From NCBI GenBank assembly GCA_036567965.1, contig DATCTN010000018.1:1-64000 (forward strand): DNA of 64,000 nt, given 5' to 3'. Shown here one piece after another: positions 1 to 64,000 of this stretch. Source of the DNA: Candidatus Kryptoniota bacterium (GTDB taxonomy: Bacteria > Bacteroidota > Ignavibacteria > Kryptoniales > JAKASW01). Each line of letters starts with the position of its first letter. Position 1 is the stretch's first letter. The translations under genes and the position numbers were made by a program. The notes under the pieces were generated by a model. It was not told where the DNA came from. It saw only the letters and a program-made list of their open reading frames with translations, and made no database searches.

Positions 1-1
1 T

Positions 2-89
2 CGGGAATCCATGGTTGAGAATGGAGATAGATTCCCGCTAAGAGCACGTCCCCACGATCCGGCCGCCGATCCTGCGGTCGGACGGGAAT
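2..89. repeat. Palindromic intergenic repeat-like segment
   Basis: This non-coding stretch holds nested inverted repeats. CGGGAATC at 2-9 pairs with GATTCCCG at 30-37, and ATTCCCG at 31-37 pairs with CGGGAAT at 83-89. The ATTCCCG...CGGGAATGAC arrangement resembles dispersed intergenic palindromes seen in many bacterial genomes. One copy in one window cannot prove it is a repeat family; it could be part of a terminator for a gene to the left. Confidence 0.25.
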
Positions 90-221
90 GACAGTAAGAG
101 AATTTGTCAATGTCACTTCACTTTGAAAGTAGCCCACTGCTAAAATCTCATGGCGGTCTGTTCCGACGGAAAGGGTAGTGCTTATCTCAAGCACGTTTTA
201 TATCTTTCAGATGAACCAAGC

Positions 222-1064
222 ATGGAGTCGGAGTTGCGAATCCTCGCTCCCGCAAAAATCAATATCGGGCTTCGTGTCATCAGGAAAAGATCTGACCGGT
301 ACCACGACATCGAGACGGTCTTCTATCCAATCCATATGTCGGACGAATTGGAAATATCAAAGTCGGACAAACACGAATTTTATTCAAACGTCCCCCTTAA
401 GGAGGATGCAAACCTGTGCCTGAGGGCTCTTCATTTCTTCTGCGAACGAACCGGCATTAATGCTGAAGTGAAGATGGTCCTGACTAAAAGAATCCCTATC
501 GGAGGAGGACTTGGCGGAGGAAGTTCGAATGCCGCAGCGGTTCTGCTCGCACTTCAGGAATTGTACGGGAATCCACTGAGTGAAATCGAGCTTCTGGACA
601 TCTCTCCTCAGCTTGGCGCCGACGTTTCATTCTTTCTGAAGAAGATCCCGTCATATGCGACCGGTAAGGGTGAAATCATAGAACCGCTGCACTTTCACCT
701 AAAGAGCTACATACTTACCGTCACGCCTGAGGAGTCTGTTCCCACCCCGTATGCCTATTCACTTGTAAGTCCAACAGGGGCCCTGTCCAGAACTCTGAAG
801 GAAACCCTGATGTCGCTCGGAGACGATTACAGTCGGTTTCCAGAACTGATAACCAATGATTTTGAGGGAGCTATCTTTGATAAGTTTCCAATAATCGGAA
901 AGCTCAAATCAGAGATGTATTCCCAGGGTGCGATCTTCGCGCTTATGTCGGGAAGCGGAAGCAGTGTCTACGGCTTCTTCGATACTCTTGCCAAAGCGCA
1001 ATCGGCATCCAGATACTTTGGCCAGAAATTTTCCCTTCGGGCCTCAGATATTACCACGCCATAA
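222..1064 (+). CDS. ispE: 4-diphosphocytidyl-2-C-methyl-D-erythritol kinase
   Basis: IspE is the cytosolic GHMP-family kinase that phosphorylates CDP-methylerythritol with ATP in the MEP isoprenoid pathway. The protein has 280 residues, normal for the family. It shows the N-terminal APAKINIGLRV motif, the glycine-rich ATP loop PIGGGLGGGSSNAA, and the C-terminal GHMP motif LMSGSGSSVYGFF. The ATG at 222 is chosen because MESELRILAPAKIN starts the family homology; an in-frame ATG at 150 would add 24 residues unlike the family. No strong ribosome site is visible at either start. The gene stands alone, followed by an AT-rich gap and a phosphoesterase on the same strand. Confidence 0.93.
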   Translation: MESELRILAPAKINIGLRVIRKRSDRYHDIETVFYPIHMSDELEISKSDKHEFYSNVPLKEDANLCLRALHFFCERTGINAEVKMVLTKRIPIGGGLGGGSSNAAAVLLALQELYGNPLSEIELLDISPQLGADVSFFLKKIPSYATGKGEIIEPLHFHLKSYILTVTPEESVPTPYAYSLVSPTGALSRTLKETLMSLGDDYSRFPELITNDFEGAIFDKFPIIGKLKSEMYSQGAIFALMSGSGSSVYGFFDTLAKAQSASRYFGQKFSLRASDITTP

Positions 1065-1180
1065 TTATTTACACGCCTGCCTTCAAGTCAAATCTTAATT
1101 AATTCGTCATAATCTGCGAACATAATCTTAACAATTAACGCATAATTTTATGCGTGGAATTGAGTAGTACCAAAATCAGC

Positions 1181-2134
1181 ATGAATGGCCCGCAATTCAG
1201 GATCGCGCATCTCTCGGATACTCATGTCAGCCCGGAATACAATAGACGGAACATACTGAAGCTAAAGAACATACTCTCGTATGTGGTTGACGGGGGGTAT
1301 GATCATGTGGTGATCACGGGAGACATCACTGGACACGGCGAGGATAGAGATTATAAATCGGTAAGACGTCTCCTGAAATTCTTCGGGTTACTTGACTACG
1401 ATAGACTCAGCGTCACTATTGGGAATCACGATATTTTCGGAGGGGTCCACAGAGCAGAAGACCTTCTCTCATTCGGAAATCATTGCAGGATGACCGATTA
1501 TGACGCAAAGGTGTCCCTCTTCGAGCGTACCTTCATGGAGACTTTTCCAAAGAAAGCTGTCAGCAACGAATCCCTTTTCCCTTTCGTGAAATTTGTCGGA
1601 CCGGTCGCGCTCATCGGAATGAATTCGATCAGCAGGTTTCATCCCATTTTGAACCCATTCGGTTCGAACGGAATCGTGTCTGATTCACAACTTGAATCGG
1701 TTGAAAACATATTATCGCACCCATCGGTATCGGGATTCAAGAAACTGATAATGATCCACCACCACTTCAACAAGTACGAACCTCACACCGAATCGATCGC
1801 TGCGAGAATGTACAGCGCGTTCGAGTCGAGGACGCTTAAGCTTCATGGCAAAAAGATAGTCGCGGCCTCATTCATCGAGAACGGCGTGGAGGTAGTCCTA
1901 CACGGCCACACTCACATAGAAGGGATTTACACCGAGTCCGGTATGACATTCTCGAGCACGGCACTGAACACAATAGAGTCGAAATCAGACGCTGAGGCTG
2001 GCGCTGGAGACACACGTCAGAGATTCAATGAGATTTCAGTCATGGAAGACGGATCGGTAGAAGTGACGAAGCACCGCATACCGGCGCATTCTAAAGGAAG
2101 TTCCTCCCGCGCGCTGGATAGAAAATTCTGCTGA
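1181..2134 (+). CDS. Calcineurin-like metallophosphoesterase
   Basis: This is a predicted dinuclear-metal phosphoesterase of about 317 residues. All family motifs are present in order: SDTH near the N terminus, GDITGHGED, GNHD, the HHH block (IHHHF) and GHTH near the C terminus. These match the class III cyclic-nucleotide phosphodiesterase/Icc-like branch, but the substrate cannot be read from sequence. No signal peptide is seen, so it is probably cytoplasmic. The ATG at 1181 gives a family-like start (FRIAHLSDTH follows); an in-frame GTG at 1154 is the alternative. It converges on the DUF5683 gene with a 7-bp gap. Confidence 0.85.
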   Translation: MNGPQFRIAHLSDTHVSPEYNRRNILKLKNILSYVVDGGYDHVVITGDITGHGEDRDYKSVRRLLKFFGLLDYDRLSVTIGNHDIFGGVHRAEDLLSFGNHCRMTDYDAKVSLFERTFMETFPKKAVSNESLFPFVKFVGPVALIGMNSISRFHPILNPFGSNGIVSDSQLESVENILSHPSVSGFKKLIMIHHHFNKYEPHTESIAARMYSAFESRTLKLHGKKIVAASFIENGVEVVLHGHTHIEGIYTESGMTFSSTALNTIESKSDAEAGAGDTRQRFNEISVMEDGSVEVTKHRIPAHSKGSSSRALDRKFC

Positions 2135-2141
2135 GCATCTC

Positions 2142-3128
2142 TTAGAAATGTATCGCCAGTCGGACCTCGGTCTGATAACCGAGTCCATCCGGCAAAGGTG
2201 AGAGCCCGACAGTCGGCTCAATAATTCTTTTATTATTGTGCGCCCACAGAGCCGCTTCAATAGCGGAGACAAAATGGTTCGCGATCACCACGTTCACAGC
2301 TGTGAGTGCCACCGCATAGAGGTTGTTCGCCTTTCCGCGCTGTCCCATATAGTAACCGCTGTTCGGGGTATCACTACGCAGGGAGTCGTACGAGGTAATG
2401 GCAAGGTTCTCATCATACCACCCTTCCCGGAATTGTGGGTATTTGCCGATGAGTTCGTAGTATTGCTGTTCGCCATGAGCGGGGAGCATGTGTGAGAAAT
2501 AGCCACCAAGTGCCGCTTCAACTTTGTTAAGCGCAACCCAGTTGACCTCGTCCCATGGCGCAGGTCCGCCGCTGCTGGGTAATATTAGAGATATATAATT
2601 ATTCACGGTGGTGGGATCAGTGACAGGCGCATACTGGCCGCCCGCTATGGGAATCCCTTTGTCCTCGAAGCTCTTGTAGTTCTGTTGGATCCATTGCGCG
2701 TAACGCGCAACACTATAGTGCCCGTCGGCGTACTTGTCCGCCGCACTGCCGTCTGCGTAGTTTTGGAAAAAGTTGGTCTGGTTGTTCCCTTTCTGATTCC
2801 ATACCGCGTTCACCATCCACCCTGCAACTTCGACGGCGAAGAATCCTGCCGCCTTCCAGTAGTTGCCATTATACAGTTGACCCGCACCTGGAATAACCAG
2901 AGAGAAGAATCCAGCTTTCAGGGCAGATCTGGTTTCGACGCGCGAGATTGAATCCTCGTGACTGGAATCGCCTTTCGAAACGAACAAGTCATGCGACAAC
3001 ACTCCCGTCAATCGAGACTGTGATGAATTCCCGTCCCCGAGAAAGACGACACTCTGTACATGGCTTGCCTTCGACTGTGCCGCTGCAGTTGCACTTAGTG
3101 CGATCAACGTAAGGAAAATCTTTTTCAT
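2142..3128 (-). CDS. DUF5683-type secreted/outer-membrane protein, last gene of the porU operon
   Basis: The protein has 328 residues and begins with a signal peptide (MKKIFLTLIALSATAAAQ). Its central segment, SLVIPGAGQLYNGNYWKAAGFFAVEVAGW, is typical of DUF5683-like proteins, which carry the P-G-x-G-Q-x-Y-N-x-x-Y-W-K signature. The family has no established function. The ATG at 3128 overlaps the TGA of the upstream gene (ATGA), which indicates translational coupling. A longer ORF reaching 3188 would lie inside the upstream gene and lack a signal peptide. Operon membership suggests a role at the cell envelope alongside the T9SS genes. Confidence 0.7.
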   Translation of the reverse strand: MKKIFLTLIALSATAAAQSKASHVQSVVFLGDGNSSQSRLTGVLSHDLFVSKGDSSHEDSISRVETRSALKAGFFSLVIPGAGQLYNGNYWKAAGFFAVEVAGWMVNAVWNQKGNNQTNFFQNYADGSAADKYADGHYSVARYAQWIQQNYKSFEDKGIPIAGGQYAPVTDPTTVNNYISLILPSSGGPAPWDEVNWVALNKVEAALGGYFSHMLPAHGEQQYYELIGKYPQFREGWYDENLAITSYDSLRSDTPNSGYYMGQRGKANNLYAVALTAVNVVIANHFVSAIEAALWAHNNKRIIEPTVGLSPLPDGLGYQTEVRLAIHF

Positions 3129-6100
3129 AGCCGTCTCCCGAAATCTACGATGTCGAAGGAGAATGTCAATCCAAAATAGAATCTCCATTCCTTGCCGTAC
3201 GTAACGCTTGTCGAATAATCCCGGAGCTGTGTAGTGAACCTATCGAGGCCATAAGTTGCGTCGAAGAAAATCGCCGTTGGAAAACTATAAAATGAAAATC
3301 CGCTCATTCTCAGCTCCGACCCCACGTCCTTCTTAAATCTCGTCCCGATAGGATTGCCGTTCCAGCAATTTCCCACATCACCGTACGCTGAAAGATACAC
3401 GTCGCTCAAGTAGAACTGGAGAATCTGTTTGTCCACGTCTCTGAAAAGCGGATACCTGTAAGTAGCGTTCAGCGTCAGGAGCTTGTTGCCTCCGAGCGCA
3501 TAGAACGGATAGCCTCTCATCCCGACCAACCCACCGGCGTAAAAGTCAAAGAAGTTGTTGATCTCCGGACCAAACGTGTAGCCGAAATGGACCTTTACCG
3601 CTATCGCGTCGTCGTCCCTGAGGAGCGGCATAGCGGCGTAATTCATGAGTTCCACCTGGACGAAATTGTAAGGAACGTATATCGGAATAATCAGATTGGT
3701 ATTACCTTCGAAGTTGCCGTTGTTCAGCCTGTCAAGTGCGGCTGAGAGTCTCAATCGCGTGCGGATTCCCAGCGGATTGATCCACGAGTTTCTTGCGGGT
3801 GTTATTCCGTCAAAATCAAATTGTGCGTAAAATGTCCTTCCAAGAAAATAAGTGTACCCGATTGCAGGAGTGTAGCCCAGGCCGCTAGGGAGAAGAAATC
3901 CTGAAATTGTAGCGCTATACATGTCGAAAGTGAAACCGAGTGCGAGGTTGAGGGATGGCGTTATGATGGGTCCGCCGAAGGCGGCATCGACCTCAATCAG
4001 ATCGTAAGTCACCGGAACCTGCACTGTGTCCAGACCAAGGCCAATCGAGCCGTGTGCCTGGCGCGAGATGTTGTACGCTGATAGTGTGAACCGCGGAAAG
4101 ATTCCGAGCGCGGACAACCCGGGTATGACGTCGTTGTAATTCAGCTGGAGGAAAAGGTCGCGTTCGAGAAGTTCGTTGATTGTCGCCCCGCCGAATATAT
4201 CGTACTTGCCGACGACATCCGTGGAATTAAAATATACTCCCGCCTTAATTTCGTCGAGAAAACTCGTATGCTGATTGTAATTGTCGAACAGGAGAACCGG
4301 GTAAAAAGACATGCTAGTCGTAGTGCTTCGGTATGGCTCTGACGGAAATTCCGGGACCGCGATATCGTTATGGCGCATCGGCGTAGCAATGGAATCGTGG
4401 TCAGCCGGCGAGCCGGAAAACGGCGGATCAATCCGGACGTGATACGACGGCGGGATAAGGATAGGTCGGGCATTCTCTATCGAAGCTAATTTGTAACCGT
4501 TCCACTGATACGAAGAAAAGACCAGGTCCCCTTTCTGCGAGATGCTAGGCATGAATGCACCGCCGAGTACATTTGTCAGCGCGACCACCGAGTCGCTATG
4601 AAGATTCTCCTTATAGACATTGAATATCCCGCTGCGGTCTGAGGAGAAGACGATGCTGCTGTCATTGTCGGCAAACGAAGCGTCGCGAGAATCTTCACCT
4701 GATGGGGTAACGAATCCTATGGTGCTGTCGCGGAAGCTGTAAATGCCAATCCTTCTCGATGAGTCAATCGAGTAATCAAACACGATCCTCGATCCGTCCT
4801 CTGACCACCGGGTGGAATAGATTTGTTGTCCGCTCACAAAACTGGATAGTCTTCTTATGTTGGTTGCGCGATTGTTCTTCAGATCTATGTCGGCACAGTA
4901 CAGGTTCATCGTGCCATCCGTCCCCCCTATCGGAATGCCCGTCAACATTTGCACACCGCAACAAAACAGATTCAGAGACGGATCGCTCGAGGCTACGAAT
5001 GACACCCTCCTGCTGTTGCCGGAGAGCGACGAATACTGAGCCCTCAACCCGTTCGTTAGCCTGACCTCTTTCTCATTTCGGATGTCATATGAGTAAAGAT
5101 CGTACAGATCATTCCAGTGATCGTTATGTCTCGTCTCCTTCGAGTAAACGATGTAATTGCCGTCTTCCGACCACGAGAGTTCTCCGGCTACGTTTGTGGC
5201 AAGTTCTTTCTCTGAGCTGTCGACAGGGTTGTAGATATATATTGAGGATGTCCCGAAGTAGTCGCTCTTCTTGTTCGAACAATAGGCGATTAGGCTGTCG
5301 TCCGGAGAGAATACCGGATAGAGATTTGCAAACCCTGTATTTCTAATTATCTTCCCCTCATGCAGTCTCTGCCTGATTGCTGCGACGCTGTCTTCATAAT
5401 TTTCCTTGAGGAACTGCTGCCATTCAGCATAGACCAGATTCCCTGACATTCCTAGTACGTTCTGGAAAGCATGATCGATGGTGACGGCAGCGGGAGACGT
5501 CATGGCATCTGACAATTTCCTGAGTACGCCTGCACCATACTTGCCGGCGAGATATCGGACGAATGCGAATCCGGAATTGTAAGTCGATTCATTGCCAAGG
5601 CTTGTTTTGCCGAACCCACCCATCTCCTCCAACGTCAGTGTCCTGTCGTTCAACACGTACATCCGCAGGATCATATCGCGGTGAGTATCCCACGTGTCGT
5701 GCTGAAAATTCAGGGCGGGCACATTGTACTGGGCGACCCCTTCAGCGAACCAGGCAGGAATTACAATCCCGCTGAGCGGGTAACTGACGACAACGTTCGG
5801 ATAGCCGTAGAGTACGTCTGGTCTCCGCTCTGCTTCGTATCCAAGCCACTGTAAATAAATTGCGGGAATCCTTCGGCCGAACTTCATCGCGGTCTGCATC
5901 TGGACGTCGTGGGTAAATTCATGTGTAATGACATTGCGCAACCAGTTGTGAGTACCGCGCAAAGCGAAATCCAGATTCGATGCCCATATGTTGATCTTGT
6001 TGTCGAAAAAATATGTTTCGCCGTTGGAGTAATCGTCTGTATTCCACAGGACGAAAGAGACTTTCTGTGTCGGCTGGTATTGATAAAGAGAGGTGACCGG

Positions 6101-6307
6101 GCCGTACATTTCCTCGGCAATCTTCGCAACAAGCTCAGCTGTTCGCTCCTCACCTTGGTGATAGTCTACGAGGAAATGGGAGGTCTCGATCGTTTGCCAG
6201 GTGAGTTCCGGATGGATATAATCGTCCTGTGCCGTGGCGATCAAAGGAAGGCTGAAAACCAAGCCCGCGAGACATATCCCGGTTTTAGAACTTGAGAGAA
6301 ATCTCAC
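3125..6307 (-). CDS. Gluzincin-like peptidase / TolB-type propeller / Omp85-like barrel protein
   Basis: This large envelope protein (1060 residues) appears to join three modules. A signal peptide ending near ATAQ (residue 27) is followed by a peptidase-MA-like region with HEFTH at 129-133 and a candidate third zinc ligand, Glu189 in WFAEGVAQY. Residues of roughly 320-640 carry repeated PVFSPDDSLIAY / WSEDGNYIVYS / WSEDGSRIVFD blades of a WD40/TolB propeller. The last 350 residues are aromatic-rich alternating strands with LVGMRGYPFYALGGNKLLTLNATYR split motifs typical of BamA/Omp85-like barrels. The GTG start at 6307 overlaps the TGA of the gene before it. The likely location is the outer membrane with the peptidase outside or in the periplasm; the function is unknown. 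Confidence 0.72.
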   Translation of the reverse strand: MRFLSSSKTGICLAGLVFSLPLIATAQDDYIHPELTWQTIETSHFLVDYHQGEERTAELVAKIAEEMYGPVTSLYQYQPTQKVSFVLWNTDDYSNGETYFFDNKINIWASNLDFALRGTHNWLRNVITHEFTHDVQMQTAMKFGRRIPAIYLQWLGYEAERRPDVLYGYPNVVVSYPLSGIVIPAWFAEGVAQYNVPALNFQHDTWDTHRDMILRMYVLNDRTLTLEEMGGFGKTSLGNESTYNSGFAFVRYLAGKYGAGVLRKLSDAMTSPAAVTIDHAFQNVLGMSGNLVYAEWQQFLKENYEDSVAAIRQRLHEGKIIRNTGFANLYPVFSPDDSLIAYCSNKKSDYFGTSSIYIYNPVDSSEKELATNVAGELSWSEDGNYIVYSKETRHNDHWNDLYDLYSYDIRNEKEVRLTNGLRAQYSSLSGNSRRVSFVASSDPSLNLFCCGVQMLTGIPIGGTDGTMNLYCADIDLKNNRATNIRRLSSFVSGQQIYSTRWSEDGSRIVFDYSIDSSRRIGIYSFRDSTIGFVTPSGEDSRDASFADNDSSIVFSSDRSGIFNVYKENLHSDSVVALTNVLGGAFMPSISQKGDLVFSSYQWNGYKLASIENARPILIPPSYHVRIDPPFSGSPADHDSIATPMRHNDIAVPEFPSEPYRSTTTSMSFYPVLLFDNYNQHTSFLDEIKAGVYFNSTDVVGKYDIFGGATINELLERDLFLQLNYNDVIPGLSALGIFPRFTLSAYNISRQAHGSIGLGLDTVQVPVTYDLIEVDAAFGGPIITPSLNLALGFTFDMYSATISGFLLPSGLGYTPAIGYTYFLGRTFYAQFDFDGITPARNSWINPLGIRTRLRLSAALDRLNNGNFEGNTNLIIPIYVPYNFVQVELMNYAAMPLLRDDDAIAVKVHFGYTFGPEINNFFDFYAGGLVGMRGYPFYALGGNKLLTLNATYRYPLFRDVDKQILQFYLSDVYLSAYGDVGNCWNGNPIGTRFKKDVGSELRMSGFSFYSFPTAIFFDATYGLDRFTTQLRDYSTSVTYGKEWRFYFGLTFSFDIVDFGRRL

Positions 6308-9300
6308 TTCACCACGGCAATCTTAATGATCTTCACGTCTCTCTCCGATGAAGAGACGGCCTCGACCCTTGCAAAATAGATCCCGCTCTGTACCCCGCTT
6401 GCATTCCAGTCTATCTCATTCGCGACACCACCCGTTCCGCTCAGCTGGTAGTTCGCAACTTTGTCGCCAGCAAACGTGTAAATGGTCACCGACACTTGAG
6501 CGTTGTCTCGGAGATAAAAATGAATCTTTGTCACGTTATTCGTAACGGGGTTCGGCCAGTTGTACACTTGCGATGCGGGCATAAGGGTTTGGGACGGCGG
6601 CGGCTGAACGCTTTGAAGCGGGGCGGTCACAGAATTCGCATGCGACTCATCGTGGTACAGATTTCCCCAAACGATTTGGCTTGCCGAATTCCCCTTGAAG
6701 GTCCAACAATATAAATATCCATCGAGGCCGATAGCAGCCAGATAGAGGTTTCCGCTGTCATAAGCAACAGCCGGACTACCGGCCAATCCAGCACCGATCG
6801 ACAAAGGAAATCCCGGGAAGAGCTGGCCAGTTGCTCCCGTGAATGCGTACAACGTTCCACCCTTAGTGCCGAAGATCATTTCCGGCTTTCCATCTCCATC
6901 CAAATCCGCGACAACAATCGAACCAACGATATGGTTTGCATCGGAAGACAGCACCTCGCTCCCTACCGTCGTCAGCGGAAAATATTTGAGGACTGCGCCG
7001 CTGTAAGAAATCGCGAAGAGTTTTGTTTGAGTCGCAAAAATTACGTCACGATTCCCGTCACCGTCAAGATCCGCGACAACAGGCCCTGACACGATCGTAT
7101 CGCCGGGAAAACAGTTGAAGGTAATTGCAGAGTCGCCCTGAAGGCTCGCGAGACTTATCGACTGAGTTGAGACATCGATAACCCGGGGAGTCCTGCCGGA
7201 AGCGAGGCTCGCGTAGGAGACTGCAATGTGCGACAGCATCGGCCTGCCGAAAGGCGGTATTGGAACAGCAACGGAGTTTGAGTTCACAAGACTGCTGAAA
7301 TCGATGACTCGATACCCGAAGACCAGAGTGTTCACGATGAAACTGCCGGTGTCAATCGACGCATATTGAGGAAGGGTAATTGTTGCCGCGGCAATTGAAG
7401 CGCTTGAGTTGTTATAGTTCGCCGGGAAAGTCAAGCTGAAATATCCGAGGTAATGACCGGTTAAGTCGAATATTGTCCAAGCACCGGGGAAATGCGGGGA
7501 GAAACTCAGAATTCTGTTGCCCGTTCTGAGGAGGGGCGCGCTGGACAGATAATTCTGCTGCGGGACTCTAGTCGAAAATAGAGTGTCGGCAGTGCCGTCA
7601 TGATTATTGTCCGCGTCCGAAAAGCCATAAAGCGTGGAATCGTCCATCGAACAAAGAGGATTCGAGCTGGCGTTGTCGGAAAGAGCCGCCGGCTGATATC
7701 GGCCTCCCACTTTCGAGAATAGCCCCGACGAATCAAAACCCGCAGAAGTTCCATCCATGTTAAACGCGAAAAGCGAGTCGCCATTGTTCGCGATCACCTG
7801 CAGTCTACCGTCAGAACTTATCCGAGCGAACAGTGGCGAAGAGTTTGGAGTAGCTGAGTGAATATTTCGTGGAAAGCCTGAGGTCGGCTGAATATCGACA
7901 TCTCCCACCTGGACATCAACAGTCATCAGGCTATCGGCAGAACTGAAATTCGTAATATAGACATGCGAGTTTGCGCCTGTGTAGCTGTCCGATGTCGGAT
8001 ACGATGTCGGAGTAAAGCGGTTCGCGTAATTCGGAATCGGATTTCCCTTGAACCAGAAATCGTAAGCAGATCCGTCGTAGTAGTATGATCCGAATATTGT
8101 CTGGATATATCTGCCGATCTCGTTCGCGCCGTGTGCCTCCATCAACGCGACACCTCTGTGTTCAGGATCGGCATTAACGGTATTCGAATCGATTTTCTGA
8201 TCGATCACATTCTGGTCTATGTGCCAGATTAGAATTCCGCCGTAGTATTTGGTGCCCTTTACAATGTCCGAAGGAAGCGCCCAATCGTATTCATCGGCGT
8301 CGGTAACGACACCATCTATTCCTTTTACCTGAGTGCCGTCAAAATAAGTTGTGTCGTCCGTGAAATTGAGATTCGAAGTATTTTCATTGTATGAGATCTT
8401 CAAGTTTTCACCGTCGTGCAGCGCATCTCGCTCGCGGTTCTCGACGAGAAAGTATTCGCTTCCGCTTATGGGGACCTTAAGAACGGAGTACTGTCCCGTC
8501 GCCCGTGCGCGCAGCTGGTAAGTCGTTGCCGTTGGAGGAGAGACCACCAGAGGCTCGGTCCATCCAAGAAACTCTTTCTCCCACGCCGACGGTTCGGGCG
8601 GAAAGATCCCACCATACGCGAATATCGACTGGCCGTCCATGAGTCCGAATCTTCCGATCCCAGTGACGCCGGTTTGAGTATCGAAGAGGTCAGGAAGTCC
8701 GAGGAAACTGCCGAAGCTCGCCGCGAGGAGCCCGTTGGAGCCGAGCTTAAGATCGATCATGATGTTTCCGGATCCATCGTAAATCTGATAGGACTCACTC
8801 TCGGGCATGATGATGGAATTGTCGATGAAGAAATTTCCGTTGTCTACCGATTGTCCGCGGTAAGTCGATCCGAAAATATTCTGAAGACCTGCCGGACTCA
8901 AATAAAGCGAGGGTAAATCGAAAGGTCGTGGATCATATCCGAGTTGGGATGTGAAGTCGATATCCCGGCCGGAACCGGCGTGAAAGATCACGAAGCTCTG
9001 GTACCGGCTGAAATCAAAATTCCCATAAATTGAGTCTGCCGCATGCCACGCATCCTCAAAGAGAAGTCCAAGATTGCTCTGTGACGAGGAGCTTTTGGGG
9101 GGCGAATAATATTTCATCTGGTGAGGAAGAGTAATGACAGAGTCGAGAACGAAGTAATTGACGTTCAGTCTTCCGCCGGAGACTTTCTGAAAATAGTTTT
9201 TCAGAAAAAGAAGGTGGTTTGAGAAATAATTCTTGTCATGAGGAGGAGCATCAAGGCCGTTTCCTGGCAGGCTGACGAATTCTCCGTTTCCGCTCGTGAG

Positions 9301-9510
9301 GCTGTCCTGGTCGGTTTGAAACTCGACCATGACAGCAAGAACGTTGACCGTGCCCTGTGCGGCGGGCACCGGATGGCGTGTGAACGATGCTGCCGCCAGT
9401 GGATGATCGAGAAACGGTTTTATCGGCCCTTCGTGACCGTACAGCGTCTGAACATTTGCGATCGCCGCGACGGAGACTAAGACCGCGAATCCTTTGAGTC
9501 TAAAACCCAG
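6304..9510 (-). CDS. T9SS cargo: M6-peptidase-like protein with a degenerate zinc site
   Basis: The mature part aligns with M6 (immune inhibitor A-like) peptidases: LAVMVEF, a fold up to VIFHAGSGRD, then GLPDLFD, GIGRFGLMDG and SAWEKEFLGW. The zinc motif normally reading HEFGH is ASFGS here (residues 264-268, bases 8707-8721), so it should be catalytically dead. Two FG-GAP-like repeats (VVADLDGDGNRDVIFAT, VVADLDGDGKPEMIFGT) precede a T9SS sorting domain (YNWPNPVTNNVTKI to IIKIAVVK). The first standard start in frame is GTG 9369, which would give no signal peptide. Extending the frame to CTG 9510 adds a good one (LKGFAVLVSVAAIA), preceded by GGAG, with a TGA stop seven codons further up. I therefore propose a CTG start overlapping the porV stop; the protein then has 1068 residues. 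Confidence 0.72.
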   Translation of the reverse strand: MGFRLKGFAVLVSVAAIANVQTLYGHEGPIKPFLDHPLAAASFTRHPVPAAQGTVNVLAVMVEFQTDQDSLTSGNGEFVSLPGNGLDAPPHDKNYFSNHLLFLKNYFQKVSGGRLNVNYFVLDSVITLPHQMKYYSPPKSSSSQSNLGLLFEDAWHAADSIYGNFDFSRYQSFVIFHAGSGRDIDFTSQLGYDPRPFDLPSLYLSPAGLQNIFGSTYRGQSVDNGNFFIDNSIIMPESESYQIYDGSGNIMIDLKLGSNGLLAASFGSFLGLPDLFDTQTGVTGIGRFGLMDGQSIFAYGGIFPPEPSAWEKEFLGWTEPLVVSPPTATTYQLRARATGQYSVLKVPISGSEYFLVENRERDALHDGENLKISYNENTSNLNFTDDTTYFDGTQVKGIDGVVTDADEYDWALPSDIVKGTKYYGGILIWHIDQNVIDQKIDSNTVNADPEHRGVALMEAHGANEIGRYIQTIFGSYYYDGSAYDFWFKGNPIPNYANRFTPTSYPTSDSYTGANSHVYITNFSSADSLMTVDVQVGDVDIQPTSGFPRNIHSATPNSSPLFARISSDGRLQVIANNGDSLFAFNMDGTSAGFDSSGLFSKVGGRYQPAALSDNASSNPLCSMDDSTLYGFSDADNNHDGTADTLFSTRVPQQNYLSSAPLLRTGNRILSFSPHFPGAWTIFDLTGHYLGYFSLTFPANYNNSSASIAAATITLPQYASIDTGSFIVNTLVFGYRVIDFSSLVNSNSVAVPIPPFGRPMLSHIAVSYASLASGRTPRVIDVSTQSISLASLQGDSAITFNCFPGDTIVSGPVVADLDGDGNRDVIFATQTKLFAISYSGAVLKYFPLTTVGSEVLSSDANHIVGSIVVADLDGDGKPEMIFGTKGGTLYAFTGATGQLFPGFPLSIGAGLAGSPAVAYDSGNLYLAAIGLDGYLYCWTFKGNSASQIVWGNLYHDESHANSVTAPLQSVQPPPSQTLMPASQVYNWPNPVTNNVTKIHFYLRDNAQVSVTIYTFAGDKVANYQLSGTGGVANEIDWNASGVQSGIYFARVEAVSSSERDVKIIKIAVVK

Positions 9511-10657
9511 TGTCTCCGCCCCAGTTCAGAGATAAAGAAAATCTCAATTGGTTGGACAACGGATTATTCTGGTCGAAGGTCGATATGTAACTGAAATCAA
9601 ATCCGTAAATATCGTACCTGATGCCCGCACCGAAGGTAAGGAAGTTTCTTCCTCCAAAATTAGGATTCTCCTTGTAGTATCCCATTCGCAAAGCGATCAA
9701 TCGCGGACTGCCGTACCAGTATTCGGCTCCGGCACTTATTATTATTCGTTTCAGCCCGCTGCCGTCGCTCCAGGTTGTAATCAGAGATTTCGGCAAAGGG
9801 TCGACAGTGTTGGTGTACACCGTGGATGTGTCGCCCGAAGTCGGATCGATGGCAATCGATGAATCGGTCAAGACACGGACCATGGTACGACTGAGATCCA
9901 GCAGGAGATAGAAATTATTGTATTCGGTTTTCAGCAGATGGAGAGAGATGCCCAACCTGAGGTTGGTGGGGAGAGGATCCGCTTGTGCCTGATCAATGTA
10001 ATACAGTTTCGGTCCGAGATTGCTCAGGGCTATTCCCAGTCCCAGGCGGTTGTCGAAATTTCCCAGGAGCGGTAGATCGAGCGTCTGGGGACGGTACAGC
10101 AAACCGATGTCGAAGCTGACATCCGAGGCAATACCTTTTCCGGCTTCTTGCTCTGTGCCGAATGGCGCGAGTTCGCTTCTGATGTACCTGAAGTTTGCGC
10201 CCAGTCCGAGACCGTCGGAGATCTGCGCGGAGTAGCCCACTGTGACGGCAAATTCAAAAGCATGCCACGTTCCTACTATTGTCGGACCGTCCGAGTAAGT
10301 TCTATTGAACTCCCCGAGATTGAAATACGTGATGCTTGCGGACAAATCTCCGTCCCAGTCGGGGAGGTAATGTCGGAAGCTGAGGAAATCGTAGCTGAGA
10401 TCTGAGCTGAACTCGGGCAGCCATGGTGCATGAGTCAGGCTTATCTCGTCCCCTTTCAGAAATGCCAGTCCGCCCGGGTTCCAGAATAACGCGGAGACGT
10501 CGTCGGCCAGACCTGTGCCTGATTCACCCATGCCTCCCGCGCGCGCATTCGGAGATATCAGCAGGAAGGGAACTGCCGTCTCGCCCTGGGCGAAAGCACC
10601 TGAACTCAGCGACAAAACAAATCCCGCCGCGAACAGTGCTAAAAGCGTTGATTTCAT
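9500..10657 (-). CDS. porV: Type IX secretion outer-membrane protein PorV
   Basis: PorV is the FadL-like outer-membrane barrel of the T9SS that passes cargo from the translocon to the PorU sortase. The protein has 385 residues, with a signal peptide ending GAFAQ and the family signature FLLISPNARAGGMGESGTGLADDVSALFWNPGGLAFL. The rest is alternating barrel strands. ATG 10657 has AGGAG nine bases upstream. It lies directly after porU (62-bp gap) and its stop overlaps the proposed CTG start of the cargo gene. Family assignment is firm; the role is taken from known T9SS work. Confidence 0.9.
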   Translation of the reverse strand: MKSTLLALFAAGFVLSLSSGAFAQGETAVPFLLISPNARAGGMGESGTGLADDVSALFWNPGGLAFLKGDEISLTHAPWLPEFSSDLSYDFLSFRHYLPDWDGDLSASITYFNLGEFNRTYSDGPTIVGTWHAFEFAVTVGYSAQISDGLGLGANFRYIRSELAPFGTEQEAGKGIASDVSFDIGLLYRPQTLDLPLLGNFDNRLGLGIALSNLGPKLYYIDQAQADPLPTNLRLGISLHLLKTEYNNFYLLLDLSRTMVRVLTDSSIAIDPTSGDTSTVYTNTVDPLPKSLITTWSDGSGLKRIIISAGAEYWYGSPRLIALRMGYYKENPNFGGRNFLTFGAGIRYDIYGFDFSYISTFDQNNPLSNQLRFSLSLNWGGDTGF

Positions 10658-10719
10658 ATAATGTCACTCCTGATTTGTAAGCTTATTATAAATAGTTAGA
10701 CTAATAACTTCTACACTCA

Positions 10720-13700
10720 TCAGCGTACAACAGCCATCTTTCCGAGCGCTTCGCTTGTGTACGCACCATCAACAGTGGAGACGACCACTTTATAAAAGTA
10801 CACACCGTTCGCAAGACGGTCGCCATCTTCATCGAGACCGTTCCAGTCGATCTTCACGAAGTCGTCCGTTATCCCGTAAGACCTTATGGTCTTGATCAGA
10901 CGACCGCTCAGCGTGTAGACTTTTATAGTAACGTCGACCGGCGATCCTGCTCCGCCTGCGGATGACCTCTTGAAAGTGAACGAAGTCCCCGCACGGAACG
11001 GATCGGGATAATTGTACAGATCCAGAATAGAGAGTTTCTCCGAGGACTGGATGTTGAATTCGGCACTGGCCTGTGCTTCGTTGTCAAATACATCGAATGC
11101 TTTTACGTTCACGGAGTGCTGGCCGAATGGCAGAGACATTGTTACAGGGAAAGACACCGTTCCGTCCTGATATGAATTTAGATTTCCGATGTAGTATGAC
11201 GAGAGGTCCACCGACTGCTGATTGTCAAAGATCGCCTGCAAGGTATGCCCTACTCCGACATCGGAGAGGTTTATCCCGTTCGAAGAGTGGAGATCGACAA
11301 GGAGAGTGGGGTTTTCTGAAACGACGTCGCCATCTCTGAAATTTCTGGAGTCAAGGTAAACGCTAATTTGAGGAGGGATCCCATTGTTCACGACATTTGT
11401 TGCTGTTCCACCGACGATTAAGTTTCTTGAATAACCCGAACCATCTGATCCGCCTGCCTGGAAATAAATTTCGAGCTTGCCGCTTTCGTTACTGTAAGAT
11501 ATGTCGGACGGGACAACTGCCCTCGCCTCGAAGGTTCCGTTCTGGATAGAGACATTCCCGCGGAAAAGAATCGAGCCCTGGAAACTATACGTCTCTCCCC
11601 ACTCTGAGATATACTCGGGTTTGTCAGAGTCATACAACGTCACCAGTCCGGTGCCGGAGAGGTTTGACCATGGTGTCATGTCAGGATGGAATATAGTTCC
11701 TTTGATGTCGAGCTTATCGAGTGCGCGCACCTGGCTAACTTGGACTAAAGATTTTCCATTCAGGCTGTCCATCGATCCGAGAAACTTCGGCATCCCGAGC
11801 CTCACTGTAGGATCACCGATATATTGATACTTTATGTCGTTGCTGTCGTATCTCAGCTGCTTTGTCAGATACATTGCCTCACCGATTCTCGGGGCATTTC
11901 TCACCGAATCGCGCGCGAGCAAATCTGTAAACAACTGCTGGTTTAGATACGCGTTCTCGTTGGAGTAAACGACTCGCGTTGAGCTGACCACTCCGATTGC
12001 TCCACCCTGCGGCCAGGTCATGAGGAGTTCAGCTCCGCTTGGGCTTTGAGGATTGTCATCGTACGCGAAATCGCACGTCGCCGCGACAAAGAGGGAGAGT
12101 CTTGAGAAGTTGGTCAACTGTGGCACGACGACAGGCGCCTCAAGCACGTGAGTGTACGACCAGAGATTGAAAGCGCCGTGGCCGACGAAATTCAGTATCA
12201 ATGTCCCCTGGTTGACTTGATTGATAATGTCCGCTGTTGCGTCGGGCTTCCGCCTTCCCTGCGTGGAAATAACTGTCGGATAAAGTGCAAGGTAGATTTT
12301 TCTCTTGTCGAATTCGGGCGGCGTGTAATTCTGGGCGAGAAGGTCAGCGTTATCCGTATGCACCGGTTCAATAGGTGCACCTCCTGTGGTTATGCCGTCG
12401 TCGCCGATGTAAGTGATGAGGCTCCTCCAGCTTCCGAAATCCGGCTTGGATTCATACTCTATTATTTTACTCACCATCGCGTCGGCGTCATCGCTGCTCT
12501 TTGCGGGAAGTCTTCCGACCGCCATCGAGATGGGAGCATACATCAGCGGCGCAGCAAACTGGACGAAATAATCGTCTGTGCTGTAGCTCCCGACCTGGTA
12601 AAGAGATTCATCGGATTCATACGGCGGGATGAACTCCGGTGTCGCCGAGACCCTGCTCTTGTAGTCGTAGCTCCCTCCGCCAAACAGGATAACGTATGAA
12701 GGAGTCAACTGGTCGTTCTTGTATTGATACTCCAGAAAATCACGAATGGCAGTAGGGTCAGGAATGCCGCAGCCGAATTCGTTGTATATGGAAGTTGTTG
12801 CGACTATTAGTGTTTTGAATCCGTCGAAACTCTGTTTGAAACTGGCCAGCTGGTCGGCCTGCGAGATGAAATCGGGCGCAGTTACAATAATCAGGTCTTC
12901 TCCGGAGACATTCCCGTGAAGGTTTGAGTTATCGACGGCGGTCATCCCTCCGATCGACTGATATCCGTTATCACCGACGGCCATGAACTGGCTTGGCGCC
13001 CCGGAGTTCGCCTGTGAGCCGAACGATATCGTGCCGCCATTCGTTGAATCGGGCGCGATCAATTTCACGTTTGCGTAGTCGGAAACATCAAAAAGTTTCA
13101 TGTTATTCGAAGAGAATCCGGAGACCGAGTAGTACGCAACGGCCGACGTATCGGGACCGTAGAAATCCAGAAAGTCGTTCAGAGATTGGAATTTGCGTTG
13201 GTAGAGAATCTCAAACCAATCGATCCAACCGGTGGCATCCGGCGAATCTGAGTAGTAGACGAACTTGAGTGCGCTTCTCTGCGAAGGAATGTTCCCTGTT
13301 GAAGTGTATCTATATGGCCCAAGTGAGTAAGCATAGTTGTCCTCAATGTCGGAATAGTCGACCGTCGAACCGTAAATGGTGCCGAGTTTGAATCCCGTCG
13401 AATTCTCAAACACGTCAAAATGATTTGAGTTGTCGCTCCTCGTAACGACCCTCACGTGGTATGTTACGCTCCTGGTAGAGTCAAGTCCGTAGAGCCTGTT
13501 CACGTAAAGCGCGACGTTCGAGTTTGGAAAACTCTGAGAAGGCGGCTGAAGCTCCTGACCGTACCACTCTTTTCCTGAACCGATAATATTATACAGCTCG
13601 CTGTCGGCGGCAATTCCACATGTAAAAGTCAATGGGGTGTAGTAAGAAGTCGAATGTACGCTTTGAACGGTTGTCATTCTTTTTCCGGCTGCCCCGCCGA

Positions 13701-14685
13701 AAGTGAGAAAATAAAAATTCGTTTCGGTGTAAGGGTTTAAGTAATGCGAATAAGTTTCATTTCCAGGATTGTAACTCCACTCTCGAGGTGATTTGCCGTA
13801 AAACAAGATAAAATCTTCCTGATCAAATTTGTCGTTACCATTCGCATCGTAAACATAGATCGCGTTCTCTACAAGATCGGTCGGTCTTGCAGTAGTCGGA
13901 TCTTCTGGAAGAACCGAGCCGCCGTTATTGAAAAGTCGTATTGTACTGAGCTGAATCTTGTCCACCGCGATCCCGGCATTTTTCAGGTTTAAATAACTGA
14001 TCTTATAGATTCCGCTTCGGGACACGCCGAACTTGTACCATGTTCCCTGCGACAAAACACTTGACGCAACTACCTTCATAAGGCCCGATGGAGCGCTCAT
14101 CACTGCACTCTTTACCTGGCTGTAGTTAACAAGCGATTCCCCCAGGAGGAGATCGGGTCCTACCGATTGGTTTCTTACACTCATGCCGACGGAGACAACC
14201 TGGACAACAATCCTCTGCAGAATGTGATAAGTACCGGCTGTGCTGTCGTACATAAACGGATATACTTTGATCCTGGAGACGAGATGGTTTCGCTGTTCAT
14301 AAGGCAAATCGTATGACAGAAACTGCGAGATTTCAGTGGCCTTGACGCCGCCGGGAATTCTCGGACTTCGAACCGGAGGCATCATTACTAAAGTCCTGTA
14401 GTCGGTCTGAAGAACCTGTACCTGTATCCGCCGCGAGAAAACTCCGACGAGAACGGGTACGAATTGCCTGAGGTAGTCGCCTCTCATATTAAATTCCGGC
14501 CCGGCTCCTTTGAACATCAGATTCAGTGCCTGCGTGTTCCCCGTCCTGATTGTGTCCGCCCCTATTGAATCAGGGACCACTTCAATTGTGGTTGAGGTCG
14601 CGCTCTCCGAAACAACACGAACTTGTTGTCCGTATGCCGGGAGCACGATTATCGCCAGGAGTAAGCTTATGATACTGCGCTTCAT
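10720..14685 (-). CDS. porU: Type IX secretion sortase PorU (gingipain-like C25 peptidase)
   Basis: PorU is the cell-surface C25 cysteine peptidase that removes sorting domains from T9SS cargo and attaches cargo to the surface. The protein has 1321 residues: a signal peptide (SIISLLLAIIVLPAYGQ), a long N-terminal beta region, a C25 domain from about residue 595 to 960, and a C-terminal sorting-like domain (YNYPDPFRAGTSFTF to EALGKMAVVR). The catalytic pair is visible as His836 in NFVGHGAFNLW and Cys871 in VAATCDFAYDD. An in-frame GTG at 14691 is an alternative start. It heads the operon and is preceded by an unusual leader and terminator-like hairpin. Confidence 0.92.
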   Translation of the reverse strand: MKRSIISLLLAIIVLPAYGQQVRVVSESATSTTIEVVPDSIGADTIRTGNTQALNLMFKGAGPEFNMRGDYLRQFVPVLVGVFSRRIQVQVLQTDYRTLVMMPPVRSPRIPGGVKATEISQFLSYDLPYEQRNHLVSRIKVYPFMYDSTAGTYHILQRIVVQVVSVGMSVRNQSVGPDLLLGESLVNYSQVKSAVMSAPSGLMKVVASSVLSQGTWYKFGVSRSGIYKISYLNLKNAGIAVDKIQLSTIRLFNNGGSVLPEDPTTARPTDLVENAIYVYDANGNDKFDQEDFILFYGKSPREWSYNPGNETYSHYLNPYTETNFYFLTFGGAAGKRMTTVQSVHSTSYYTPLTFTCGIAADSELYNIIGSGKEWYGQELQPPSQSFPNSNVALYVNRLYGLDSTRSVTYHVRVVTRSDNSNHFDVFENSTGFKLGTIYGSTVDYSDIEDNYAYSLGPYRYTSTGNIPSQRSALKFVYYSDSPDATGWIDWFEILYQRKFQSLNDFLDFYGPDTSAVAYYSVSGFSSNNMKLFDVSDYANVKLIAPDSTNGGTISFGSQANSGAPSQFMAVGDNGYQSIGGMTAVDNSNLHGNVSGEDLIIVTAPDFISQADQLASFKQSFDGFKTLIVATTSIYNEFGCGIPDPTAIRDFLEYQYKNDQLTPSYVILFGGGSYDYKSRVSATPEFIPPYESDESLYQVGSYSTDDYFVQFAAPLMYAPISMAVGRLPAKSSDDADAMVSKIIEYESKPDFGSWRSLITYIGDDGITTGGAPIEPVHTDNADLLAQNYTPPEFDKRKIYLALYPTVISTQGRRKPDATADIINQVNQGTLILNFVGHGAFNLWSYTHVLEAPVVVPQLTNFSRLSLFVAATCDFAYDDNPQSPSGAELLMTWPQGGAIGVVSSTRVVYSNENAYLNQQLFTDLLARDSVRNAPRIGEAMYLTKQLRYDSNDIKYQYIGDPTVRLGMPKFLGSMDSLNGKSLVQVSQVRALDKLDIKGTIFHPDMTPWSNLSGTGLVTLYDSDKPEYISEWGETYSFQGSILFRGNVSIQNGTFEARAVVPSDISYSNESGKLEIYFQAGGSDGSGYSRNLIVGGTATNVVNNGIPPQISVYLDSRNFRDGDVVSENPTLLVDLHSSNGINLSDVGVGHTLQAIFDNQQSVDLSSYYIGNLNSYQDGTVSFPVTMSLPFGQHSVNVKAFDVFDNEAQASAEFNIQSSEKLSILDLYNYPDPFRAGTSFTFKRSSAGGAGSPVDVTIKVYTLSGRLIKTIRSYGITDDFVKIDWNGLDEDGDRLANGVYFYKVVVSTVDGAYTSEALGKMAVVR

Positions 14686-14702
14686 CTTCACTCATCAAAA
14701 AT

Positions 14703-14745
14703 AAAAAAGCCGAATGCCGTGCAAACTTTCTGCACATCATTCGGC
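14703..14745 (-). terminator. Intrinsic terminator-like hairpin just before porU
   Basis: On the minus strand GCCGAATG pairs with CATTCGGC (14709-14716 and 14738-14745), with an inner TGCA/TGCA extension, and six T residues follow immediately (14708-14703). The structure ends only 17 bases before the porU ATG. It may terminate a short RNA or act as an attenuator for the porU operon. The sequence alone cannot say which. Confidence 0.7.
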
Positions 14746-14817
14746 AGAAAAGTTCGTCAAAGGTCTAGACCAGCATCGATTTTAAACCTTTAACGAACCT
14801 TCGCTAACACTTCCTTT
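14703..14817 (-). ncRNA. Candidate structured leader or small RNA upstream of porU
   Basis: From the inferred start near 14817 to the T-run at 14703 the minus strand makes an RNA of about 115 nt. It has two stems. The first is a long hairpin whose 13-base arms (14786-14798 and 14752-14764) match at 12 of 13 positions; the second is the terminator hairpin. No protein gene fits. I recognise no known riboswitch or RNA family. It is either the 5' leader of porU with an attenuator or an independent sRNA. Confidence 0.5.
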
Positions 14818-14823
14818 TTAAAA

Positions 14824-14852
14824 AATATAGCAGGAATGGACATGGCTGTCAA
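14824..14852 (-). promoter_or_regulatory. Consensus sigma-70 promoter for the porU leader
   Basis: On the minus strand, TTGACA (14852-14847) and TATATT (14829-14824) are separated by exactly 17 bases. This is close to a perfect housekeeping promoter, pointing at the leader RNA and porU, with transcription expected to start near 14817. No other gene start lies downstream before porU. Confidence 0.7.
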
Positions 14853-14940
14853 GGAAGGAGAAGTGAATTTCCTGCACATCCCATCGGCTGTGACAGGTGT
14901 CTCATGTGAAAATGAAGGCTGGGAGTAACTCACGGCGGAC

Positions 14941-15246
14941 TCAAAGCTTCACTTTTCCCACAATAATGTCTCTGAACATTGCCCAATCCCCCATAAGGCT
15001 GTAGATCGGGTATTTAAAGGTTGCGGGCTTGTTCTTTTCGAAATAGAAATGCCCGATCCACGCGAACCCGTATCCCGAGACAGGCATCGCAACAAACCAA
15101 AGGACTTGGCCTGTCGCAAGGAACATCGACAGCGACACCAGGACGAAGGAGCTTCCGATGAAATGCATTCTCCTGCACCAAAGGGTACTGTGCTCTGAGA
15201 GATAGAACGGATAGAACCCGCTGAAACTCTCGAACCTATCGGTCAT
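14941..15246 (-). CDS. DUF962 / Mpo1-like small membrane protein
   Basis: This 101-residue protein matches the DUF962 (YGL010w/Mpo1-like) family: FYPFYLSEHSTLWCRRMHFIGS at the N terminus, two hydrophobic segments, and GHFYFEKNKPATFKYPIYSLMGDW with the conserved H and NKPATF block. Yeast Mpo1 is an iron-dependent 2-hydroxy fatty acid dioxygenase. Bacterial members are uncharacterised, so the activity is only inferred from the histidine motifs. It follows tRNA-Glu by 73 bp on the same strand and may share its transcript. Confidence 0.8.
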   Translation of the reverse strand: MTDRFESFSGFYPFYLSEHSTLWCRRMHFIGSSFVLVSLSMFLATGQVLWFVAMPVSGYGFAWIGHFYFEKNKPATFKYPIYSLMGDWAMFRDIIVGKVKL

Positions 15247-15319
15247 GATCGCTCGCGTTAGTTTTCACGGCATGCTTAAAGCTAAAGGAGTTCTGTATTG
15301 TGATCACTCGAATCTGGAG

Positions 15320-15395
15320 TGGCGTCCCCAAGGGGATTTGAACCCCTGTTACCGCCGTGAAAGGGCGATGTCCTAGGCCACTAGACGATGGGGAC
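15320..15395 (-). tRNA. tRNA-Glu (UUC)
   Basis: A full cloverleaf reads on the minus strand. Acceptor GTCCCC pairs with GGGGAC, the anticodon loop is CTTTCAC with anticodon TTC, the T-loop reads GGTTCAAATCC, and discriminator G is followed by an encoded CCA. The length is 76 nt including CCA. Confidence 0.96.
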
Positions 15396-15448
15396 AAGAG
15401 ATTCGCCCTTAAGTCCCGAAGCGAATCACGAAGGGAATCTTCGCTCAT

Positions 15449-15477
15449 AATTTAGAATTCGAGGTATGAATTTGCAA
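15449..15477 (-). promoter_or_regulatory. Promoter of tRNA-Glu
   Basis: On the minus strand, TTGCAA (15477-15472) and TAAATT (15454-15449) are 17 bases apart, with the tRNA 5' end about 47 bases after the predicted start. Spacing and position fit a housekeeping sigma-factor promoter. Confidence 0.5.
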
Positions 15478-15499
15478 GTTCAACGCTCCACGTCGCTCC

Positions 15500-16252
15500 C
15501 TAGCGTTTGAGATGCTTGTCGAGGAATGCGAAAATATTTTTCCATGCGAGCTTTGTCTGTGTCTCGTTGTATGCGGTTGTATTGTTTGGATTCATGAATG
15601 CGTGGTTGACTCCCGGGTAAACATGGAAATCGATTTTCTTTCCTTCCGCTTTCATCTCTTCGGCAAATGCTTTCCCTTTTGCGGGAGTGTAAGTCTGATC
15701 CATCTCGGCAAAATTACACAGGACAGGACACTGGATCTTGTCCACGACATCTTTATCTGCTTCGACGTTCCCGTAATCTATGATACACACGGCAAGTTTG
15801 GGAAGTTCGACTGCAGCATTGAAAGAGTAAGAGCCCCCCATGCACCATCCGATCGCGCCGATCTTATCAGGGTTCACGCTTTCAGATCCGGCGAGGTAGT
15901 CGAATGCGGCCTGGAGATCCTGTGTGCCGCGCTCCTTCGGGACGGACATCATGAGCTTGTAAGCGTCCTGAGCGGTCGCGCTTATTCCTCCGCGGTAAAG
16001 ATCGATCGCCAACGCGACGTACCCGCGACTTGCGAATTCTCTTGCATCTTCTTTAATCCAGTCAGTCAATCCCCACCACTCATGGATGACGATGAGAGCC
16101 GGATGTTTTCCTGCGTCAGCCGGTTCCGCCAGATATGCCGTCAGTGTGTCCTGACCGCTCGGGTAGCGTACCATCATCGTCTTAATGCCGACCGCACCAG
16201 CGTACGAAACGAACAGAAACAGCATCGCCGCTGCTATGAAGATCCTCCTCAT
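15500..16252 (-). CDS. Secreted dienelactone hydrolase family protein
   Basis: This alpha/beta hydrolase has 250 residues and an N-terminal signal peptide (RRIFIAAAMLFLFVSYAGA). It carries the dienelactone hydrolase triad: Cys137 in GWCMGG, Asp185 in FAEMDQTYTP and His217 in PGVNHAF; HEWWG precedes as in the family. Such enzymes open cyclic esters or related lactones; the natural substrate is unknown and the export signal is a variation on the usual cytosolic form. ATG 16252 has a perfect AAGGAGGAG site, which rules out the longer in-frame start. It trails the dnaE-trx-grx gene run. Confidence 0.85.
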   Translation of the reverse strand: MRRIFIAAAMLFLFVSYAGAVGIKTMMVRYPSGQDTLTAYLAEPADAGKHPALIVIHEWWGLTDWIKEDAREFASRGYVALAIDLYRGGISATAQDAYKLMMSVPKERGTQDLQAAFDYLAGSESVNPDKIGAIGWCMGGSYSFNAAVELPKLAVCIIDYGNVEADKDVVDKIQCPVLCNFAEMDQTYTPAKGKAFAEEMKAEGKKIDFHVYPGVNHAFMNPNNTTAYNETQTKLAWKNIFAFLDKHLKR

Positions 16253-16276
16253 TTGCTCCTCCTTCATTTTGGTGAT

Positions 16277-16528
16277 TTACGTCAGATTCAACTCCCTGGC
16301 GAGAACGGACATGGAAGGATTAAGAAAGATCCTCCCGTCCGAATCGAACGTCGGGATGACCCTTCTTCCTCCACTCACTTCCATGACGAATGCCTCGGCT
16401 TCTTTGTCGGTGTCGATATTGAATTCCTCATACTCCACATTGTGAAGCTCAAGGAATGTTTTGGCGACTTTGCAGTCCGGACACCATGATGTCGTATAAA
16501 CCTTCAACTTTCCGGATGGCCCGCTCAT
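16277..16528 (-). CDS. Glutaredoxin-like thiol-disulfide protein
   Basis: This is an 83-residue glutaredoxin/NrdH-type protein with the redox motif CPDC (Cys16-Cys19) after VYTTSW, the cis-proline region VIPTFD, and a normal thioredoxin-fold length. It should reduce disulfides in the cytosol; the electron donor is unknown. The start is either ATG 16528 or an in-frame GTG at 16537, neither with a clear ribosome site. It sits between thioredoxin and the hydrolase, probably in one transcript. Confidence 0.85.
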   Translation of the reverse strand: MSGPSGKLKVYTTSWCPDCKVAKTFLELHNVEYEEFNIDTDKEAEAFVMEVSGGRRVIPTFDSDGRIFLNPSMSVLARELNLT

Positions 16529-16570
16529 CGCTGACACCCGTTACCGGATAAATGCATCCGAAGGTCGTTC

Positions 16571-16900
16571 TCAATTACGTTCGAGTACACGGGAAATCCT
16601 GTCGACCAGCATCGACTTCGGAACTGCGCCGACGACCTGATCCGCGACACTTCCATTGTTGAAGATGAGAAGAGTGGGGATGCTCATTATTCCGAATGCG
16701 CCTGCCACTTCCTGGTTCGAGTCGACATCGAGCTTCGCAACCTTAATTTTTCCATCATACTCCTTCGCGAGCTCTTCAACAATCGGCGCGATCATTTTGC
16801 ACGGCGCGCACCAGGATGCCCAGAAGTCCACCAATACCGGCAATTTGCTCTTGACGACTTCGCTATCGAAATTCTGAGAACTGACAACAACAGGCTTCAT
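16571..16900 (-). CDS. trxA: Thioredoxin
   Basis: This is classical thioredoxin of 109 residues: FWASWCAPCKM with the WCAPC centre at 30-34, the buried Asp in VLVDFWA, and the cis-proline motif SIPTLLIF. It is a general cytosolic disulfide reductant. A purine-rich GGAAAGGAA site lies about eight bases before ATG 16900. It is 39 bp downstream of dnaE. Confidence 0.95.
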   Translation of the reverse strand: MKPVVVSSQNFDSEVVKSKLPVLVDFWASWCAPCKMIAPIVEELAKEYDGKIKVAKLDVDSNQEVAGAFGIMSIPTLLIFNNGSVADQVVGAVPKSMLVDRISRVLERN

Positions 16901-16939
16901 CCAACAATTCCTTTCCCCGAATCGCCTTCGGTGAGATTT

Positions 16940-19900
16940 TCAAGATAAGAGTTTAACATTTTCGCTGCCGAACAAATCGAGGAGCGCGTCGACGAGCTGC
17001 CTGTTGGGCACGACGCTGTACATATTCGACTTGAATATTTTCGGCTTCGAATCACCATTTGTAACACTAAAAAATATGGAGCAATTCCCGCGTGAATGCC
17101 CGCCCAGCATTTTTTTGAACGCGGCGAGAAGCTCACGCGAACGGTCGCTCGAGTCAATTGATACGGCGATGCTCTTGGTTAACCGGCCCGCGGCCTCATC
17201 CAGAAGACAGGCGTCGTTCACCACGATCCTCACTGAGTCGCCGTTCGATTCCGCCTTGCCCGACACAAGTATGATTGAATCAGCAAAAAGGATGCTCTGA
17301 TACTTTGTAAATGAATCCGAAAAGAATATGAGCTCGCCCTTACCCGTAAAATCCTCGAGCTGCACGAACGCCATCGTGTTTCCCTTACGGTCGATTTTTC
17401 TTCTGACGTCGACAACAATTCCGGCAGCCTTCGCGGCGCCAATCCCCTCGATTGTGGTAACATCTCCGAGGCGGACATTCGTGAAGGAATTATATTCCTG
17501 CTCATACTTTAGCAGCGGATGACCCGAAATATAGACACCGAGGAGATCCTTCTCGCGGTTAAGCTTTTCGCCCTGGCTCCACTCTTCCATATTCGCGAGG
17601 GCGGGGTACGTGATAAGTCTCCTTTGTTCTCCATCAAGCAAATCGAAAAGCGACGACTGGTTGCTGAGCTTGCTGTCCTGCACAGATTGTCCGAACTGCA
17701 CGACGGTGTCGAACGAATTGTAGAGCTGGGCGCGCTTGTAACCGAGCGAATCGAAAGCGCCCGATTGCACGAGACTTTCAAGCGCGCGCTTGTTAACCGC
17801 CCTCAGATCGACGCGCGTTACGAAATCGAATATCGATTCGAACCGCCCGCCCTCTTCCCGCGCCCGAATGATCTCCTGTGCTGCCCCGACACCGACATTC
17901 TTAATCGCACTGAGACCGAATCTCAATTTCCCGTCCTTGACTGTAAACGTCGAGAAACTCTCGTTCACATCGGGTCCCTGGACGGTTATGTCCTGCTTGC
18001 GGCATTCGTCGAGAAGAAGCGCCATCTTGTTTAAGTCGCCGATATCACTTGTCAGAGTTGCCGCCAGGAACTCGGCGGTATAGTAAGTTTTGAGATAACC
18101 AGTCTGGTAGGCAAGAACCGAGTAGGCAACAGCGTGGGACTTGTTGAATCCGTACGAGGCGAATTTGTTTATTAGATCAAATATTTCGCCGGCGAGTTTT
18201 TTGTCGACAGAATTTTTCGCCGCGCCTTCGACAAAGAGCTTCTTCTGTTCGGCCATCAGCTCTTTGTCTTTCTTCCCCATCGCGCGTCTCATGACATCCG
18301 CCTGCGCGAGGGTGAATCCGGCAATTTCGCTCGCGATCTGCATCACCTGTTCCTGGTAGACCATCACACCGTATGTCGGACGCAAAATGCGCTCCATCTT
18401 CGGGTGCAGGTACTCGATCGGCTTCCTCCCGACTTTTCTGTCGAGGAAATCATCTATCATGTCCATCGGGCCGGGGCGGTATAGCGCATTCATGGCGACC
18501 AGGTCGTCGATGATTGTCGGCTTCAGTTTCTTCAGGTACTCCTGCATCTTCGCGCTTTCAAACTGGAACACGGCGACTGTCTGGCCCGCGGCAAAAAGCT
18601 CGTACACTTTCGGATCGTCGTACGGAATCTTGTCGAGGTCGATTTCCTTGCCGTGATTGCGCTTGATCAGGTCGAGCGCATTTTCAATCACGGTGAGGGT
18701 CCGGAGTCCGAGGAAATCCATCTTGAGCAGACCGATTTCTTCGAGACTCTTGTACTCGTATTGTGTTATGACTTCCGTCGACGGTGTTTTGTAAAGAGGA
18801 ACAAATTCGGTAATGCTGTCAGGAGCTATGACGACTCCAGCGGCGTGCGTACCGACATTCCTGTTTGTCCCTTCGAGAACCAGCGAGTATTCGACCAGCT
18901 GTTTGATTTTCGGATCGTTGCTTTCCTTTACCCAGCGAAGTTCCGGAATTGTGTCTATTGCCTCGCGGAGCGGAGTGACGCGGCCGAGTATCACGGGTAT
19001 TTGTTTCGTTATCGAATCAACCGTCGAAAGAGGTATTCCAAGCACGCGACCGACATCTTTGATGACAGCCCTGGCCGAGAGCGTACCGAACGTCACTATC
19101 TGGCAGACCGACTCAGCGCCATATTTTTCCCTGACGTAATTGATAACCTGGTCTCGTTTGTTATCGGCAAAATCTACGTCGATATCGGGCATTGATACTC
19201 TTTCCGGATTGAGGAATCTCTCAAAGAGCAAACCGTACTTGAGCGGATCGACGCTAGTGATTCCCAGTGCGTACGAGACAATGCTCCCCGCCGCGCTGCC
19301 TCTTCCAGGTCCGACCCTGACTCCTTTTTCTCTTGCGCTGTTTATGAAATCCTGAACGACGAGAAAATATCCGGCAAACCCCATCCGCTTTATGATCCCG
19401 ACCTCGTGGTCGAATCTCTTCTTAATTTCAGGCGTTATTGTTTCGTACCGTTTCTCCAGACCTCTCAGCGCCAATCTTTCGAAGTACTCTTCGGGACTCG
19501 ACACGCCGGCGTTTTCGGGAATCGGGAACCGGGGCATTAGATTTTTCTTCAATTCGAGTTTGAGGTCGCACTTCTCGGCGATTTCCAGTGTGGTTTCGAT
19601 TGCGGCCGGCCCGAAAGAATAATCTTTAAATGCTCGCTCCATCTCGTCGGCGCTCTTGAAATAAAATTCCGGAACCTTGTAGCGAAGTTCTGTCGGATCC
19701 TTCGAGCCGTTGCTTGCCTGAGAGACGTTCAGGAGAATATTGTGAGGGATTGCGTGCTCCTTGTCGAGATAGTGTCCGTCATTCACCGCGACCAGTTTGG
19801 CTCCGACTTCTGCAGCTATCTTCGGCATTCCTTCCAGGACGACCTTCTCCTCATCAAGACCGTGACTGTGAACTTCCAGATAAAAGTCGTCCCCGAAGAG

Positions 19901-20377
19901 TTCCTTGTAGATACGTGCAGCCTTCAGCGCAGTGTCGAAATCGCCGTTGACGAGAGGTTCGGAGACGGGTCCGCTGAGACATCCACTGAGCGCTATAAGA
20001 CCTTCGTGATACTCTTTCAAAAGTTCGAAGTCAATTCTCGGTTTGTAGTAATAACCTTCAAGATGGGCGAGCGAAACGAGCTTTACCAGGTTCTTATATC
20101 CGGAATAATTCTTCGCAAGTACTGTGAGATGGTTATAACCGTTCTTCTCAATCCGCTTGCCTTTAGCCACGTACATCTCACAGCCGATAATGGGTTTTAT
20201 CCCCGCCTTCTTCGCGTGCGTGTATAATTCAACCGCTCCGAAAAGGACCCCGTGATCGGTCAACGCGAGCGCGGGCATTTTGAATTCCACCGCACGTCCG
20301 ATCATATCGTCGATCTGCGAAGCGCCGTCAAGCAGACTGTAGTGAGAATGATTATGAAGATGTACAAATTGCGGCAT
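16940..20377 (-). CDS. dnaE: DNA polymerase III alpha subunit
   Basis: This is the replicative polymerase catalytic subunit of 1145 residues. The N-terminal PHP domain starts HLHNHSHYSLLDGA. The polymerase core shows GPGRGSAAGSIV, the metal-binding aspartates in PDIDVDFAD, and FNKSHAVAYS. A helix-hairpin-helix and an OB-fold region (GIVVDVRRKIDRKGNTMAFVQLEDFTG) follow. ATG 20377 starts the PHP homology, although the frame is open to 20515. The stop of the preceding lipoprotein gene is two bases upstream, implying co-transcription. Confidence 0.96.
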   Translation of the reverse strand: MPQFVHLHNHSHYSLLDGASQIDDMIGRAVEFKMPALALTDHGVLFGAVELYTHAKKAGIKPIIGCEMYVAKGKRIEKNGYNHLTVLAKNYSGYKNLVKLVSLAHLEGYYYKPRIDFELLKEYHEGLIALSGCLSGPVSEPLVNGDFDTALKAARIYKELFGDDFYLEVHSHGLDEEKVVLEGMPKIAAEVGAKLVAVNDGHYLDKEHAIPHNILLNVSQASNGSKDPTELRYKVPEFYFKSADEMERAFKDYSFGPAAIETTLEIAEKCDLKLELKKNLMPRFPIPENAGVSSPEEYFERLALRGLEKRYETITPEIKKRFDHEVGIIKRMGFAGYFLVVQDFINSAREKGVRVGPGRGSAAGSIVSYALGITSVDPLKYGLLFERFLNPERVSMPDIDVDFADNKRDQVINYVREKYGAESVCQIVTFGTLSARAVIKDVGRVLGIPLSTVDSITKQIPVILGRVTPLREAIDTIPELRWVKESNDPKIKQLVEYSLVLEGTNRNVGTHAAGVVIAPDSITEFVPLYKTPSTEVITQYEYKSLEEIGLLKMDFLGLRTLTVIENALDLIKRNHGKEIDLDKIPYDDPKVYELFAAGQTVAVFQFESAKMQEYLKKLKPTIIDDLVAMNALYRPGPMDMIDDFLDRKVGRKPIEYLHPKMERILRPTYGVMVYQEQVMQIASEIAGFTLAQADVMRRAMGKKDKELMAEQKKLFVEGAAKNSVDKKLAGEIFDLINKFASYGFNKSHAVAYSVLAYQTGYLKTYYTAEFLAATLTSDIGDLNKMALLLDECRKQDITVQGPDVNESFSTFTVKDGKLRFGLSAIKNVGVGAAQEIIRAREEGGRFESIFDFVTRVDLRAVNKRALESLVQSGAFDSLGYKRAQLYNSFDTVVQFGQSVQDSKLSNQSSLFDLLDGEQRRLITYPALANMEEWSQGEKLNREKDLLGVYISGHPLLKYEQEYNSFTNVRLGDVTTIEGIGAAKAAGIVVDVRRKIDRKGNTMAFVQLEDFTGKGELIFFSDSFTKYQSILFADSIILVSGKAESNGDSVRIVVNDACLLDEAAGRLTKSIAVSIDSSDRSRELLAAFKKMLGGHSRGNCSIFFSVTNGDSKPKIFKSNMYSVVPNRQLVDALLDLFGSENVKLLS

Positions 20378-20379
20378 TC

Positions 20380-21012
20380 TTAATTCACCTTCACGGGATA
20401 AAGATCGAATTCGGTTACCGAGTAGTTGTCGAAAAGAGCCCTGTAATACAACTCGACCCTGTCGAACGGGCTGTAGATTTCGACCGAATGCCATCCGGCC
20501 GCCACCGAAACCCATGGTGGCACGTAATCGACTACCTGCCCGTCAAACTTGAGCTGAGGTCGCGAGGTGCAGCCGTTGCATGTCAACGAGAGCGAAGGAA
20601 GGAATGGATACGCCGTGCTCTTCTGGGTTTGGGCGCCGAAGAACGCGCGGCCATCAATGACAAGCTGATTGTTGGCTACCTCGACGCTCAACTTGTCCTC
20701 GCCCGAAAGATATACGGGGACACCACGGACCCACATGTCGGCGCCGATGAAGTCGGCATAATACCATCCCGGCGAAATGCCGTCCGCCAGCAACTGTGTC
20801 ACACCGGGATGTATCGAAATCCTGTCCGACCCGCTCAAATCAAAATCCAGATATATTTGTGAATTCAAATGAATGACCGTTTTGTTTGTGTCGCCGGTTC
20901 CAAGCTCAAAATTCCCGGCAACTTTCGAGAAACGCACTGTCACAGCCGGCTGCAACAGCGCGCACGAAGAAATTCCAACCGCAAGGAATGCCGGCGCGAA
21001 CTTAATTACCAT
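20380..21012 (-). CDS. Hypothetical lipoprotein
   Basis: I do not recognise this 210-residue protein. It has a short signal with a lipobox-like ISSC (Cys17), then a beta-rich body with no catalytic motif I know. A CNGC pair sits in LTCNGCTSRP, and aromatic strands follow. ATG 21012 has AGGTTGAG upstream. It lies two bases before dnaE and 32 bp after the aldehyde dehydrogenase gene, so it is probably a passenger in that operon rather than linked to replication. Confidence 0.6.
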   Translation of the reverse strand: MVIKFAPAFLAVGISSCALLQPAVTVRFSKVAGNFELGTGDTNKTVIHLNSQIYLDFDLSGSDRISIHPGVTQLLADGISPGWYYADFIGADMWVRGVPVYLSGEDKLSVEVANNQLVIDGRAFFGAQTQKSTAYPFLPSLSLTCNGCTSRPQLKFDGQVVDYVPPWVSVAAGWHSVEIYSPFDRVELYYRALFDNYSVTEFDLYPVKVN

Positions 21013-21044
21013 AGCTCAACCTGTTCCCGCAAGAATATCAGGAA

Positions 21045-22463
21045 CTAGATGATATTAAGCGCCAGAAGTTTCGGTTCAGTCATCTCATCGATTGCGTATC
21101 GCACGCCCTCGCGACCGAAACCGGATTCCTTGATGCCTCCATAAGGCATGTTGTCGATTCTGTAAGTCGGATAATCATTTATTACCACACCACCAACTTG
21201 AGTTTCATCGAATGCTTTGAAAATTTTTCTCGCGTCGTTTGTGAACACTCCCGACTGCAGCCCGAATTTCGTGTCGTTCACTTTTTTTATTGCCTCGTCG
21301 AAGTCCGAATACTTTTCAAGAATTGCAACCGGTGCAAACGCTTCCTCGCAATAAATCTGGGCATTTGTCGGGACTTTTTCAATTACCGTGGGTTGAATAA
21401 AATTTCCGTCTCTTCTTCCGCCGATCAGTATAGTAGCGCCGGCACTTTTCGCTTCGTCAATCCACTTGGCCGCGCGATCAGCTTCCATCGCATTGATCAT
21501 CGGACCTACCACCGTGTCATCGTCCAGAGGATTTCCTGTTTTCACCTTTGCGGTCTCTTCGAGGAATGCGTCACGGAATTTTTCATACACGGATTCATGA
21601 ACGTAAATCCGTTGGACAGAGATGCACACCTGTCCTGCGTTTGCGAACGATCCGGCCACAAGCCGCTTCACAGCAAACTCGAAATTCGCGTCAGGCTCGA
21701 CTATTACCGCGGCATTTCCGCCGAGTTCCAGTATCACTTTCTTCTTGGGTGCTTTCGATTTCAAGTACCAACCGACGCGCGGACTTCCAGTAAAGCTCAG
21801 CATCTTCAGGCGAACGTCTGCAGCGAGTTTCTCCGCAACCTGGTTATCGCACGAAATGACATTCAGAGCCCCGTCAGGAACTCCTGCGTCTGAAATAATT
21901 TCGGCAAGGAGGACCGAAGTAATCGGCGTTTGAGGAGGAGATTTATGGACGACGCTGTTTCCGGCCGCCAGAGCCGGAGCGATCTTGTGGGCGACAAGGT
22001 TTAGAGGAAAATTGAACGGAGTAATGCTCGCGATTGGTCCGATCGGATAACGCCTGACAATTCCCCACCTTTTCTCCGAACCGATCGCGAGATCGAGAGG
22101 AACGACTTCCCCTGGAATACGTTTCGCCTCTTCAGACGCCACGGAGAACGTCATCATAGCCCTTTCCACTTCGCCGCGGGTGTACTGGATGGGTTTGCCC
22201 GATTCAAGCGTCATGGTACGCGCTATTTCTTCTTTTCGATCGCGCAAACGGACCACAACTCTTTGCAGGATCTCAGCTCGTTTGTAAGAGGGAAGCTTCC
22301 GGGTCACCTCGAAGGCCTTCTCGGCAGATCCGATCGCAAGATCGACCTCGGATTCGCCTGCCTGACAGACATCGCCAACAACTGTACCATCAAACGGGTT
22401 GATCACCGGCGCGCTTTCCTTCGTCTCTATCCATTTCCCGCCGATGTAAAGCTTGTACTTCAT
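21045..22463 (-). CDS. NAD(P)-dependent aldehyde dehydrogenase
   Basis: This is an aldehyde dehydrogenase superfamily enzyme of 472 residues. It shows the NAD-binding FTGSPRVG, the catalytic Glu in ILELGGNAA, and the nucleophile Cys in NAGQVCISVQRI. The overall sequence resembles the lactaldehyde/non-phosphorylating glyceraldehyde-3-phosphate dehydrogenase branch (residues FNFPLNLVAHKIAPALAAG), but substrate class is uncertain. ATG 22463 matches the family start MKYKLYIGGKW; an in-frame TTG at 22475 is less likely. It is cytosolic and sits 73 bp after proS. Confidence 0.88.
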   Translation of the reverse strand: MKYKLYIGGKWIETKESAPVINPFDGTVVGDVCQAGESEVDLAIGSAEKAFEVTRKLPSYKRAEILQRVVVRLRDRKEEIARTMTLESGKPIQYTRGEVERAMMTFSVASEEAKRIPGEVVPLDLAIGSEKRWGIVRRYPIGPIASITPFNFPLNLVAHKIAPALAAGNSVVHKSPPQTPITSVLLAEIISDAGVPDGALNVISCDNQVAEKLAADVRLKMLSFTGSPRVGWYLKSKAPKKKVILELGGNAAVIVEPDANFEFAVKRLVAGSFANAGQVCISVQRIYVHESVYEKFRDAFLEETAKVKTGNPLDDDTVVGPMINAMEADRAAKWIDEAKSAGATILIGGRRDGNFIQPTVIEKVPTNAQIYCEEAFAPVAILEKYSDFDEAIKKVNDTKFGLQSGVFTNDARKIFKAFDETQVGGVVINDYPTYRIDNMPYGGIKESGFGREGVRYAIDEMTEPKLLALNII

Positions 22464-22536
22464 CTCGCCCAGCAAAAATTATGAAGATCCTCCGGAACGG
22501 CTCCGTGATGAGAAGCCCGTCCGTGAGTTGAAAAAA

Positions 22537-24252
22537 TTAACCGCGCAGGAATGTCTGAACTTCGTCCAATACCTGAGATCTCGACACGATCTTCCGGTCG
22601 CCGCCTTTCCTGTATTTCAATTCGATATTGCCCTGCTTAAGATTTCGTTCACCCACGATTAGCTGAACGGGTATCCCGAGAAGATCGGCATCCTTGAACT
22701 TAAAACCGGGACTTACGCCTTCACGATCGTCATACAGAACGTCGACTCCCGATTTATTCAATTCATCAAAGAGCTCTTCGGACGCATTCACAACATCCTT
22801 GTTGTCCATGTTCACAGCTATCATATGTACGCCGAACGGTGAAATACATTTGTCCCATATGATGCCGTTCTCATCGTGGTTTTGTTCGATATGGCACGCG
22901 ATTATTCGTTCCACACCGATGCCGTAACTTCCCATAACGATCGGTTTCTCGCTCCCGGATTCATCCAAATAATTGGCGTGAAGTGAATCGGAATATTTCG
23001 TGCCGAGCTTGAAGATGTGTCCAATCTCAATAGCATTTACGATGCGGAGCTCATGACCGCAATTCGCGCAAGGCTCTCCAGCCTCGATTGTCCTGAGATC
23101 GTAGTATCCCTCGATCTTCACGTCACGTTTGAAATCGATATGTTCGATATGATAGTCATCTTTGTTGGCGCCGCTAATCAGTTCATTGGCATCCTGAAGC
23201 CGTTTGTCCGCAATTACCCGGAATCTTTTTCCGGATGAAGACTTCTCGTCGAGACCGATTGGGCCGATGGAACCTGCGTTGGCTCCTGTGAATCGTTGAA
23301 GTTCCGCGGGATCCATTGCAGAGGCGGCTTTGCCGAGCGCTGTAAGGAGCTTGGCTTCGTTCAGTTGATCGTTTCCCGACATCAGGATGAGCACCGGTGT
23401 GTCGTCCACCTTGTACACAAGCGATTTCGCAAGCCGCTCAGTAGAAGTCTTCATGAATTCCGCAAGCTGGTCTATGGTCTTGATGTTCGGAGTATGAATC
23501 TCTTTCGGCGTTTCAGCTCCGTCTATCCTTCCGAGAGGCTTGACGGCGCTGGATGCGACCTCGAGATTCGCAGCATAGCCGCACTTGTCGCACAGCGCGC
23601 AGGTATCTTCGCCGTCAGGCGACTCGACCATGAATTCCTGCGAGCCCGTGCCTCCCATCGCGCCGCTCGACGCACCGACAATGAAAAATTTCAATCCGCT
23701 CCTCGTGTATATCTTTTTATAGGCTTCCCTGTGAAGATTATACCCCGTATCAAGATCTTCGAAACTCCTGTCGAAGGTGTATGAATCCTTCATGAAAAAC
23801 TGTCGGCCTCTGATGACTCCGGACCTCGGACGCGGCTCGTTCCTGAACTTCGTCTGAATCTGATACCAGATTTGCGGCAGGTCCCTGTACGACTTTATGT
23901 TGTCGCGCGCGATAGTCGTGAACACTTCTTCGTGAGTCGGAGCAAGCACCAGCGGACGGTTCTTCACATGAAAAAGAGTATCGCCGAACGCCTCAACTCG
24001 TCCGGTTTCTTCCCATATTTCAATCGGATTAAGAGCAGGCAGCTGAAATTCCTGTCCACCGATTGCGTCCATTTCTTCCCGGATGATCTGCATGACCTTT
24101 TTCATGACCCGCCATCCCAGCGGCAGCCACGAGTATATTCCAGCCCCCAACGGTCTGATCAAGCCCGCCCTCATCATGAGACGGTGGCTCGCCATAGTTG
24201 CATCGGCCGGATTCTCTTTAAGTGTAGGTAGGAAGTAGGTGCTCAGTCTCAT
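22537..24252 (-). CDS. proS: Prolyl-tRNA synthetase
   Basis: This is a class II aminoacyl-tRNA synthetase of 571 residues, the long bacterial type with an editing domain inserted between motifs 2 and 3 (around residues 225-400). Visible motifs are GIYSWLPLGWRVMKKV, FRNEPRPRSGVIRGRQFFMKDSYTFD (motif 2), GSYGIGVERIIACHIEQNHDENGIIWD (motif 3), and a C-terminal anticodon-binding domain. The ATG at 24252 directly abuts a run of 7-bp tandem repeats, so its 5' untranslated region is unusual and has no good ribosome site. Confidence 0.95.
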   Translation of the reverse strand: MRLSTYFLPTLKENPADATMASHRLMMRAGLIRPLGAGIYSWLPLGWRVMKKVMQIIREEMDAIGGQEFQLPALNPIEIWEETGRVEAFGDTLFHVKNRPLVLAPTHEEVFTTIARDNIKSYRDLPQIWYQIQTKFRNEPRPRSGVIRGRQFFMKDSYTFDRSFEDLDTGYNLHREAYKKIYTRSGLKFFIVGASSGAMGGTGSQEFMVESPDGEDTCALCDKCGYAANLEVASSAVKPLGRIDGAETPKEIHTPNIKTIDQLAEFMKTSTERLAKSLVYKVDDTPVLILMSGNDQLNEAKLLTALGKAASAMDPAELQRFTGANAGSIGPIGLDEKSSSGKRFRVIADKRLQDANELISGANKDDYHIEHIDFKRDVKIEGYYDLRTIEAGEPCANCGHELRIVNAIEIGHIFKLGTKYSDSLHANYLDESGSEKPIVMGSYGIGVERIIACHIEQNHDENGIIWDKCISPFGVHMIAVNMDNKDVVNASEELFDELNKSGVDVLYDDREGVSPGFKFKDADLLGIPVQLIVGERNLKQGNIELKYRKGGDRKIVSRSQVLDEVQTFLRG

Positions 24253-24299
24253 TCAGTTCTCAGTCTTCAGTCTTCAGTTTTCAGTTTTCAGATTTTAGA
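24251..24299. repeat. Seven-unit 7-bp tandem repeat at the proS start
   Basis: On the plus strand seven consecutive 7-mers run ATTCAGT, TCTCAGT, CTTCAGT, CTTCAGT, TTTCAGT, TTTCAGA, TTTTAGA (minus strand ACTGAAR). The array touches the proS start codon on one side and lies 25 bp from tRNA-Arg on the other. Units are imperfect, so the array is probably old, but its position could affect proS translation. Confidence 0.8.
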
Positions 24300-24324
24300 T
24301 TTGAGAATTGGTATTCGCGAATTG

Positions 24325-24398
24325 TGCCCCTGGCGTGACTCGAACACGCGACACAGAGTTTAGGAAACTCTTGCTCTATCCAACTGAGCTACAGGGGC
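24325..24398 (-). tRNA. tRNA-Arg (CCU)
   Basis: The cloverleaf reads on the minus strand. Acceptor GCCCCTG pairs with CAGGGGC, the D-arm is TAGCTCAGTTGGATAGAGC, the anticodon stem AGAGT/ACTCT encloses TTCCTAA with anticodon CCT, and the T-arm has GTTCGAGTC. Discriminator A is at 24325; CCA is not encoded. The length is 74 nt. Confidence 0.95.
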
Positions 24399-24515
24399 GA
24401 AGAACTCTTATCGTGCCAGTCTTTGCAGTCATGAAATTCAGATGACACTCGTTCGCATCTTCAATTTAGTTGTTTCCGGGGACTTGAGCAAAACTCATCG
24501 CAGAGAGTGGAAGAC

Positions 24516-24552
24516 AAAAAAATGAGCCGGTTGAAAATCCGTCAACCGGCTC
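24516..24552 (-). terminator. Intrinsic terminator after the GATase-like lipoprotein gene
   Basis: GAGCCGGTTGA pairs with TCAACCGGCTC (11 bp, loop of seven), followed on the minus strand by a run of seven T residues after one A. It lies 20 bp past the stop of the minus-strand gene at 24573. Confidence 0.88.
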
Positions 24553-24572
24553 CGTTGCTTTTTGTCAAAAGG

Positions 24573-25568
24573 TCAAAGCGAATACAGGAAGTACTTGACT
24601 ATCTTGATCAACCGTGGATCCGCTGTTCCGCCGGTGTAGCTGAGTATGTCCTGGTTATGATAGATCGTGTAGAGATACTTTCCGGATTGGAGAGTGTTCA
24701 GTACGATAACGGGAGTGGCAGGTTGAGTACCCGTTATTACCACGTAGACCTTTGCACTCGGCGGTAGATCACTGAACTGCTCGTAGTACCCGAGCGAAGT
24801 TGAAGCCGTCCATGCAGCCACTTTAAAACCTACATATTTGCTGAGCGTGTCGTCCACGACAGTAACCGAATCTCCATCTGTGCTGAGTTCCTGAGAATAA
24901 TATGGAGGGAAAATATACTGGAGATTCATGTAATTGTAATGCCCGCCGTAAATCTTTCCGCCTTGTGCGACATACCTTCCGTATGTTCTCGCGAGAAGTG
25001 GATACCCGTCCTCGTCTCCGCAGTTACAGTCTGAGAAGACGAGTGTGTAGTTCTTCAGGTAGTTCAGAGTTGCGTTCGAATCAGTCTGAACACGGTTTCT
25101 CATATAATCCACATCCGTGGTATCAAATTTGGTGAATCCAATGGAAGGATCGCTCAAGACGGTCTCAATTTGCTCGCAGCCTCCATATATCACAAGGACC
25201 TTCATCTGTGTATTCTGCTTGAGAGTCACCGAACCCGCGGATGTTCCTGACGAGTTCGCCAGGACATTCACCGTGAAAGAAGTCTGAAAAATGGATCCCA
25301 TCTTCGCGATGAGAGTCTGCTGACCTGCCGGGGCTTGTATCGTTCCGTTGCCGGAATCGTCCGTCACTGTTGCGAAGACAGGGTCACTGTCATCCTTACC
25401 CGACAGTTTGAGGATTGCTCCGCCCTGCGGTTCGCCCGCCGGGTTTAACACCTTCGCTGTCACCGGATATAAATCGCCGTTTGCACTGACACTGTTGCTC
25501 TTCTTGCAACTTGACACGCCCAAGCCGAACGCAAGGACCACCAAAATGGTTAGGGTCGAAAATTTCAT
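24573..25568 (-). CDS. Lipoprotein with CarboxypepD-like and GATase/ThuA-like regions
   Basis: The protein has 331 residues. A lipobox (VSSC followed by KK) predicts a lipid-anchored envelope protein. Residues of about 35-110 resemble a carboxypeptidase-regulatory-like beta domain (PVTAKVLNPAGEPQGGAILKL). From about 120 the pattern MKVLVIYGGCEQIETVL...YTLVFSDCNCGDE...YVAQGGKIYGGHYN looks like a Rossmann-type glutamine-amidotransferase/ThuA-like fold. No convincing Cys-His-Glu triad was found, so enzyme activity is doubtful. ATG 25568 has an AGGAGG site; a longer in-frame start has none. It is monocistronic, closed by a good terminator. Confidence 0.65.
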   Translation of the reverse strand: MKFSTLTILVVLAFGLGVSSCKKSNSVSANGDLYPVTAKVLNPAGEPQGGAILKLSGKDDSDPVFATVTDDSGNGTIQAPAGQQTLIAKMGSIFQTSFTVNVLANSSGTSAGSVTLKQNTQMKVLVIYGGCEQIETVLSDPSIGFTKFDTTDVDYMRNRVQTDSNATLNYLKNYTLVFSDCNCGDEDGYPLLARTYGRYVAQGGKIYGGHYNYMNLQYIFPPYYSQELSTDGDSVTVVDDTLSKYVGFKVAAWTASTSLGYYEQFSDLPPSAKVYVVITGTQPATPVIVLNTLQSGKYLYTIYHNQDILSYTGGTADPRLIKIVKYFLYSL

Positions 25569-25917
25569 ATTGCCTCCTGTAGTTAGATAATGTGCTCCTG
25601 ACATTTCCGCACAACCAGTCACTCTCTATATGTGCGTCATTAAAGTAATAATAATGAATCAACCGAAAAAGTGACTTCGAGCACGAATTTTTCACCCAAA
25701 TCATCCCACAGGACGATGAAGTGTCCGGATTGACACTTTCAAACGCTCGTCCCATCCAGCCTCAAGCAATTGACAAATGTCCGTGTATCGTCTATCTTAA
25801 AAATGATACATCAGGGGAATCTAGCGGGCAGGATTCCGTTTCCATGAGTTATCGCGAAGCACCTTTCCTAGCATGTATGCTTGGATTAAGGATAAATGAT
25901 TGCCAAAGGGGATCGCG
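25569..25917. other. Divergent intergenic region
   Basis: This 349-bp gap separates divergent genes. I see a plus-strand promoter at 25770-25798 and no credible coding sequence. The part nearest the minus-strand gene is AT-rich and should hold its promoter, but no clear pair of boxes stands out. Confidence 0.5.
25770..25798 (+). promoter_or_regulatory. Promoter of the 25918 T9SS cargo gene
   Basis: TTGACA (25770-25775) and TATCTT (25793-25798) are 17 bases apart, about 120 bp before the start codon of the next plus-strand gene. Confidence 0.55.
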
Positions 25918-27714
25918 ATGAAAAGACGAACCGCAGTCTTAGTCTTAATGGTTCTCACTATTTCCTCGCAGGTTGTCAGCGGCTCTGACAATACGAAGAA
26001 GAATCGCAGGACGATACTGGCAACGAGCTCAGTCGCGTCCACAATAATCGACGCTAACAATCTCACAAGCTGGATACAGGCGGATGCCCTGTGGCCACCT
26101 GTAGTAGGTGAGAGCTGGAATGGTGAGTTCCCCAAAGGATCGGAAGTCGGTGTCGTATTCCAGGAAGGGATTATGTTCGGTGGACTTGTGTATGATGGTA
26201 CATACCCAGGTTTGCGAGTCGGGGGGAGCATGTATGGTACAGCTATGCAAGCGGGAAAAATCCTAACAGGAAGCGATGGAAAAGTTGTTGGTGCCGAGAA
26301 CGCTAACGATTCAACTGTTGCCCGCGTGTGGAGAGTACGACCGGATTACAGGACTGCAAGTCTGATAGATGATGCCAAAGCATTCTTCAACGAAGATTCT
26401 TCAAAGGTAACTGCACAACAAATTCAGCAATTAAGATCACAGTATGAATCGGACTGGAACGATTGGCCTGCATCTAAAGGAGCACCGTATGTCGACGTCA
26501 ACGGTGACGGCAAATACGAACCCGATATAGACATACCTGGAGTACCGGAAGCCGCACAAACTGTGTGGCTTGTGGCGAACGACCTAGATTCTGCGCTGAC
26601 GACACAGCTCTGCGGGACTCCGCCGATTGGAATCGAAGAACAGATCACTGAGTGGACATGGAAAATTGACGGGCAGACAGTTCCTGACAACATTGTGTAC
26701 AAGCAAGTGAAGTTGATTTACAAAGGTACGACTACAAGTTCATTTGATTCACATATCGACGGTCTATACTTATCTCAATGGGCTGACCCTGATGTCGGAG
26801 ATTATTCCGACGATCTGGTTGGTTCCGATTCTACACTGAATCTTGGGTACGCATATAATGGCGAAGCGGTCGATTTACTGTACCAGCATATAGTCCTGTC
26901 TCCTCCGGCGATGGGATATCAAATAATTAGCGGACCGTCTTACAAGACGGGAGCAGCATCCGATTCTGCAATCACCGACTTCGGATGGAAAAGAGGATAC
27001 AGATATCCGAATCCTCCGATGACTGCCTATGTAAGGCAGCAGCCCTCCTACGGGCTCATTGTCCCGTGGGATGATCAGGCAGCTGAAGACTATAATATGA
27101 TGCGAGGAGGTCTGCCCCGGCCTTCCTATCCTGCGTTTATACCCGCTTGGACTCTTTGGACTACTCCGGGGAACCACCCGACAAATTACATGTGCTTCGG
27201 TGATCCGACCACTCGTTCAGGCTGGATAGACTCACTTCCCGGCGACAGGAGATTCTGGTGCTCGAACGGACCGTTCGACATGAAGCTCGGAGACACTGCC
27301 GAATATGTGATCGCTGAAGTTGCCGCGGAAGGCCCCGAGTTTGTGCAAAACGTGAACATATTAAAGCTGTATGCAAGATGGTCGCAGTTCCTCTTTAATG
27401 CATCGGCGAGTCCCTCCATCCTTGCAGTGAAAGCCCCTGAACAAGTTCCTCTCGATTGGGTTCTTAAGCAGAACTATCCGAACCCATTCAACCCATCGAC
27501 AACAATTATGTACAACGTCCAAAAACGAGGCGGGGTGAATTTGGCAGTGTTCAATATACTCGGTCAAAAGGTGCGGACACTCGTAGATGGAATGAAGGAC
27601 ATCGGCACATACAGCGTCGATTTCAACGGGATGAATTTGCCAAGCGGTATTTACATTTGTGAATTGACGGAGATCGGAGCGAGCGCGAAAATGAAAATGA
27701 TGCTCCTGAAATAA
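25918..27714 (+). CDS. Secreted T9SS cargo of unknown function
   Basis: This is a 598-residue exported protein with a signal peptide (AVLVLMVLTISSQVVSGS) and a clear type A T9SS sorting domain at the end: NYPNPFNPSTTIMYNV, FNILGQKVRTLVDG, and LPSGIYICEL to MLLK. The central 450 residues are rich in W, Y, D and G. They contain VDVNGDGKYEPDIDIPG, a possible calcium-binding dockerin-like loop, but I recognise no enzyme family. ATG 25918 has AAGGGGA upstream; an in-frame TTG at 25900 is rejected. It is probably surface-attached or released through the PorU/PorV system encoded at 10-15 kb. Confidence 0.8.
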   Translation: MKRRTAVLVLMVLTISSQVVSGSDNTKKNRRTILATSSVASTIIDANNLTSWIQADALWPPVVGESWNGEFPKGSEVGVVFQEGIMFGGLVYDGTYPGLRVGGSMYGTAMQAGKILTGSDGKVVGAENANDSTVARVWRVRPDYRTASLIDDAKAFFNEDSSKVTAQQIQQLRSQYESDWNDWPASKGAPYVDVNGDGKYEPDIDIPGVPEAAQTVWLVANDLDSALTTQLCGTPPIGIEEQITEWTWKIDGQTVPDNIVYKQVKLIYKGTTTSSFDSHIDGLYLSQWADPDVGDYSDDLVGSDSTLNLGYAYNGEAVDLLYQHIVLSPPAMGYQIISGPSYKTGAASDSAITDFGWKRGYRYPNPPMTAYVRQQPSYGLIVPWDDQAAEDYNMMRGGLPRPSYPAFIPAWTLWTTPGNHPTNYMCFGDPTTRSGWIDSLPGDRRFWCSNGPFDMKLGDTAEYVIAEVAAEGPEFVQNVNILKLYARWSQFLFNASASPSILAVKAPEQVPLDWVLKQNYPNPFNPSTTIMYNVQKRGGVNLAVFNILGQKVRTLVDGMKDIGTYSVDFNGMNLPSGIYICELTEIGASAKMKMMLLK

Positions 27715-27719
27715 AAACG

Positions 27720-27821
27720 TTACTTCAAGAGAACCATTTTCCCTACAAACCGATACGCTCCCGTATCAAACATGAAAAAGTAGACGCCACGTGCGAGAGA
27801 TGTGCCGCCAAACGTTACCTT
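27720..27821 (-). pseudogene. Remnant of a T9SS sorting-domain tail
   Basis: The minus strand encodes 33 residues ending in a stop that read like the end of a sorting domain: VTFGGTSLARGVYFF, then FVGKMVLLK. The frame is closed by TAA at 27824-27822. Before that stop the same frame reads KVAVLVDRIQKLG, which aligns loosely with KVRTLVDGMKDIG of the neighbouring cargo. No start or upstream domain exists. I read it as the leftover end of a lost cargo gene lying tail-to-tail with the gene at 25918. Confidence 0.5.
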
Positions 27822-28018
27822 TTAATTTCCCAGTTTCTGAATTCTATCTACAAGAACCGCCACCTTCTCGTCATTCATCGGCAGGCATTGAGGCTGAGTC
27901 AGAAGCGGCAGTGAATTATGGCAAGATGGTTGATTCTCTCCTCAAATTAGGAGAAATTGATCTCCGAGATTCCGTACCGGAGTGTATCTCCGGAGCACTA
28001 ACCAAAAAGAAACGACAG

Positions 28019-28828
28019 ATGAAGATAGATCACGCCACGGATGCCCCGGCAAAGAGGGAATCCACGAAATCACACTGGGAGGACTTCTGGACAGCCAAGA
28101 AGGAAGTGACGGAAGTATACTCCAACGACAATAGAGTTCTTAGAAATCTTCTGGAGGTCACCGATCTTCGAGGAAAGAAAGTCATGGAGATCGGCGCCGG
28201 TACCGGCAGGGACAGCTTTGGAATGGTCGAAAAGGGAGCGAGCGTCTTCATGGTGGATTATGCTACCAGTTCACTCCAGATAATCAGGAACATTGCTATC
28301 GAAGAGAAGATCGAGGTGAACCCCGTCGGCGGCAACGCGTTTTCACTTCCCTTCCCCGACGGAGTGTTTGATGTCGTGTTCCACCAGGGACTCCTTGAAC
28401 ACTTCCGTGAGAACGACGCGTCGAACCTCCTCAAAGAAAATATCCGCGTGCTGAAGAAAGGCGGCTACCTTTTAGTAGACGTTCCGCAGCGATACCACGT
28501 TTACACCGTCATGAAGCACATCCTCATTTATATGGACAAATGGTTCGCCGGTTGGGAGCGGGAATTCTCGATTCCCGAGCTTGACAAGCTATTGAGATCG
28601 CTAGGAGTGAAGCCCGTTTACAAATACGGCGAATGGATGTATCCCAGCTTGTTCTACAGAGTTATGCGCGAGGGTCTCAGAAAATTTGGAATCAGCCTCC
28701 CGCTCAACCCGACTCTGTTAAAACCGCTCACGAGCTTAAGGAAGAAAGTCCGCGAGTCACTGAGGCGGACCCCTCTTGCGGTATACACCTCATTATCTTG
28801 CGGCATAATTAGCAGGAAGCCTGAATAG
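28019..28828 (+). CDS. Class I SAM-dependent methyltransferase
   Basis: This is a Rossmann methyltransferase of about 269 residues. Motif I is VMEIGAGTGRDSF, motif II VFMVDYA, and post-motif FPDGVFDVVFHQGLLEHF with LKKGGYLLVDVPQ is typical of methyltransf_11/25. The substrate is unknown. A glycosyltransferase starts ten bases later, suggesting lipid or polysaccharide modification. The frame is open from 27791, but that region overlaps the sorting-domain remnant on the other strand. ATG 28019 is preferred, with ATG 27926 possible. Confidence 0.75.
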   Translation: MKIDHATDAPAKRESTKSHWEDFWTAKKEVTEVYSNDNRVLRNLLEVTDLRGKKVMEIGAGTGRDSFGMVEKGASVFMVDYATSSLQIIRNIAIEEKIEVNPVGGNAFSLPFPDGVFDVVFHQGLLEHFRENDASNLLKENIRVLKKGGYLLVDVPQRYHVYTVMKHILIYMDKWFAGWEREFSIPELDKLLRSLGVKPVYKYGEWMYPSLFYRVMREGLRKFGISLPLNPTLLKPLTSLRKKVRESLRRTPLAVYTSLSCGIISRKPE

Positions 28829-28838
28829 CCGGACACTG

Positions 28839-29906
28839 ATGAGAGTCCTCATCATAGCCCTTTCTGGAATTGGCGACGCCCTTCTCTTCACCCCCGCCGC
28901 CGAATTAATCAAGAAAAATGTTCCCGATGTGAGACTCGATGCGCTCGTAATGTTCAAAGGAGCTGCCGAGATTTACGACCGCACGGGACTCTTCGACGAA
29001 ATTATTCACCACGATTTCCTCTCGGCCCCCAAACTGAAGTCCCTCAGCGTCGTCATGAAGCTTCGCGGCAAGTATGACGTCTCTATAAATGTCTACCCCT
29101 CAAACAGATTCGAATACAATCTCATCCAGTTTCTGGCCGGTGCACCGAAACGAGGAGCGATCCAATATCTTCGCCGTGACTTTCGCGAACTCGGGTTCCT
29201 GAATAATATCCGGATTCAAGAAAACGATTCAGTCCACAATGTCCGCGAAAATATTTCAATTGCCAAGAGGACACTCGGATTTGAAACCCAGGAAGAACCC
29301 GATCTTGTCTTTCCTATTTCACAGGAAGACGAGAGATTCGCTGATAGATATCTCGCGAGCTGCGGATTCGCAGGCGGCGATATGCTCATTGGGTTTCATG
29401 CGGGCTCGGCAATTCTGAAAAATCAGGCGAAGCGCAGATGGGAACCGGAGAAGTTCGCTGAGCTCGGACGCAGACTCATCGATTCAAAAAAAGCACGGAT
29501 ACTGATCTTCGGCGGACCTGATGAAAATGATCTCAAAGCAAGAATAATGGCGATGATAGATTCGGACAGGGCAACAATCCCGAGCACGAGCGGTCTCGCT
29601 CAGACAGCCGCTCTTATCCGAAGGACTTCCCTGTTGGTCACGAACGACTCAGGTATGATGCACGTCGCTTCTGCCATGAAGCGGAAGATAGTTGCCGTCG
29701 TCGGCCCCACGAACACGGATTATATTCATCCATGGCATACCGAGCATGAAATCGCGTCATTGCATCTGGAGTGTTCCCCGTGCTTCATTTACTCTCCGAA
29801 ACCGCTTAAATGCTTTAGGGATGACGTGAAGTTCAAATGTATTAAAGAACTCACCGTCGACATGGTTTATGCGAAAGTCGCCTCACTACTCGGGCACCAG
29901 GGCTAA
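28839..29906 (+). CDS. Glycosyltransferase family 9 (heptosyltransferase-like)
   Basis: This GT9-type GT-B enzyme has 355 residues. It shows the N-terminal IALSGIGDALLFTPAAELIKK, the donor-site region KRRWEPEKFAELGRRLI, ILIFGGPDENDL and TNDSGMMHVASAM. The cysteine cluster ECSPCF...CF...CI near the C terminus is common in GT9. Such enzymes add heptose or related sugars to lipopolysaccharide core on the inner face of the inner membrane; donor and acceptor are not predictable. It is paired with the methyltransferase. Confidence 0.88.
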   Translation: MRVLIIALSGIGDALLFTPAAELIKKNVPDVRLDALVMFKGAAEIYDRTGLFDEIIHHDFLSAPKLKSLSVVMKLRGKYDVSINVYPSNRFEYNLIQFLAGAPKRGAIQYLRRDFRELGFLNNIRIQENDSVHNVRENISIAKRTLGFETQEEPDLVFPISQEDERFADRYLASCGFAGGDMLIGFHAGSAILKNQAKRRWEPEKFAELGRRLIDSKKARILIFGGPDENDLKARIMAMIDSDRATIPSTSGLAQTAALIRRTSLLVTNDSGMMHVASAMKRKIVAVVGPTNTDYIHPWHTEHEIASLHLECSPCFIYSPKPLKCFRDDVKFKCIKELTVDMVYAKVASLLGHQG

Positions 29907-30069
29907 TTCCCCCTCGCGAACAATCTATAGCAGAAAGATTTTTCGCCGGATCCGACCGACTGACCGCTCTTGATCCTGAGTTCGCGCCGTATCAAATCTC
30001 AGTTTATACGATGCCCAAATCGATGTCGATCTCAATTGATTATCAGAATCCATATTCAGAAATTTGAAC

Positions 30070-30990
30070 ATGCCCGATAGGAACCCGCTTGAAAGGCCGC
30101 TTCTATACTCGATAATCCTGAACGCATGTATTTTCGTGACGGAACTTGCAGGCGGCCTCTTGTCGAACAGCCTCGCGCTTGTATCCGATGCGATGCACAA
30201 CTTCAGCGATCTTGTCGCGCTCACCATAAGTTTCGCTGCGGCAAGGATGATGAAGTGGAGCGGAAACGAGAGAAAATCTTACGGATACTTCAGGGTCGAA
30301 ATCCTCGCGGCGCTAATCAACTCGGTCATTCTCGTTCTGATCGGCGTGTACATCATATATGAAGGTGTTGCGAGGATCTCCGAGCCGCCGAGAATACGCG
30401 CGGCTCTCATGTTTGTCGTGGCGACGGTCGGATTCGGAGGCAATATCATTTCCGTTTTTCTACTGCGTCCTCACCGCGATGAAAGTCTGAACGCAAAGAG
30501 TGCGTTCCTCCATTTGTCGACCGACGCGGTCGAATCAGCCGCGGTTATTTTGACGGCAGTTCTAATCTCCTTTTTCAAGATTCAAATCTTCGACGCGCTC
30601 ATATCTGTGGCGATCGGAATCCTGATTATCAAGAGCTCCTGGGACTTGCTCCTGGAGTCCGTCAACATTCTCACTGAGGGTTCGCCGAAAGGAATAGACC
30701 TGAACGAAGTAGCCGATCTCATCCGACGTTACCCGGGAGTTATCGGCGTGCACCATCTTCATATCTGGAGCTTGTCTACAAAATTCCGTGCACTCTCGGC
30801 GCACATCGTGGTACAGGACATGCCCATAAGCCGGACAACCGGCATAACCAATGGAATTGAGACTGAGCTCCGCTCGAAATTTAGTATCGATCACCCGACG
30901 TTTCAGCTTGAAGCGATCGCCTGCGAAGATGATCTGATCTCCCAGTATCGCGATCGCACTCATCCGGCATCTTCAGACTCTCAGACGTGA
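30070..30990 (+). CDS. Cation diffusion facilitator family metal exporter
   Basis: This 306-residue inner-membrane transporter has six predicted membrane segments. The HNFSD in SDAMHNFSDLVAL and HLSTDAVES provide the paired H/D metal site of CDF proteins. The C-terminal cytoplasmic domain contains GVHHLHIWSLS. It exports divalent metal such as zinc by proton antiport, as known for CzcD/ZitB relatives. ATG 30070 is preferred to TTG 30064. The FAD oxidase gene follows after 15 bp. Confidence 0.92.
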   Translation: MPDRNPLERPLLYSIILNACIFVTELAGGLLSNSLALVSDAMHNFSDLVALTISFAAARMMKWSGNERKSYGYFRVEILAALINSVILVLIGVYIIYEGVARISEPPRIRAALMFVVATVGFGGNIISVFLLRPHRDESLNAKSAFLHLSTDAVESAAVILTAVLISFFKIQIFDALISVAIGILIIKSSWDLLLESVNILTEGSPKGIDLNEVADLIRRYPGVIGVHHLHIWSLSTKFRALSAHIVVQDMPISRTTGITNGIETELRSKFSIDHPTFQLEAIACEDDLISQYRDRTHPASSDSQT

Positions 30991-31005
30991 CTCCGGTAAA
31001 TTGAA

Positions 31006-33918
31006 TTGGAAGACCACACCGCAATCGGGAAAGATCTCTCAAGGCTTTTGAAGGGAGACGTCCTCTTCGACGAAATTTCGCGCGTCCTTTTTTCGACGGC
31101 CGCCTGCATGTACCAGGTTGAACCGCTTGGCGTAGTTGTGCCTGCAAATCCAGACGATGTGGTTTCGGTCGTCAGATACTGCAGTGAAAGAGGCATTTCG
31201 ATTACCAGCCGCGGCGCAGGGACAAGCCTTGCGGGGCAATCGGTCGGCGCAGGGATCGTACTGGTTTTCAACAAGTACTTCAAGAATATCGGCCGTGTCG
31301 ACAGGGACTCACGCAGCGTCGACGTTCAGGCGGGCGTGACGCTCCACGAACTGAATAAGTTTCTGATCCGGGAAAACTTGATGTTCGGGCCTGATCCGTC
31401 GAGCGGCAAGCAATGCGTGATCGGCGGAATGGTTGCCACCAACGCATCCGGCGCACACTCGCTGAAGTACGGCGCCACGAAGGATAATGTCAATCACTTA
31501 AATTTGGTGACTTCGGGCGGTGAAATTATCTCAACCGATCGCAGCCTCCACACGGAGGAACTGGAAAGGAGATTACATCGACTTCTCTTACCTCACCGCG
31601 AGGTCATCGACAGTCATTTCCCAAAATCCTCGAAGAATTCGTGCGGATATAATCTTAAGGAGGCGCTCTCCGCAGACGGAGTTGATCTCACGAGACTTTT
31701 GTGCGGCAGCGAGGGAACGCTGGGAATAACGCTCGAGGCAAATCTCAAGCTTGCGGCGATTCCGGGCGGAAGACGGAACCTCATAGCGTATTTCCAGTCG
31801 CATGAGGATTGTGCGAACGCAGCGATCGAGTCCCTCAGCTTCTCGCCGGCCGCAGTCGAGATGCTCGACAAGACATTTGCGAACGCAGCGGCAGGAATCG
31901 ATCCCGAAGTCGATCGGATTCTCCGGGAAGACTTCTCTTCCATCCTCATTTTTGAGTTCGAAGAAAATTCCCTGTCGGAGGCGGACGACAAGATAGTCAG
32001 GCTATCGACACATCTTCAAAACCTTCATCTGACGAGCAAACTTATTCTCCCGCGCGACGACAAAGAGGCTGCTAAGCTCTGGCGTGTGAGAAAGGAAGCC
32101 TCATCCATTTTTTATAAAATCGAAAAACCGGGAAAGAAAGTATCCGTCGTTGAAGATGTTGCTGTGCCGGTCGAGATGCTCCCGGCGTACCTCGAGAAAG
32201 TCCGGAAGATTTTTCAGGGCTACGATCTACAATATGCCTTATACGGTCACGCAGGGAACGGTAATACTCACGCGATTGTCCTTCTGGATCTTAAGGAGAA
32301 AAAGTATCTCGACAAGTTAGACAGCCTGGCGCGAGACGTCTACGACCTGGCGATTTCTCTCAAAGGGACAATGAGTGGAGAACACGGCGATGGATTTCTG
32401 CGTACACCCTTCCTGTCGCTTATGTACGGAGATGAAGTGTATTCACTTTTCAAAAGCGTGAAAGAGGTGCTTGATCCCCAGAGCATACTCAACCCCGGCA
32501 AGATCGTCGGAGAACAGTCCGCTTCAATTGTCCACGACCTGAGATACGGAGAGCGATACAAGCGCATCGATACCGGTACTTCAATAAACGATGAGCGGAT
32601 CGCACACGAGGTTGAAAAATGCCACGGCTGCGGTGTGTGCCTCAGTTATTGCCCGACTGCCTTGGCAACGGGCGATGAAAGGGCGACTCCGCGGGCGAAA
32701 GGAAACCTGCTCAGGGGAATCCTCAGCGGTAGAATTGGCGCCGCTCATCTCGAAGATCCCGCCTTCAAGGAAGTTCTCGATTATTGCTTCAACTGCAAGT
32801 TGTGCCTGACCGAATGTCCGACGGCGATCGATATACCGGGCATTGTCGTGGAGGCAAAGACGATCTTTCACGAACGCGTTGGGGGATCCGCGCAGGATAG
32901 GTTCATTAATATGCTTCCCGCAATGTCGGCTGCGGCGTCCGTGACCCCGACGTTCGCGAGCATAGCTGCCAACCTGAAATCGATCAGGAAACCGATCGAA
33001 CGCCTCTTTGGAATTGACAGCCGGCGAACTCTCCCGATATTTCACAAGCCGCTGTACAAGCGATTCGGCGTAAACCGGAGCAGCACAAACGCACAGGCCA
33101 AGGTAATATACTTCTCGGGGTGTTTCGCCAATTTCAACGACGTGTCCGGCGAAGGACTCGCGACAATTGAAGTACTCAGACGAAACAACATCGACGTCAG
33201 GATCCTAGACTCTCTCCGGTGCTGCGGAATTGCAAAGTTCACAACCGGAAGCAGGAACGAAAATTTCGACGACGCATCCTGGAACGTCGGACAACTATCG
33301 AAATATGTCGACGATGGATTCGACATTGTCGTCTCGGCACCAAGCTGCGGGCTCGCACTGAAAGATGACTATCCCCAATTTCTCGCAACGACGGAGTCGA
33401 GGAATGTATCGTCACACGTCTTTGAACTTTCCGAATATCTTATGCGGCTCTCACGATCGGGAAAGTTGAACAAGAACTTCGGACCCGTGGAATCGCGCGT
33501 CACCTACCATAATCCCTGCCATTCAATTCCATTGGGTGTGAGAAATCAACCGATCGAACTGATGAAACTAATTCCCGGTCTTGAAGTCGTTGAACTTCGT
33601 GAGGACACTTGCTGCGGCATGGCAGGCACCTTCGGATTAAAGAAACAATTCTTCGATCTATCGATGAAGGTCGGATCGAACCTATTCGCACAGATCGAAG
33701 AAGCTAAAGTCGATACTGTAGTAACGACGTGCGGTACCTGCAATATACAGATCAAGCAGGGGGCAAACACCAACGTGACCCACCTTGCCGAAATCATGTT
33801 TCAATCATACAGGAACTTCTCAGGACCAGTGACTCGCCAACCTTCAAGTGCTCAAATCGAAGCGGCTGCACAACAGAAAACTCCCTCCGACAAAGAGGCC
33901 GAAGCATTATTGGAATGA
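31006..33918 (+). CDS. Fused FAD-linked oxidase / Fe-S 2-hydroxyacid dehydrogenase
   Basis: This 970-residue protein joins GlcD-like and GlcF-like halves. The FAD-binding PCMH domain (SRGAGTSLAGQSVGAG) is followed by an FAD-oxidase C-terminal domain (LYGHAGNGNTH...SGEHGDG). Then come two 4Fe-4S motifs, CHGCGVCLSYCPT from Cys539 and CFNCKLCLTECPT, and two CCG-type cysteine domains (LRCCGIAKF, DTCCGMAG). This matches large D-lactate/D-2-hydroxyacid dehydrogenases (YdiJ-like). It oxidises a 2-hydroxyacid and passes electrons toward quinone or a soluble carrier. The start is TTG 31006, inferred from homology; no ATG fits. Confidence 0.88.
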   Translation: MEDHTAIGKDLSRLLKGDVLFDEISRVLFSTAACMYQVEPLGVVVPANPDDVVSVVRYCSERGISITSRGAGTSLAGQSVGAGIVLVFNKYFKNIGRVDRDSRSVDVQAGVTLHELNKFLIRENLMFGPDPSSGKQCVIGGMVATNASGAHSLKYGATKDNVNHLNLVTSGGEIISTDRSLHTEELERRLHRLLLPHREVIDSHFPKSSKNSCGYNLKEALSADGVDLTRLLCGSEGTLGITLEANLKLAAIPGGRRNLIAYFQSHEDCANAAIESLSFSPAAVEMLDKTFANAAAGIDPEVDRILREDFSSILIFEFEENSLSEADDKIVRLSTHLQNLHLTSKLILPRDDKEAAKLWRVRKEASSIFYKIEKPGKKVSVVEDVAVPVEMLPAYLEKVRKIFQGYDLQYALYGHAGNGNTHAIVLLDLKEKKYLDKLDSLARDVYDLAISLKGTMSGEHGDGFLRTPFLSLMYGDEVYSLFKSVKEVLDPQSILNPGKIVGEQSASIVHDLRYGERYKRIDTGTSINDERIAHEVEKCHGCGVCLSYCPTALATGDERATPRAKGNLLRGILSGRIGAAHLEDPAFKEVLDYCFNCKLCLTECPTAIDIPGIVVEAKTIFHERVGGSAQDRFINMLPAMSAAASVTPTFASIAANLKSIRKPIERLFGIDSRRTLPIFHKPLYKRFGVNRSSTNAQAKVIYFSGCFANFNDVSGEGLATIEVLRRNNIDVRILDSLRCCGIAKFTTGSRNENFDDASWNVGQLSKYVDDGFDIVVSAPSCGLALKDDYPQFLATTESRNVSSHVFELSEYLMRLSRSGKLNKNFGPVESRVTYHNPCHSIPLGVRNQPIELMKLIPGLEVVELREDTCCGMAGTFGLKKQFFDLSMKVGSNLFAQIEEAKVDTVVTTCGTCNIQIKQGANTNVTHLAEIMFQSYRNFSGPVTRQPSSAQIEAAAQQKTPSDKEAEALLE

Positions 33919-34102
33919 TTCTTCTCCTCTTCAGGGAGAGTGAATCAGACCCGAACTCACACGCATCTCCGGTACGTCCCCATTTTGCTTGCCGGATGCT
34001 TCAAGGACATTGCGGCTTCCTGATGCCCCATTGTGGGACTTGATTTCCCCGCCTGCGCAGCTAACACCCTAAAATTGTCCGTTTCCAGAGGGCACAGAAG
34101 TT

Positions 34103-34116
34103 GTATTTATAAATAC
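34103..34116. promoter_or_regulatory. Perfect 14-bp palindrome before the merR-like gene
   Basis: GTATTTATAAATAC is a perfect inverted repeat ending five bases before the ATG at 34121. Its place and symmetry suit an operator for the dimeric MerR-family product, overlapping or following the promoter. The function is inferred. Confidence 0.45.
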
Positions 34117-34120
34117 AGGT

Positions 34121-34600
34121 ATGCAAAAAACGGGCAAGAGCACTCCCCCACTCTCCATCAGCGAAGCTGCTGAGAAGCTGAAGGTCTCTGTTGAGACCAT
34201 CAGGCTGTACGAACGAAAAGGACTGATCCTGATTCCGAAGACTGAAGGGAATCAGAGATTCTTCTCAGAATCGGATATCGAACGGATCAGATGCATTCGG
34301 AAAGCAATCAATGATCACAAGATTTCAATCGAAGGCATCAGGCGGATTCAGTCTCTTGTGCCATGCTGGGAGCATGTGGGTTGCACCACCGAGCAGAGAG
34401 AGAGGTGTCCCGCATACTTTCGTACCGATGCCGGGTGCTGGACTTACTCCAAGGAAACATCCGACAAAACAATTCAGAACAAGTGCTCCGGTCGAAATTG
34501 CCGCGAATGTAAGGTGTATCAACTTTCGGGCGATTGCGAGAAGATTAAATCCCTGATTCATCACAATGGCTTATCTCAATCTAATCCAAAAGAGGAATGA
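34121..34600 (+). CDS. MerR-family regulator with a cysteine-rich C-terminal domain
   Basis: The first 75 residues are a MerR winged helix (SISEAAEKLKVSVETIRLYERKGLI...NQRFFSESDIERIRCI). The C-terminal half is not the usual effector helix. It is a CW-type cysteine cluster, PCWEHVGC...RCPAY...GCWTY, followed by CSGRNCRECKVY and DC, about ten cysteines in all. CWE-x3-C-type clusters occur in other signalling proteins of anaerobes and could bind a metal or Fe-S cluster or sense thiols. The octahaem cytochrome gene starts 12 bp later, so this is probably the local, self-regulated switch of that operon. Confidence 0.8.
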   Translation: MQKTGKSTPPLSISEAAEKLKVSVETIRLYERKGLILIPKTEGNQRFFSESDIERIRCIRKAINDHKISIEGIRRIQSLVPCWEHVGCTTEQRERCPAYFRTDAGCWTYSKETSDKTIQNKCSGRNCRECKVYQLSGDCEKIKSLIHHNGLSQSNPKEE

Positions 34601-34612
34601 GGATAACTGGCT

Positions 34613-36181
34613 ATGAAGAAAATCTTTCTCCCTCTATTCGTAATCCTGGTCTTCGCTGGAATAATCGTGACGGCGCTTCACAAGAACAGTACCGATGTGC
34701 CGCCTTTGACTGTCTTGAAGGATAGGTACAGTCTTAAGGTTTCGCCGTCTGTCGACCATTCGTTGTACCAGGAACTAAGAAAAAAATTTCGCCGCCCTCA
34801 GGAAGTCACGGCGGCGTGCATCAAATGTCATAACGGTCGCGCGGATGAAGTGATGCGATCCACGCACTGGAATTGGGAGCGCATCGAGTATATCGAAGGC
34901 AAAGGTATACGTGCGCTCGGCAAAAAAAATGTCCTGAATAATTTCTGCATCGGAATATCGGGGAATCAGCAAAGCTGCGACAGATGCCACATCGGCTACG
35001 GTTACGCGGACAACACATTCAACTTCAAGGATTCTCTTAACGTGGATTGCCTTGCATGCCACGACAACAGTGGGACATACTCGAAGGGAATCAGCGCGGC
35101 AGGTATGCCGGACACCTCCGTAAATCTGACTTACGTCGCGGAACACGTGGGAAAACCGACGCGGACAAATTGCGGTACTTGCCATTTCTTCGGCGGCGGC
35201 GGAAACAATGTGAAGCATGGTGATCTGGAAGAAAGTATGTTCGATCCGGATCGCGACGTCGACGTTCATATGGCAACGGACGGCGTCGACATGCAATGCG
35301 TCGATTGTCATACCGCCCAAAAGCATCAGATGCTCGGCAAAATGTACTCGGTCTCTTCGATGAACAGAAACAGGGTGCAGTGCGAAACCTGTCATACATC
35401 GATGCCTCACACCGACGATGTATTGAACGAGCACACTCTAAAAGTCGCGTGCCAGACGTGTCACATCCCAGTGTTCGCAAAGGTCAATCCTACGAAGCTT
35501 TACTGGGACTGGTCGACGGCAGGCAAGCTCGAAAACGGTCAACCGTTCGAATTGAAAGATTCTTCCGGCACAGACATCTATATGTCGATCAAAGGCTCGT
35601 TCAAATGGGGAAAGATGGTAAAGCCCGACTACGTATGGTTCAACGGAACGGCATCGCATTATCTTCTCGGCGACACTTTCGACCCTTCGAAACCGGTGGA
35701 GATAAACAAGCTTTACGGAAGTTATGATGATCCTGATTCGAAGATTTATCCCGTAAAGATTCACAGGTCAAATCAGATTTATGATACGGGATTCGATTAC
35801 CTCATTCAACCGAAGACCTTCTCCGCAAAGAAGGGTGACGGCGGATACTGGGGCGATTTCAACTGGCAGCGCGCCGCGGAGGAAGGGATGAAGCAGGTCA
35901 ATCTTCCGTACAGCGGTCGCTATGGTTTTGTCCAGACTGAAATGTACTGGCCTGTGAACCACATGGTTTCCCCGAAAGAGCAGGCGGTACAATGCTCCGA
36001 GTGCCATACGCGTGACAATGGGAGACTCGCTAACCTCAGCGGCTTCTACATCCCCGGCAGGGATTACAATCCTTGGGTTGAAGGACTTGGCGGCGGCCTC
36101 CTTGTTCTCACTCTCGCGGGAGTCTTTATCCATGGCGCGGGCAGAATAGTCGCGAGCCGCAAACGGAAAGGAGCAAAGTGA
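34613..36181 (+). CDS. Octahaem c-type cytochrome, tetrathionate reductase family
   Basis: This 522-residue protein has eight CXXCH sites with first cysteines at 69, 122, 146, 187, 229, 257, 280 and 461. An N-terminal export signal/anchor (residues 5-22) is present, and a C-terminal membrane segment lies at about 491-510. The region NVLNNFCIGISGNQ...CDRCHIGYGY...VDCLACHD matches the octahaem OTR family of Shewanella, whose in vitro activities include tetrathionate, nitrite and hydroxylamine reduction. The physiological substrate is unproven. The sulfur-handling YeeE/rhodanese neighbours favour a sulfur oxyanion. The membrane tail plus the adjacent cytochrome b suggests quinol-linked electron supply on the periplasmic side. 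Confidence 0.85.
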   Translation: MKKIFLPLFVILVFAGIIVTALHKNSTDVPPLTVLKDRYSLKVSPSVDHSLYQELRKKFRRPQEVTAACIKCHNGRADEVMRSTHWNWERIEYIEGKGIRALGKKNVLNNFCIGISGNQQSCDRCHIGYGYADNTFNFKDSLNVDCLACHDNSGTYSKGISAAGMPDTSVNLTYVAEHVGKPTRTNCGTCHFFGGGGNNVKHGDLEESMFDPDRDVDVHMATDGVDMQCVDCHTAQKHQMLGKMYSVSSMNRNRVQCETCHTSMPHTDDVLNEHTLKVACQTCHIPVFAKVNPTKLYWDWSTAGKLENGQPFELKDSSGTDIYMSIKGSFKWGKMVKPDYVWFNGTASHYLLGDTFDPSKPVEINKLYGSYDDPDSKIYPVKIHRSNQIYDTGFDYLIQPKTFSAKKGDGGYWGDFNWQRAAEEGMKQVNLPYSGRYGFVQTEMYWPVNHMVSPKEQAVQCSECHTRDNGRLANLSGFYIPGRDYNPWVEGLGGGLLVLTLAGVFIHGAGRIVASRKRKGAK

Positions 36182-36182
36182 A

Positions 36183-36851
36183 ATGAAGAGAGAAATCATT
36201 TATAAGAAGTTCGAGCGGTTCTGGCATTGGACTCAGGCGGCGCTGATAATTTTTCTCGGAGTTACCGGATTTGAAATACACGGATCGATACATTTCTTCG
36301 GCTACGACCAGGCTGTCAGGTATCACGACGTAGCGGCCTGGAGTCTGGTAATCCTGATCGCGTTCGCGATCTTCTGGCACTTCACCACGGGAGAATGGAG
36401 ACAATATCTTCCAACATGGAAGAACATGAGGGCACAGGCGGAGTACTACATTTTCGGAATCTTCCGGAACGCGCCTCATCCGACGAAAAAAACGGTCCTT
36501 AGCAAACTCAATCCCCTGCAGAAACTCATCTACGCCGGATTGAAGGTCCTGGTAATCCCCGTTATGGTTCTCACGGGATTGCTTTATATGTTCTACCGTT
36601 ATCCTCAAAAGTATGAAGTTCTGAGCCTGAACATCAGTGGGCTTCGGACAATCGCTATCCTTCACACAATCGGCGCGTTCCTGCTCGTCGCATTCTTCAT
36701 TGCTCACCTGTACCTGATCACTACCGGTCAGACTGTAACGTCGAACCTCAAAGCAATGATCACCGGTTATGAGGATATCCCTGCAGCGGACGAGCAGGAA
36801 ACGCATTCTGCAAAATCGATGGCTTCAAATGTTGGCGAGGTGACAAGATGA
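36183..36851 (+). CDS. Membrane cytochrome b (b561/thiosulfate-reductase type)
   Basis: This 222-residue inner-membrane protein has four main hydrophobic segments. Histidines suitable as haem b ligands occur in KKFERFWHWTQ, VRYHDVAAWS, FWHFTTGEW, ILHTIGAFL and FIAHLYLIT. The pattern fits the prokaryotic cytochrome b561/hydrogenase-type b subunit family (PF01292). Starting one base after the octahaem stop and overlapping the next gene by ATGA, it should be the quinol-oxidising partner of the octahaem cytochrome. Confidence 0.85.
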   Translation: MKREIIYKKFERFWHWTQAALIIFLGVTGFEIHGSIHFFGYDQAVRYHDVAAWSLVILIAFAIFWHFTTGEWRQYLPTWKNMRAQAEYYIFGIFRNAPHPTKKTVLSKLNPLQKLIYAGLKVLVIPVMVLTGLLYMFYRYPQKYEVLSLNISGLRTIAILHTIGAFLLVAFFIAHLYLITTGQTVTSNLKAMITGYEDIPAADEQETHSAKSMASNVGEVTR

Positions 36852-37369
36852 ACACAAAATATATGAATCCGTATTTGGCCGGTTTCTTTCTCGGCCTCGT
36901 GCTTCTTGCGACAATTTTCGTAACGGGACGCGGACTGGGTGCAAGTGGGGCGATCAAAGATATAGTCGTCGCTGCATCAGATGCCGTGGCTCCACACCAT
37001 ACGGAGTCAAATTCTTTTTTCGGTACTTACGTCGGACCGGGCAAAGACAATCCATTAAAGTCGTGGCTCGTGTTTGAAGTGGTCGGAGTTGTAATCGGAG
37101 GCTTCATTTCAGGGCTAATTTCCAACAGGCTGAAATTCGTAACCGAATCCGGTCCGAAAGTCAGAGCCGGTATCAGATGGGTGTTTGCGGCGATCGGTGG
37201 CGCGTTGTTCGGCTTCGGCGCCCAGTTCGCACGAGGATGCACCAGTGGAGCCGCATTGAGCGGAATGGCAGTACTCTCAACGGCGGGATTCGTAACCATG
37301 ATGGCAATATTCGGGACGGGATACGCGGTTGCGTACCTCGGACGAAAATTGTGGATACAGAAAGGATAA
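36848..37369 (+). CDS. YeeE/YedE-family sulfur transporter half (first)
   Basis: This 173-residue membrane protein shows the YeeE/YedE signature GFGAQFARGCTSGAALSGMAVLS with its conserved cysteine, plus about four hydrophobic segments. YeeE/TsuA proteins carry thiosulfate across the inner membrane using conserved cysteines. TsuA is a single chain with two repeats; here each repeat is on a separate polypeptide. It overlaps the cytochrome b gene and is followed nine bases later by the second half. Confidence 0.85.
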   Translation: MNTKYMNPYLAGFFLGLVLLATIFVTGRGLGASGAIKDIVVAASDAVAPHHTESNSFFGTYVGPGKDNPLKSWLVFEVVGVVIGGFISGLISNRLKFVTESGPKVRAGIRWVFAAIGGALFGFGAQFARGCTSGAALSGMAVLSTAGFVTMMAIFGTGYAVAYLGRKLWIQKG

Positions 37370-37378
37370 GGTGAAACT

Positions 37379-38572
37379 ATGGGACCATTTGTGCCTGACC
37401 TGATTTCAGATCAGTTGAACCTCGTAGTCGCGCTCATTCTCGGATTAGCATTCGGCTTTGTCCTCGAACAGGCCGGATTTTCTTCGTCGCGCCGGCTCGC
37501 AGGCGTATTCTACGGGTACGACTTTACCGTGCTGCGTGTGTTTTTCACCGCTGCGGTAACCGCGATGAGCGGCGTTTTATTGTTGGGTTACTTCGGTTTG
37601 TTGGACACGGATGCGATCTATGTAAATCCAACCTGGCTCCTCCCCGCCATCGTCGGCGGCGCGATCATGGGCGTCGGATTCATACTCGGCGGCTATTGCC
37701 CGGGTACGAGCGTTTGCGCGGCAGCAATCGGGAAGATCGATGGGATGTTCTTCGTAGGCGGAGGACTCATCGGCGTGTTTGCGTTCGGCGAACTATTCCC
37801 GCTTTACAGTAACTTCTTCGGCTCCACATCGATGGGACCGGTAAAGGTGTTCGATTCACTTGGCATATCTCAGGGGCTTTTTGCTCTCATCCTTATCGTT
37901 GTCGCAGTGGGGGCATTCACGGTAACCACTCTGATTGAAAGACGCGTCGACAAGAAATCTGCGCCGTCTCTTCAATTCAAACCAGTGAATCATTTCGCGG
38001 CCGGCATCGTCGTGATTGCACTCGGGATCCTCTTCCTCTCTCTCCCCGATCGAAAGGTGCACCTTGTAGATAAAGTGTCTGCGCCGGCTTATGTCGCAGG
38101 TCATTCAGTAAATGAAATGGAAGTCGACGAACTCGCTTTTCGCATTGTGGACCTTGAACCGAACATCAGGGTCATCGACGTCCGTTCTCCCGGCGAGTAC
38201 ACAAAGATATCACTGCCGGGTTCAAACAACATCCAGCTCAACGACCTCTTCAGCAAGGACTGGGCTGCAAGTTTTTCGCAGCGGCACGTGAAGAAAGTAA
38301 TCGTCGGCGAAAACGACTCTCAGGAGCGAACCGCATACTTCCTCCTCGGTGAGCTCGGCTACGAAAATCTGGCTGTACTGAAGGGCGGATTTGACGCGTT
38401 TGACAAGATTATTTTGAATCCGTCGGGCTTCGTGCCGACTGGAACGAGATGGGACGCGGATGTCATTCACTTCCGGCAGAATGCCCGGGCAGAAATCCTG
38501 AAGATGATCGAGAGCAATAAGAACAAAGCGCCCAAAGAAATCAAGAAGAGGAAGATTCAGGGCGGCTGTTGA
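37379..38572 (+). CDS. YeeE/YedE half fused to a cysteine-less rhodanese-like domain
   Basis: Residues 1-190 are the second YeeE/YedE repeat (QAGFSSSRRLAGVFYG, GGYCPGTSVCAAAIGKIDG). After a further membrane segment near 205-222 comes a rhodanese fold at about 245-350 (IRVIDVRSPGEY to LAVLKGGFDAF). The position of the catalytic cysteine loop reads VIVGENDSQERTAY, with no cysteine, so sulfurtransferase activity is unlikely. The protein ends in KIQGGC, leaving a lone C-terminal cysteine. An AAGGTGA site precedes ATG 37379. Probable role: thiosulfate or sulfide-type sulfur import or routing for the octahaem system. Confidence 0.82.
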   Translation: MGPFVPDLISDQLNLVVALILGLAFGFVLEQAGFSSSRRLAGVFYGYDFTVLRVFFTAAVTAMSGVLLLGYFGLLDTDAIYVNPTWLLPAIVGGAIMGVGFILGGYCPGTSVCAAAIGKIDGMFFVGGGLIGVFAFGELFPLYSNFFGSTSMGPVKVFDSLGISQGLFALILIVVAVGAFTVTTLIERRVDKKSAPSLQFKPVNHFAAGIVVIALGILFLSLPDRKVHLVDKVSAPAYVAGHSVNEMEVDELAFRIVDLEPNIRVIDVRSPGEYTKISLPGSNNIQLNDLFSKDWAASFSQRHVKKVIVGENDSQERTAYFLLGELGYENLAVLKGGFDAFDKIILNPSGFVPTGTRWDADVIHFRQNARAEILKMIESNKNKAPKEIKKRKIQGGC

Positions 38573-38579
38573 ATTTTAC

Positions 38580-38609
38580 GGGGCGGATGACGCCCGCCCC
38601 TTTCTTTTT
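38580..38609 (+). terminator. Intrinsic terminator of the octahaem operon
   Basis: GGGGCGG (38580-38586) pairs with CCGCCCC (38594-38600), and TTTCTTTTT follows. It lies eight bases after the rhodanese-fusion stop and touches the end of the convergent transporter gene. Confidence 0.9.
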
Positions 38610-39198
38610 ACTTTTTGATTACACCCAGCGGAAGTGATGTCTTGCCGTAGATTTCATTGATCACCTGCGCAATCCCGGTGTAGATTGCCGAAGCTCCGCA
38701 AATTATCCCTTCATAACCGGCAAACGTGCCGATCGATTGACTACCCATTCCTTCAGCGGCCGCGAGCAGGAAGAAGAGAATCGTCAGCGTGGCGAACACA
38801 AATTGCAGCGCACGCGATAGCCTGAGCGTCCCAAAGAACATAAGCAGAGTGAATATTCCCCACATCGCCAGATAAAACGTCATTCCACCACCGGACGTCG
38901 CGCCGATCCAGCCGGTCTTCGGAAGCACTATGAGAGTCACCAATGTCAGCCAGAAAAACCCGTATGAAGAGAACGCCACAAAGCCGAACGTGTTGTTCTT
39001 CTTCCATTCCATGATCCCGGCGACGACCTGCGCAAGTCCTCCGTAAAAAATCCCCATCGCAAGTATCATTGAATTCATCTCGAAGAAGCCGGCATTGTGC
39101 AAATTGAGAAGCACTGTTGTCATGCCGAACGCAAGCAGCCCAAGAGGCGCCGGGTTTCCAGATGCGTCCTTTATTTCAATATGAGTTGTCTCGCTCAT
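38608..39198 (-). CDS. GPR1/FUN34/YaaH-family acetate transporter
   Basis: This 196-residue inner-membrane protein has six hydrophobic segments. It shows the family signature [25 protein letters not shown] at the N terminus and [20 protein letters not shown] after it. Known relatives (SatP) take up acetate or succinate with protons. ATG 39198 has a GGGAGAAAAG site; the in-frame TTG at 39210 is rejected. It converges on the octahaem operon. Acetate uptake would supply substrate for the oxidoreductases at 47-54 kb. Confidence 0.9.
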
Positions 39199-39853
39199 CT
39201 TTTCTCCCAATTGTTTTAGTTAGTGGTTGATATGCGTGTCAAGCACAAGTACATCCAGGACATCTTTTTGAGTGCACGAATGGAACAGAAGTGCCATTCC
39301 GTTTCAATCTATTGTGGGCCGCTATTTTTTCTTCTCATGAGCTCTGGAAAATTAGATGTCCGTAATTTGTGCGTCCTCGACGTCAGTATAACCGGCACGG
39401 AATATCTCTGCAACTGTTATTTCGAGAGTGTCGCAGCTGATTCTTATTGGCAATTGCAAAAAACCAATATTTTCGCGCGCAATTCAGAATCGTCATTTAT
39501 CTTCTCGACATAGGCTCTCGCAAGATTCTCCGATCGATTCCGGAACCAAGGCATGGCTTACCCCCGATTAGACATAAGATTGCGCATGCAGGTCATCCAC
39601 TTCGCATTTGATCAATGTCCGGAACTCGGCACTCTCAATCTTGTCTTGAGAATTTTTGTAATAATCTGATTATATTATTCCATCGTCAGGCAGGGACTCT
39701 TAGATTAAGATTAAGTATTAGGACGCCAAAGATGTAGCGGATTGTATTTCCCGAAGAGGGATTCTTCCTGATAGTATGACAAATGAATATAGAAAGTGTG
39801 GACACGAGGGGGCGTCCACGCAATCGATCCTCTCATCAAAAGCCGGAGAAAAG
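39199..39853. other. Long divergent intergenic region
   Basis: This 655-bp gap separates divergent genes. A 96-codon plus frame at 39223-39513 has no start signal, no family match and improbable composition, so I do not call it. On the minus strand a TTGACA (39242-39237) and a TGGCAC-N5-TTCC element (39296-39282) lie ahead of the transporter. GTGGAC/GTCCAC (39798-39819) forms a small hairpin before the next gene. No RNA gene is recognised. Confidence 0.4.
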
Positions 39854-41857
39854 ATGAAGACCATTTTACTTCTGGCGGCAGCGATCCTAATGCCGGTGAT
39901 ATCCATTTCCTGTTCCTCAAGTTCATTTGTAGACTTGGAATCACTCAAGACCGAACTAGGCGTAAAGGATTTCCCGGAGCAGAAGGATTATCCCGATGCG
40001 GATGCGCTCGTTCTCTCCGAAGTCCACAACGTCCTGGTGTACATCGACAACGACTACAAGGTCAGGACAGTTGAGTCGGTGACCAGGGTTGTCAAGCTCT
40101 TTAGAAATATCGAGGACAACGCCTCCGTGGAAATATGGAGCGGTCCCAATGACAAACTGACCAATCTCTCCGCCAGGACGATTAAACCTGATGGGTCAAT
40201 TATCGAGGTGAAAGATGAGGATTTTCATACAATCACCGGAAACGGCAGCGATTATGTTTTCTACTCAGACCGGAAGAAGACAAGGTTTACCTTTCCGGGA
40301 ATAGAAAAGAACTGCATAGTCGAATATCACTACGATATGAGGGAAGCTTACCCGTTCATTCAGGACCAGTGGGATATTCAGGAGGAAGATCTACCGAAGT
40401 TAAGGGCTGATTATACTCTTACGGTGCCCGTCTTGTTGATGGCACCTGAATCGCAAGGCGGTGCCGGATGGTCATGGCGCTACATGGTGTACAACTGCGA
40501 CCTCGGAAAGCCAGTTGTCAAACAGCAGCAATTTGCGTCGGAGTCGGCTTCAATAGACCGTAACGTCACGTTTGATTGGGTTCAAACGAACATCCCCGCT
40601 TTCAAACCTGACCCGAGGATGCCGTCCTATGATAAGTACGTCCGCTACGTGAGGTTTGCACCCTCTGATTGGAAAACGTGGAACGACATTTCAGATTGGT
40701 ATTACAAGCAGTTCTTCCAGCCCCATTTGATAATGACCGACGAAATCTCAGCGAAGGCAAAGGAGATTACCAGCGGGTCTACTGACGAACTTGACAAAAT
40801 CGAGAAGACTTATGAGTTCGTGCAGAAACTCACATACATCGCGATTGAAATCGGGAAAGGCGGTTACGCCCCTTCCGAACCACAGAAAGTTTTGGAAAGA
40901 AAGTATGGCGACTGTAAAGATAAATCCATCCTTCTTCTGAGTCTCTTGAAAAGTTTGGGCATAAAGGCAAAGCCAGTCCTGGTCTTGACGAGTGATGAAG
41001 GAGTTGTCCACGCTGACTTCCCATCGTGGGAATTCAACCACATGATCGTAAAAGTTTTCACACAATCGGGCAAGAGCTATTGGCTTGATCCAACTGTGGA
41101 TCATTGTCCGGTAGGAGAAATCCCCTCAGGGGACGAAGGAGTCAACGCGCTTGTCATGAATGACGATGCGACTTCCACTATCGAGACCATTCCGTCAAGC
41201 AGGTACACCGACAATGTCGAAAACATAGACTTGAAAGTAAAAATAGCCGGAACGAACGAGACAGATTTCGATATTACAATGACATTCAAAGGACAGAGTA
41301 ATTTCGAAACGCGATCCTTCTTCTATGAAAAGACGCATGACGAAATGATAAAATTCTGCAAGTCACTCGTCGCGAACGAATACCTGAACGCGTCTGTAGA
41401 AGATTATTCCTTTTCAGACCTGGATTCACTCAACAACGATCTTGTTTTCAATTTCAAGCTCAAAGTGCCGAACGCTCTTGAGAAACAAGGTGACATGATT
41501 TTTCTCAACACCGATCCTTTTACACTTCGCGGGGACTGGTCCTGGCTTTCGCGGGATAAACGGACCTACGACATCGAGTTCAATTATCCCTATACTATTA
41601 ATAAGACGATTGAGATCGACATCCCGCGGAACCAGTATAAGATCATGAACATGCCAAAGTATGCTTACCTCACGAGCGACGGTCTCTACTACATGAAGAA
41701 TTATGAAGATGCCGGGGATGGGCATATCAAAATACTCGAGACGTTTTCGGTAAAATCACGGGACATCCCAGCGGGAAGCTACACGAAGATGAAGAGTCTT
41801 ATCGAGACGATGAGAACAAAAGCGAGCGAAAAAATAGTGCTGACTGCGAACCAGTAG
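39854..41857 (+). CDS. Lipoprotein with DUF3857 and transglutaminase-like domains
   Basis: This 667-residue protein starts with a signal and lipobox (ISISC). Residues of about 50-230 form a DUF3857 domain. Residues 270-430 form a transglutaminase-like fold with an intact triad: Cys354 in GDCKDKSILL, His396 in WEFNHMIVK and Asp412 in YWLDPTVD. A beta-rich C-terminal domain follows. DUF3857-transglutaminase proteins are common in Bacteroidota envelopes; substrates are unknown. ATG 39854 has GGAG upstream and begins a proper signal peptide, unlike the longer in-frame start at 39776. Confidence 0.85.
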   Translation: MKTILLLAAAILMPVISISCSSSSFVDLESLKTELGVKDFPEQKDYPDADALVLSEVHNVLVYIDNDYKVRTVESVTRVVKLFRNIEDNASVEIWSGPNDKLTNLSARTIKPDGSIIEVKDEDFHTITGNGSDYVFYSDRKKTRFTFPGIEKNCIVEYHYDMREAYPFIQDQWDIQEEDLPKLRADYTLTVPVLLMAPESQGGAGWSWRYMVYNCDLGKPVVKQQQFASESASIDRNVTFDWVQTNIPAFKPDPRMPSYDKYVRYVRFAPSDWKTWNDISDWYYKQFFQPHLIMTDEISAKAKEITSGSTDELDKIEKTYEFVQKLTYIAIEIGKGGYAPSEPQKVLERKYGDCKDKSILLLSLLKSLGIKAKPVLVLTSDEGVVHADFPSWEFNHMIVKVFTQSGKSYWLDPTVDHCPVGEIPSGDEGVNALVMNDDATSTIETIPSSRYTDNVENIDLKVKIAGTNETDFDITMTFKGQSNFETRSFFYEKTHDEMIKFCKSLVANEYLNASVEDYSFSDLDSLNNDLVFNFKLKVPNALEKQGDMIFLNTDPFTLRGDWSWLSRDKRTYDIEFNYPYTINKTIEIDIPRNQYKIMNMPKYAYLTSDGLYYMKNYEDAGDGHIKILETFSVKSRDIPAGSYTKMKSLIETMRTKASEKIVLTANQ

Positions 41858-41933
41858 GCGGCACACGATTTATCGGGATTACTGATGGGGACGTTTAACG
41901 GGACAACGCTGACACGAGTGGATGATGTGGCAG

Positions 41934-42587
41934 CTATAAGCCGGGGTGCGATCTAAGTATTTCCAGCGCTTCCATCACTTCGTTGCGTGGAAGCTTGCCT
42001 GATTCGAGTTCATCGTCCGTTTTCCTGGAGAGACGCTCGTAGATCAAGATCCCGTCCGAGACAAATCCGGGATCAGACTCAAGGATGTCGAATACGGTAT
42101 TTTCCAATCGGTCGTACTCCCCGACAAACTCGTAATATGCCGCGAGTCTTCGCTTCAATTCAATCGGCCGGTCATAACCCTTAATCCGCTCGACAAGCAA
42201 TTCCACTCCCTGCTTCCATTTCCCCTCTCCAAACTCTTTCGAGTCCGGCAATTCCTCAACAAGAAGTTCGAGCGATTTCAAATTAAGAAACACGCTATCC
42301 TCTTCTTCCCCTTGAGACTCCCGGATTTCCGCCTTCTCTTTCAGAAGCATGCCGGCCGCAAAAAGTTTCGATTGCCGGATAGTCGCATCGGAGCCGAGAA
42401 GAGATTTCACGTTTGCGAGCGGAATCTTTTCAAATACTTCCAGGTCGAGTCCGAGGAGCGAGCTGCCGGTTTTTTCAACTTCCACGAGCGCCTCTTCGTA
42501 GTTCTTGATTTCCTTGAGGAATAGGACGCGCGCCAGCGCCTTTGCCAGCAGGTTTGTCATTCTCATTATGTAATCGCGCGAGAGCAT
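41934..42587 (-). CDS. DUF6483-like helical protein
   Basis: This 217-residue, all-helical, acidic cytoplasmic protein starts LSRDYIMRMTNLLAKALARVLFLKEIKNYEEAL. That resembles DUF6483 proteins, which have a similar SRDYI-R-I-x-x-x-A-x-x-L-A N terminus and TPR-like helices. No enzyme motif is seen and no function is known. It is isolated, with 220 bp of apparently empty sequence upstream. Confidence 0.6.
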   Translation of the reverse strand: MLSRDYIMRMTNLLAKALARVLFLKEIKNYEEALVEVEKTGSSLLGLDLEVFEKIPLANVKSLLGSDATIRQSKLFAAGMLLKEKAEIRESQGEEEDSVFLNLKSLELLVEELPDSKEFGEGKWKQGVELLVERIKGYDRPIELKRRLAAYYEFVGEYDRLENTVFDILESDPGFVSDGILIYERLSRKTDDELESGKLPRNEVMEALEILRSHPGL

Positions 42588-42807
42588 GGTGATTCCGGTC
42601 GCAATGAGATTTCGGGCAGCCCTCTTCTTATCTGCTACAGAAATTATGACCGAAAATCCTTAGAAGCCAGATAATTGCCAGCGTCTCAGTCTCAAAGGTT
42701 CCTCTCATCCTGAATGAGCGACCTTTGCGGCTTGCCGCCGGCGGGCAGAATATTCAAATGGATTCAAGGAGCAATTCCTATCGGCGCCTCGAATTCCAAC
42801 ACACGCT

Positions 42808-43212
42808 TTAGTTGTTCTTAGCACCCTGATCGATCCAGTCTTTAATAGTCTGGACGTCGGCGGCAGAGAGTGCCGCCCTTTGGTATGGCATTCGGGCCCC
42901 GGCTATCGAGTTGCCGGACACTTTGAAATAGAGGAAGCTGCTGTCCGAGTGCGACGGGTTTACGCGATAGTAGGTGGAGATTTCGATACTCCGAACGTTC
43001 ACAATGTTCGAATAGGCCTTGCCGCTGGATAGATCCATTCCTTGTTGAGGTGATGAACCCGCATGACATCCGCTGACCGCGCAGTTCGCCGTGAAGATAG
43101 GCTGTACCTGGCTGGCAAAACTTATGTCGCCGCTTGGCGTCATGGGATTGCTTGAGGACTTTGAACATGCGGCAAATGCAACTGCAAATAGAATGAAACC
43201 TATCTTTCTCAT
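42808..43212 (-). CDS. Small cytochrome c-like lipoprotein with a CX4CH site
   Basis: This 134-residue lipoprotein (lipobox FAAC, Cys16) carries the haem-like site CAVSGCH (Cys44, Cys49, His50). The binding motif has four rather than two residues between the cysteines. The rest (VQPIF-x-x-NC, GMDLSSGKAYSNIVN, ARMPYQR..LSAADVQTIKDWIDQGAKNN) follows the planctomycete-type cytochrome c domain with its distal Met. ATG 43212 has GAGGGG upstream. A paralogue lies at 46634, on the other side of the glycosidase gene. Confidence 0.75.
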   Translation of the reverse strand: MRKIGFILFAVAFAACSKSSSNPMTPSGDISFASQVQPIFTANCAVSGCHAGSSPQQGMDLSSGKAYSNIVNVRSIEISTYYRVNPSHSDSSFLYFKVSGNSIAGARMPYQRAALSAADVQTIKDWIDQGAKNN

Positions 43213-43385
43213 TAAGATTCCCCTCGTTGATAAAATAATTGTTTGGTCCACTTCACTTGATTAAATGACAGACGAATTGTATTCGTTGAATGTTTCCTGC
43301 AGATCTTCACGAACAATCGGAGTCAATTCAACCTGTTTAACGAAGGTCAGTACAGCGTAGTTCCTATCCGTAAAAACCTTGTGCG

Positions 43386-46349
43386 CTATCGCACGATGAG
43401 CTCATCGTACACATTGGGAAGTTCTTGCTTGGACTTGCCTCCGCCTTCCCACTCCGAGGCGGTCTTTCCTATCGTCCTGAAATCTCCTACTCCCCCACCG
43501 CCATGATCATCCTGAGCCCCCACCAGGACTGTTATCCTCCATCGGGCGTTCGGTTTCCCTAATATGGAATCCGGTAATGAGAACGAGATCTCTTTTGCCG
43601 CGGTGTTCCCAAGTGGATCTGCAGCATCACCTGCTGCCGGAATGTATGATGCAATCTTCTTTCCCGTTCTGTCACAGACCTCGATCCCACCTCCAACAAA
43701 TACAACTCTCTGATAACCTCTTTCTTCCGGAAGAGTGTAATCGGAATTTCTACTTACATCCAACGTCCCATCGATCCCGTCTCCAATCGCAATTGCGACG
43801 AATGTCAATTGGAATCCATATTCCGGATGCCACATCGGGTTCACGAGATTTCTGAAATAGAGCTCGAAAAAAACTCTTCCGGAATCGGAAGAGATTTTTG
43901 CGCGAGTTAGATCGAGAATTCCCTTCTGAAAATATTGATTAAGAGGATACGTATAACTTCCGCCGGGGCCCCGGTCGTCATAAGTAGAATCTTCAGCAGC
44001 TGCTAACACCGTCGCGCTACGGTCCATCTTCTTTATATCGCTCAATTTGAGAATCGTGAAATCGCTTTCCCGTAGAAAGCTCCAGCTCGAGTCGCACTTA
44101 GGCGTCTGGAAATGTAAATTGTCCAGCGTCGTATCGTGCAGCACGAAATTTTTGAGATTATTCACGATGAACGGGACGCCATTCGTGTCGGCGAGGATCG
44201 TGTCGGCTGTCAAAGTGACGTTGATAGTATCTCTACCCTGAAAATAAAATGCAGTGCGAATATGTCTTTCTCCCCCAACATTGCCGAAAATCTTGAACAC
44301 AGTACCGACGGCGCTGTCCAGGGGAACAATCGATATCTGAGTATTATCATTCTCGACAGAATAAGTGACAAAGTAATCCTGATTCTGTCCGGAGTTCATC
44401 CTGAAAGCCACATGGTGCAAGCCGCTGGGCAGATGGGGTGTAAGGGTTATCGATCCTCCCGGCACATCGACCTGTACTCCGAGGTAGTCCTCGTAAAGCG
44501 ACTTGATATACTCTGCGAGGCTCCATGCCTGGCTGAATGCTCCCGACTCCTCAGGTCTGTCCCGGCCTTCGCGAGGAAAAGCGTCGAACAGCTCAGGGAG
44601 AGTGCCGGCAGTCTTGCCATTCAGTATCTCGTTCGTCAGGTATGACGTGCACGCGTACGCAAAATCTTGCTCCGACTCCAGGACGAGATTTGAGACAAGA
44701 GGTCCGGTCAGCCATGGCCAGACGGTACCGTTGTGATAGGCGGCATCCGGGACGTAATAAGGCTGATCGTTATGGTACGGATGAAAATTTGTGTCTCCCT
44801 GGAACAAAGTGGCGACTCCCCAGGGATAGACGAGTTTTTCCACGGTCTCCTTGAGAATTTTCGCGCGCAATGTGCGATCACTTAGCATCCATAGTGAAAA
44901 CAACTGGTTCGGCCTTAAAGAGGAGTCCGGCGAATCGTCGACGTTTAAGTGATCATACAGACGAAGGCCCGTGGTGTCAATGAATCTCTGATTGAAATTT
45001 GCGATCATCCTTTTTGCGAACTCCGTTGTGGCTTCGAAAAGCTGGGTATCACCTGCCTGTCGCGACAGATACCGTGTGGCGAGAATCTCCTTCAGCCAAT
45101 CTGACTGAACGTCGACGGCTCTCGAGCCGCGAGGCGTGTACGGCCCCTTCGGACCAACTGCATCCATCCACGTTTCCTGGTCGCCATGTACCAGGAAGAG
45201 ATCCTTCCCGATGTGGTACCCTATGCTTCCCTCAAACGCTTTTCTAATCGCCGGATAGACCTGGAATAGGAGAATCCTGTCTCCTGTCATTGCGTAATAC
45301 ATAAAGACAGAGTACACAAACAACGGAGTGCCGTCGGCAGTATTATAAATGACTTCTTTAGGAGTTATGAGATTGGGGATTCGGCCGTAATTCGTGCTCG
45401 TCGAATCGAGTTCTTGCTTTGCCGCAAAGTCGAGAATGATCTGTCTGGCTCTTTTGAAATCTCCGATATAGAGTGCGGCCGGTAACGAGATAAAACTGTC
45501 GCGCCCCCAATAATCATTGAACCATGGTAGTCCCGCCCATATCCCCTTCATTCCCTGATCGGAGAGAAGCGCGTCGAAGGAGAGTTTCGCCCACGCCACA
45601 GCTTTGTCAAGTCGCTCATCACCCGACGAAAAATAAGACTTGTTCAGGACTTCTTGCATCCGGTTTTTCCTGCCGGCGGCGAGCTCCCGATAATCCGTCG
45701 AGACGAGAGAAAGTATGTGCTCCACTTCAGAGCGGGTTCTTCCACACGAGACAATGAACGTGACGTCTCTCCCTTTTGTCTTTAAGAAAGCTGGGGAAAC
45801 GAATGGACCTGACCTGTCGGCGTGTTTGACAAGATCCGACTTCCCTCCGCCAAGTGCGATCCAGCGGCCATAAGTGCCTTCAGGCACGGAAGTATTTTCG
45901 AAGAGAACGTATTTCCCCTTTTGGACTGAGAACGTTCGAGCGTCGACTGAATTGAATAGGAGTCTAAATTCAAATTTCATTTCATGAGGAGATTGACATT
46001 GGATGAGCAGGGCATTGAAAGTATCAAGCATAGTAAACGTCTCAACCACATCAGATTTGTATTTCCGCACGAGCCTGTCGGGAAAAACGGTGGTCGCCGC
46101 TTCGGAACGGTCCAGGGAGGTTCCATCCGCGGTGACGGAGTAATCCTTCAGGACAGGATTGTCATAAACCGTCCATCCCTGGTAGGGGGCGGTGTTAATC
46201 CCGTTTGCCTCGCCGAAATAAAAACCGGATTCCTTGTTTGTGTAGCTGTACCACTTTATCTGGTTTTCGGCTCTGATGCCAAGGCTTTCGATCGATAATC
46301 CATGAGGGGACGCCCCTCCGAGGAGGAGAAGTGCCAGGAAGCAATGCAT
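43386..46349 (-). CDS. Secreted GH133-like glycogen-debranching/glucodextranase-type glycosidase
   Basis: This 987-residue exported protein (signal MHCFLALLLLGGASPHG) has an (alpha/alpha)6-barrel typical of amylo-alpha-1,6-glucosidase C-terminal domains: GLPWFNDYWGRDSFISLPAALYIGDF, HGDQETWMDAVGPKGPYTPRGSRAVDVQSDWL, and AAYHNGTVWPWLTGPLVSN. Its last 230 residues (DRGPGGSYTYPLNQYFQKGILDLT...) match the C-terminal domain of glucodextranase. A periplasmic or surface enzyme trimming alpha-glucans is likely. ATG 46349 has AGGTGA upstream. It is flanked by two CX4CH cytochrome-like lipoprotein genes. Confidence 0.83.
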   Translation of the reverse strand: MHCFLALLLLGGASPHGLSIESLGIRAENQIKWYSYTNKESGFYFGEANGINTAPYQGWTVYDNPVLKDYSVTADGTSLDRSEAATTVFPDRLVRKYKSDVVETFTMLDTFNALLIQCQSPHEMKFEFRLLFNSVDARTFSVQKGKYVLFENTSVPEGTYGRWIALGGGKSDLVKHADRSGPFVSPAFLKTKGRDVTFIVSCGRTRSEVEHILSLVSTDYRELAAGRKNRMQEVLNKSYFSSGDERLDKAVAWAKLSFDALLSDQGMKGIWAGLPWFNDYWGRDSFISLPAALYIGDFKRARQIILDFAAKQELDSTSTNYGRIPNLITPKEVIYNTADGTPLFVYSVFMYYAMTGDRILLFQVYPAIRKAFEGSIGYHIGKDLFLVHGDQETWMDAVGPKGPYTPRGSRAVDVQSDWLKEILATRYLSRQAGDTQLFEATTEFAKRMIANFNQRFIDTTGLRLYDHLNVDDSPDSSLRPNQLFSLWMLSDRTLRAKILKETVEKLVYPWGVATLFQGDTNFHPYHNDQPYYVPDAAYHNGTVWPWLTGPLVSNLVLESEQDFAYACTSYLTNEILNGKTAGTLPELFDAFPREGRDRPEESGAFSQAWSLAEYIKSLYEDYLGVQVDVPGGSITLTPHLPSGLHHVAFRMNSGQNQDYFVTYSVENDNTQISIVPLDSAVGTVFKIFGNVGGERHIRTAFYFQGRDTINVTLTADTILADTNGVPFIVNNLKNFVLHDTTLDNLHFQTPKCDSSWSFLRESDFTILKLSDIKKMDRSATVLAAAEDSTYDDRGPGGSYTYPLNQYFQKGILDLTRAKISSDSGRVFFELYFRNLVNPMWHPEYGFQLTFVAIAIGDGIDGTLDVSRNSDYTLPEERGYQRVVFVGGGIEVCDRTGKKIASYIPAAGDAADPLGNTAAKEISFSLPDSILGKPNARWRITVLVGAQDDHGGGGVGDFRTIGKTASEWEGGGKSKQELPNVYDELIVR

Positions 46350-46633
46350 ATTTCACCTAGTTTGATTCAGGATCGTATCCCGATGTCATAGAGATTCGGA
46401 CATCGGCGTCTTGGAAGACTGAGGCGTTTTCTCGGCATCACATAGACGATGGGGGTTGGCTCAACGGGTGTCGTATCAACTGTCGCAATTGCCATATAAA
46501 AAGTCAACGCAACGAAAAACACTATCGCTCTCATCGGCACAATTTAAAGAAGCGGGTGAACATTTGAAAGCCTGTGAAACATAGTCACTTACGATTGTCA
46601 TTGATTCAAAATATTGGAATGTTAAATTGATTC

Positions 46634-47035
46634 GTGAGAAAAATTCTTGCAATAGGATTGATAGCGTTCGCGATCTCTTGCGCGGTGACTTCTTGCAAGA
46701 ACACACTTGACTCGTCGACCGGTCAGACCGACATCGTCTTTCCCTCCTCTGGGGTAAGCTACTTCGGGCAGGTGCAGCCGCTTTTCGACCTTAAGTGTAA
46801 TTCTGTAGGATGTCATAACAGTACCGATCTCGCGGGAGGGCTTGATCTGTCGAGTTACTTCACGTTGATTTCTTACCCGGGAGCCGTAATTGCCAAAGAC
46901 ACGGTCCACAGCGTTCTGATTCAGCGCGTCACGGGAATCGGAGGGATCATGCCGCCTACCCCCATTCCAACATTGAATCAGAACCAGATTCACGGACTCA
47001 AAGTCTGGATCAGCGAAGGCGCAAAATACAATTAA
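46634..47035 (+). CDS. Small cytochrome c-like lipoprotein with a CX4CH site
   Basis: This 133-residue lipoprotein (lipobox VTSC, Cys21) has the haem-like site CNSVGCH (Cys55, Cys60, His61), then GGLDLSSYFTLI, a candidate distal Met in GGIMPPTP, and LKVWISEGAKYN at the end. It is a diverged paralogue of the product at 42808-43212. The start is GTG 46634; no strong ribosome site is visible. Both could be low-potential electron carriers in the envelope. Confidence 0.72.
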   Translation: MRKILAIGLIAFAISCAVTSCKNTLDSSTGQTDIVFPSSGVSYFGQVQPLFDLKCNSVGCHNSTDLAGGLDLSSYFTLISYPGAVIAKDTVHSVLIQRVTGIGGIMPPTPIPTLNQNQIHGLKVWISEGAKYN

Positions 47036-47149
47036 GAAAAGCGCCAGGCGGAAAAGGTGGAAAGCAAGAAGTAAGCACGCGAAGGGGAACAGAGGATACG
47101 GACACCTGTCGAAATTAAAGACAGATGTGTAATGGAGCTTTTTACTTAA

Positions 47150-47395
47150 TCACTCAAACATTTCGTTCATCTGATTTACGACAGTCATTTGGGCCCGAAG
47201 CTCTTGAAGTTTCTTTGTCAATATTTCCTTGTGCTCATGTTCCATCCCGGCCAATGAGAGAAGTACTTCCTTGACCTGTGGATCGCATGCGATCTTGGCT
47301 CCGTGAAGATATTTCTTTTCGGAATCGATCTCGCTCTTGATCGCTTCTTCAAGGATAGAAGTAATCGTTTCGTTAATCTCGGCACAGTCCTTCAT
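47150..47395 (-). CDS. Small two-helix ferritin/rubrerythrin-like protein
   Basis: This 81-residue acidic, helical protein has the sequence EEAIKSEIDSEKKYLHGA...VLLSLAGMEHEHKEIL, in which E-x6-Y and E-x-x-H resemble one half of a diiron ferritin-like bundle. A full site would need a dimer, as in encapsulated ferritins. ATG 47395 has GAGGTGA upstream and lies ten bases after the oxidoreductase stop. It is the last gene of the operon and may protect the oxygen-sensitive enzymes. The function is inferred. Confidence 0.6.
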   Translation of the reverse strand: MKDCAEINETITSILEEAIKSEIDSEKKYLHGAKIACDPQVKEVLLSLAGMEHEHKEILTKKLQELRAQMTVVNQMNEMFE

Positions 47396-47405
47396 TTCAC
47401 CTCCG

Positions 47406-48752
47406 TCAACCTTCGTGTTCAAACTTCTTCATGATAGATAGGAGCGGCTCAGCTTTCTTTTGTCTGGAAATTGAATCCCGGAAAGCTTTCATAGTCATGA
47501 TACCGCTCATTTTCAACGCGAGGAGTATTCCTCCCAACGAGGCGCCGCTTCCTGAGTACTTTTCCCTTAGTCCAACTTTTACTATTCTTCCTTTGCATTT
47601 CGGAATTTCCAGATGACTGTCGGCGATAATCAGGGTTTCCTCTCCAGAGCGCTTGAAGACTCCCTGTGACTCGAGCTCGTGGGTTCCCTCTTCGGAAACC
47701 GCGATAATGAAATCGGGTGACTCGATCCCCGTGAAATAGATTTCGTCAGGTGAGAGAACCACCTCCGACAGCGAAAATCCGCTTCCCTGAGTAACCGGAT
47801 TGTCATTTTTCTGAGTAGCGTTTAATCCAGACAGGACAGCCGCTTCGACAAGAAGATGCGCAGAGAATTGGACTCTCTCTCCTGCCGTGCCCGCGATTAC
47901 GAATCCCATCTTCTTTGTCAGGCTGTTGCCATATTGAGGAGAGAGGAATGCCGATTTACTTCCGGATGTCTCGCGTGGTACGGGAAATTTATTCTTGTAT
48001 GCCTCTCCGAATTCGAGACGGTCTGCCCGATTCACGATGATTCCCAGCTCCGTAGTTTTTCCGGGATAAATTTCCGCCAGCTTGTTTCCCCTTATGGAAT
48101 TTCCACGCGTTGCGTATTCCGTACAAAGCTCAAGGACTTCCACAAGAGCGAAGCCCGGGTGATCGATAGCTTGCGCGATCACGGTCGAGAGATCCCTGTC
48201 GGTCGCGGTCTTTCTAGCGAGAAACCCGGCTCCCGCACCTTCAAGTATAGACACTATATCGATCGGCGGGATTATGTTCCCTCGAGGAGTTGTTGCGGTG
48301 ATGAAATCCATCGGTGAGAAACTTGAATTCTGGCCGCCTGTCATTCCAAAAAGAAAATTGTTGTACAATATTACTGTAACGTCGGCGTTCAGCTGCGCGG
48401 CATTAACCAGGTGGAGCAGCCCTATCATTGCTCCTCCGTCACCGATGACGACGACGTTTTTTAACTTCGAGTCATCGAGTATCGAGTCGGCAATTTCAAC
48501 TCCCGTTGCAAAGGCTGTTGAACGACCGTGAGTTGTGTGAAAGGTGTGAACGGAATGGAAAAGGGCGTCCACAAGTCCGACGCATCCGATATCGCTCGTG
48601 ATGTTTATGTTATGAGGAGGAATTTTTAGTTTTACGAGTGCGGCGTCAATCGCATGAGTTATGTGATGGTGCCCGCACCCTTTGCAGAACGGGAATTTCG
48701 CGTCGACCTTGAGGTAGGTTGACGGAGCTGCCCCAATCGGCATATCAGCCAT
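47406..48752 (-). CDS. 2-oxoacid:acceptor oxidoreductase, beta-gamma fusion
   Basis: This 448-residue protein binds thiamine diphosphate in its first 240 residues (FCKGCGHHHITHAI, ITSDIGCVGLVDALF, VVVIGDGGAMIGLLH, LYNNFLFGMTGGQ). It continues into a gamma-like domain from about 275 (MGFVIAGTAGERVQFSAHLLVEAAVLSG...TQGSGFSLSEV). This is the KorB/KorC arrangement of 2-oxoglutarate- or indolepyruvate-type ferredoxin oxidoreductases. The gamma glycine loop GTAGER departs from the usual GxGGQG. It pairs with the alpha subunit just upstream, overlapping by eight bases. Confidence 0.85.
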   Translation of the reverse strand: MADMPIGAAPSTYLKVDAKFPFCKGCGHHHITHAIDAALVKLKIPPHNINITSDIGCVGLVDALFHSVHTFHTTHGRSTAFATGVEIADSILDDSKLKNVVVIGDGGAMIGLLHLVNAAQLNADVTVILYNNFLFGMTGGQNSSFSPMDFITATTPRGNIIPPIDIVSILEGAGAGFLARKTATDRDLSTVIAQAIDHPGFALVEVLELCTEYATRGNSIRGNKLAEIYPGKTTELGIIVNRADRLEFGEAYKNKFPVPRETSGSKSAFLSPQYGNSLTKKMGFVIAGTAGERVQFSAHLLVEAAVLSGLNATQKNDNPVTQGSGFSLSEVVLSPDEIYFTGIESPDFIIAVSEEGTHELESQGVFKRSGEETLIIADSHLEIPKCKGRIVKVGLREKYSGSGASLGGILLALKMSGIMTMKAFRDSISRQKKAEPLLSIMKKFEHEG

Positions 48753-49896
48753 TCGCGTCGGCTCCCTTCAATGCAAGAACCGATTCCTCGATCTCTGCGG
48801 GTGTTATCATTCTTCCTATCCCGTTTATACCCGTCACTTTCTTTCCACCTAAGATTTTGACAACCTCCCCTTTATAGAGGCCTGTCAGGTTTTCTTCGAC
48901 TACCATTACGGAATTCACTCGAGCGGCGGATTTCATCAATGCCGCTTCAGGAATGGGAAACAAAGTTTGCGCATTCATGAATGAGATCGATTCCCCTTTT
49001 TCTCTCAACTTCGCGACAGCTTCACGCGATGTACGCGCGCTCACTCCATAGCTGATTATTAGTGTTTGTGCATCGTCTTCAGCGTCGAGCAACACCCGAG
49101 TTATATCATCCTGTCTCGCAATAACTTTTTCATGAAGGTGAGCAAGTACTTCCAAAGTCTCGGGAGAATTCTTCTGTAGACTTCCCGACATATCGTGGGC
49201 TGAACCGGTGATAACGACCTTCTCATCGCCCCCGACAGGCGCGAACTCAGGCACATCTTTTCTCTCTTTAAAGTAATAGTTCTTGAAGGCGTCACCGTTT
49301 TTATTTTGATAATATTTCCTGGACGACGTTTCCGATTTAGGAAGTCGATCGTAGTCGACATTTTCCGAAGTCATCGCGACTTCTTTATCCGTCAGGATAA
49401 CGACCGGTGTGCGGAGTCTCTCGGCCACATTGAAGGCGTGGATAGTCAGATCATACGCCTCGTAGGGATCGGACGGTGAGTATACAGGGATCGTGTAACC
49501 GCCGGCTATGGAATGGCCGACGAGGAGGGCATCTCCCTGGCCGCCCTGGGTTGCGCCTCCAGTGCTCGGTCCGAGACGCTGAACTAGCGCGATTACCAAA
49601 GGTGTCTCTGTCATTACGGCATACTGGAGCGTCTCTACCATGAGTGAGAACCCCGGTCCCGAAGTCGCAGTCATTGATTTGAATCCCCGCTGAGACGCAC
49701 CCACACAAAAAGCCAGAGCGGAAATCTCGTCCGGTGAGCTTATCGCCACATCACCCAGCCTCGGCAGTTCATCGATCATATACTTATAAATTCCCGATGC
49801 AGGGGTGATCGGGTAGCCTGCAAAAAATCTGCACCCTGCGGCTATCGCGCCCTCGGCAATCATCTGATTTCCGTTCCTGATCCTGAACTGCGGCAT
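48745..49896 (-). CDS. 2-oxoacid:acceptor oxidoreductase alpha subunit (KorA-like)
   Basis: This 383-residue alpha subunit starts RIRNGNQMIAEGAIAAGCRFFAGYPITPASGIYKYM. It contains ATSGPGFSLMVETLQYAVMTETPLV, VQRLGPSTGGATQGGQGDALL and LTDKEVAMTSE, all typical of 2-oxoglutarate:ferredoxin oxidoreductase alpha chains. With the beta-gamma fusion it would form a complete enzyme making acyl-CoA, CO2 and reduced ferredoxin, or running in reverse to fix CO2. The substrate is not certain from sequence. Confidence 0.88.
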   Translation of the reverse strand: MPQFRIRNGNQMIAEGAIAAGCRFFAGYPITPASGIYKYMIDELPRLGDVAISSPDEISALAFCVGASQRGFKSMTATSGPGFSLMVETLQYAVMTETPLVIALVQRLGPSTGGATQGGQGDALLVGHSIAGGYTIPVYSPSDPYEAYDLTIHAFNVAERLRTPVVILTDKEVAMTSENVDYDRLPKSETSSRKYYQNKNGDAFKNYYFKERKDVPEFAPVGGDEKVVITGSAHDMSGSLQKNSPETLEVLAHLHEKVIARQDDITRVLLDAEDDAQTLIISYGVSARTSREAVAKLREKGESISFMNAQTLFPIPEAALMKSAARVNSVMVVEENLTGLYKGEVVKILGGKKVTGINGIGRMITPAEIEESVLALKGADANG

Positions 49897-49919
49897 TCCG
49901 ATTCAGTCCCTCACTTGCT

Positions 49920-50864
49920 TTACTTCCGGGCCCGAGCTTTGCGCGTCCGGTTCTTTATCGATGGATGAGAATTAGTCTTCGAGGCGGAAACCCTGGTCAG
50001 CAGTCGATTCCACTCCTCGTCGACAGAAGCCTGCACAAACTCGATCTGTTCTTCGTTGAGGTGCCTGAATCGTCCCTGCATCTTCAAATATTCTCTCACA
50101 GGTGTCCCGGCCGGTTCGTGGTTCAGTCGAAAGTCAACGCCATCGAAAACTTCCATGAGCGGGAAGATTTTGCTTTCGATTGCGATCCGGCAGATTCTAA
50201 TAGAATCTTCGGGCTCGTATTTCCATCCGGGCGGACACGGTGAGAATACGTGAATGAACCGCGTCCCCTTGATTTCTTTCGCCTTTCGCACTTTCATCAT
50301 CAAGTCGTCGGGGTACGCCACAGTCGCCGTCGCGAGATACGGGATTCTGTGTGCCGCGAGGATTTCATCAATATTCTTCTTGCGTTCTGCCTTAGGCGCG
50401 TCAGAAGGCGTGGTTGTTGTCCACGCGCCGTACGGCGTCGCAGAACTTCTCTGGATTCCTGTATTCATGTAAGCTTCGTTATCGTAGCAGACATAAATGA
50501 AATCCTCATTACGTTCGGCCGCACCCGACAAGGCCTGGAAGCCGATATCAAAAGTCCCTCCGTCACCGGCAAAGGCGACTACCGTGGTATCGTGGTCACC
50601 GATCATTTCAAGACCGGCTTTCAGTCCGCATGATGTCGACGCGGCAGTCTCAAACGCGGCGTGATAAACGGGAACTCCGGCGGCGGAATACGGGGCCGGG
50701 CCGTCTATTACCGACCAGCAACAAGCTGGTATTACAAGTGCAGTCTTTCTCCCAAGAACGTCGAGAACATATCTCATTGTGAGCGCGCCGCCGCAGCCCG
50801 GACAGGCGAAATGGCCCGGAGACATTATCTCTTCAGATGGTAACTGATATTTAATTTGTCCCAT
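49920..50864 (-). CDS. porB: Pyruvate/2-ketoacid:ferredoxin oxidoreductase beta subunit
   Basis: This 314-residue thiamine-diphosphate subunit has HFACPGCGGALTMRYVL, ACCWSVIDG, VAFAGDGGTFDIGFQALSGAAERNED and CYDNEAYMNTGIQRSSATP. These match PorB/VorB closely. An IEFVQASVDEEW tail follows and there are no extra domains. It starts three bases after the alpha gene stop and should form one enzyme with the alpha, gamma and delta-like proteins encoded upstream. Note that porB here means pyruvate oxidoreductase, unrelated to the T9SS Por proteins. Pyruvate as substrate is likely but not proven. Confidence 0.88.
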   Translation of the reverse strand: MGQIKYQLPSEEIMSPGHFACPGCGGALTMRYVLDVLGRKTALVIPACCWSVIDGPAPYSAAGVPVYHAAFETAASTSCGLKAGLEMIGDHDTTVVAFAGDGGTFDIGFQALSGAAERNEDFIYVCYDNEAYMNTGIQRSSATPYGAWTTTTPSDAPKAERKKNIDEILAAHRIPYLATATVAYPDDLMMKVRKAKEIKGTRFIHVFSPCPPGWKYEPEDSIRICRIAIESKIFPLMEVFDGVDFRLNHEPAGTPVREYLKMQGRFRHLNEEQIEFVQASVDEEWNRLLTRVSASKTNSHPSIKNRTRKARARK

Positions 50865-50867
50865 TTC

Positions 50868-52112
50868 CTACGCTCCCTTTTCCGGTGGACCGATTTCCGG
50901 ACCGTCACTTCGCTGCTTCAATCCTATCCATACGGATTCATGGTCGGGCGTTTCGTGGTTGAGCATGTACGAAAAGATCTCTTTAACTGTATCCGGAGTG
51001 ATATCTCTTCCCCCAAGGCCCGCGATGAATCCGAAGAGCTTAGGTCTTTCCTGGGCGTTATAAAGAACTGCCTTCGTCTCCTGGTAAATGATGCCGGACG
51101 CGCCGAAGGACACGTTTCTATCCAAGACACCGATCTTTCCAACGTGCCGTGCAAGTTCCCGAATCTCTTCCAGCGGAAAAGGACGGAAAGTCCTGACCTT
51201 TAAGAGCCCAACCGGGAATCCGAGACTTCTCATTTCATCAACTGCGATCCGGGCAGTGCTCACCGCTGTAGCCGAGGTAATGAGAACGACCTCGGCGCCC
51301 TCTACGCAATATGATTCTACAAGTCCTCCGTACGAGCGGCCGAACTTCTGCGAATATTCTGAATCAGTGTCACGGATAACCTGGCGCGCATCCTCCATCG
51401 CTTGAAAGAGTTTATATCTCATTTCCATATAAGCTTCGGGCCCGATAAGTGCCCCGTAGGCGCGCGGCTCAGCCGGGTCGATCCGAAACTGGGCTCTCCT
51501 TTGAGGAAGAAATTCGTCCACTACTTCTTGCCGCGGAATAGCAACAGGTTCCGATGTATGACTTAGAACAAATGCATCGAGATTAATCATTATCGGCAAC
51601 GATACAGTTTCGGCAATCTTGAAAGCTTGTATAACCGTGTCGAGAACTTCCTGGTTGCTCTCAGCGTAGAACTGCAGCCAGCCCGTGTCACGCTGCGAGA
51701 GTGAGTCATTATGGTCGACATAGATCGACCATGGAGGGGCCATGGCACGGTTGACATTAACCATTACGATGGGAAGTCTGCTTCCGGCCGACCAGTGAAG
51801 AAGTTCATGCATGAGCGCTAGACCCTGGGATGACGTTGCGGTGAACGCCCGGGCGCCGGCGATCGATGCGCCGATACAGGAAGCCATTGCCGAATGCTCC
51901 GACTCGACTTTTATGAATCGGGCATTCAAGTCTTTGTGGCTGACAATCTCCGACAACTTTTCGACAACACCGGTTTGCGGAGTGATCGGATATGCGGCGA
52001 TCACTTGCACACGGGCGAGCATGACCGCGTAAGATGCGGCATGCGTCCCTTCGATCACCAATATTTTGTCGATAGAAGGATGGATCAGCCCGCTCTTTTC
52101 ATCTATTCCCAT
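50868..52112 (-). CDS. porA: Pyruvate/2-ketoacid:ferredoxin oxidoreductase alpha subunit
   Basis: This 414-residue alpha subunit has IEGTHAASYAVMLARVQVIAAYPITPQTGVVEKLSE, VESEHSAMASCIGASIAGARAFTATSSQGLALMHELLHW and NVNRAMAPPWSIYVDHNDSLSQRDTGWLQFYAES. This is the PorA/VorA pattern. ATG 52112 has AGGAGG upstream and overlaps the flavoprotein gene by ten bases; in-frame extension to 52184 is inside that gene and is rejected. It acts with the beta subunit downstream. Confidence 0.88.
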   Translation of the reverse strand: MGIDEKSGLIHPSIDKILVIEGTHAASYAVMLARVQVIAAYPITPQTGVVEKLSEIVSHKDLNARFIKVESEHSAMASCIGASIAGARAFTATSSQGLALMHELLHWSAGSRLPIVMVNVNRAMAPPWSIYVDHNDSLSQRDTGWLQFYAESNQEVLDTVIQAFKIAETVSLPIMINLDAFVLSHTSEPVAIPRQEVVDEFLPQRRAQFRIDPAEPRAYGALIGPEAYMEMRYKLFQAMEDARQVIRDTDSEYSQKFGRSYGGLVESYCVEGAEVVLITSATAVSTARIAVDEMRSLGFPVGLLKVRTFRPFPLEEIRELARHVGKIGVLDRNVSFGASGIIYQETKAVLYNAQERPKLFGFIAGLGGRDITPDTVKEIFSYMLNHETPDHESVWIGLKQRSDGPEIGPPEKGA

Positions 52113-53785
52113 TGCACATCCTCCTCGACGAGCTCCATCGCCTCGCGCGGGCACTCGTTCACACATATCCCGCATCCTTTGCAATGGTCATAGTCGATCG
52201 AGTATTCGCCGAACTCGTCTTTGCGAATTGACACGTCTGGACAAAAGGTCATGCAAATGTCGCAGTGGAGACACGTTCCGCAGTTGAAGCACCTCTCCAC
52301 TTCCCTGATCGCTTCCAGTTCCGCTATTGTCTTGTTGACTTCATTGAAAGAAATCCTGCTCCTTGCAAGAGTGATCCTTGGGACCGCAATTCTTGTTTCG
52401 TGGGGGAAATAGAATGTATTTATGTCCTCAGGCTTAACCACCTCAGGGATTCCGTCGTCCAACTTTGTTTTCCAGCCGAGGAATTCATCAATTGAAGCAG
52501 CTGCATCCTTTCCCGCGCGGATCGCGTTTACGACAGTTCCGTTGGGATTTGTCGCGGCATCGCCTCCGGCGAAAATTCCCGGTACACCTGTAGCATGGTC
52601 TTCGTCGACAAACACACGTACACCTTTTTTCAAAAATGAATACGGGAGAAAAGAAAGTTCAGGTTCTTCGCCAATTGCCGAAATGACGGTATCACCTTTG
52701 ATCGAGAGATGTGAATGCGCGATCGGAATCGGAGTACGTCTACCGCTCGCGTCCGGCTCACCTAGTTTCATCCGCTGGAGTTGGATGCCTGAAACCTTCT
52801 TCCTGATTGTTGTTACTTTCACCGGTGCAACAAGGAATTCGAACTTTACCCCTTCCTTCTCGGCCTCTTCGATTTCTTCAGGAACCGCCGGCATTTCGGC
52901 CCTGGTACGCCGGTAGAGTATAGTGACCCTCTTTCCGAGTCTTAGCGCGCTTCTCGCGGCATCGATTGCCGTATTGCCGCCTCCGACAACAAGCACGTTC
53001 CGGCCGATTCTCGGTTGATTCCCGATACTCAATTGATATAAGAAACCGACTCCGGAAAATACACCGGCTGCTTCTTCGCCTTCGATTTCCATCTTCTTGC
53101 TGCGCCCGGCACCGACTGCGGCGAACACCGCATCATAACGCTCAAGGTCGCTCCATGGCACGTTCGCCCCGATTTGCGAATCGACTTTTATCTGCACTCC
53201 GAGACTTGTGATGTCAGCGATCTCTTTATCCAGGACATTCCTCGGGAGGCGATAATTAGGAATTCCGTACCGGAGCATTCCGCCCGGTTCGTGCTCCGAT
53301 TCGAAGACAGTTACTCGATACCCTTTTCTAGCAAGCTGGTACGCGCACGAGAGACCCGCCGGTCCTGAACCGATGACAGCTACTTTTTCACTCTTAGGCG
53401 ATACCGCGGCTGGAGGAAGTTTCTTGATGTGGAAGTTCTTGTCTGCAACAAATCGTTCGATATTATGCACTCCGATTGCCTCATCGTACGGCGCCCTGTT
53501 GCATTTCCCCTCGCACGGATGGTAACATACCCTTCCCGTGACGCCCGGGAGTGGATTGTCTTCGAGAATCTTGAACCATGCTTCCTCATATTTCTGTTGT
53601 CTGACCAGTTCAAAGTAATCGGGTATCTTTTCGCCAGCCGGGCAACTCACCGAGCAGGGAGAAGTTTTCGTCTTATAGATTGGTCTGACATGACGCCAGC
53701 TCCCGGTAGGAATTTTTCTGGTCGACTCCAGCGAGAATGCCAGCGGCGGCATTTCTTCGACGGTGGTGAATTTATATTTTTCCAT
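52103..53785 (-). CDS. GltD-like NAD(P)H flavoprotein fused to PorD-type 2x[4Fe-4S] domain
   Basis: This 560-residue protein is built like the glutamate-synthase small chain. It has an N-terminal cysteine cluster (CSVSCPAGEKIPDYF...VCYHPCEGKCNR), an FAD site (VAVIGSGPAGLSCAYQLARKG), an NAD(P) site (VLVVGGGNTAIDAARSALRLGKRVTILYRR) and the second FAD motif GIFAGGDAATNPNGTVVNAIRAG. The C-terminal 80 residues add two ferredoxin clusters, CFNCGTCLHCDICMTFCPD and CKGCGICVNECP, which is the PorD pattern. It sits exactly where porD would be, so it probably links the 2-oxoacid oxidoreductase to NAD(P)H. ATG 53785 is preferred over TTG 53794. Confidence 0.87.
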   Translation of the reverse strand: MEKYKFTTVEEMPPLAFSLESTRKIPTGSWRHVRPIYKTKTSPCSVSCPAGEKIPDYFELVRQQKYEEAWFKILEDNPLPGVTGRVCYHPCEGKCNRAPYDEAIGVHNIERFVADKNFHIKKLPPAAVSPKSEKVAVIGSGPAGLSCAYQLARKGYRVTVFESEHEPGGMLRYGIPNYRLPRNVLDKEIADITSLGVQIKVDSQIGANVPWSDLERYDAVFAAVGAGRSKKMEIEGEEAAGVFSGVGFLYQLSIGNQPRIGRNVLVVGGGNTAIDAARSALRLGKRVTILYRRTRAEMPAVPEEIEEAEKEGVKFEFLVAPVKVTTIRKKVSGIQLQRMKLGEPDASGRRTPIPIAHSHLSIKGDTVISAIGEEPELSFLPYSFLKKGVRVFVDEDHATGVPGIFAGGDAATNPNGTVVNAIRAGKDAAASIDEFLGWKTKLDDGIPEVVKPEDINTFYFPHETRIAVPRITLARSRISFNEVNKTIAELEAIREVERCFNCGTCLHCDICMTFCPDVSIRKDEFGEYSIDYDHCKGCGICVNECPREAMELVEEDVQWE

Positions 53786-53797
53786 TTGACTCAACCT

Positions 53798-54367
53798 TCA
53801 GTTTACACTAACATTCGATAGGATATTCACTTCATCATAAGCCTCGTACGCAGCTGCGGCGTTCTGATCTCGCATAATCGGTACACCTTCGCGGATCGCT
53901 TCGACAACCGCCTCGATTCCTACCACACCCGTGAATTTCGCGAACGCTCCAAGCACAGCCGTGTTGACTATCGGAATGCTTTTCGTCCCGAGGCTGTGCC
54001 TGACTGCGATGTCCGAGGCATCCACGGTAGCAATACGATATTCGTCCGGTAGATCCAACAACCCGGCCTGGGCGGACGAGTTCACAAGAATCGAACCGCC
54101 TTTCTTGAGTCCTGAGAATACATCGGTTGATTTAATAAGAGTCGCATCAAGAATGATGAGATGGTCGGGCTCATAAATCGCGGTGCGCAGCCTCACCGGC
54201 TTGTCGTCCACCCTGGTGAACGCGAGAACCGGCGCGCCTCTTCGCTCCACCCCGAATGAAGGGAACGATTGCGCAAACCGACCTTCCTTGAATATCGCGG
54301 AGGCAAGAATCTTTGCCGCGATCACTCCGCCTTGTCCACCTCTTCCGTGCATCCGAATTTCTATCAT
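53798..54367 (-). CDS. porG: Pyruvate/2-ketoacid:ferredoxin oxidoreductase gamma subunit
   Basis: This 189-residue gamma subunit contains IRMHGRGGQGGVIAAKILASAIFKEGRFAQSFPSFGVERRGAPVLAFTR, the hallmark of PorG/VorG. NTAVLGAFAKFTGVV and a C-terminal helical end follow. It is the first gene of the seven-gene operon, with AAAGGAGA before ATG 54367. Its gene order (gamma, delta-like, alpha, beta) matches classic four-subunit POR operons. Confidence 0.92.
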   Translation of the reverse strand: MIEIRMHGRGGQGGVIAAKILASAIFKEGRFAQSFPSFGVERRGAPVLAFTRVDDKPVRLRTAIYEPDHLIILDATLIKSTDVFSGLKKGGSILVNSSAQAGLLDLPDEYRIATVDASDIAVRHSLGTKSIPIVNTAVLGAFAKFTGVVGIEAVVEAIREGVPIMRDQNAAAAYEAYDEVNILSNVSVN

Positions 54368-54692
54368 CCTGTTCTCCTTTGTGGTTCGTCCATAGGATCA
54401 GCGAATTTTGTCCGCCTTTCCGGCTGTGGAACAAGGAACACGGATTTCAGAAGGTCAAATGCCGTGCCTGCGAACGATGGCCTTTAGGCGTGTTTAGGAG
54501 GCTTCGAGTCGAAACCCCAAAGAACGAATGAGACAACCTGCCACAGCCACCCCAACTCTTGAGGCCGACTTCCGGCCGATTGATTCCTGCTGTTGAAGGG
54601 AATAATTCCTCGTCGGACGCGATTTAACAGTGATTTTCAAGCCGGAACTCACGAAATTGTGCGTAACCCAAATTAAATCCTGAATTCTCAAA
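54368..54692. other. Divergent intergenic region
   Basis: This 325-bp gap lies between the oxidoreductase operon (minus) and the TatD fusion (plus). It must hold both promoters, but I find no convincing -35/-10 pair. A small GGCCG/CGGCC stem is present near 54563. No ORF here looks coding. Confidence 0.3.
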
Positions 54693-56114
54693 ATGCAGAA
54701 GAATGGCTTTGTCGATACGCACTCACATTTGAATCACGCCGACTACGAAAAAGTTGAAGAAGTAATTTCCAGAGCTTTGGATGCTAACGTCTTGAATTTC
54801 GTCGTTCCCGGATGGGACCTACCATCGAGCGAACGCGCAATAGAACTCTCACAGAAATTCCCCGGTGTTTATGCAGCCGTCGGCTTCCATCCTCATGACG
54901 CTTCGAAGGCTGACTCAGATTCTTTGAACAGAATCCGCGAGCTGTCGTCCCATGATAAGGTAGTGGCCATCGGGGAGATAGGACTTGATTACCATTACAA
55001 TCTCTCGCCTCCCCAAGTCCAGCGGAAAGTTCTTGAAGAGCAAATTGAAATTGCAAAGGAAGTTAAAATACCGGTCACACTGCACAACCGTGAATCGGAC
55101 TCGGACCTTCTTGAGATTCTCGAGCGACAGATATCGTCGGGCTGGAGCCTGAAAAAGAGATTTGATTACCAGTTAAAGACGCAGCCGCGGGGAGTACTTC
55201 ACAGTTTCAATTCGACCGTAGAAGTTGCAACTCGGGCCATAGAGATGGGCTTCTATTTAGGGATCAGCGGAATGATCACTTTCGGTAAGAAAGATTCCGA
55301 ATCGAATCTCCAGAAGACCGTAAGGAGTATCCAGCCTGAGCACTTCCTCCTGGAGACAGACGCACCATATCTCGCGCCCGCGCCTCACCGCGGCAAAAGA
55401 AATGAGCCCTCATATATACCTCTCATTGCGGAAAAAATTGCGACGCTCCAGGGATTTACTATTGAGGACATGCGCCGATGCACTTCATACAACGCCTACA
55501 AACTTTTCGGTATCGGGGATGTTCCGGAGCCGAGAATCACTTACCGGATAAAAGATTCATTGTACCTGAACCTGACTCTACGCTGCGACTCAGATTGTAT
55601 CTTCTGCGATCGCAAGGGCGAGGCCATGGTGAAGGGATACAATCTCCACATCGCGGATGAACCATCAGCAGCTCAACTAATTGAAGAGATCGCCGACCCG
55701 CTAAAGTACAAGGAAATAGTTTTCTGCGGTTACGGTGAGCCGACGATAAGACTGGACGTTGTCAGGGAGGTCGCGCGATACGTCAAGGAAAGAGGAGGCA
55801 GGACGCGATTGGATACTGACGGACACGGAAGCGTCATAAACCACAGAAACATTCTTCCCGAACTTCAAGGGATCATAGACTCGGTGTCGATCAGCCTGAA
55901 CTCGATTGACCCGACGGAATATCAGAAGTTGATGGGAGGGATTGACAAGCATCAGTGGCAAGCGATGATCGATTTCGCGCAGGAGGCCGGAAAGTTCATT
56001 CCTGAGGTGTTCATGTCGGTCGTGGGGCTGAACGGGCGAGAGGAAGCGAAGACAAGGGAATTTGTTGAAAATGAGATCGGCGCACAATTCAAAAATCGGC
56101 CGCTCTTTAGATAA
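54693..56114 (+). CDS. TatD-family hydrolase fused to a radical SAM domain
   Basis: Residues 1-270 are a complete TatD-type metal-dependent hydrolase/DNase: FVDTHSHLNH (His10, His12), GFHPHDAS, GEIGLDYHY, TLHNRE, GVLHSFNS and LLETDAPYLAPAPHRG. After a short linker, residues of about 285-473 form a radical SAM domain with the cluster motif CDSDCIFC (Cys298, Cys302, Cys305) and the SAM-binding FCGYGEPTIR. A separate TatD-linked radical SAM protein family is known to sit next to tatD; here both are one 473-residue chain. Substrate unknown. It stands alone on the plus strand. Confidence 0.9.
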   Translation: MQKNGFVDTHSHLNHADYEKVEEVISRALDANVLNFVVPGWDLPSSERAIELSQKFPGVYAAVGFHPHDASKADSDSLNRIRELSSHDKVVAIGEIGLDYHYNLSPPQVQRKVLEEQIEIAKEVKIPVTLHNRESDSDLLEILERQISSGWSLKKRFDYQLKTQPRGVLHSFNSTVEVATRAIEMGFYLGISGMITFGKKDSESNLQKTVRSIQPEHFLLETDAPYLAPAPHRGKRNEPSYIPLIAEKIATLQGFTIEDMRRCTSYNAYKLFGIGDVPEPRITYRIKDSLYLNLTLRCDSDCIFCDRKGEAMVKGYNLHIADEPSAAQLIEEIADPLKYKEIVFCGYGEPTIRLDVVREVARYVKERGGRTRLDTDGHGSVINHRNILPELQGIIDSVSISLNSIDPTEYQKLMGGIDKHQWQAMIDFAQEAGKFIPEVFMSVVGLNGREEAKTREFVENEIGAQFKNRPLFR

Positions 56115-56201
56115 AGTCTTCGTCGTGACTGTCCGCGCCGGCCGCAGCCGGCTGCGACGACCTCCGCAGAAGACCGGCTTCCGACGTGAGGGAGTGACTC
56201 G

Positions 56202-56230
56202 TTGTTTTTTTAATGACAACCCGATAATAT
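56202..56230 (+). promoter_or_regulatory. Possible promoter of the hybrid kinase gene
   Basis: TTGTTT (56202-56207) and TAATAT (56225-56230) are 17 bases apart; GATAAT at 56223-56228 is an alternative -10. The -35 match is weak and part of a T-run, so this is tentative. Confidence 0.3.
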
Positions 56231-56251
56231 TGCAGTTGACCTAATGCTGAA

Positions 56252-59200
56252 ATGGGACGCCTAATGAAGAATCAAAGGCCGCATACCAGGGAGCATGCGT
56301 TGGGCGGCGACGACCATCTTCTCGTATCTTTCACGAGAATCTGCGATTCCATCATCTCGGGATCCGACGTAGGTCCGGGGATTTCGGAATTTCAGAAGCT
56401 TCTCTCAGGTATCTGCGGAGTGAACTCGATATCGCTCTACATGCTCGACGAGCATACAGGCGATTTTGAGCTCGTGACCGGTTCAGGCAGCAACCACCAT
56501 CGGCCGGCCATCATTAGTAAGGACGGCGATGAGCCGCTCGCTTCTCTTTCCAAGCTGCGGGAGCCGATCCACTTGTACGGTAAATCCCCCGAGTTCGCCG
56601 GCATCAAGAAGAAGCTCCTTGTCGGGGACGGTGTAGAATCCATAGATGTATTTCCGCTCGAGTACCGGTCGAAACCGCTCGGCTTTCTGGTTGCTTCGTT
56701 TTCCTCGGAGCTCGGCCCGCAGGGAGATCATGGTCGGTCTACCAAGATTCTTGAAGCCGCCGCCTCACAACTCTCAATAACTCTTCATTCCCGGAACCTA
56801 AATACCCGCTACGAAACACTCCGCGAGAAATACGCTTCAGCACTTTCAGAGATCAGTTCGGCCATATTCATACTCGATCCGCGTTCCGGCAGAATACTCG
56901 AAGCGAACGAAGCTTTCTTCCGTTCGTTCGGTTACGAACCGTCCGACATCGGCACTCTTACCCTTTTCGATATGGTCACTGAGCCGAGGTCCGTGGTGGA
57001 GGCGAATCTCAAGAAGGGACTCGAAGAGGGACGGGTTCATATCCCTTCTAAATTGTACAAGCATAAGTCTGGAGGCGAAGTTGAAGTCGAGATAAAGGGA
57101 AAGAACATCACCTTCGGAGGATCAACTTTCTGTCTAGTGAATGCCGTCGACCTCACTGAAAAACGGAAGGCCCAGGAAGAGACGGAGCACCAGAGGAGAA
57201 GATACGAGAACTTCATACAAAACAGCGCAGAAGGTATCTGGAGAATTGAATTCACGGAGCCGATCAGTGTTCGCGGTGAAAATCGCGAGATCGCGAAACA
57301 GATCACCGAGAAAGGCGTCGTCGTCGAGTGCAACCAGGCACTCGCGGAAATGTATGGTTTTGACCGGCCCGACCAACTCATAGGAAGACACTCGCTGGAG
57401 TTTATTGCCGACGTGGAAGGTTTCATCGCATCGAAGATGAGATTCACGGAACAGAATTTTTCAATTACCAATATTGAGACAAAGGAGAAAGACAAGTTCG
57501 GTAACATTCACTATTTCGAGAATTCATATATAGGTGAAGTTTCTGCAAATCATCTCGTCAGGATCTGGGGAATTCAGAGAGATGTTACGGAGAAGCGGCG
57601 GCTTCAGGAACAGCTGCGTGCATCCGAGATACGATACAGAAACCTTGTCGAGCAAGCAAACGACATGGTCCTGCTCTTCAATAACCGCGGTGAATTTGTG
57701 TTCGCCAACAAGAGATTCTTCGAAATGACGCACTACGCCGCTGACGAAATATGGGGAAAACCGATCTCGATGCTGGTACACCCGGACAGTGCCTCAGATG
57801 TAATGCAAAAGATCCAGGAGCTGTTCTTGTCACCCGAACAGCACTTGAGACATACTGTCCGGCTCCTCACGAGGTTTAACGAGGAGCGGGTTGCAGAGCT
57901 CAGCATGACGACACTCCGGGCTGCCGACAAGGTCACGGGCATCCTCGCGATCGGTCGTGACGTGACACAGGAGCAGTCTGTGCGTAACGCGCTTCACGAG
58001 TCGGAGGAAAAATACAGAAGCCTTGTGGAGCATTCGCTCTTCGGAGTGCTTGTACTTCAAAACGAGAAAATAGTTTTTGCAAATCAGACTCTCAGCAGCC
58101 TTTTCGAAATGGATCTGTCGTCGCTCCAGGGAGCATCGATAGACTCGTTCGTGCATCCTAACGATTACGTCCAGCTCTCCGGAAAATTCGCAGAGGTTGC
58201 ATCGACACCGAACACTGATGTGAGATTCAACCTCCGGATAATGACACCCAGCGGGAGCATGAAAATGCTCGAAGGATGGGCGGCGGCGATAAGTTACATG
58301 GGCAAGCCGGCGATTCAGGCCGCGGTTGTCGACGTCACCGATACCAAGCGCCTCGAAGAACAGCTGATCCAGTCACAGAAAATGGAAAGTATCGGACAGC
58401 TGGCCAGCGGAATCGCTCATGATTTCAATAACCTTCTCGGTTCGATATATGGCGCGCTTGAAATCCTCAGAAGACGATACGGCGCCTCAGACCAGAACCT
58501 GAAAAAGTATATAGATATTCTCGACGGCTCGGCCCAGCGGGCCGCCGAACTGACTTCCCAGCTCCTGATGTTCTCCCGGCAAAGGGAAAGCAATATCAAG
58601 CCGGTACGAATGAACGACACGGTCAACGACACGATGAAGATTTTGACGAGAAGTATTGGGAAGAATATAAAGATTGAGTCTGCCCTTGATCCTACGCTTT
58701 TCACAATCGAAGCGGATACGAGCCAGCTGGAAAGCGTGATCCTGAACCTGAGCATCAATTCACGAGACGCGATGCCGAGCGGTGGAACATTGAGAATCGA
58801 AACCTCCAATATGGAGTTTGACCAGAGGATCACTCACCAGATTGCTGATGCCAAGCCCGGCAACTACGCCTGCTTGTCCGTTTCAGACACCGGCATCGGA
58901 ATGGATGAAGAGACGCAGAGAAAGATATTCGAACCGTTCTTCACTACAAAGCCGCTCGGAAAAGGCACCGGGCTCGGACTTTCGATTGTCTACGGAATCG
59001 TGAAGAATCACAGGGGATTCATCAATGTTTACAGCGAACCCGGAAGGGGCACGACATTCAGAATTTATCTTCCTGCTACCGATAAACTCCCGGTCGATGA
59101 AGCGACGGTAACATCCAAAGAGGTGCCGCACGGCAATGAGACAATTCTCCTGATAGATGATGAGTTGACTCTGCTTGACCTGACAAGAGAAATACTCGAA

Positions 59201-59506
59201 GGTCTCGGATACAGGGTGATGATTGCCGAGGGAGCGCTTGAAGGGATAAGGATCTACAAGGACAATCGCTCAGACGTGAACCTGGTCATACTCGATATGC
59301 TCATGCCGGAGATGACGGGGACAGAAGTCTATCCGATCCTCAAAAATATTAATCCCGACATTAATGTCCTCCTTGCAACCGGGCTTAACGTCGGCGAAAA
59401 GGTGGAGGACCTCCTCGCAATGGGTGTCACCGACGTCGTCGGCAAACCGTATTCCATCAGTGATCTGGCGGTTCACGTAAGGCACGCGCTCGACGGCAGC
59501 AGGTAG
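56252..59506 (+). CDS. Hybrid sensor histidine kinase/response regulator with GAF and PAS domains
   Basis: This 1084-residue protein has no clear membrane segment, so it is probably cytosolic. In order: a GAF-like domain at about 25-175, four PAS-like domains (about 195-305, 310-445, 455-575 and 580-700, three with recognisable PAC tails), a HisKA domain with phospho-acceptor His723 in GIAHDFNNLLG, and an HATPase with NLSINSRDAMPSGG and GTGLGLSIVYGIV. A C-terminal receiver has acidic pocket DDE, phospho-acceptor Asp1015 in VILDMLMP and Lys in VVGKPYS. No output domain or adjacent regulator is present, so the target is unknown. An in-frame ATG at 56264 is an alternative start. Confidence 0.9.
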   Translation: MGRLMKNQRPHTREHALGGDDHLLVSFTRICDSIISGSDVGPGISEFQKLLSGICGVNSISLYMLDEHTGDFELVTGSGSNHHRPAIISKDGDEPLASLSKLREPIHLYGKSPEFAGIKKKLLVGDGVESIDVFPLEYRSKPLGFLVASFSSELGPQGDHGRSTKILEAAASQLSITLHSRNLNTRYETLREKYASALSEISSAIFILDPRSGRILEANEAFFRSFGYEPSDIGTLTLFDMVTEPRSVVEANLKKGLEEGRVHIPSKLYKHKSGGEVEVEIKGKNITFGGSTFCLVNAVDLTEKRKAQEETEHQRRRYENFIQNSAEGIWRIEFTEPISVRGENREIAKQITEKGVVVECNQALAEMYGFDRPDQLIGRHSLEFIADVEGFIASKMRFTEQNFSITNIETKEKDKFGNIHYFENSYIGEVSANHLVRIWGIQRDVTEKRRLQEQLRASEIRYRNLVEQANDMVLLFNNRGEFVFANKRFFEMTHYAADEIWGKPISMLVHPDSASDVMQKIQELFLSPEQHLRHTVRLLTRFNEERVAELSMTTLRAADKVTGILAIGRDVTQEQSVRNALHESEEKYRSLVEHSLFGVLVLQNEKIVFANQTLSSLFEMDLSSLQGASIDSFVHPNDYVQLSGKFAEVASTPNTDVRFNLRIMTPSGSMKMLEGWAAAISYMGKPAIQAAVVDVTDTKRLEEQLIQSQKMESIGQLASGIAHDFNNLLGSIYGALEILRRRYGASDQNLKKYIDILDGSAQRAAELTSQLLMFSRQRESNIKPVRMNDTVNDTMKILTRSIGKNIKIESALDPTLFTIEADTSQLESVILNLSINSRDAMPSGGTLRIETSNMEFDQRITHQIADAKPGNYACLSVSDTGIGMDEETQRKIFEPFFTTKPLGKGTGLGLSIVYGIVKNHRGFINVYSEPGRGTTFRIYLPATDKLPVDEATVTSKEVPHGNETILLIDDELTLLDLTREILEGLGYRVMIAEGALEGIRIYKDNRSDVNLVILDMLMPEMTGTEVYPILKNINPDINVLLATGLNVGEKVEDLLAMGVTDVVGKPYSISDLAVHVRHALDGSR

Positions 59507-59520
59507 CCGTTCCCCAAAGA

Positions 59521-61461
59521 TCAGTTTAAGAAATTCCAGTTGACTCCGAACCCGAAGCTCCTATCGAGGGCCGGGTAAACCGGAGTGAGGACGTAGTCTT
59601 GGCCCGCTATGTTGAAGAATGTGAGGTAGAGAATCGCGTCGCCGATTTTCGCCTGGAGAAACACGTCGGAGCTTCCGAATGGCCCGAACTCGTCGATATT
59701 CGAAGGATAATAAATAAGCGCCTGCGAGTAGAATTCGCTTCCGCTGAATGTGCTCACAATGCTTCCGCGGATTCCGATCTTAAGGTTAAGATGGTTGTCA
59801 AACATTATTTCGTGAAGGTAGAGCTCTCCTTCCGCTGAATATTTTGGGAGAGTGTAAACCTGATTGCCGTCCACCTTCTCATAAGTGTAATTCAATTTGC
59901 CGTCCGCGACGAGTTTCCAGAAACTGACCTGCGCGTTCAAGTCGAGCCCATAAATATCGCGCGAAGAAAGATTGACGATCGATATTTGTGGATATGCAGG
60001 CTTACCGTTATAAACCTCGCGATAGTAAATCGGTTTGTCGATGCTTCTGAAGTAAGGCTTAATGTAATAGGAGACATTGTCACCTGCGTTTCCCGAAACA
60101 GTCAGCTGAAAGTCGCGGTCGGTCTCCGCAGTAAGTCCAGGATTGCCTGTAAAATTTTGTGTTACGAAATACTTCTCCGATTGACTTGGCAAATGTCTCG
60201 AAGAGCTGCCTCCAAGTTCCAATTTGAATTCATCACTCCCAACGCCGAAGGACGCACCGTAAGCCGGATAGAACTTGCTTTCCACAATGTCTCCCCTTCC
60301 GAATATACCTGCCGTCACGAAATTGAAAAGCCTGAATTCCTGATCGCCATAAATTGAAAACCGGGTTACGGAAGGTATCGAGGTAGAGGTATTGTAAGTG
60401 TCTTCATCTCTTTCAATCTCCCCGCCATAGTTCAATCTGCCGAGCGGGTTCACTTGACTTCCTCGTGAATCCAAGCCGTATTTCCTGCTATGGTTTGTAA
60501 GAGAGTACGGGATGCCGCCGTCACTGAAGATAAAATTGTAGTAGTCATAGTATGAAGTGGCGGAGATGAAATTGCTCGAATCGACCGGATCCGACTGGGA
60601 GTATGCCGCGCGCAGGTGATGCTGGAGATATGTGAGATCAGCTTGCTGGCTCCTCAGGTTTATCTGAAACTGATCAAAAGTGCTCGCGTCGATCGCGTAC
60701 GGCATCGCTCCGCCCGTCATTCCTCCCTTCGTCCGGTAGTAGAGTTCGGTCAGAGTAAATTGCTTGGTGGAATCAATGCTGTATCTGTATTTCGCTCTTA
60801 TATTTATCCCGTCGTAGACCGAATTTAAAAATCTTCCGTCAGTAGTCTGTCGTTCGAAGCCTGCGTCTAGATTTGAATTGAAACCGATGTTTTGGGAAAA
60901 AACTCCGTCGGTGATGAGATAGTTGTACGGCTCCTCGAGGTGCCTAATTTTTGAATACGGCTGCTGCTCGCTGTAGGATTGTGACTTAAAATTCACAAGC
61001 GCACCTGTGGAATTGAAATCATAGATCGGAGCCCTGAGTGCGTCTATATATTCAACGTCATTCATGAACTCCATTGGAATATGATACAGGTTCATGGTGG
61101 AAGTGGTCGGTTCATTCAGCGCGACCCCGTCAAGCGTGTACCGCGTGTAGTTTCCTCCGATACCGTCGAAAAATATTTCCGACGGATCACCGGGCTGATA
61201 CATGTTCGCGAGATATACGCCAGGGATTTTCCGGAGCACATCTCCGGAAAACGTGTAATCATTCCAAGCGATTCCCGAATCATTAATTGAATAAGACGGA
61301 ATTGTCATCACTGATCCGCTGTATAGAACGGGCTTCACCAGCGAGCCCAACGGGATACGCGCGGAATCCTGTTGTCCGTAAGAAGCTGATACCCCAAAAA
61401 AGATAAAAAAGATGATGAAGGACCGTGGTCGGAAAGGAAATGACTTCTGCTGATTAATCAT
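59521..61461 (-). CDS. TonB-dependent-receptor-like outer-membrane protein
   Basis: This 646-residue protein has a signal peptide (FIIFFIFFGVSASYGQQ). A plug-like region follows (DVLRKIPGVYLANMYQPGDPSEIFFDGIGGNYTRYTLDGVALNEP), then an aromatic-rich beta barrel ending FGFGVNWNFLN. Length and plug motifs fit TonB-dependent receptors, but no TonB box or carboxypeptidase-like domain is obvious. The ligand is unknown. It converges with the kinase gene (14-bp gap) and lies downstream of namZ. Confidence 0.75.
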   Translation of the reverse strand: MINQQKSFPFRPRSFIIFFIFFGVSASYGQQDSARIPLGSLVKPVLYSGSVMTIPSYSINDSGIAWNDYTFSGDVLRKIPGVYLANMYQPGDPSEIFFDGIGGNYTRYTLDGVALNEPTTSTMNLYHIPMEFMNDVEYIDALRAPIYDFNSTGALVNFKSQSYSEQQPYSKIRHLEEPYNYLITDGVFSQNIGFNSNLDAGFERQTTDGRFLNSVYDGINIRAKYRYSIDSTKQFTLTELYYRTKGGMTGGAMPYAIDASTFDQFQINLRSQQADLTYLQHHLRAAYSQSDPVDSSNFISATSYYDYYNFIFSDGGIPYSLTNHSRKYGLDSRGSQVNPLGRLNYGGEIERDEDTYNTSTSIPSVTRFSIYGDQEFRLFNFVTAGIFGRGDIVESKFYPAYGASFGVGSDEFKLELGGSSSRHLPSQSEKYFVTQNFTGNPGLTAETDRDFQLTVSGNAGDNVSYYIKPYFRSIDKPIYYREVYNGKPAYPQISIVNLSSRDIYGLDLNAQVSFWKLVADGKLNYTYEKVDGNQVYTLPKYSAEGELYLHEIMFDNHLNLKIGIRGSIVSTFSGSEFYSQALIYYPSNIDEFGPFGSSDVFLQAKIGDAILYLTFFNIAGQDYVLTPVYPALDRSFGFGVNWNFLN

Positions 61462-61479
61462 TCAAGTGACACAAAATAA

Positions 61480-61508
61480 ACAATACCCGCTAAAATGAAC
61501 AGCCGCAA
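61480..61508 (-). promoter_or_regulatory. Possible promoter of the outer-membrane receptor gene
   Basis: On the minus strand, TTGCGG (61508-61503) and TATTGT (61485-61480) are 17 bases apart, about 20 bases before the receptor start codon. The match is moderate. Confidence 0.35.
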
Positions 61509-61529
61509 TTTCAGGTAGATGCGAATATT

Positions 61530-62765
61530 TCAGTTGTAAAGCTGATACTTAGATCTTTCCGTCTCAAATTTCTGCAGATTGTTCTTCCAAGAAGAAATGA
61601 TTGAACCGGGATCTTTGCCCGACTCTATCATGATCCAAATCGACGCGTCGCCGGAAAGCCTGTCGAATCCCGAGACCCTCACCTTGAACTCGCCCGGATA
61701 GAGCTCGTGCAGCGCCCAGATCAACGTGACTCCCATTTCCACCGGCCTGAATATGTCTCTATCCGTGACAACAATATCAACTCCGTGGCACAGCCTCGAA
61801 ACAAATTTCGGATCTTTCGCCCACGGAAGGGAGTCGGGAGTAAACTCGATCGGATCGAATCTAACACCAGGAAGGTTCCGAGCGTTAAGCAAACCGATTA
61901 ACTTTTCTGAATCGATGAAGGGCGCGCCGATCCACCGGAAAGGATGAGGTGTTCCTCGCCCTTCGGAAACATTTGTGGCTTCAAGGAGCACACAACCCGG
62001 ATAGACTTCAACCGACTGCATGTCGGGAAGGTTGGGCGAGGGATCGATCCATTTCAATCCTGTTTGATCGTACCACATCTCATGACGATAATTCTGCATC
62101 TTTATCACCGTCAGGTCGGCTTTCACTCCGTTCTTCAAGAGATGCTCCTCGTTCATCATAGTAGCGAGCTCACCGGGAGTCATGCCGTAAACACTCGGAA
62201 GCGGTTGGATACCGACGAAAGATTTGAGTGAATCGTCGAGTACCGGTCCATCAATAAAATCGGATCTAACCATATCGGGTTTGTCCAGCACGACGAATTT
62301 TATATTATGCTCGGCTGCTGCCTCCATACATAAATCAAGCGTGCTTATGTAAGTGTAGAATCTGACTCCGACGTCCTGAAGATCATAGACCAACACGTCG
62401 ATGCCGGAGAGCATCTCAGCGGTAGGCTTAACATTTTTTCCGTAGAGCGAATACACGTGGACTCCGGTCCTCGGATCAATGCTGTCGGGCACGGCAGTAC
62501 CGTCGCTCGCTTTGCCCCGTATCCCGTGTTCAGGTCCGAAAAGTGCGACCAAACTAAAATCGTGGTTCATCGACAACGCGTCGGCGATGTGCGTGCCGTT
62601 CTGCATTATGCCGCTCTGGTTCGTTATTAATCCGACTCTCTTTCCTTTTAGAATCCCCAGGTCGTTCTGTAGGAGAACCTCGTCCCCTGTTCGCACGCGG
62701 TCCTGTGCAAATACCGATATAGAAATTGCCAGTATTGCAGCTGGAATGATTTTCAAGCGACGCAT
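61530..62765 (-). CDS. namZ: NamZ-like exo-beta-N-acetylmuramidase (DUF1343)
   Basis: This 411-residue secreted protein (signal IIPAAILAISISVFAQ) is a clear DUF1343 member: GKRVGLITNQSGI, LFGPEHGIRG, VYDLQDVGVRFYTYISTL, DKPD, PSPNLP and ATNVSEGRGTPHPFRWIGAP. The family includes NamZ of Bacillus, which releases terminal N-acetylmuramic acid from peptidoglycan fragments, so cell-wall recycling is likely. ATG 62765 has AAAGGGAGG upstream and overlaps the Nudix stop codon (ATGA). Confidence 0.88.
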   Translation of the reverse strand: MRRLKIIPAAILAISISVFAQDRVRTGDEVLLQNDLGILKGKRVGLITNQSGIMQNGTHIADALSMNHDFSLVALFGPEHGIRGKASDGTAVPDSIDPRTGVHVYSLYGKNVKPTAEMLSGIDVLVYDLQDVGVRFYTYISTLDLCMEAAAEHNIKFVVLDKPDMVRSDFIDGPVLDDSLKSFVGIQPLPSVYGMTPGELATMMNEEHLLKNGVKADLTVIKMQNYRHEMWYDQTGLKWIDPSPNLPDMQSVEVYPGCVLLEATNVSEGRGTPHPFRWIGAPFIDSEKLIGLLNARNLPGVRFDPIEFTPDSLPWAKDPKFVSRLCHGVDIVVTDRDIFRPVEMGVTLIWALHELYPGEFKVRVSGFDRLSGDASIWIMIESGKDPGSIISSWKNNLQKFETERSKYQLYN

Positions 62766-63319
62766 CACTGCCTCCCTTTCGTAAATTTTGCGACTTGTTT
62801 CTCCGCCAGGCACCATGCCGCGAGCGTCATCCCGTCCCAGATTTCCATCTTCTCGATTCGCCTTCTTAATTCTGACGGACTCATCTTCATAACTTCAAAT
62901 TCTTCGGACGGGTCGTTTCCCTTTTCCGCCGGTGACAATTCGCTGGCGACATAAACATTACACTTCTCGTCAGTCACACCGTTAAATGGATTGAACTTTC
63001 CTACGAGCTTCCAGTTTCTGGCGGACAGTTTGGCCTCTTCTGCCAATTCGTTCTTTGCCGCGGTCAGGAACGACGGCGCGTTCACTCCTCCCGAAGGGAA
63101 CTCGACGCTCTCAGTCTTCCACAAATACCTGAATTGTTTGACCATCACCAGCTTTCCGTCATGGGTTACGGGAACAACCATCACGGAGCCGGGCGTTCTT
63201 ACAAAATGGTACTCCCCGACATTTCCGCCGGGGAGTGAATATCTATCGCGCCAATATTCCCAGTAAGGGTTCTTGTGAACCAGCTCAGTCTGGAATGTCT
63301 TCAGACGCTTGAGTGCCAA
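62765..63319 (-). CDS. Nudix hydrolase-like protein with a degenerate Nudix box
   Basis: This 184-residue protein resembles ADP-ribose/ADP-sugar pyrophosphatases (YHFVRTPGSVMVVPVTHDGKLVMVKQFRYLWKTESVEFPSGG). Its Nudix box reads SGGVNAPSFLTAAKNELAEEAKL. The first catalytic Glu is not in place, the usual RE is NE, and the box is one residue short, so activity is uncertain. The best start is TTG 63319, four codons after the ndk TGA and in the same frame, with GGAG only two bases before it. The stop overlaps namZ. Confidence 0.75.
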   Translation of the reverse strand: MALKRLKTFQTELVHKNPYWEYWRDRYSLPGGNVGEYHFVRTPGSVMVVPVTHDGKLVMVKQFRYLWKTESVEFPSGGVNAPSFLTAAKNELAEEAKLSARNWKLVGKFNPFNGVTDEKCNVYVASELSPAEKGNDPSEEFEVMKMSPSELRRRIEKMEIWDGMTLAAWCLAEKQVAKFTKGRQ

Positions 63320-63325
63320 TTCTCC

Positions 63326-63745
63326 TCACAATTCCAGCAGCTCGCGATCACTAAAGAAGAATGCTATTTCACGCTCCGCGTTTTCCGGAGAATCCGAACC
63401 GTGCACAATATTCTCCTGCTTGTTTGCTGCAAAGTCGCGACGGATAGTTCCGGGTGCCGCATCTTTCGGATCGGTCGCGCCGATCAATTCCCTGAATTCA
63501 TCGAACGCGTTTTCCTTTTCGAGGATAATCGGCACACACGGGCCAGACGTCATGAACTCGACGAGATCTTTGTAGAACGGCCTTTCCTTGTGAACGGCGT
63601 AGAATCCTCCGGCATTTTCCTTGGTCAATCGCACCATCTTCAATGCGACTATTTTAAAATTCGCTCTCTGGATTCTCGCAATCACTTCGCCTATCAGATT
63701 CTTCTTCACACAGTCCGGCTTAAGTATCGCTAATGTGCGGCTCAT
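63326..63745 (-). CDS. ndk: Nucleoside diphosphate kinase
   Basis: This 139-residue enzyme is normal length for the family. [19 protein letters not shown] opens the protein and the phospho-acceptor His115 lies in [16 protein letters not shown]. It exchanges gamma phosphates between nucleoside di- and triphosphates in the cytosol. It precedes the Nudix and namZ genes on one likely transcript. Confidence 0.96.
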
Positions 63746-63812
63746 ATGAGTTCAGGTATTCCTCTCTTTCAACGTGTAATTTCTCAATTCGAAACTGTCT
63801 GGATAATCCGTG

Positions 63813-64000
63813 CTATTTTCTTTTTCTTATCCTGGCGGCCGATTTCTTCTTCCGCGATTGTGTCGGCTTCTTTGATTTCTTTGAGACTGAGACGGATATC
63901 TTTTTTCTCGAGGCTCTGCCGAGTATTTTTGCCACCGCGTCACCGATCATAGCGGGGCTCTCCACGACTACAACTCCCGCTTTACGCATCGAAGCCATTT
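63813..64000 (-). CDS. sucD: Succinyl-CoA synthetase alpha subunit, 3' end only
   Basis: The frame enters from beyond the right edge. Visible residues KMASMRKAGVVVVESPAMIGDAVAKILG match the end of SucD. Unusually, a tail of about 33 residues rich in Lys, Arg and Ser follows (ending AARIRKRK), where SucD normally stops. Succinyl-CoA synthetase works in the TCA cycle, which would feed the 2-oxoacid oxidoreductases at 47-54 kb. The identification rests on a short segment. Confidence 0.65.
   Translation of the reverse strand, partial: MASMRKAGVVVVESPAMIGDAVAKILGRASRKKISVSVSKKSKKPTQSRKKKSAARIRKRK

Follow-up and report, generated by a model that had tools for sequence, protein, structure and literature searches.

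The type IX secretion system (T9SS) has been worked out in a small number of model species, namely Porphyromonas gingivalis and Flavobacterium johnsoniae. In the 64,000-nucleotide stretch of DNA analysed here (the window), porU and porV lead a head-to-tail run of five minus-strand genes (2142-14691, ORFs of the window; Table 1), which raises the question of whether the three genes behind them, which encode an M6-like pseudopeptidase (M6i), a protein joining a peptidase, a propeller and a barrel (PropBar) and a member of the DUF5683 family, form a functional unit with the secretion system. The original prediction had supposed such a unit from the tight coupling of the five genes.

Table 1 Features of the porU-porV-M6i-PropBar-DUF5683 locus in the window.
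Feature	Position	Strand	Description	Matches	Remark
porU	10720-14691	minus	type IX sortase, C25 domain and C-terminal domain	NF033707 917 bits; PF01364 282 bits	
porV	9500-10657	minus	outer-membrane shuttle for type A cargo	NF033710 257 bits (cut-off 250); PF19572	
M6i	6304 to about 9510	minus		NF052323 855 bits; TIGR04183; PF18962	start is the proposed CTG
PropBar	3125-6307	minus		PD40; Peptidase_MA_2 (latter slightly below cut-off)	
DUF5683 protein	2142-3128	minus	signal peptide, GAGQLYNG hydrophobic segments	PF18935 38.7 bits	
promoter-like site upstream of porU	14824-14852	minus	TTGACA-17-TATATT	11/12 matches	TG precedes the second hexamer

The ORFs confirmed the predicted layout of five minus-strand genes joined by a short gap and overlaps. 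porU, starting at GTG 14691 or ATG 14685, is separated from porV by 62 bp; the M6i stop and the PropBar GTG overlap as GTGA (6307-6304), and the PropBar stop and a DUF5683 ATG as ATGA (3128-3125). For M6i, no ATG, GTG or TTG that would retain the signal peptide was found in frame before 9369, and the CTG at 9510-9508, within the end of porV, is the sole start-like codon upstream in this frame. The CTG start proposed earlier is the only start-like codon that gives a signal peptide, and appears reasonable but unproven. The sigma-70-like promoter site before porU, whose first base (14852) is also the end coordinate of the original prediction, is a consensus match only, and promoter-like sites across the whole region showed no excess over shuffles. 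At the other end of the cluster, a phosphoesterase gene (1154-2134) converges on the DUF5683 gene with 7 bp between them. Its weak match to NF053862, a family of anti-phage phosphoesterases, reached 61.7 bits against a cut-off of 420, and as a neighbour of the cluster the gene was seen only within the window's genus.

A comparison of gene order across relatives had been set as a test of the proposed unit. Regions around an M6i match in relatives from the same class and the wider phylum were searched with five protein profiles, giving a sample of 81 loci. The outcome that would have spoken against the unit, an order shared with no relative, did not occur: the order porU-porV-M6i-PropBar-DUF5683 on one strand was found conserved in 55 of the 81 loci, a count that informs order and not presence because the loci were chosen by their M6i match. 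In the other loci the same cluster lacked a gene at one of its ends, ran off the contig or had its PropBar gene elsewhere. Computed with the first start codon, the median gap was 1 bp from M6i to PropBar and -4 bp from PropBar to DUF5683. The outer flanks varied between groups, with IspE and the phosphoesterase in the window's genus and different genes elsewhere; since the five-gene order recurs while the flanks differ, it is not a local accident or a product of chance. A named-organism scan gave only four loci; the carriers of the cluster identified by name include Stygiobacter electus (L077), a named species, and a bacterium labelled Ignavibacteriales (L078). Among the genomes examined, families f8, f15 and f16 contained porU-porV only and f11 contained porU-porV-DUF5683, and in family f5 porU and porV lay apart. 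DUF5683 also adjoined porV in loci lacking both M6i and PropBar (L124-L127, L247, L248); it therefore belongs to the porV locus independently, and is an accessory of that locus more loosely tied than the M6i-PropBar pair.

The strongest bond in the cluster is that between the two peptidase-like proteins. M6i and PropBar were present in an identical set of 152 of 395 genomes across the phylum with no discordant case, a co-occurrence that shared ancestry inflates. Presence was scored at E below 1e-100 for NF052323 and at E<=1e-60 for the PropBar profile; the M6i threshold was chosen post hoc, weaker matches (E above 1e-14) being sorting-domain or other partial matches, and the genome lists were transcribed by hand and compared by script. 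Fisher's test on the co-occurrence counts was given no weight as evidence, since relatedness makes the genomes non-independent. In the same 395 genomes, PorU was found in 257 and PorZ in 250, and since these distributions differ from that of the pair, the identical distribution is special to M6i and PropBar. Furthermore, both genes were present but PropBar was unlinked from M6i in families represented by G034, G043, G024, G064, G126 and G178, and by G052, which lies outside the 395-genome sample; within the unlinked families both genes were kept, and loss of either was not seen. The functional unit of the original prediction thus holds insofar as the five genes are conserved far beyond the window's genome, with DUF5683 as a looser member and the main bond lying between M6i and PropBar.

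Joint losses of the pair were also observed. On a PorV tree built by a quick method (99 rows), the joint state of the pair changed at least 5 times. In G196 and G292, which represent sister lineages, the pair alone was deleted between porV and DUF5683 in separate events; in both, remnants of the beginning of M6i and of the end of PropBar persist, and the breakpoints differ. Because the two genes are adjacent, one deletion removes both, so that such losses show the pair to be dispensable together without implying mutual need, and are weaker proof than their counts suggest.

M6i begins with a signal peptide, followed by an inactivated M6-like peptidase domain and an FG-GAP/beta-propeller region, and ends with a type A sorting domain of the T9SS. 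It belongs to an already known NCBIfam family, NF052323 (T9SS-dependent M6-like inactivated metalloprotease), with 855.1 bits against the curated cut-off of 600. The M6 assignment comes from this family together with a sub-cut-off TIGR03296 match, and a sequence match of M6i to solved active M6 enzymes was not found. None of the 87 M6i homologues carried HExxH; the site of the zinc motif reads AASFGSFLGLPDL in the window, and the stretches around it (GLPDLFDT, PPEPSAWEK) show strong conservation. The sorting domain (TIGR04183/PF18962) scored 35.4 bits in the window (cut-off 23) and was present in 22/22 scanned members. From this C-terminal domain M6i is predicted to be a type A cargo of the T9SS, in agreement with the dedicated cargo suggested earlier. 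In its structure model (pLDDT 77), the propeller resembles PorZ (5m11) and BamB. M6i was considered as a PorZ substitute, and this was rejected because the PorZ propeller family is present in most pair-bearing genomes, the window's own included.

PropBar comprises a signal peptide, a Peptidase-MA-like gluzincin, a TolB-like propeller (residues about 320-610) and a barrel (667-1049). HExxH was retained in 79/79 PropBar sequences. In the window the motif reads HEFTH (129-133) with E189 as the downstream glutamate, and H129, E130, H133 and E189 were invariant in 20/20 aligned rows; Peptidase_MA_2 matched 20/20 members at E<=1. With these motifs intact, PropBar is predicted to be an active peptidase of the gluzincin type. 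Its barrel, modelled at moderate pLDDT (mean 76 for the model), has 16 strands as counted in the model's DSSP, and carries a loop-6-type motif, GMRGY (929-933), between strands 11 and 12. Across members this motif reads GM[RKQ][GS]Y and is degenerate in comparison with (V/I)RG(F/Y), the R being replaced by K or Q in some members. PF01103 matched 5/20 members (best 3.6e-8). No family match to POTRA was obtained for PropBar and the propeller occupies that place; the POTRA domain defines classic Omp85 members, not the WD40-Omp85 subfamily. For the barrel by itself no structural match was obtained, the 50 best Foldseek matches all being of the propeller type. Taken as modelled, the barrel looks like that of Omp85 proteins, an assignment weakened by the mean pLDDT, the few PF01103 matches and the degenerate motif.

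The N-terminal part of Omp85 proteins is periplasmic. Likewise, the N-terminal enzyme domain of the Omp85 protein PlpD stays in the periplasm (PMC11116518). By analogy with this topology and with PlpD, the peptidase of PropBar most likely faces the periplasm and not the surface. Of the surface peptidase with its own barrel in the original prediction, the barrel was recovered in the model; the surface placement is disfavoured by the family topology and was probably wrong.

SprA was found in 26/26 genomes tested, pair-bearing or not. Two genomes, G281 and G400, have kept PorU, PorV, PorZ, SprA and 56-60 sorting domains and have lost the pair. As these genomes run T9SS genes without it, the pair was rejected as an essential part of the T9SS core. 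The pair was also absent from about 120 sampled PorU-bearing genomes. In 16 genomes of one family, the pair was kept, together with porV where checked, PorU had no match at E<=1e-100, and SprA was present in all; PorZ gave no match in 15 of them and a weak one in the sixteenth. A part in the sortase step is therefore unlikely for the pair, which is accessory to the T9SS and separable from its sortase. The 16 genomes (f37, including G154, G246, G308 and G404 and loci L180-L183, L185, L255 and L256) had SprA, 5-32 sorting domains and, where checked, PorV; apparently they possess a T9SS without its sortase, with no recognisable PorU and, in nearly all, no PorZ. PorV is known as the shuttle for type A cargo (PMC5562754, PMC12618676), and in porU mutants such cargo is still held by PorV (PMC5562754).

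Other arrangements of T9SS genes were encountered. Genome G000 contains a second PorU-like/PorV-like pair downstream of a secA-like gene (contig C31; L133:6637-12491), in which the 1615-aa PorU-like ORF (NF033707 332 bits and NF052324 256 bits, both below cut-off) and the PorV-family gene overlap by 4 bp. The whole genome has 148 matches to T9SS type A sorting domains and 16 to a PorV/PorQ-like family, indicating a very large T9SS cargo set. In a genome of the window's own genus (L114, G007:C8:8000-27900), porU is followed by unrelated genes with neither M6i nor PropBar; no PorV was found there at E<=1e-40, and with an assembly about 90% complete PorV may simply be missing.

On the best reading of these results, M6i and PropBar make up an accessory module in the outer membrane that depends on PorV and the T9SS. 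The observations behind this reading are the conservation of the operon, the strict co-occurrence and joint loss of the pair, the dead and live motifs, the sorting domain and the domain architecture. Whether the two proteins are the halves of one T9SS-dependent outer-membrane device is evenly poised in our judgement; for such a device, we infer the physical contact, the membrane sides and the reaction as follows. M6i would enter the periplasm through Sec, be exported by the T9SS and, given its type A domain, should be received by PorV, which would fit two observations, that no neighbour is closer or more constant than porV and that the pair persists where PorU is gone. M6i would then remain on the cell surface; in genomes with PorU it would be cleaved and anchored, and in those that have lost PorU it would still be held by PorV. 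PropBar would occupy the same patch of membrane as a barrel of the Omp85 type, its metallopeptidase and propeller lying beneath in the periplasm, and the strict pairing points to a single device that M6i, on the outside, and PropBar, within the membrane, either form or serve. Since the M6i fold has been kept though its peptidase is dead, the most plausible role of that domain is binding or sensing, not catalysis. The PropBar peptidase would do the cutting, for instance to remove or process stalled cargo, or barrel proteins, in the vicinity of PorV. Two candidates lead for its task, the processing of cargo and the quality control of barrels. A bolder version of the device, in which M6i recognises T9SS cargo or an outside ligand at the surface and PropBar couples this through its Omp85-type barrel to the periplasmic peptidase, making the two a transmembrane proteolytic station at PorV, is a tentative and less probable proposal.

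Alternatively, M6i might be an ordinary surface cargo and PropBar a dedicated processing or release peptidase cutting M6i or its surroundings, with PorV merely a shared shuttle. A live-motif peptidase strictly paired with a dead one that bears a type A sorting domain speaks for this; however, PropBar should have its peptidase in the periplasm, where an exported cargo spends little time, and the good conservation of the pseudopeptidase fold suggests that M6i has binding as its own role, which leaves this alternative unlikely. A similarly low probability is given to a helper role of PropBar in assembly, as an insertase of the Omp85 type or in the quality control of PorV/SprA-class barrels, with M6i as its surface subunit. 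Omp85 relatives do assemble barrels, the pair lies beside porV when linked, and WD40-Omp85 proteins have been compared with a fusion of BamA and BamB (Heinz and Lithgow 2014, PMC4104836), but T9SS parts and cargo persist without the pair in G281, G400 and the PorU-bearing families lacking it, and the loop-6 motif of PropBar is degenerate. Mere co-regulation of envelope genes whose products do not work together would suit the habit of operons to group envelope proteins and the adjacency of DUF5683 to porV without the pair, yet it is improbable, as M6i and PropBar go together even where they are not neighbours, and the distributions of PorU and PorZ do not match that of the pair.

An accessory module of this type, in which a dead and a live peptidase are strictly inherited together at the T9SS locus of numerous further families of the phylum, points to T9SS biology that the model species may not show. 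If true, the proteolytic station at PorV would be a secretion-linked signalling or quality-control device, and to our knowledge a transmembrane station of the M6i-PropBar kind is known from no described secretion system. In the open-access literature, no account of the five-gene order, the strict pairing, the independence from PorU or the joint deletions was found, which is weak evidence of novelty.

Two components of the module are already known, the M6i family (NF052323) and the WD40-Omp85 architecture (PMC4104836). NF052323 shares with M6i the inactivated M6 domain and the type A sorting domain, and its name and description give no partner or mechanism; the link of M6i to PropBar and to the five-gene operon was worked out here. 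The PorU-PorV-PorQ-PorZ attachment complex of Porphyromonas gingivalis contains PorU and PorV of the same families as those of the window. PorZ and M6i both combine a propeller with a sorting domain, and the M6i model matches PorZ, whereas the two proteins coexist in most genomes and the M6i-PropBar pair outlives PorU. PropBar shares with the WD40-Omp85 subfamily a TolB-like propeller before an Omp85-like barrel and the absence of POTRA (PMC4104836), and differs by its additional N-terminal gluzincin with a live motif and its tie to a T9SS cargo. PlpD, a patatin-Omp85 protein (PMC11116518), resembles PropBar in that its enzyme domain precedes an Omp85-type barrel, but its enzyme is of the lipase type, it is a homodimer, and it has no link to the T9SS.
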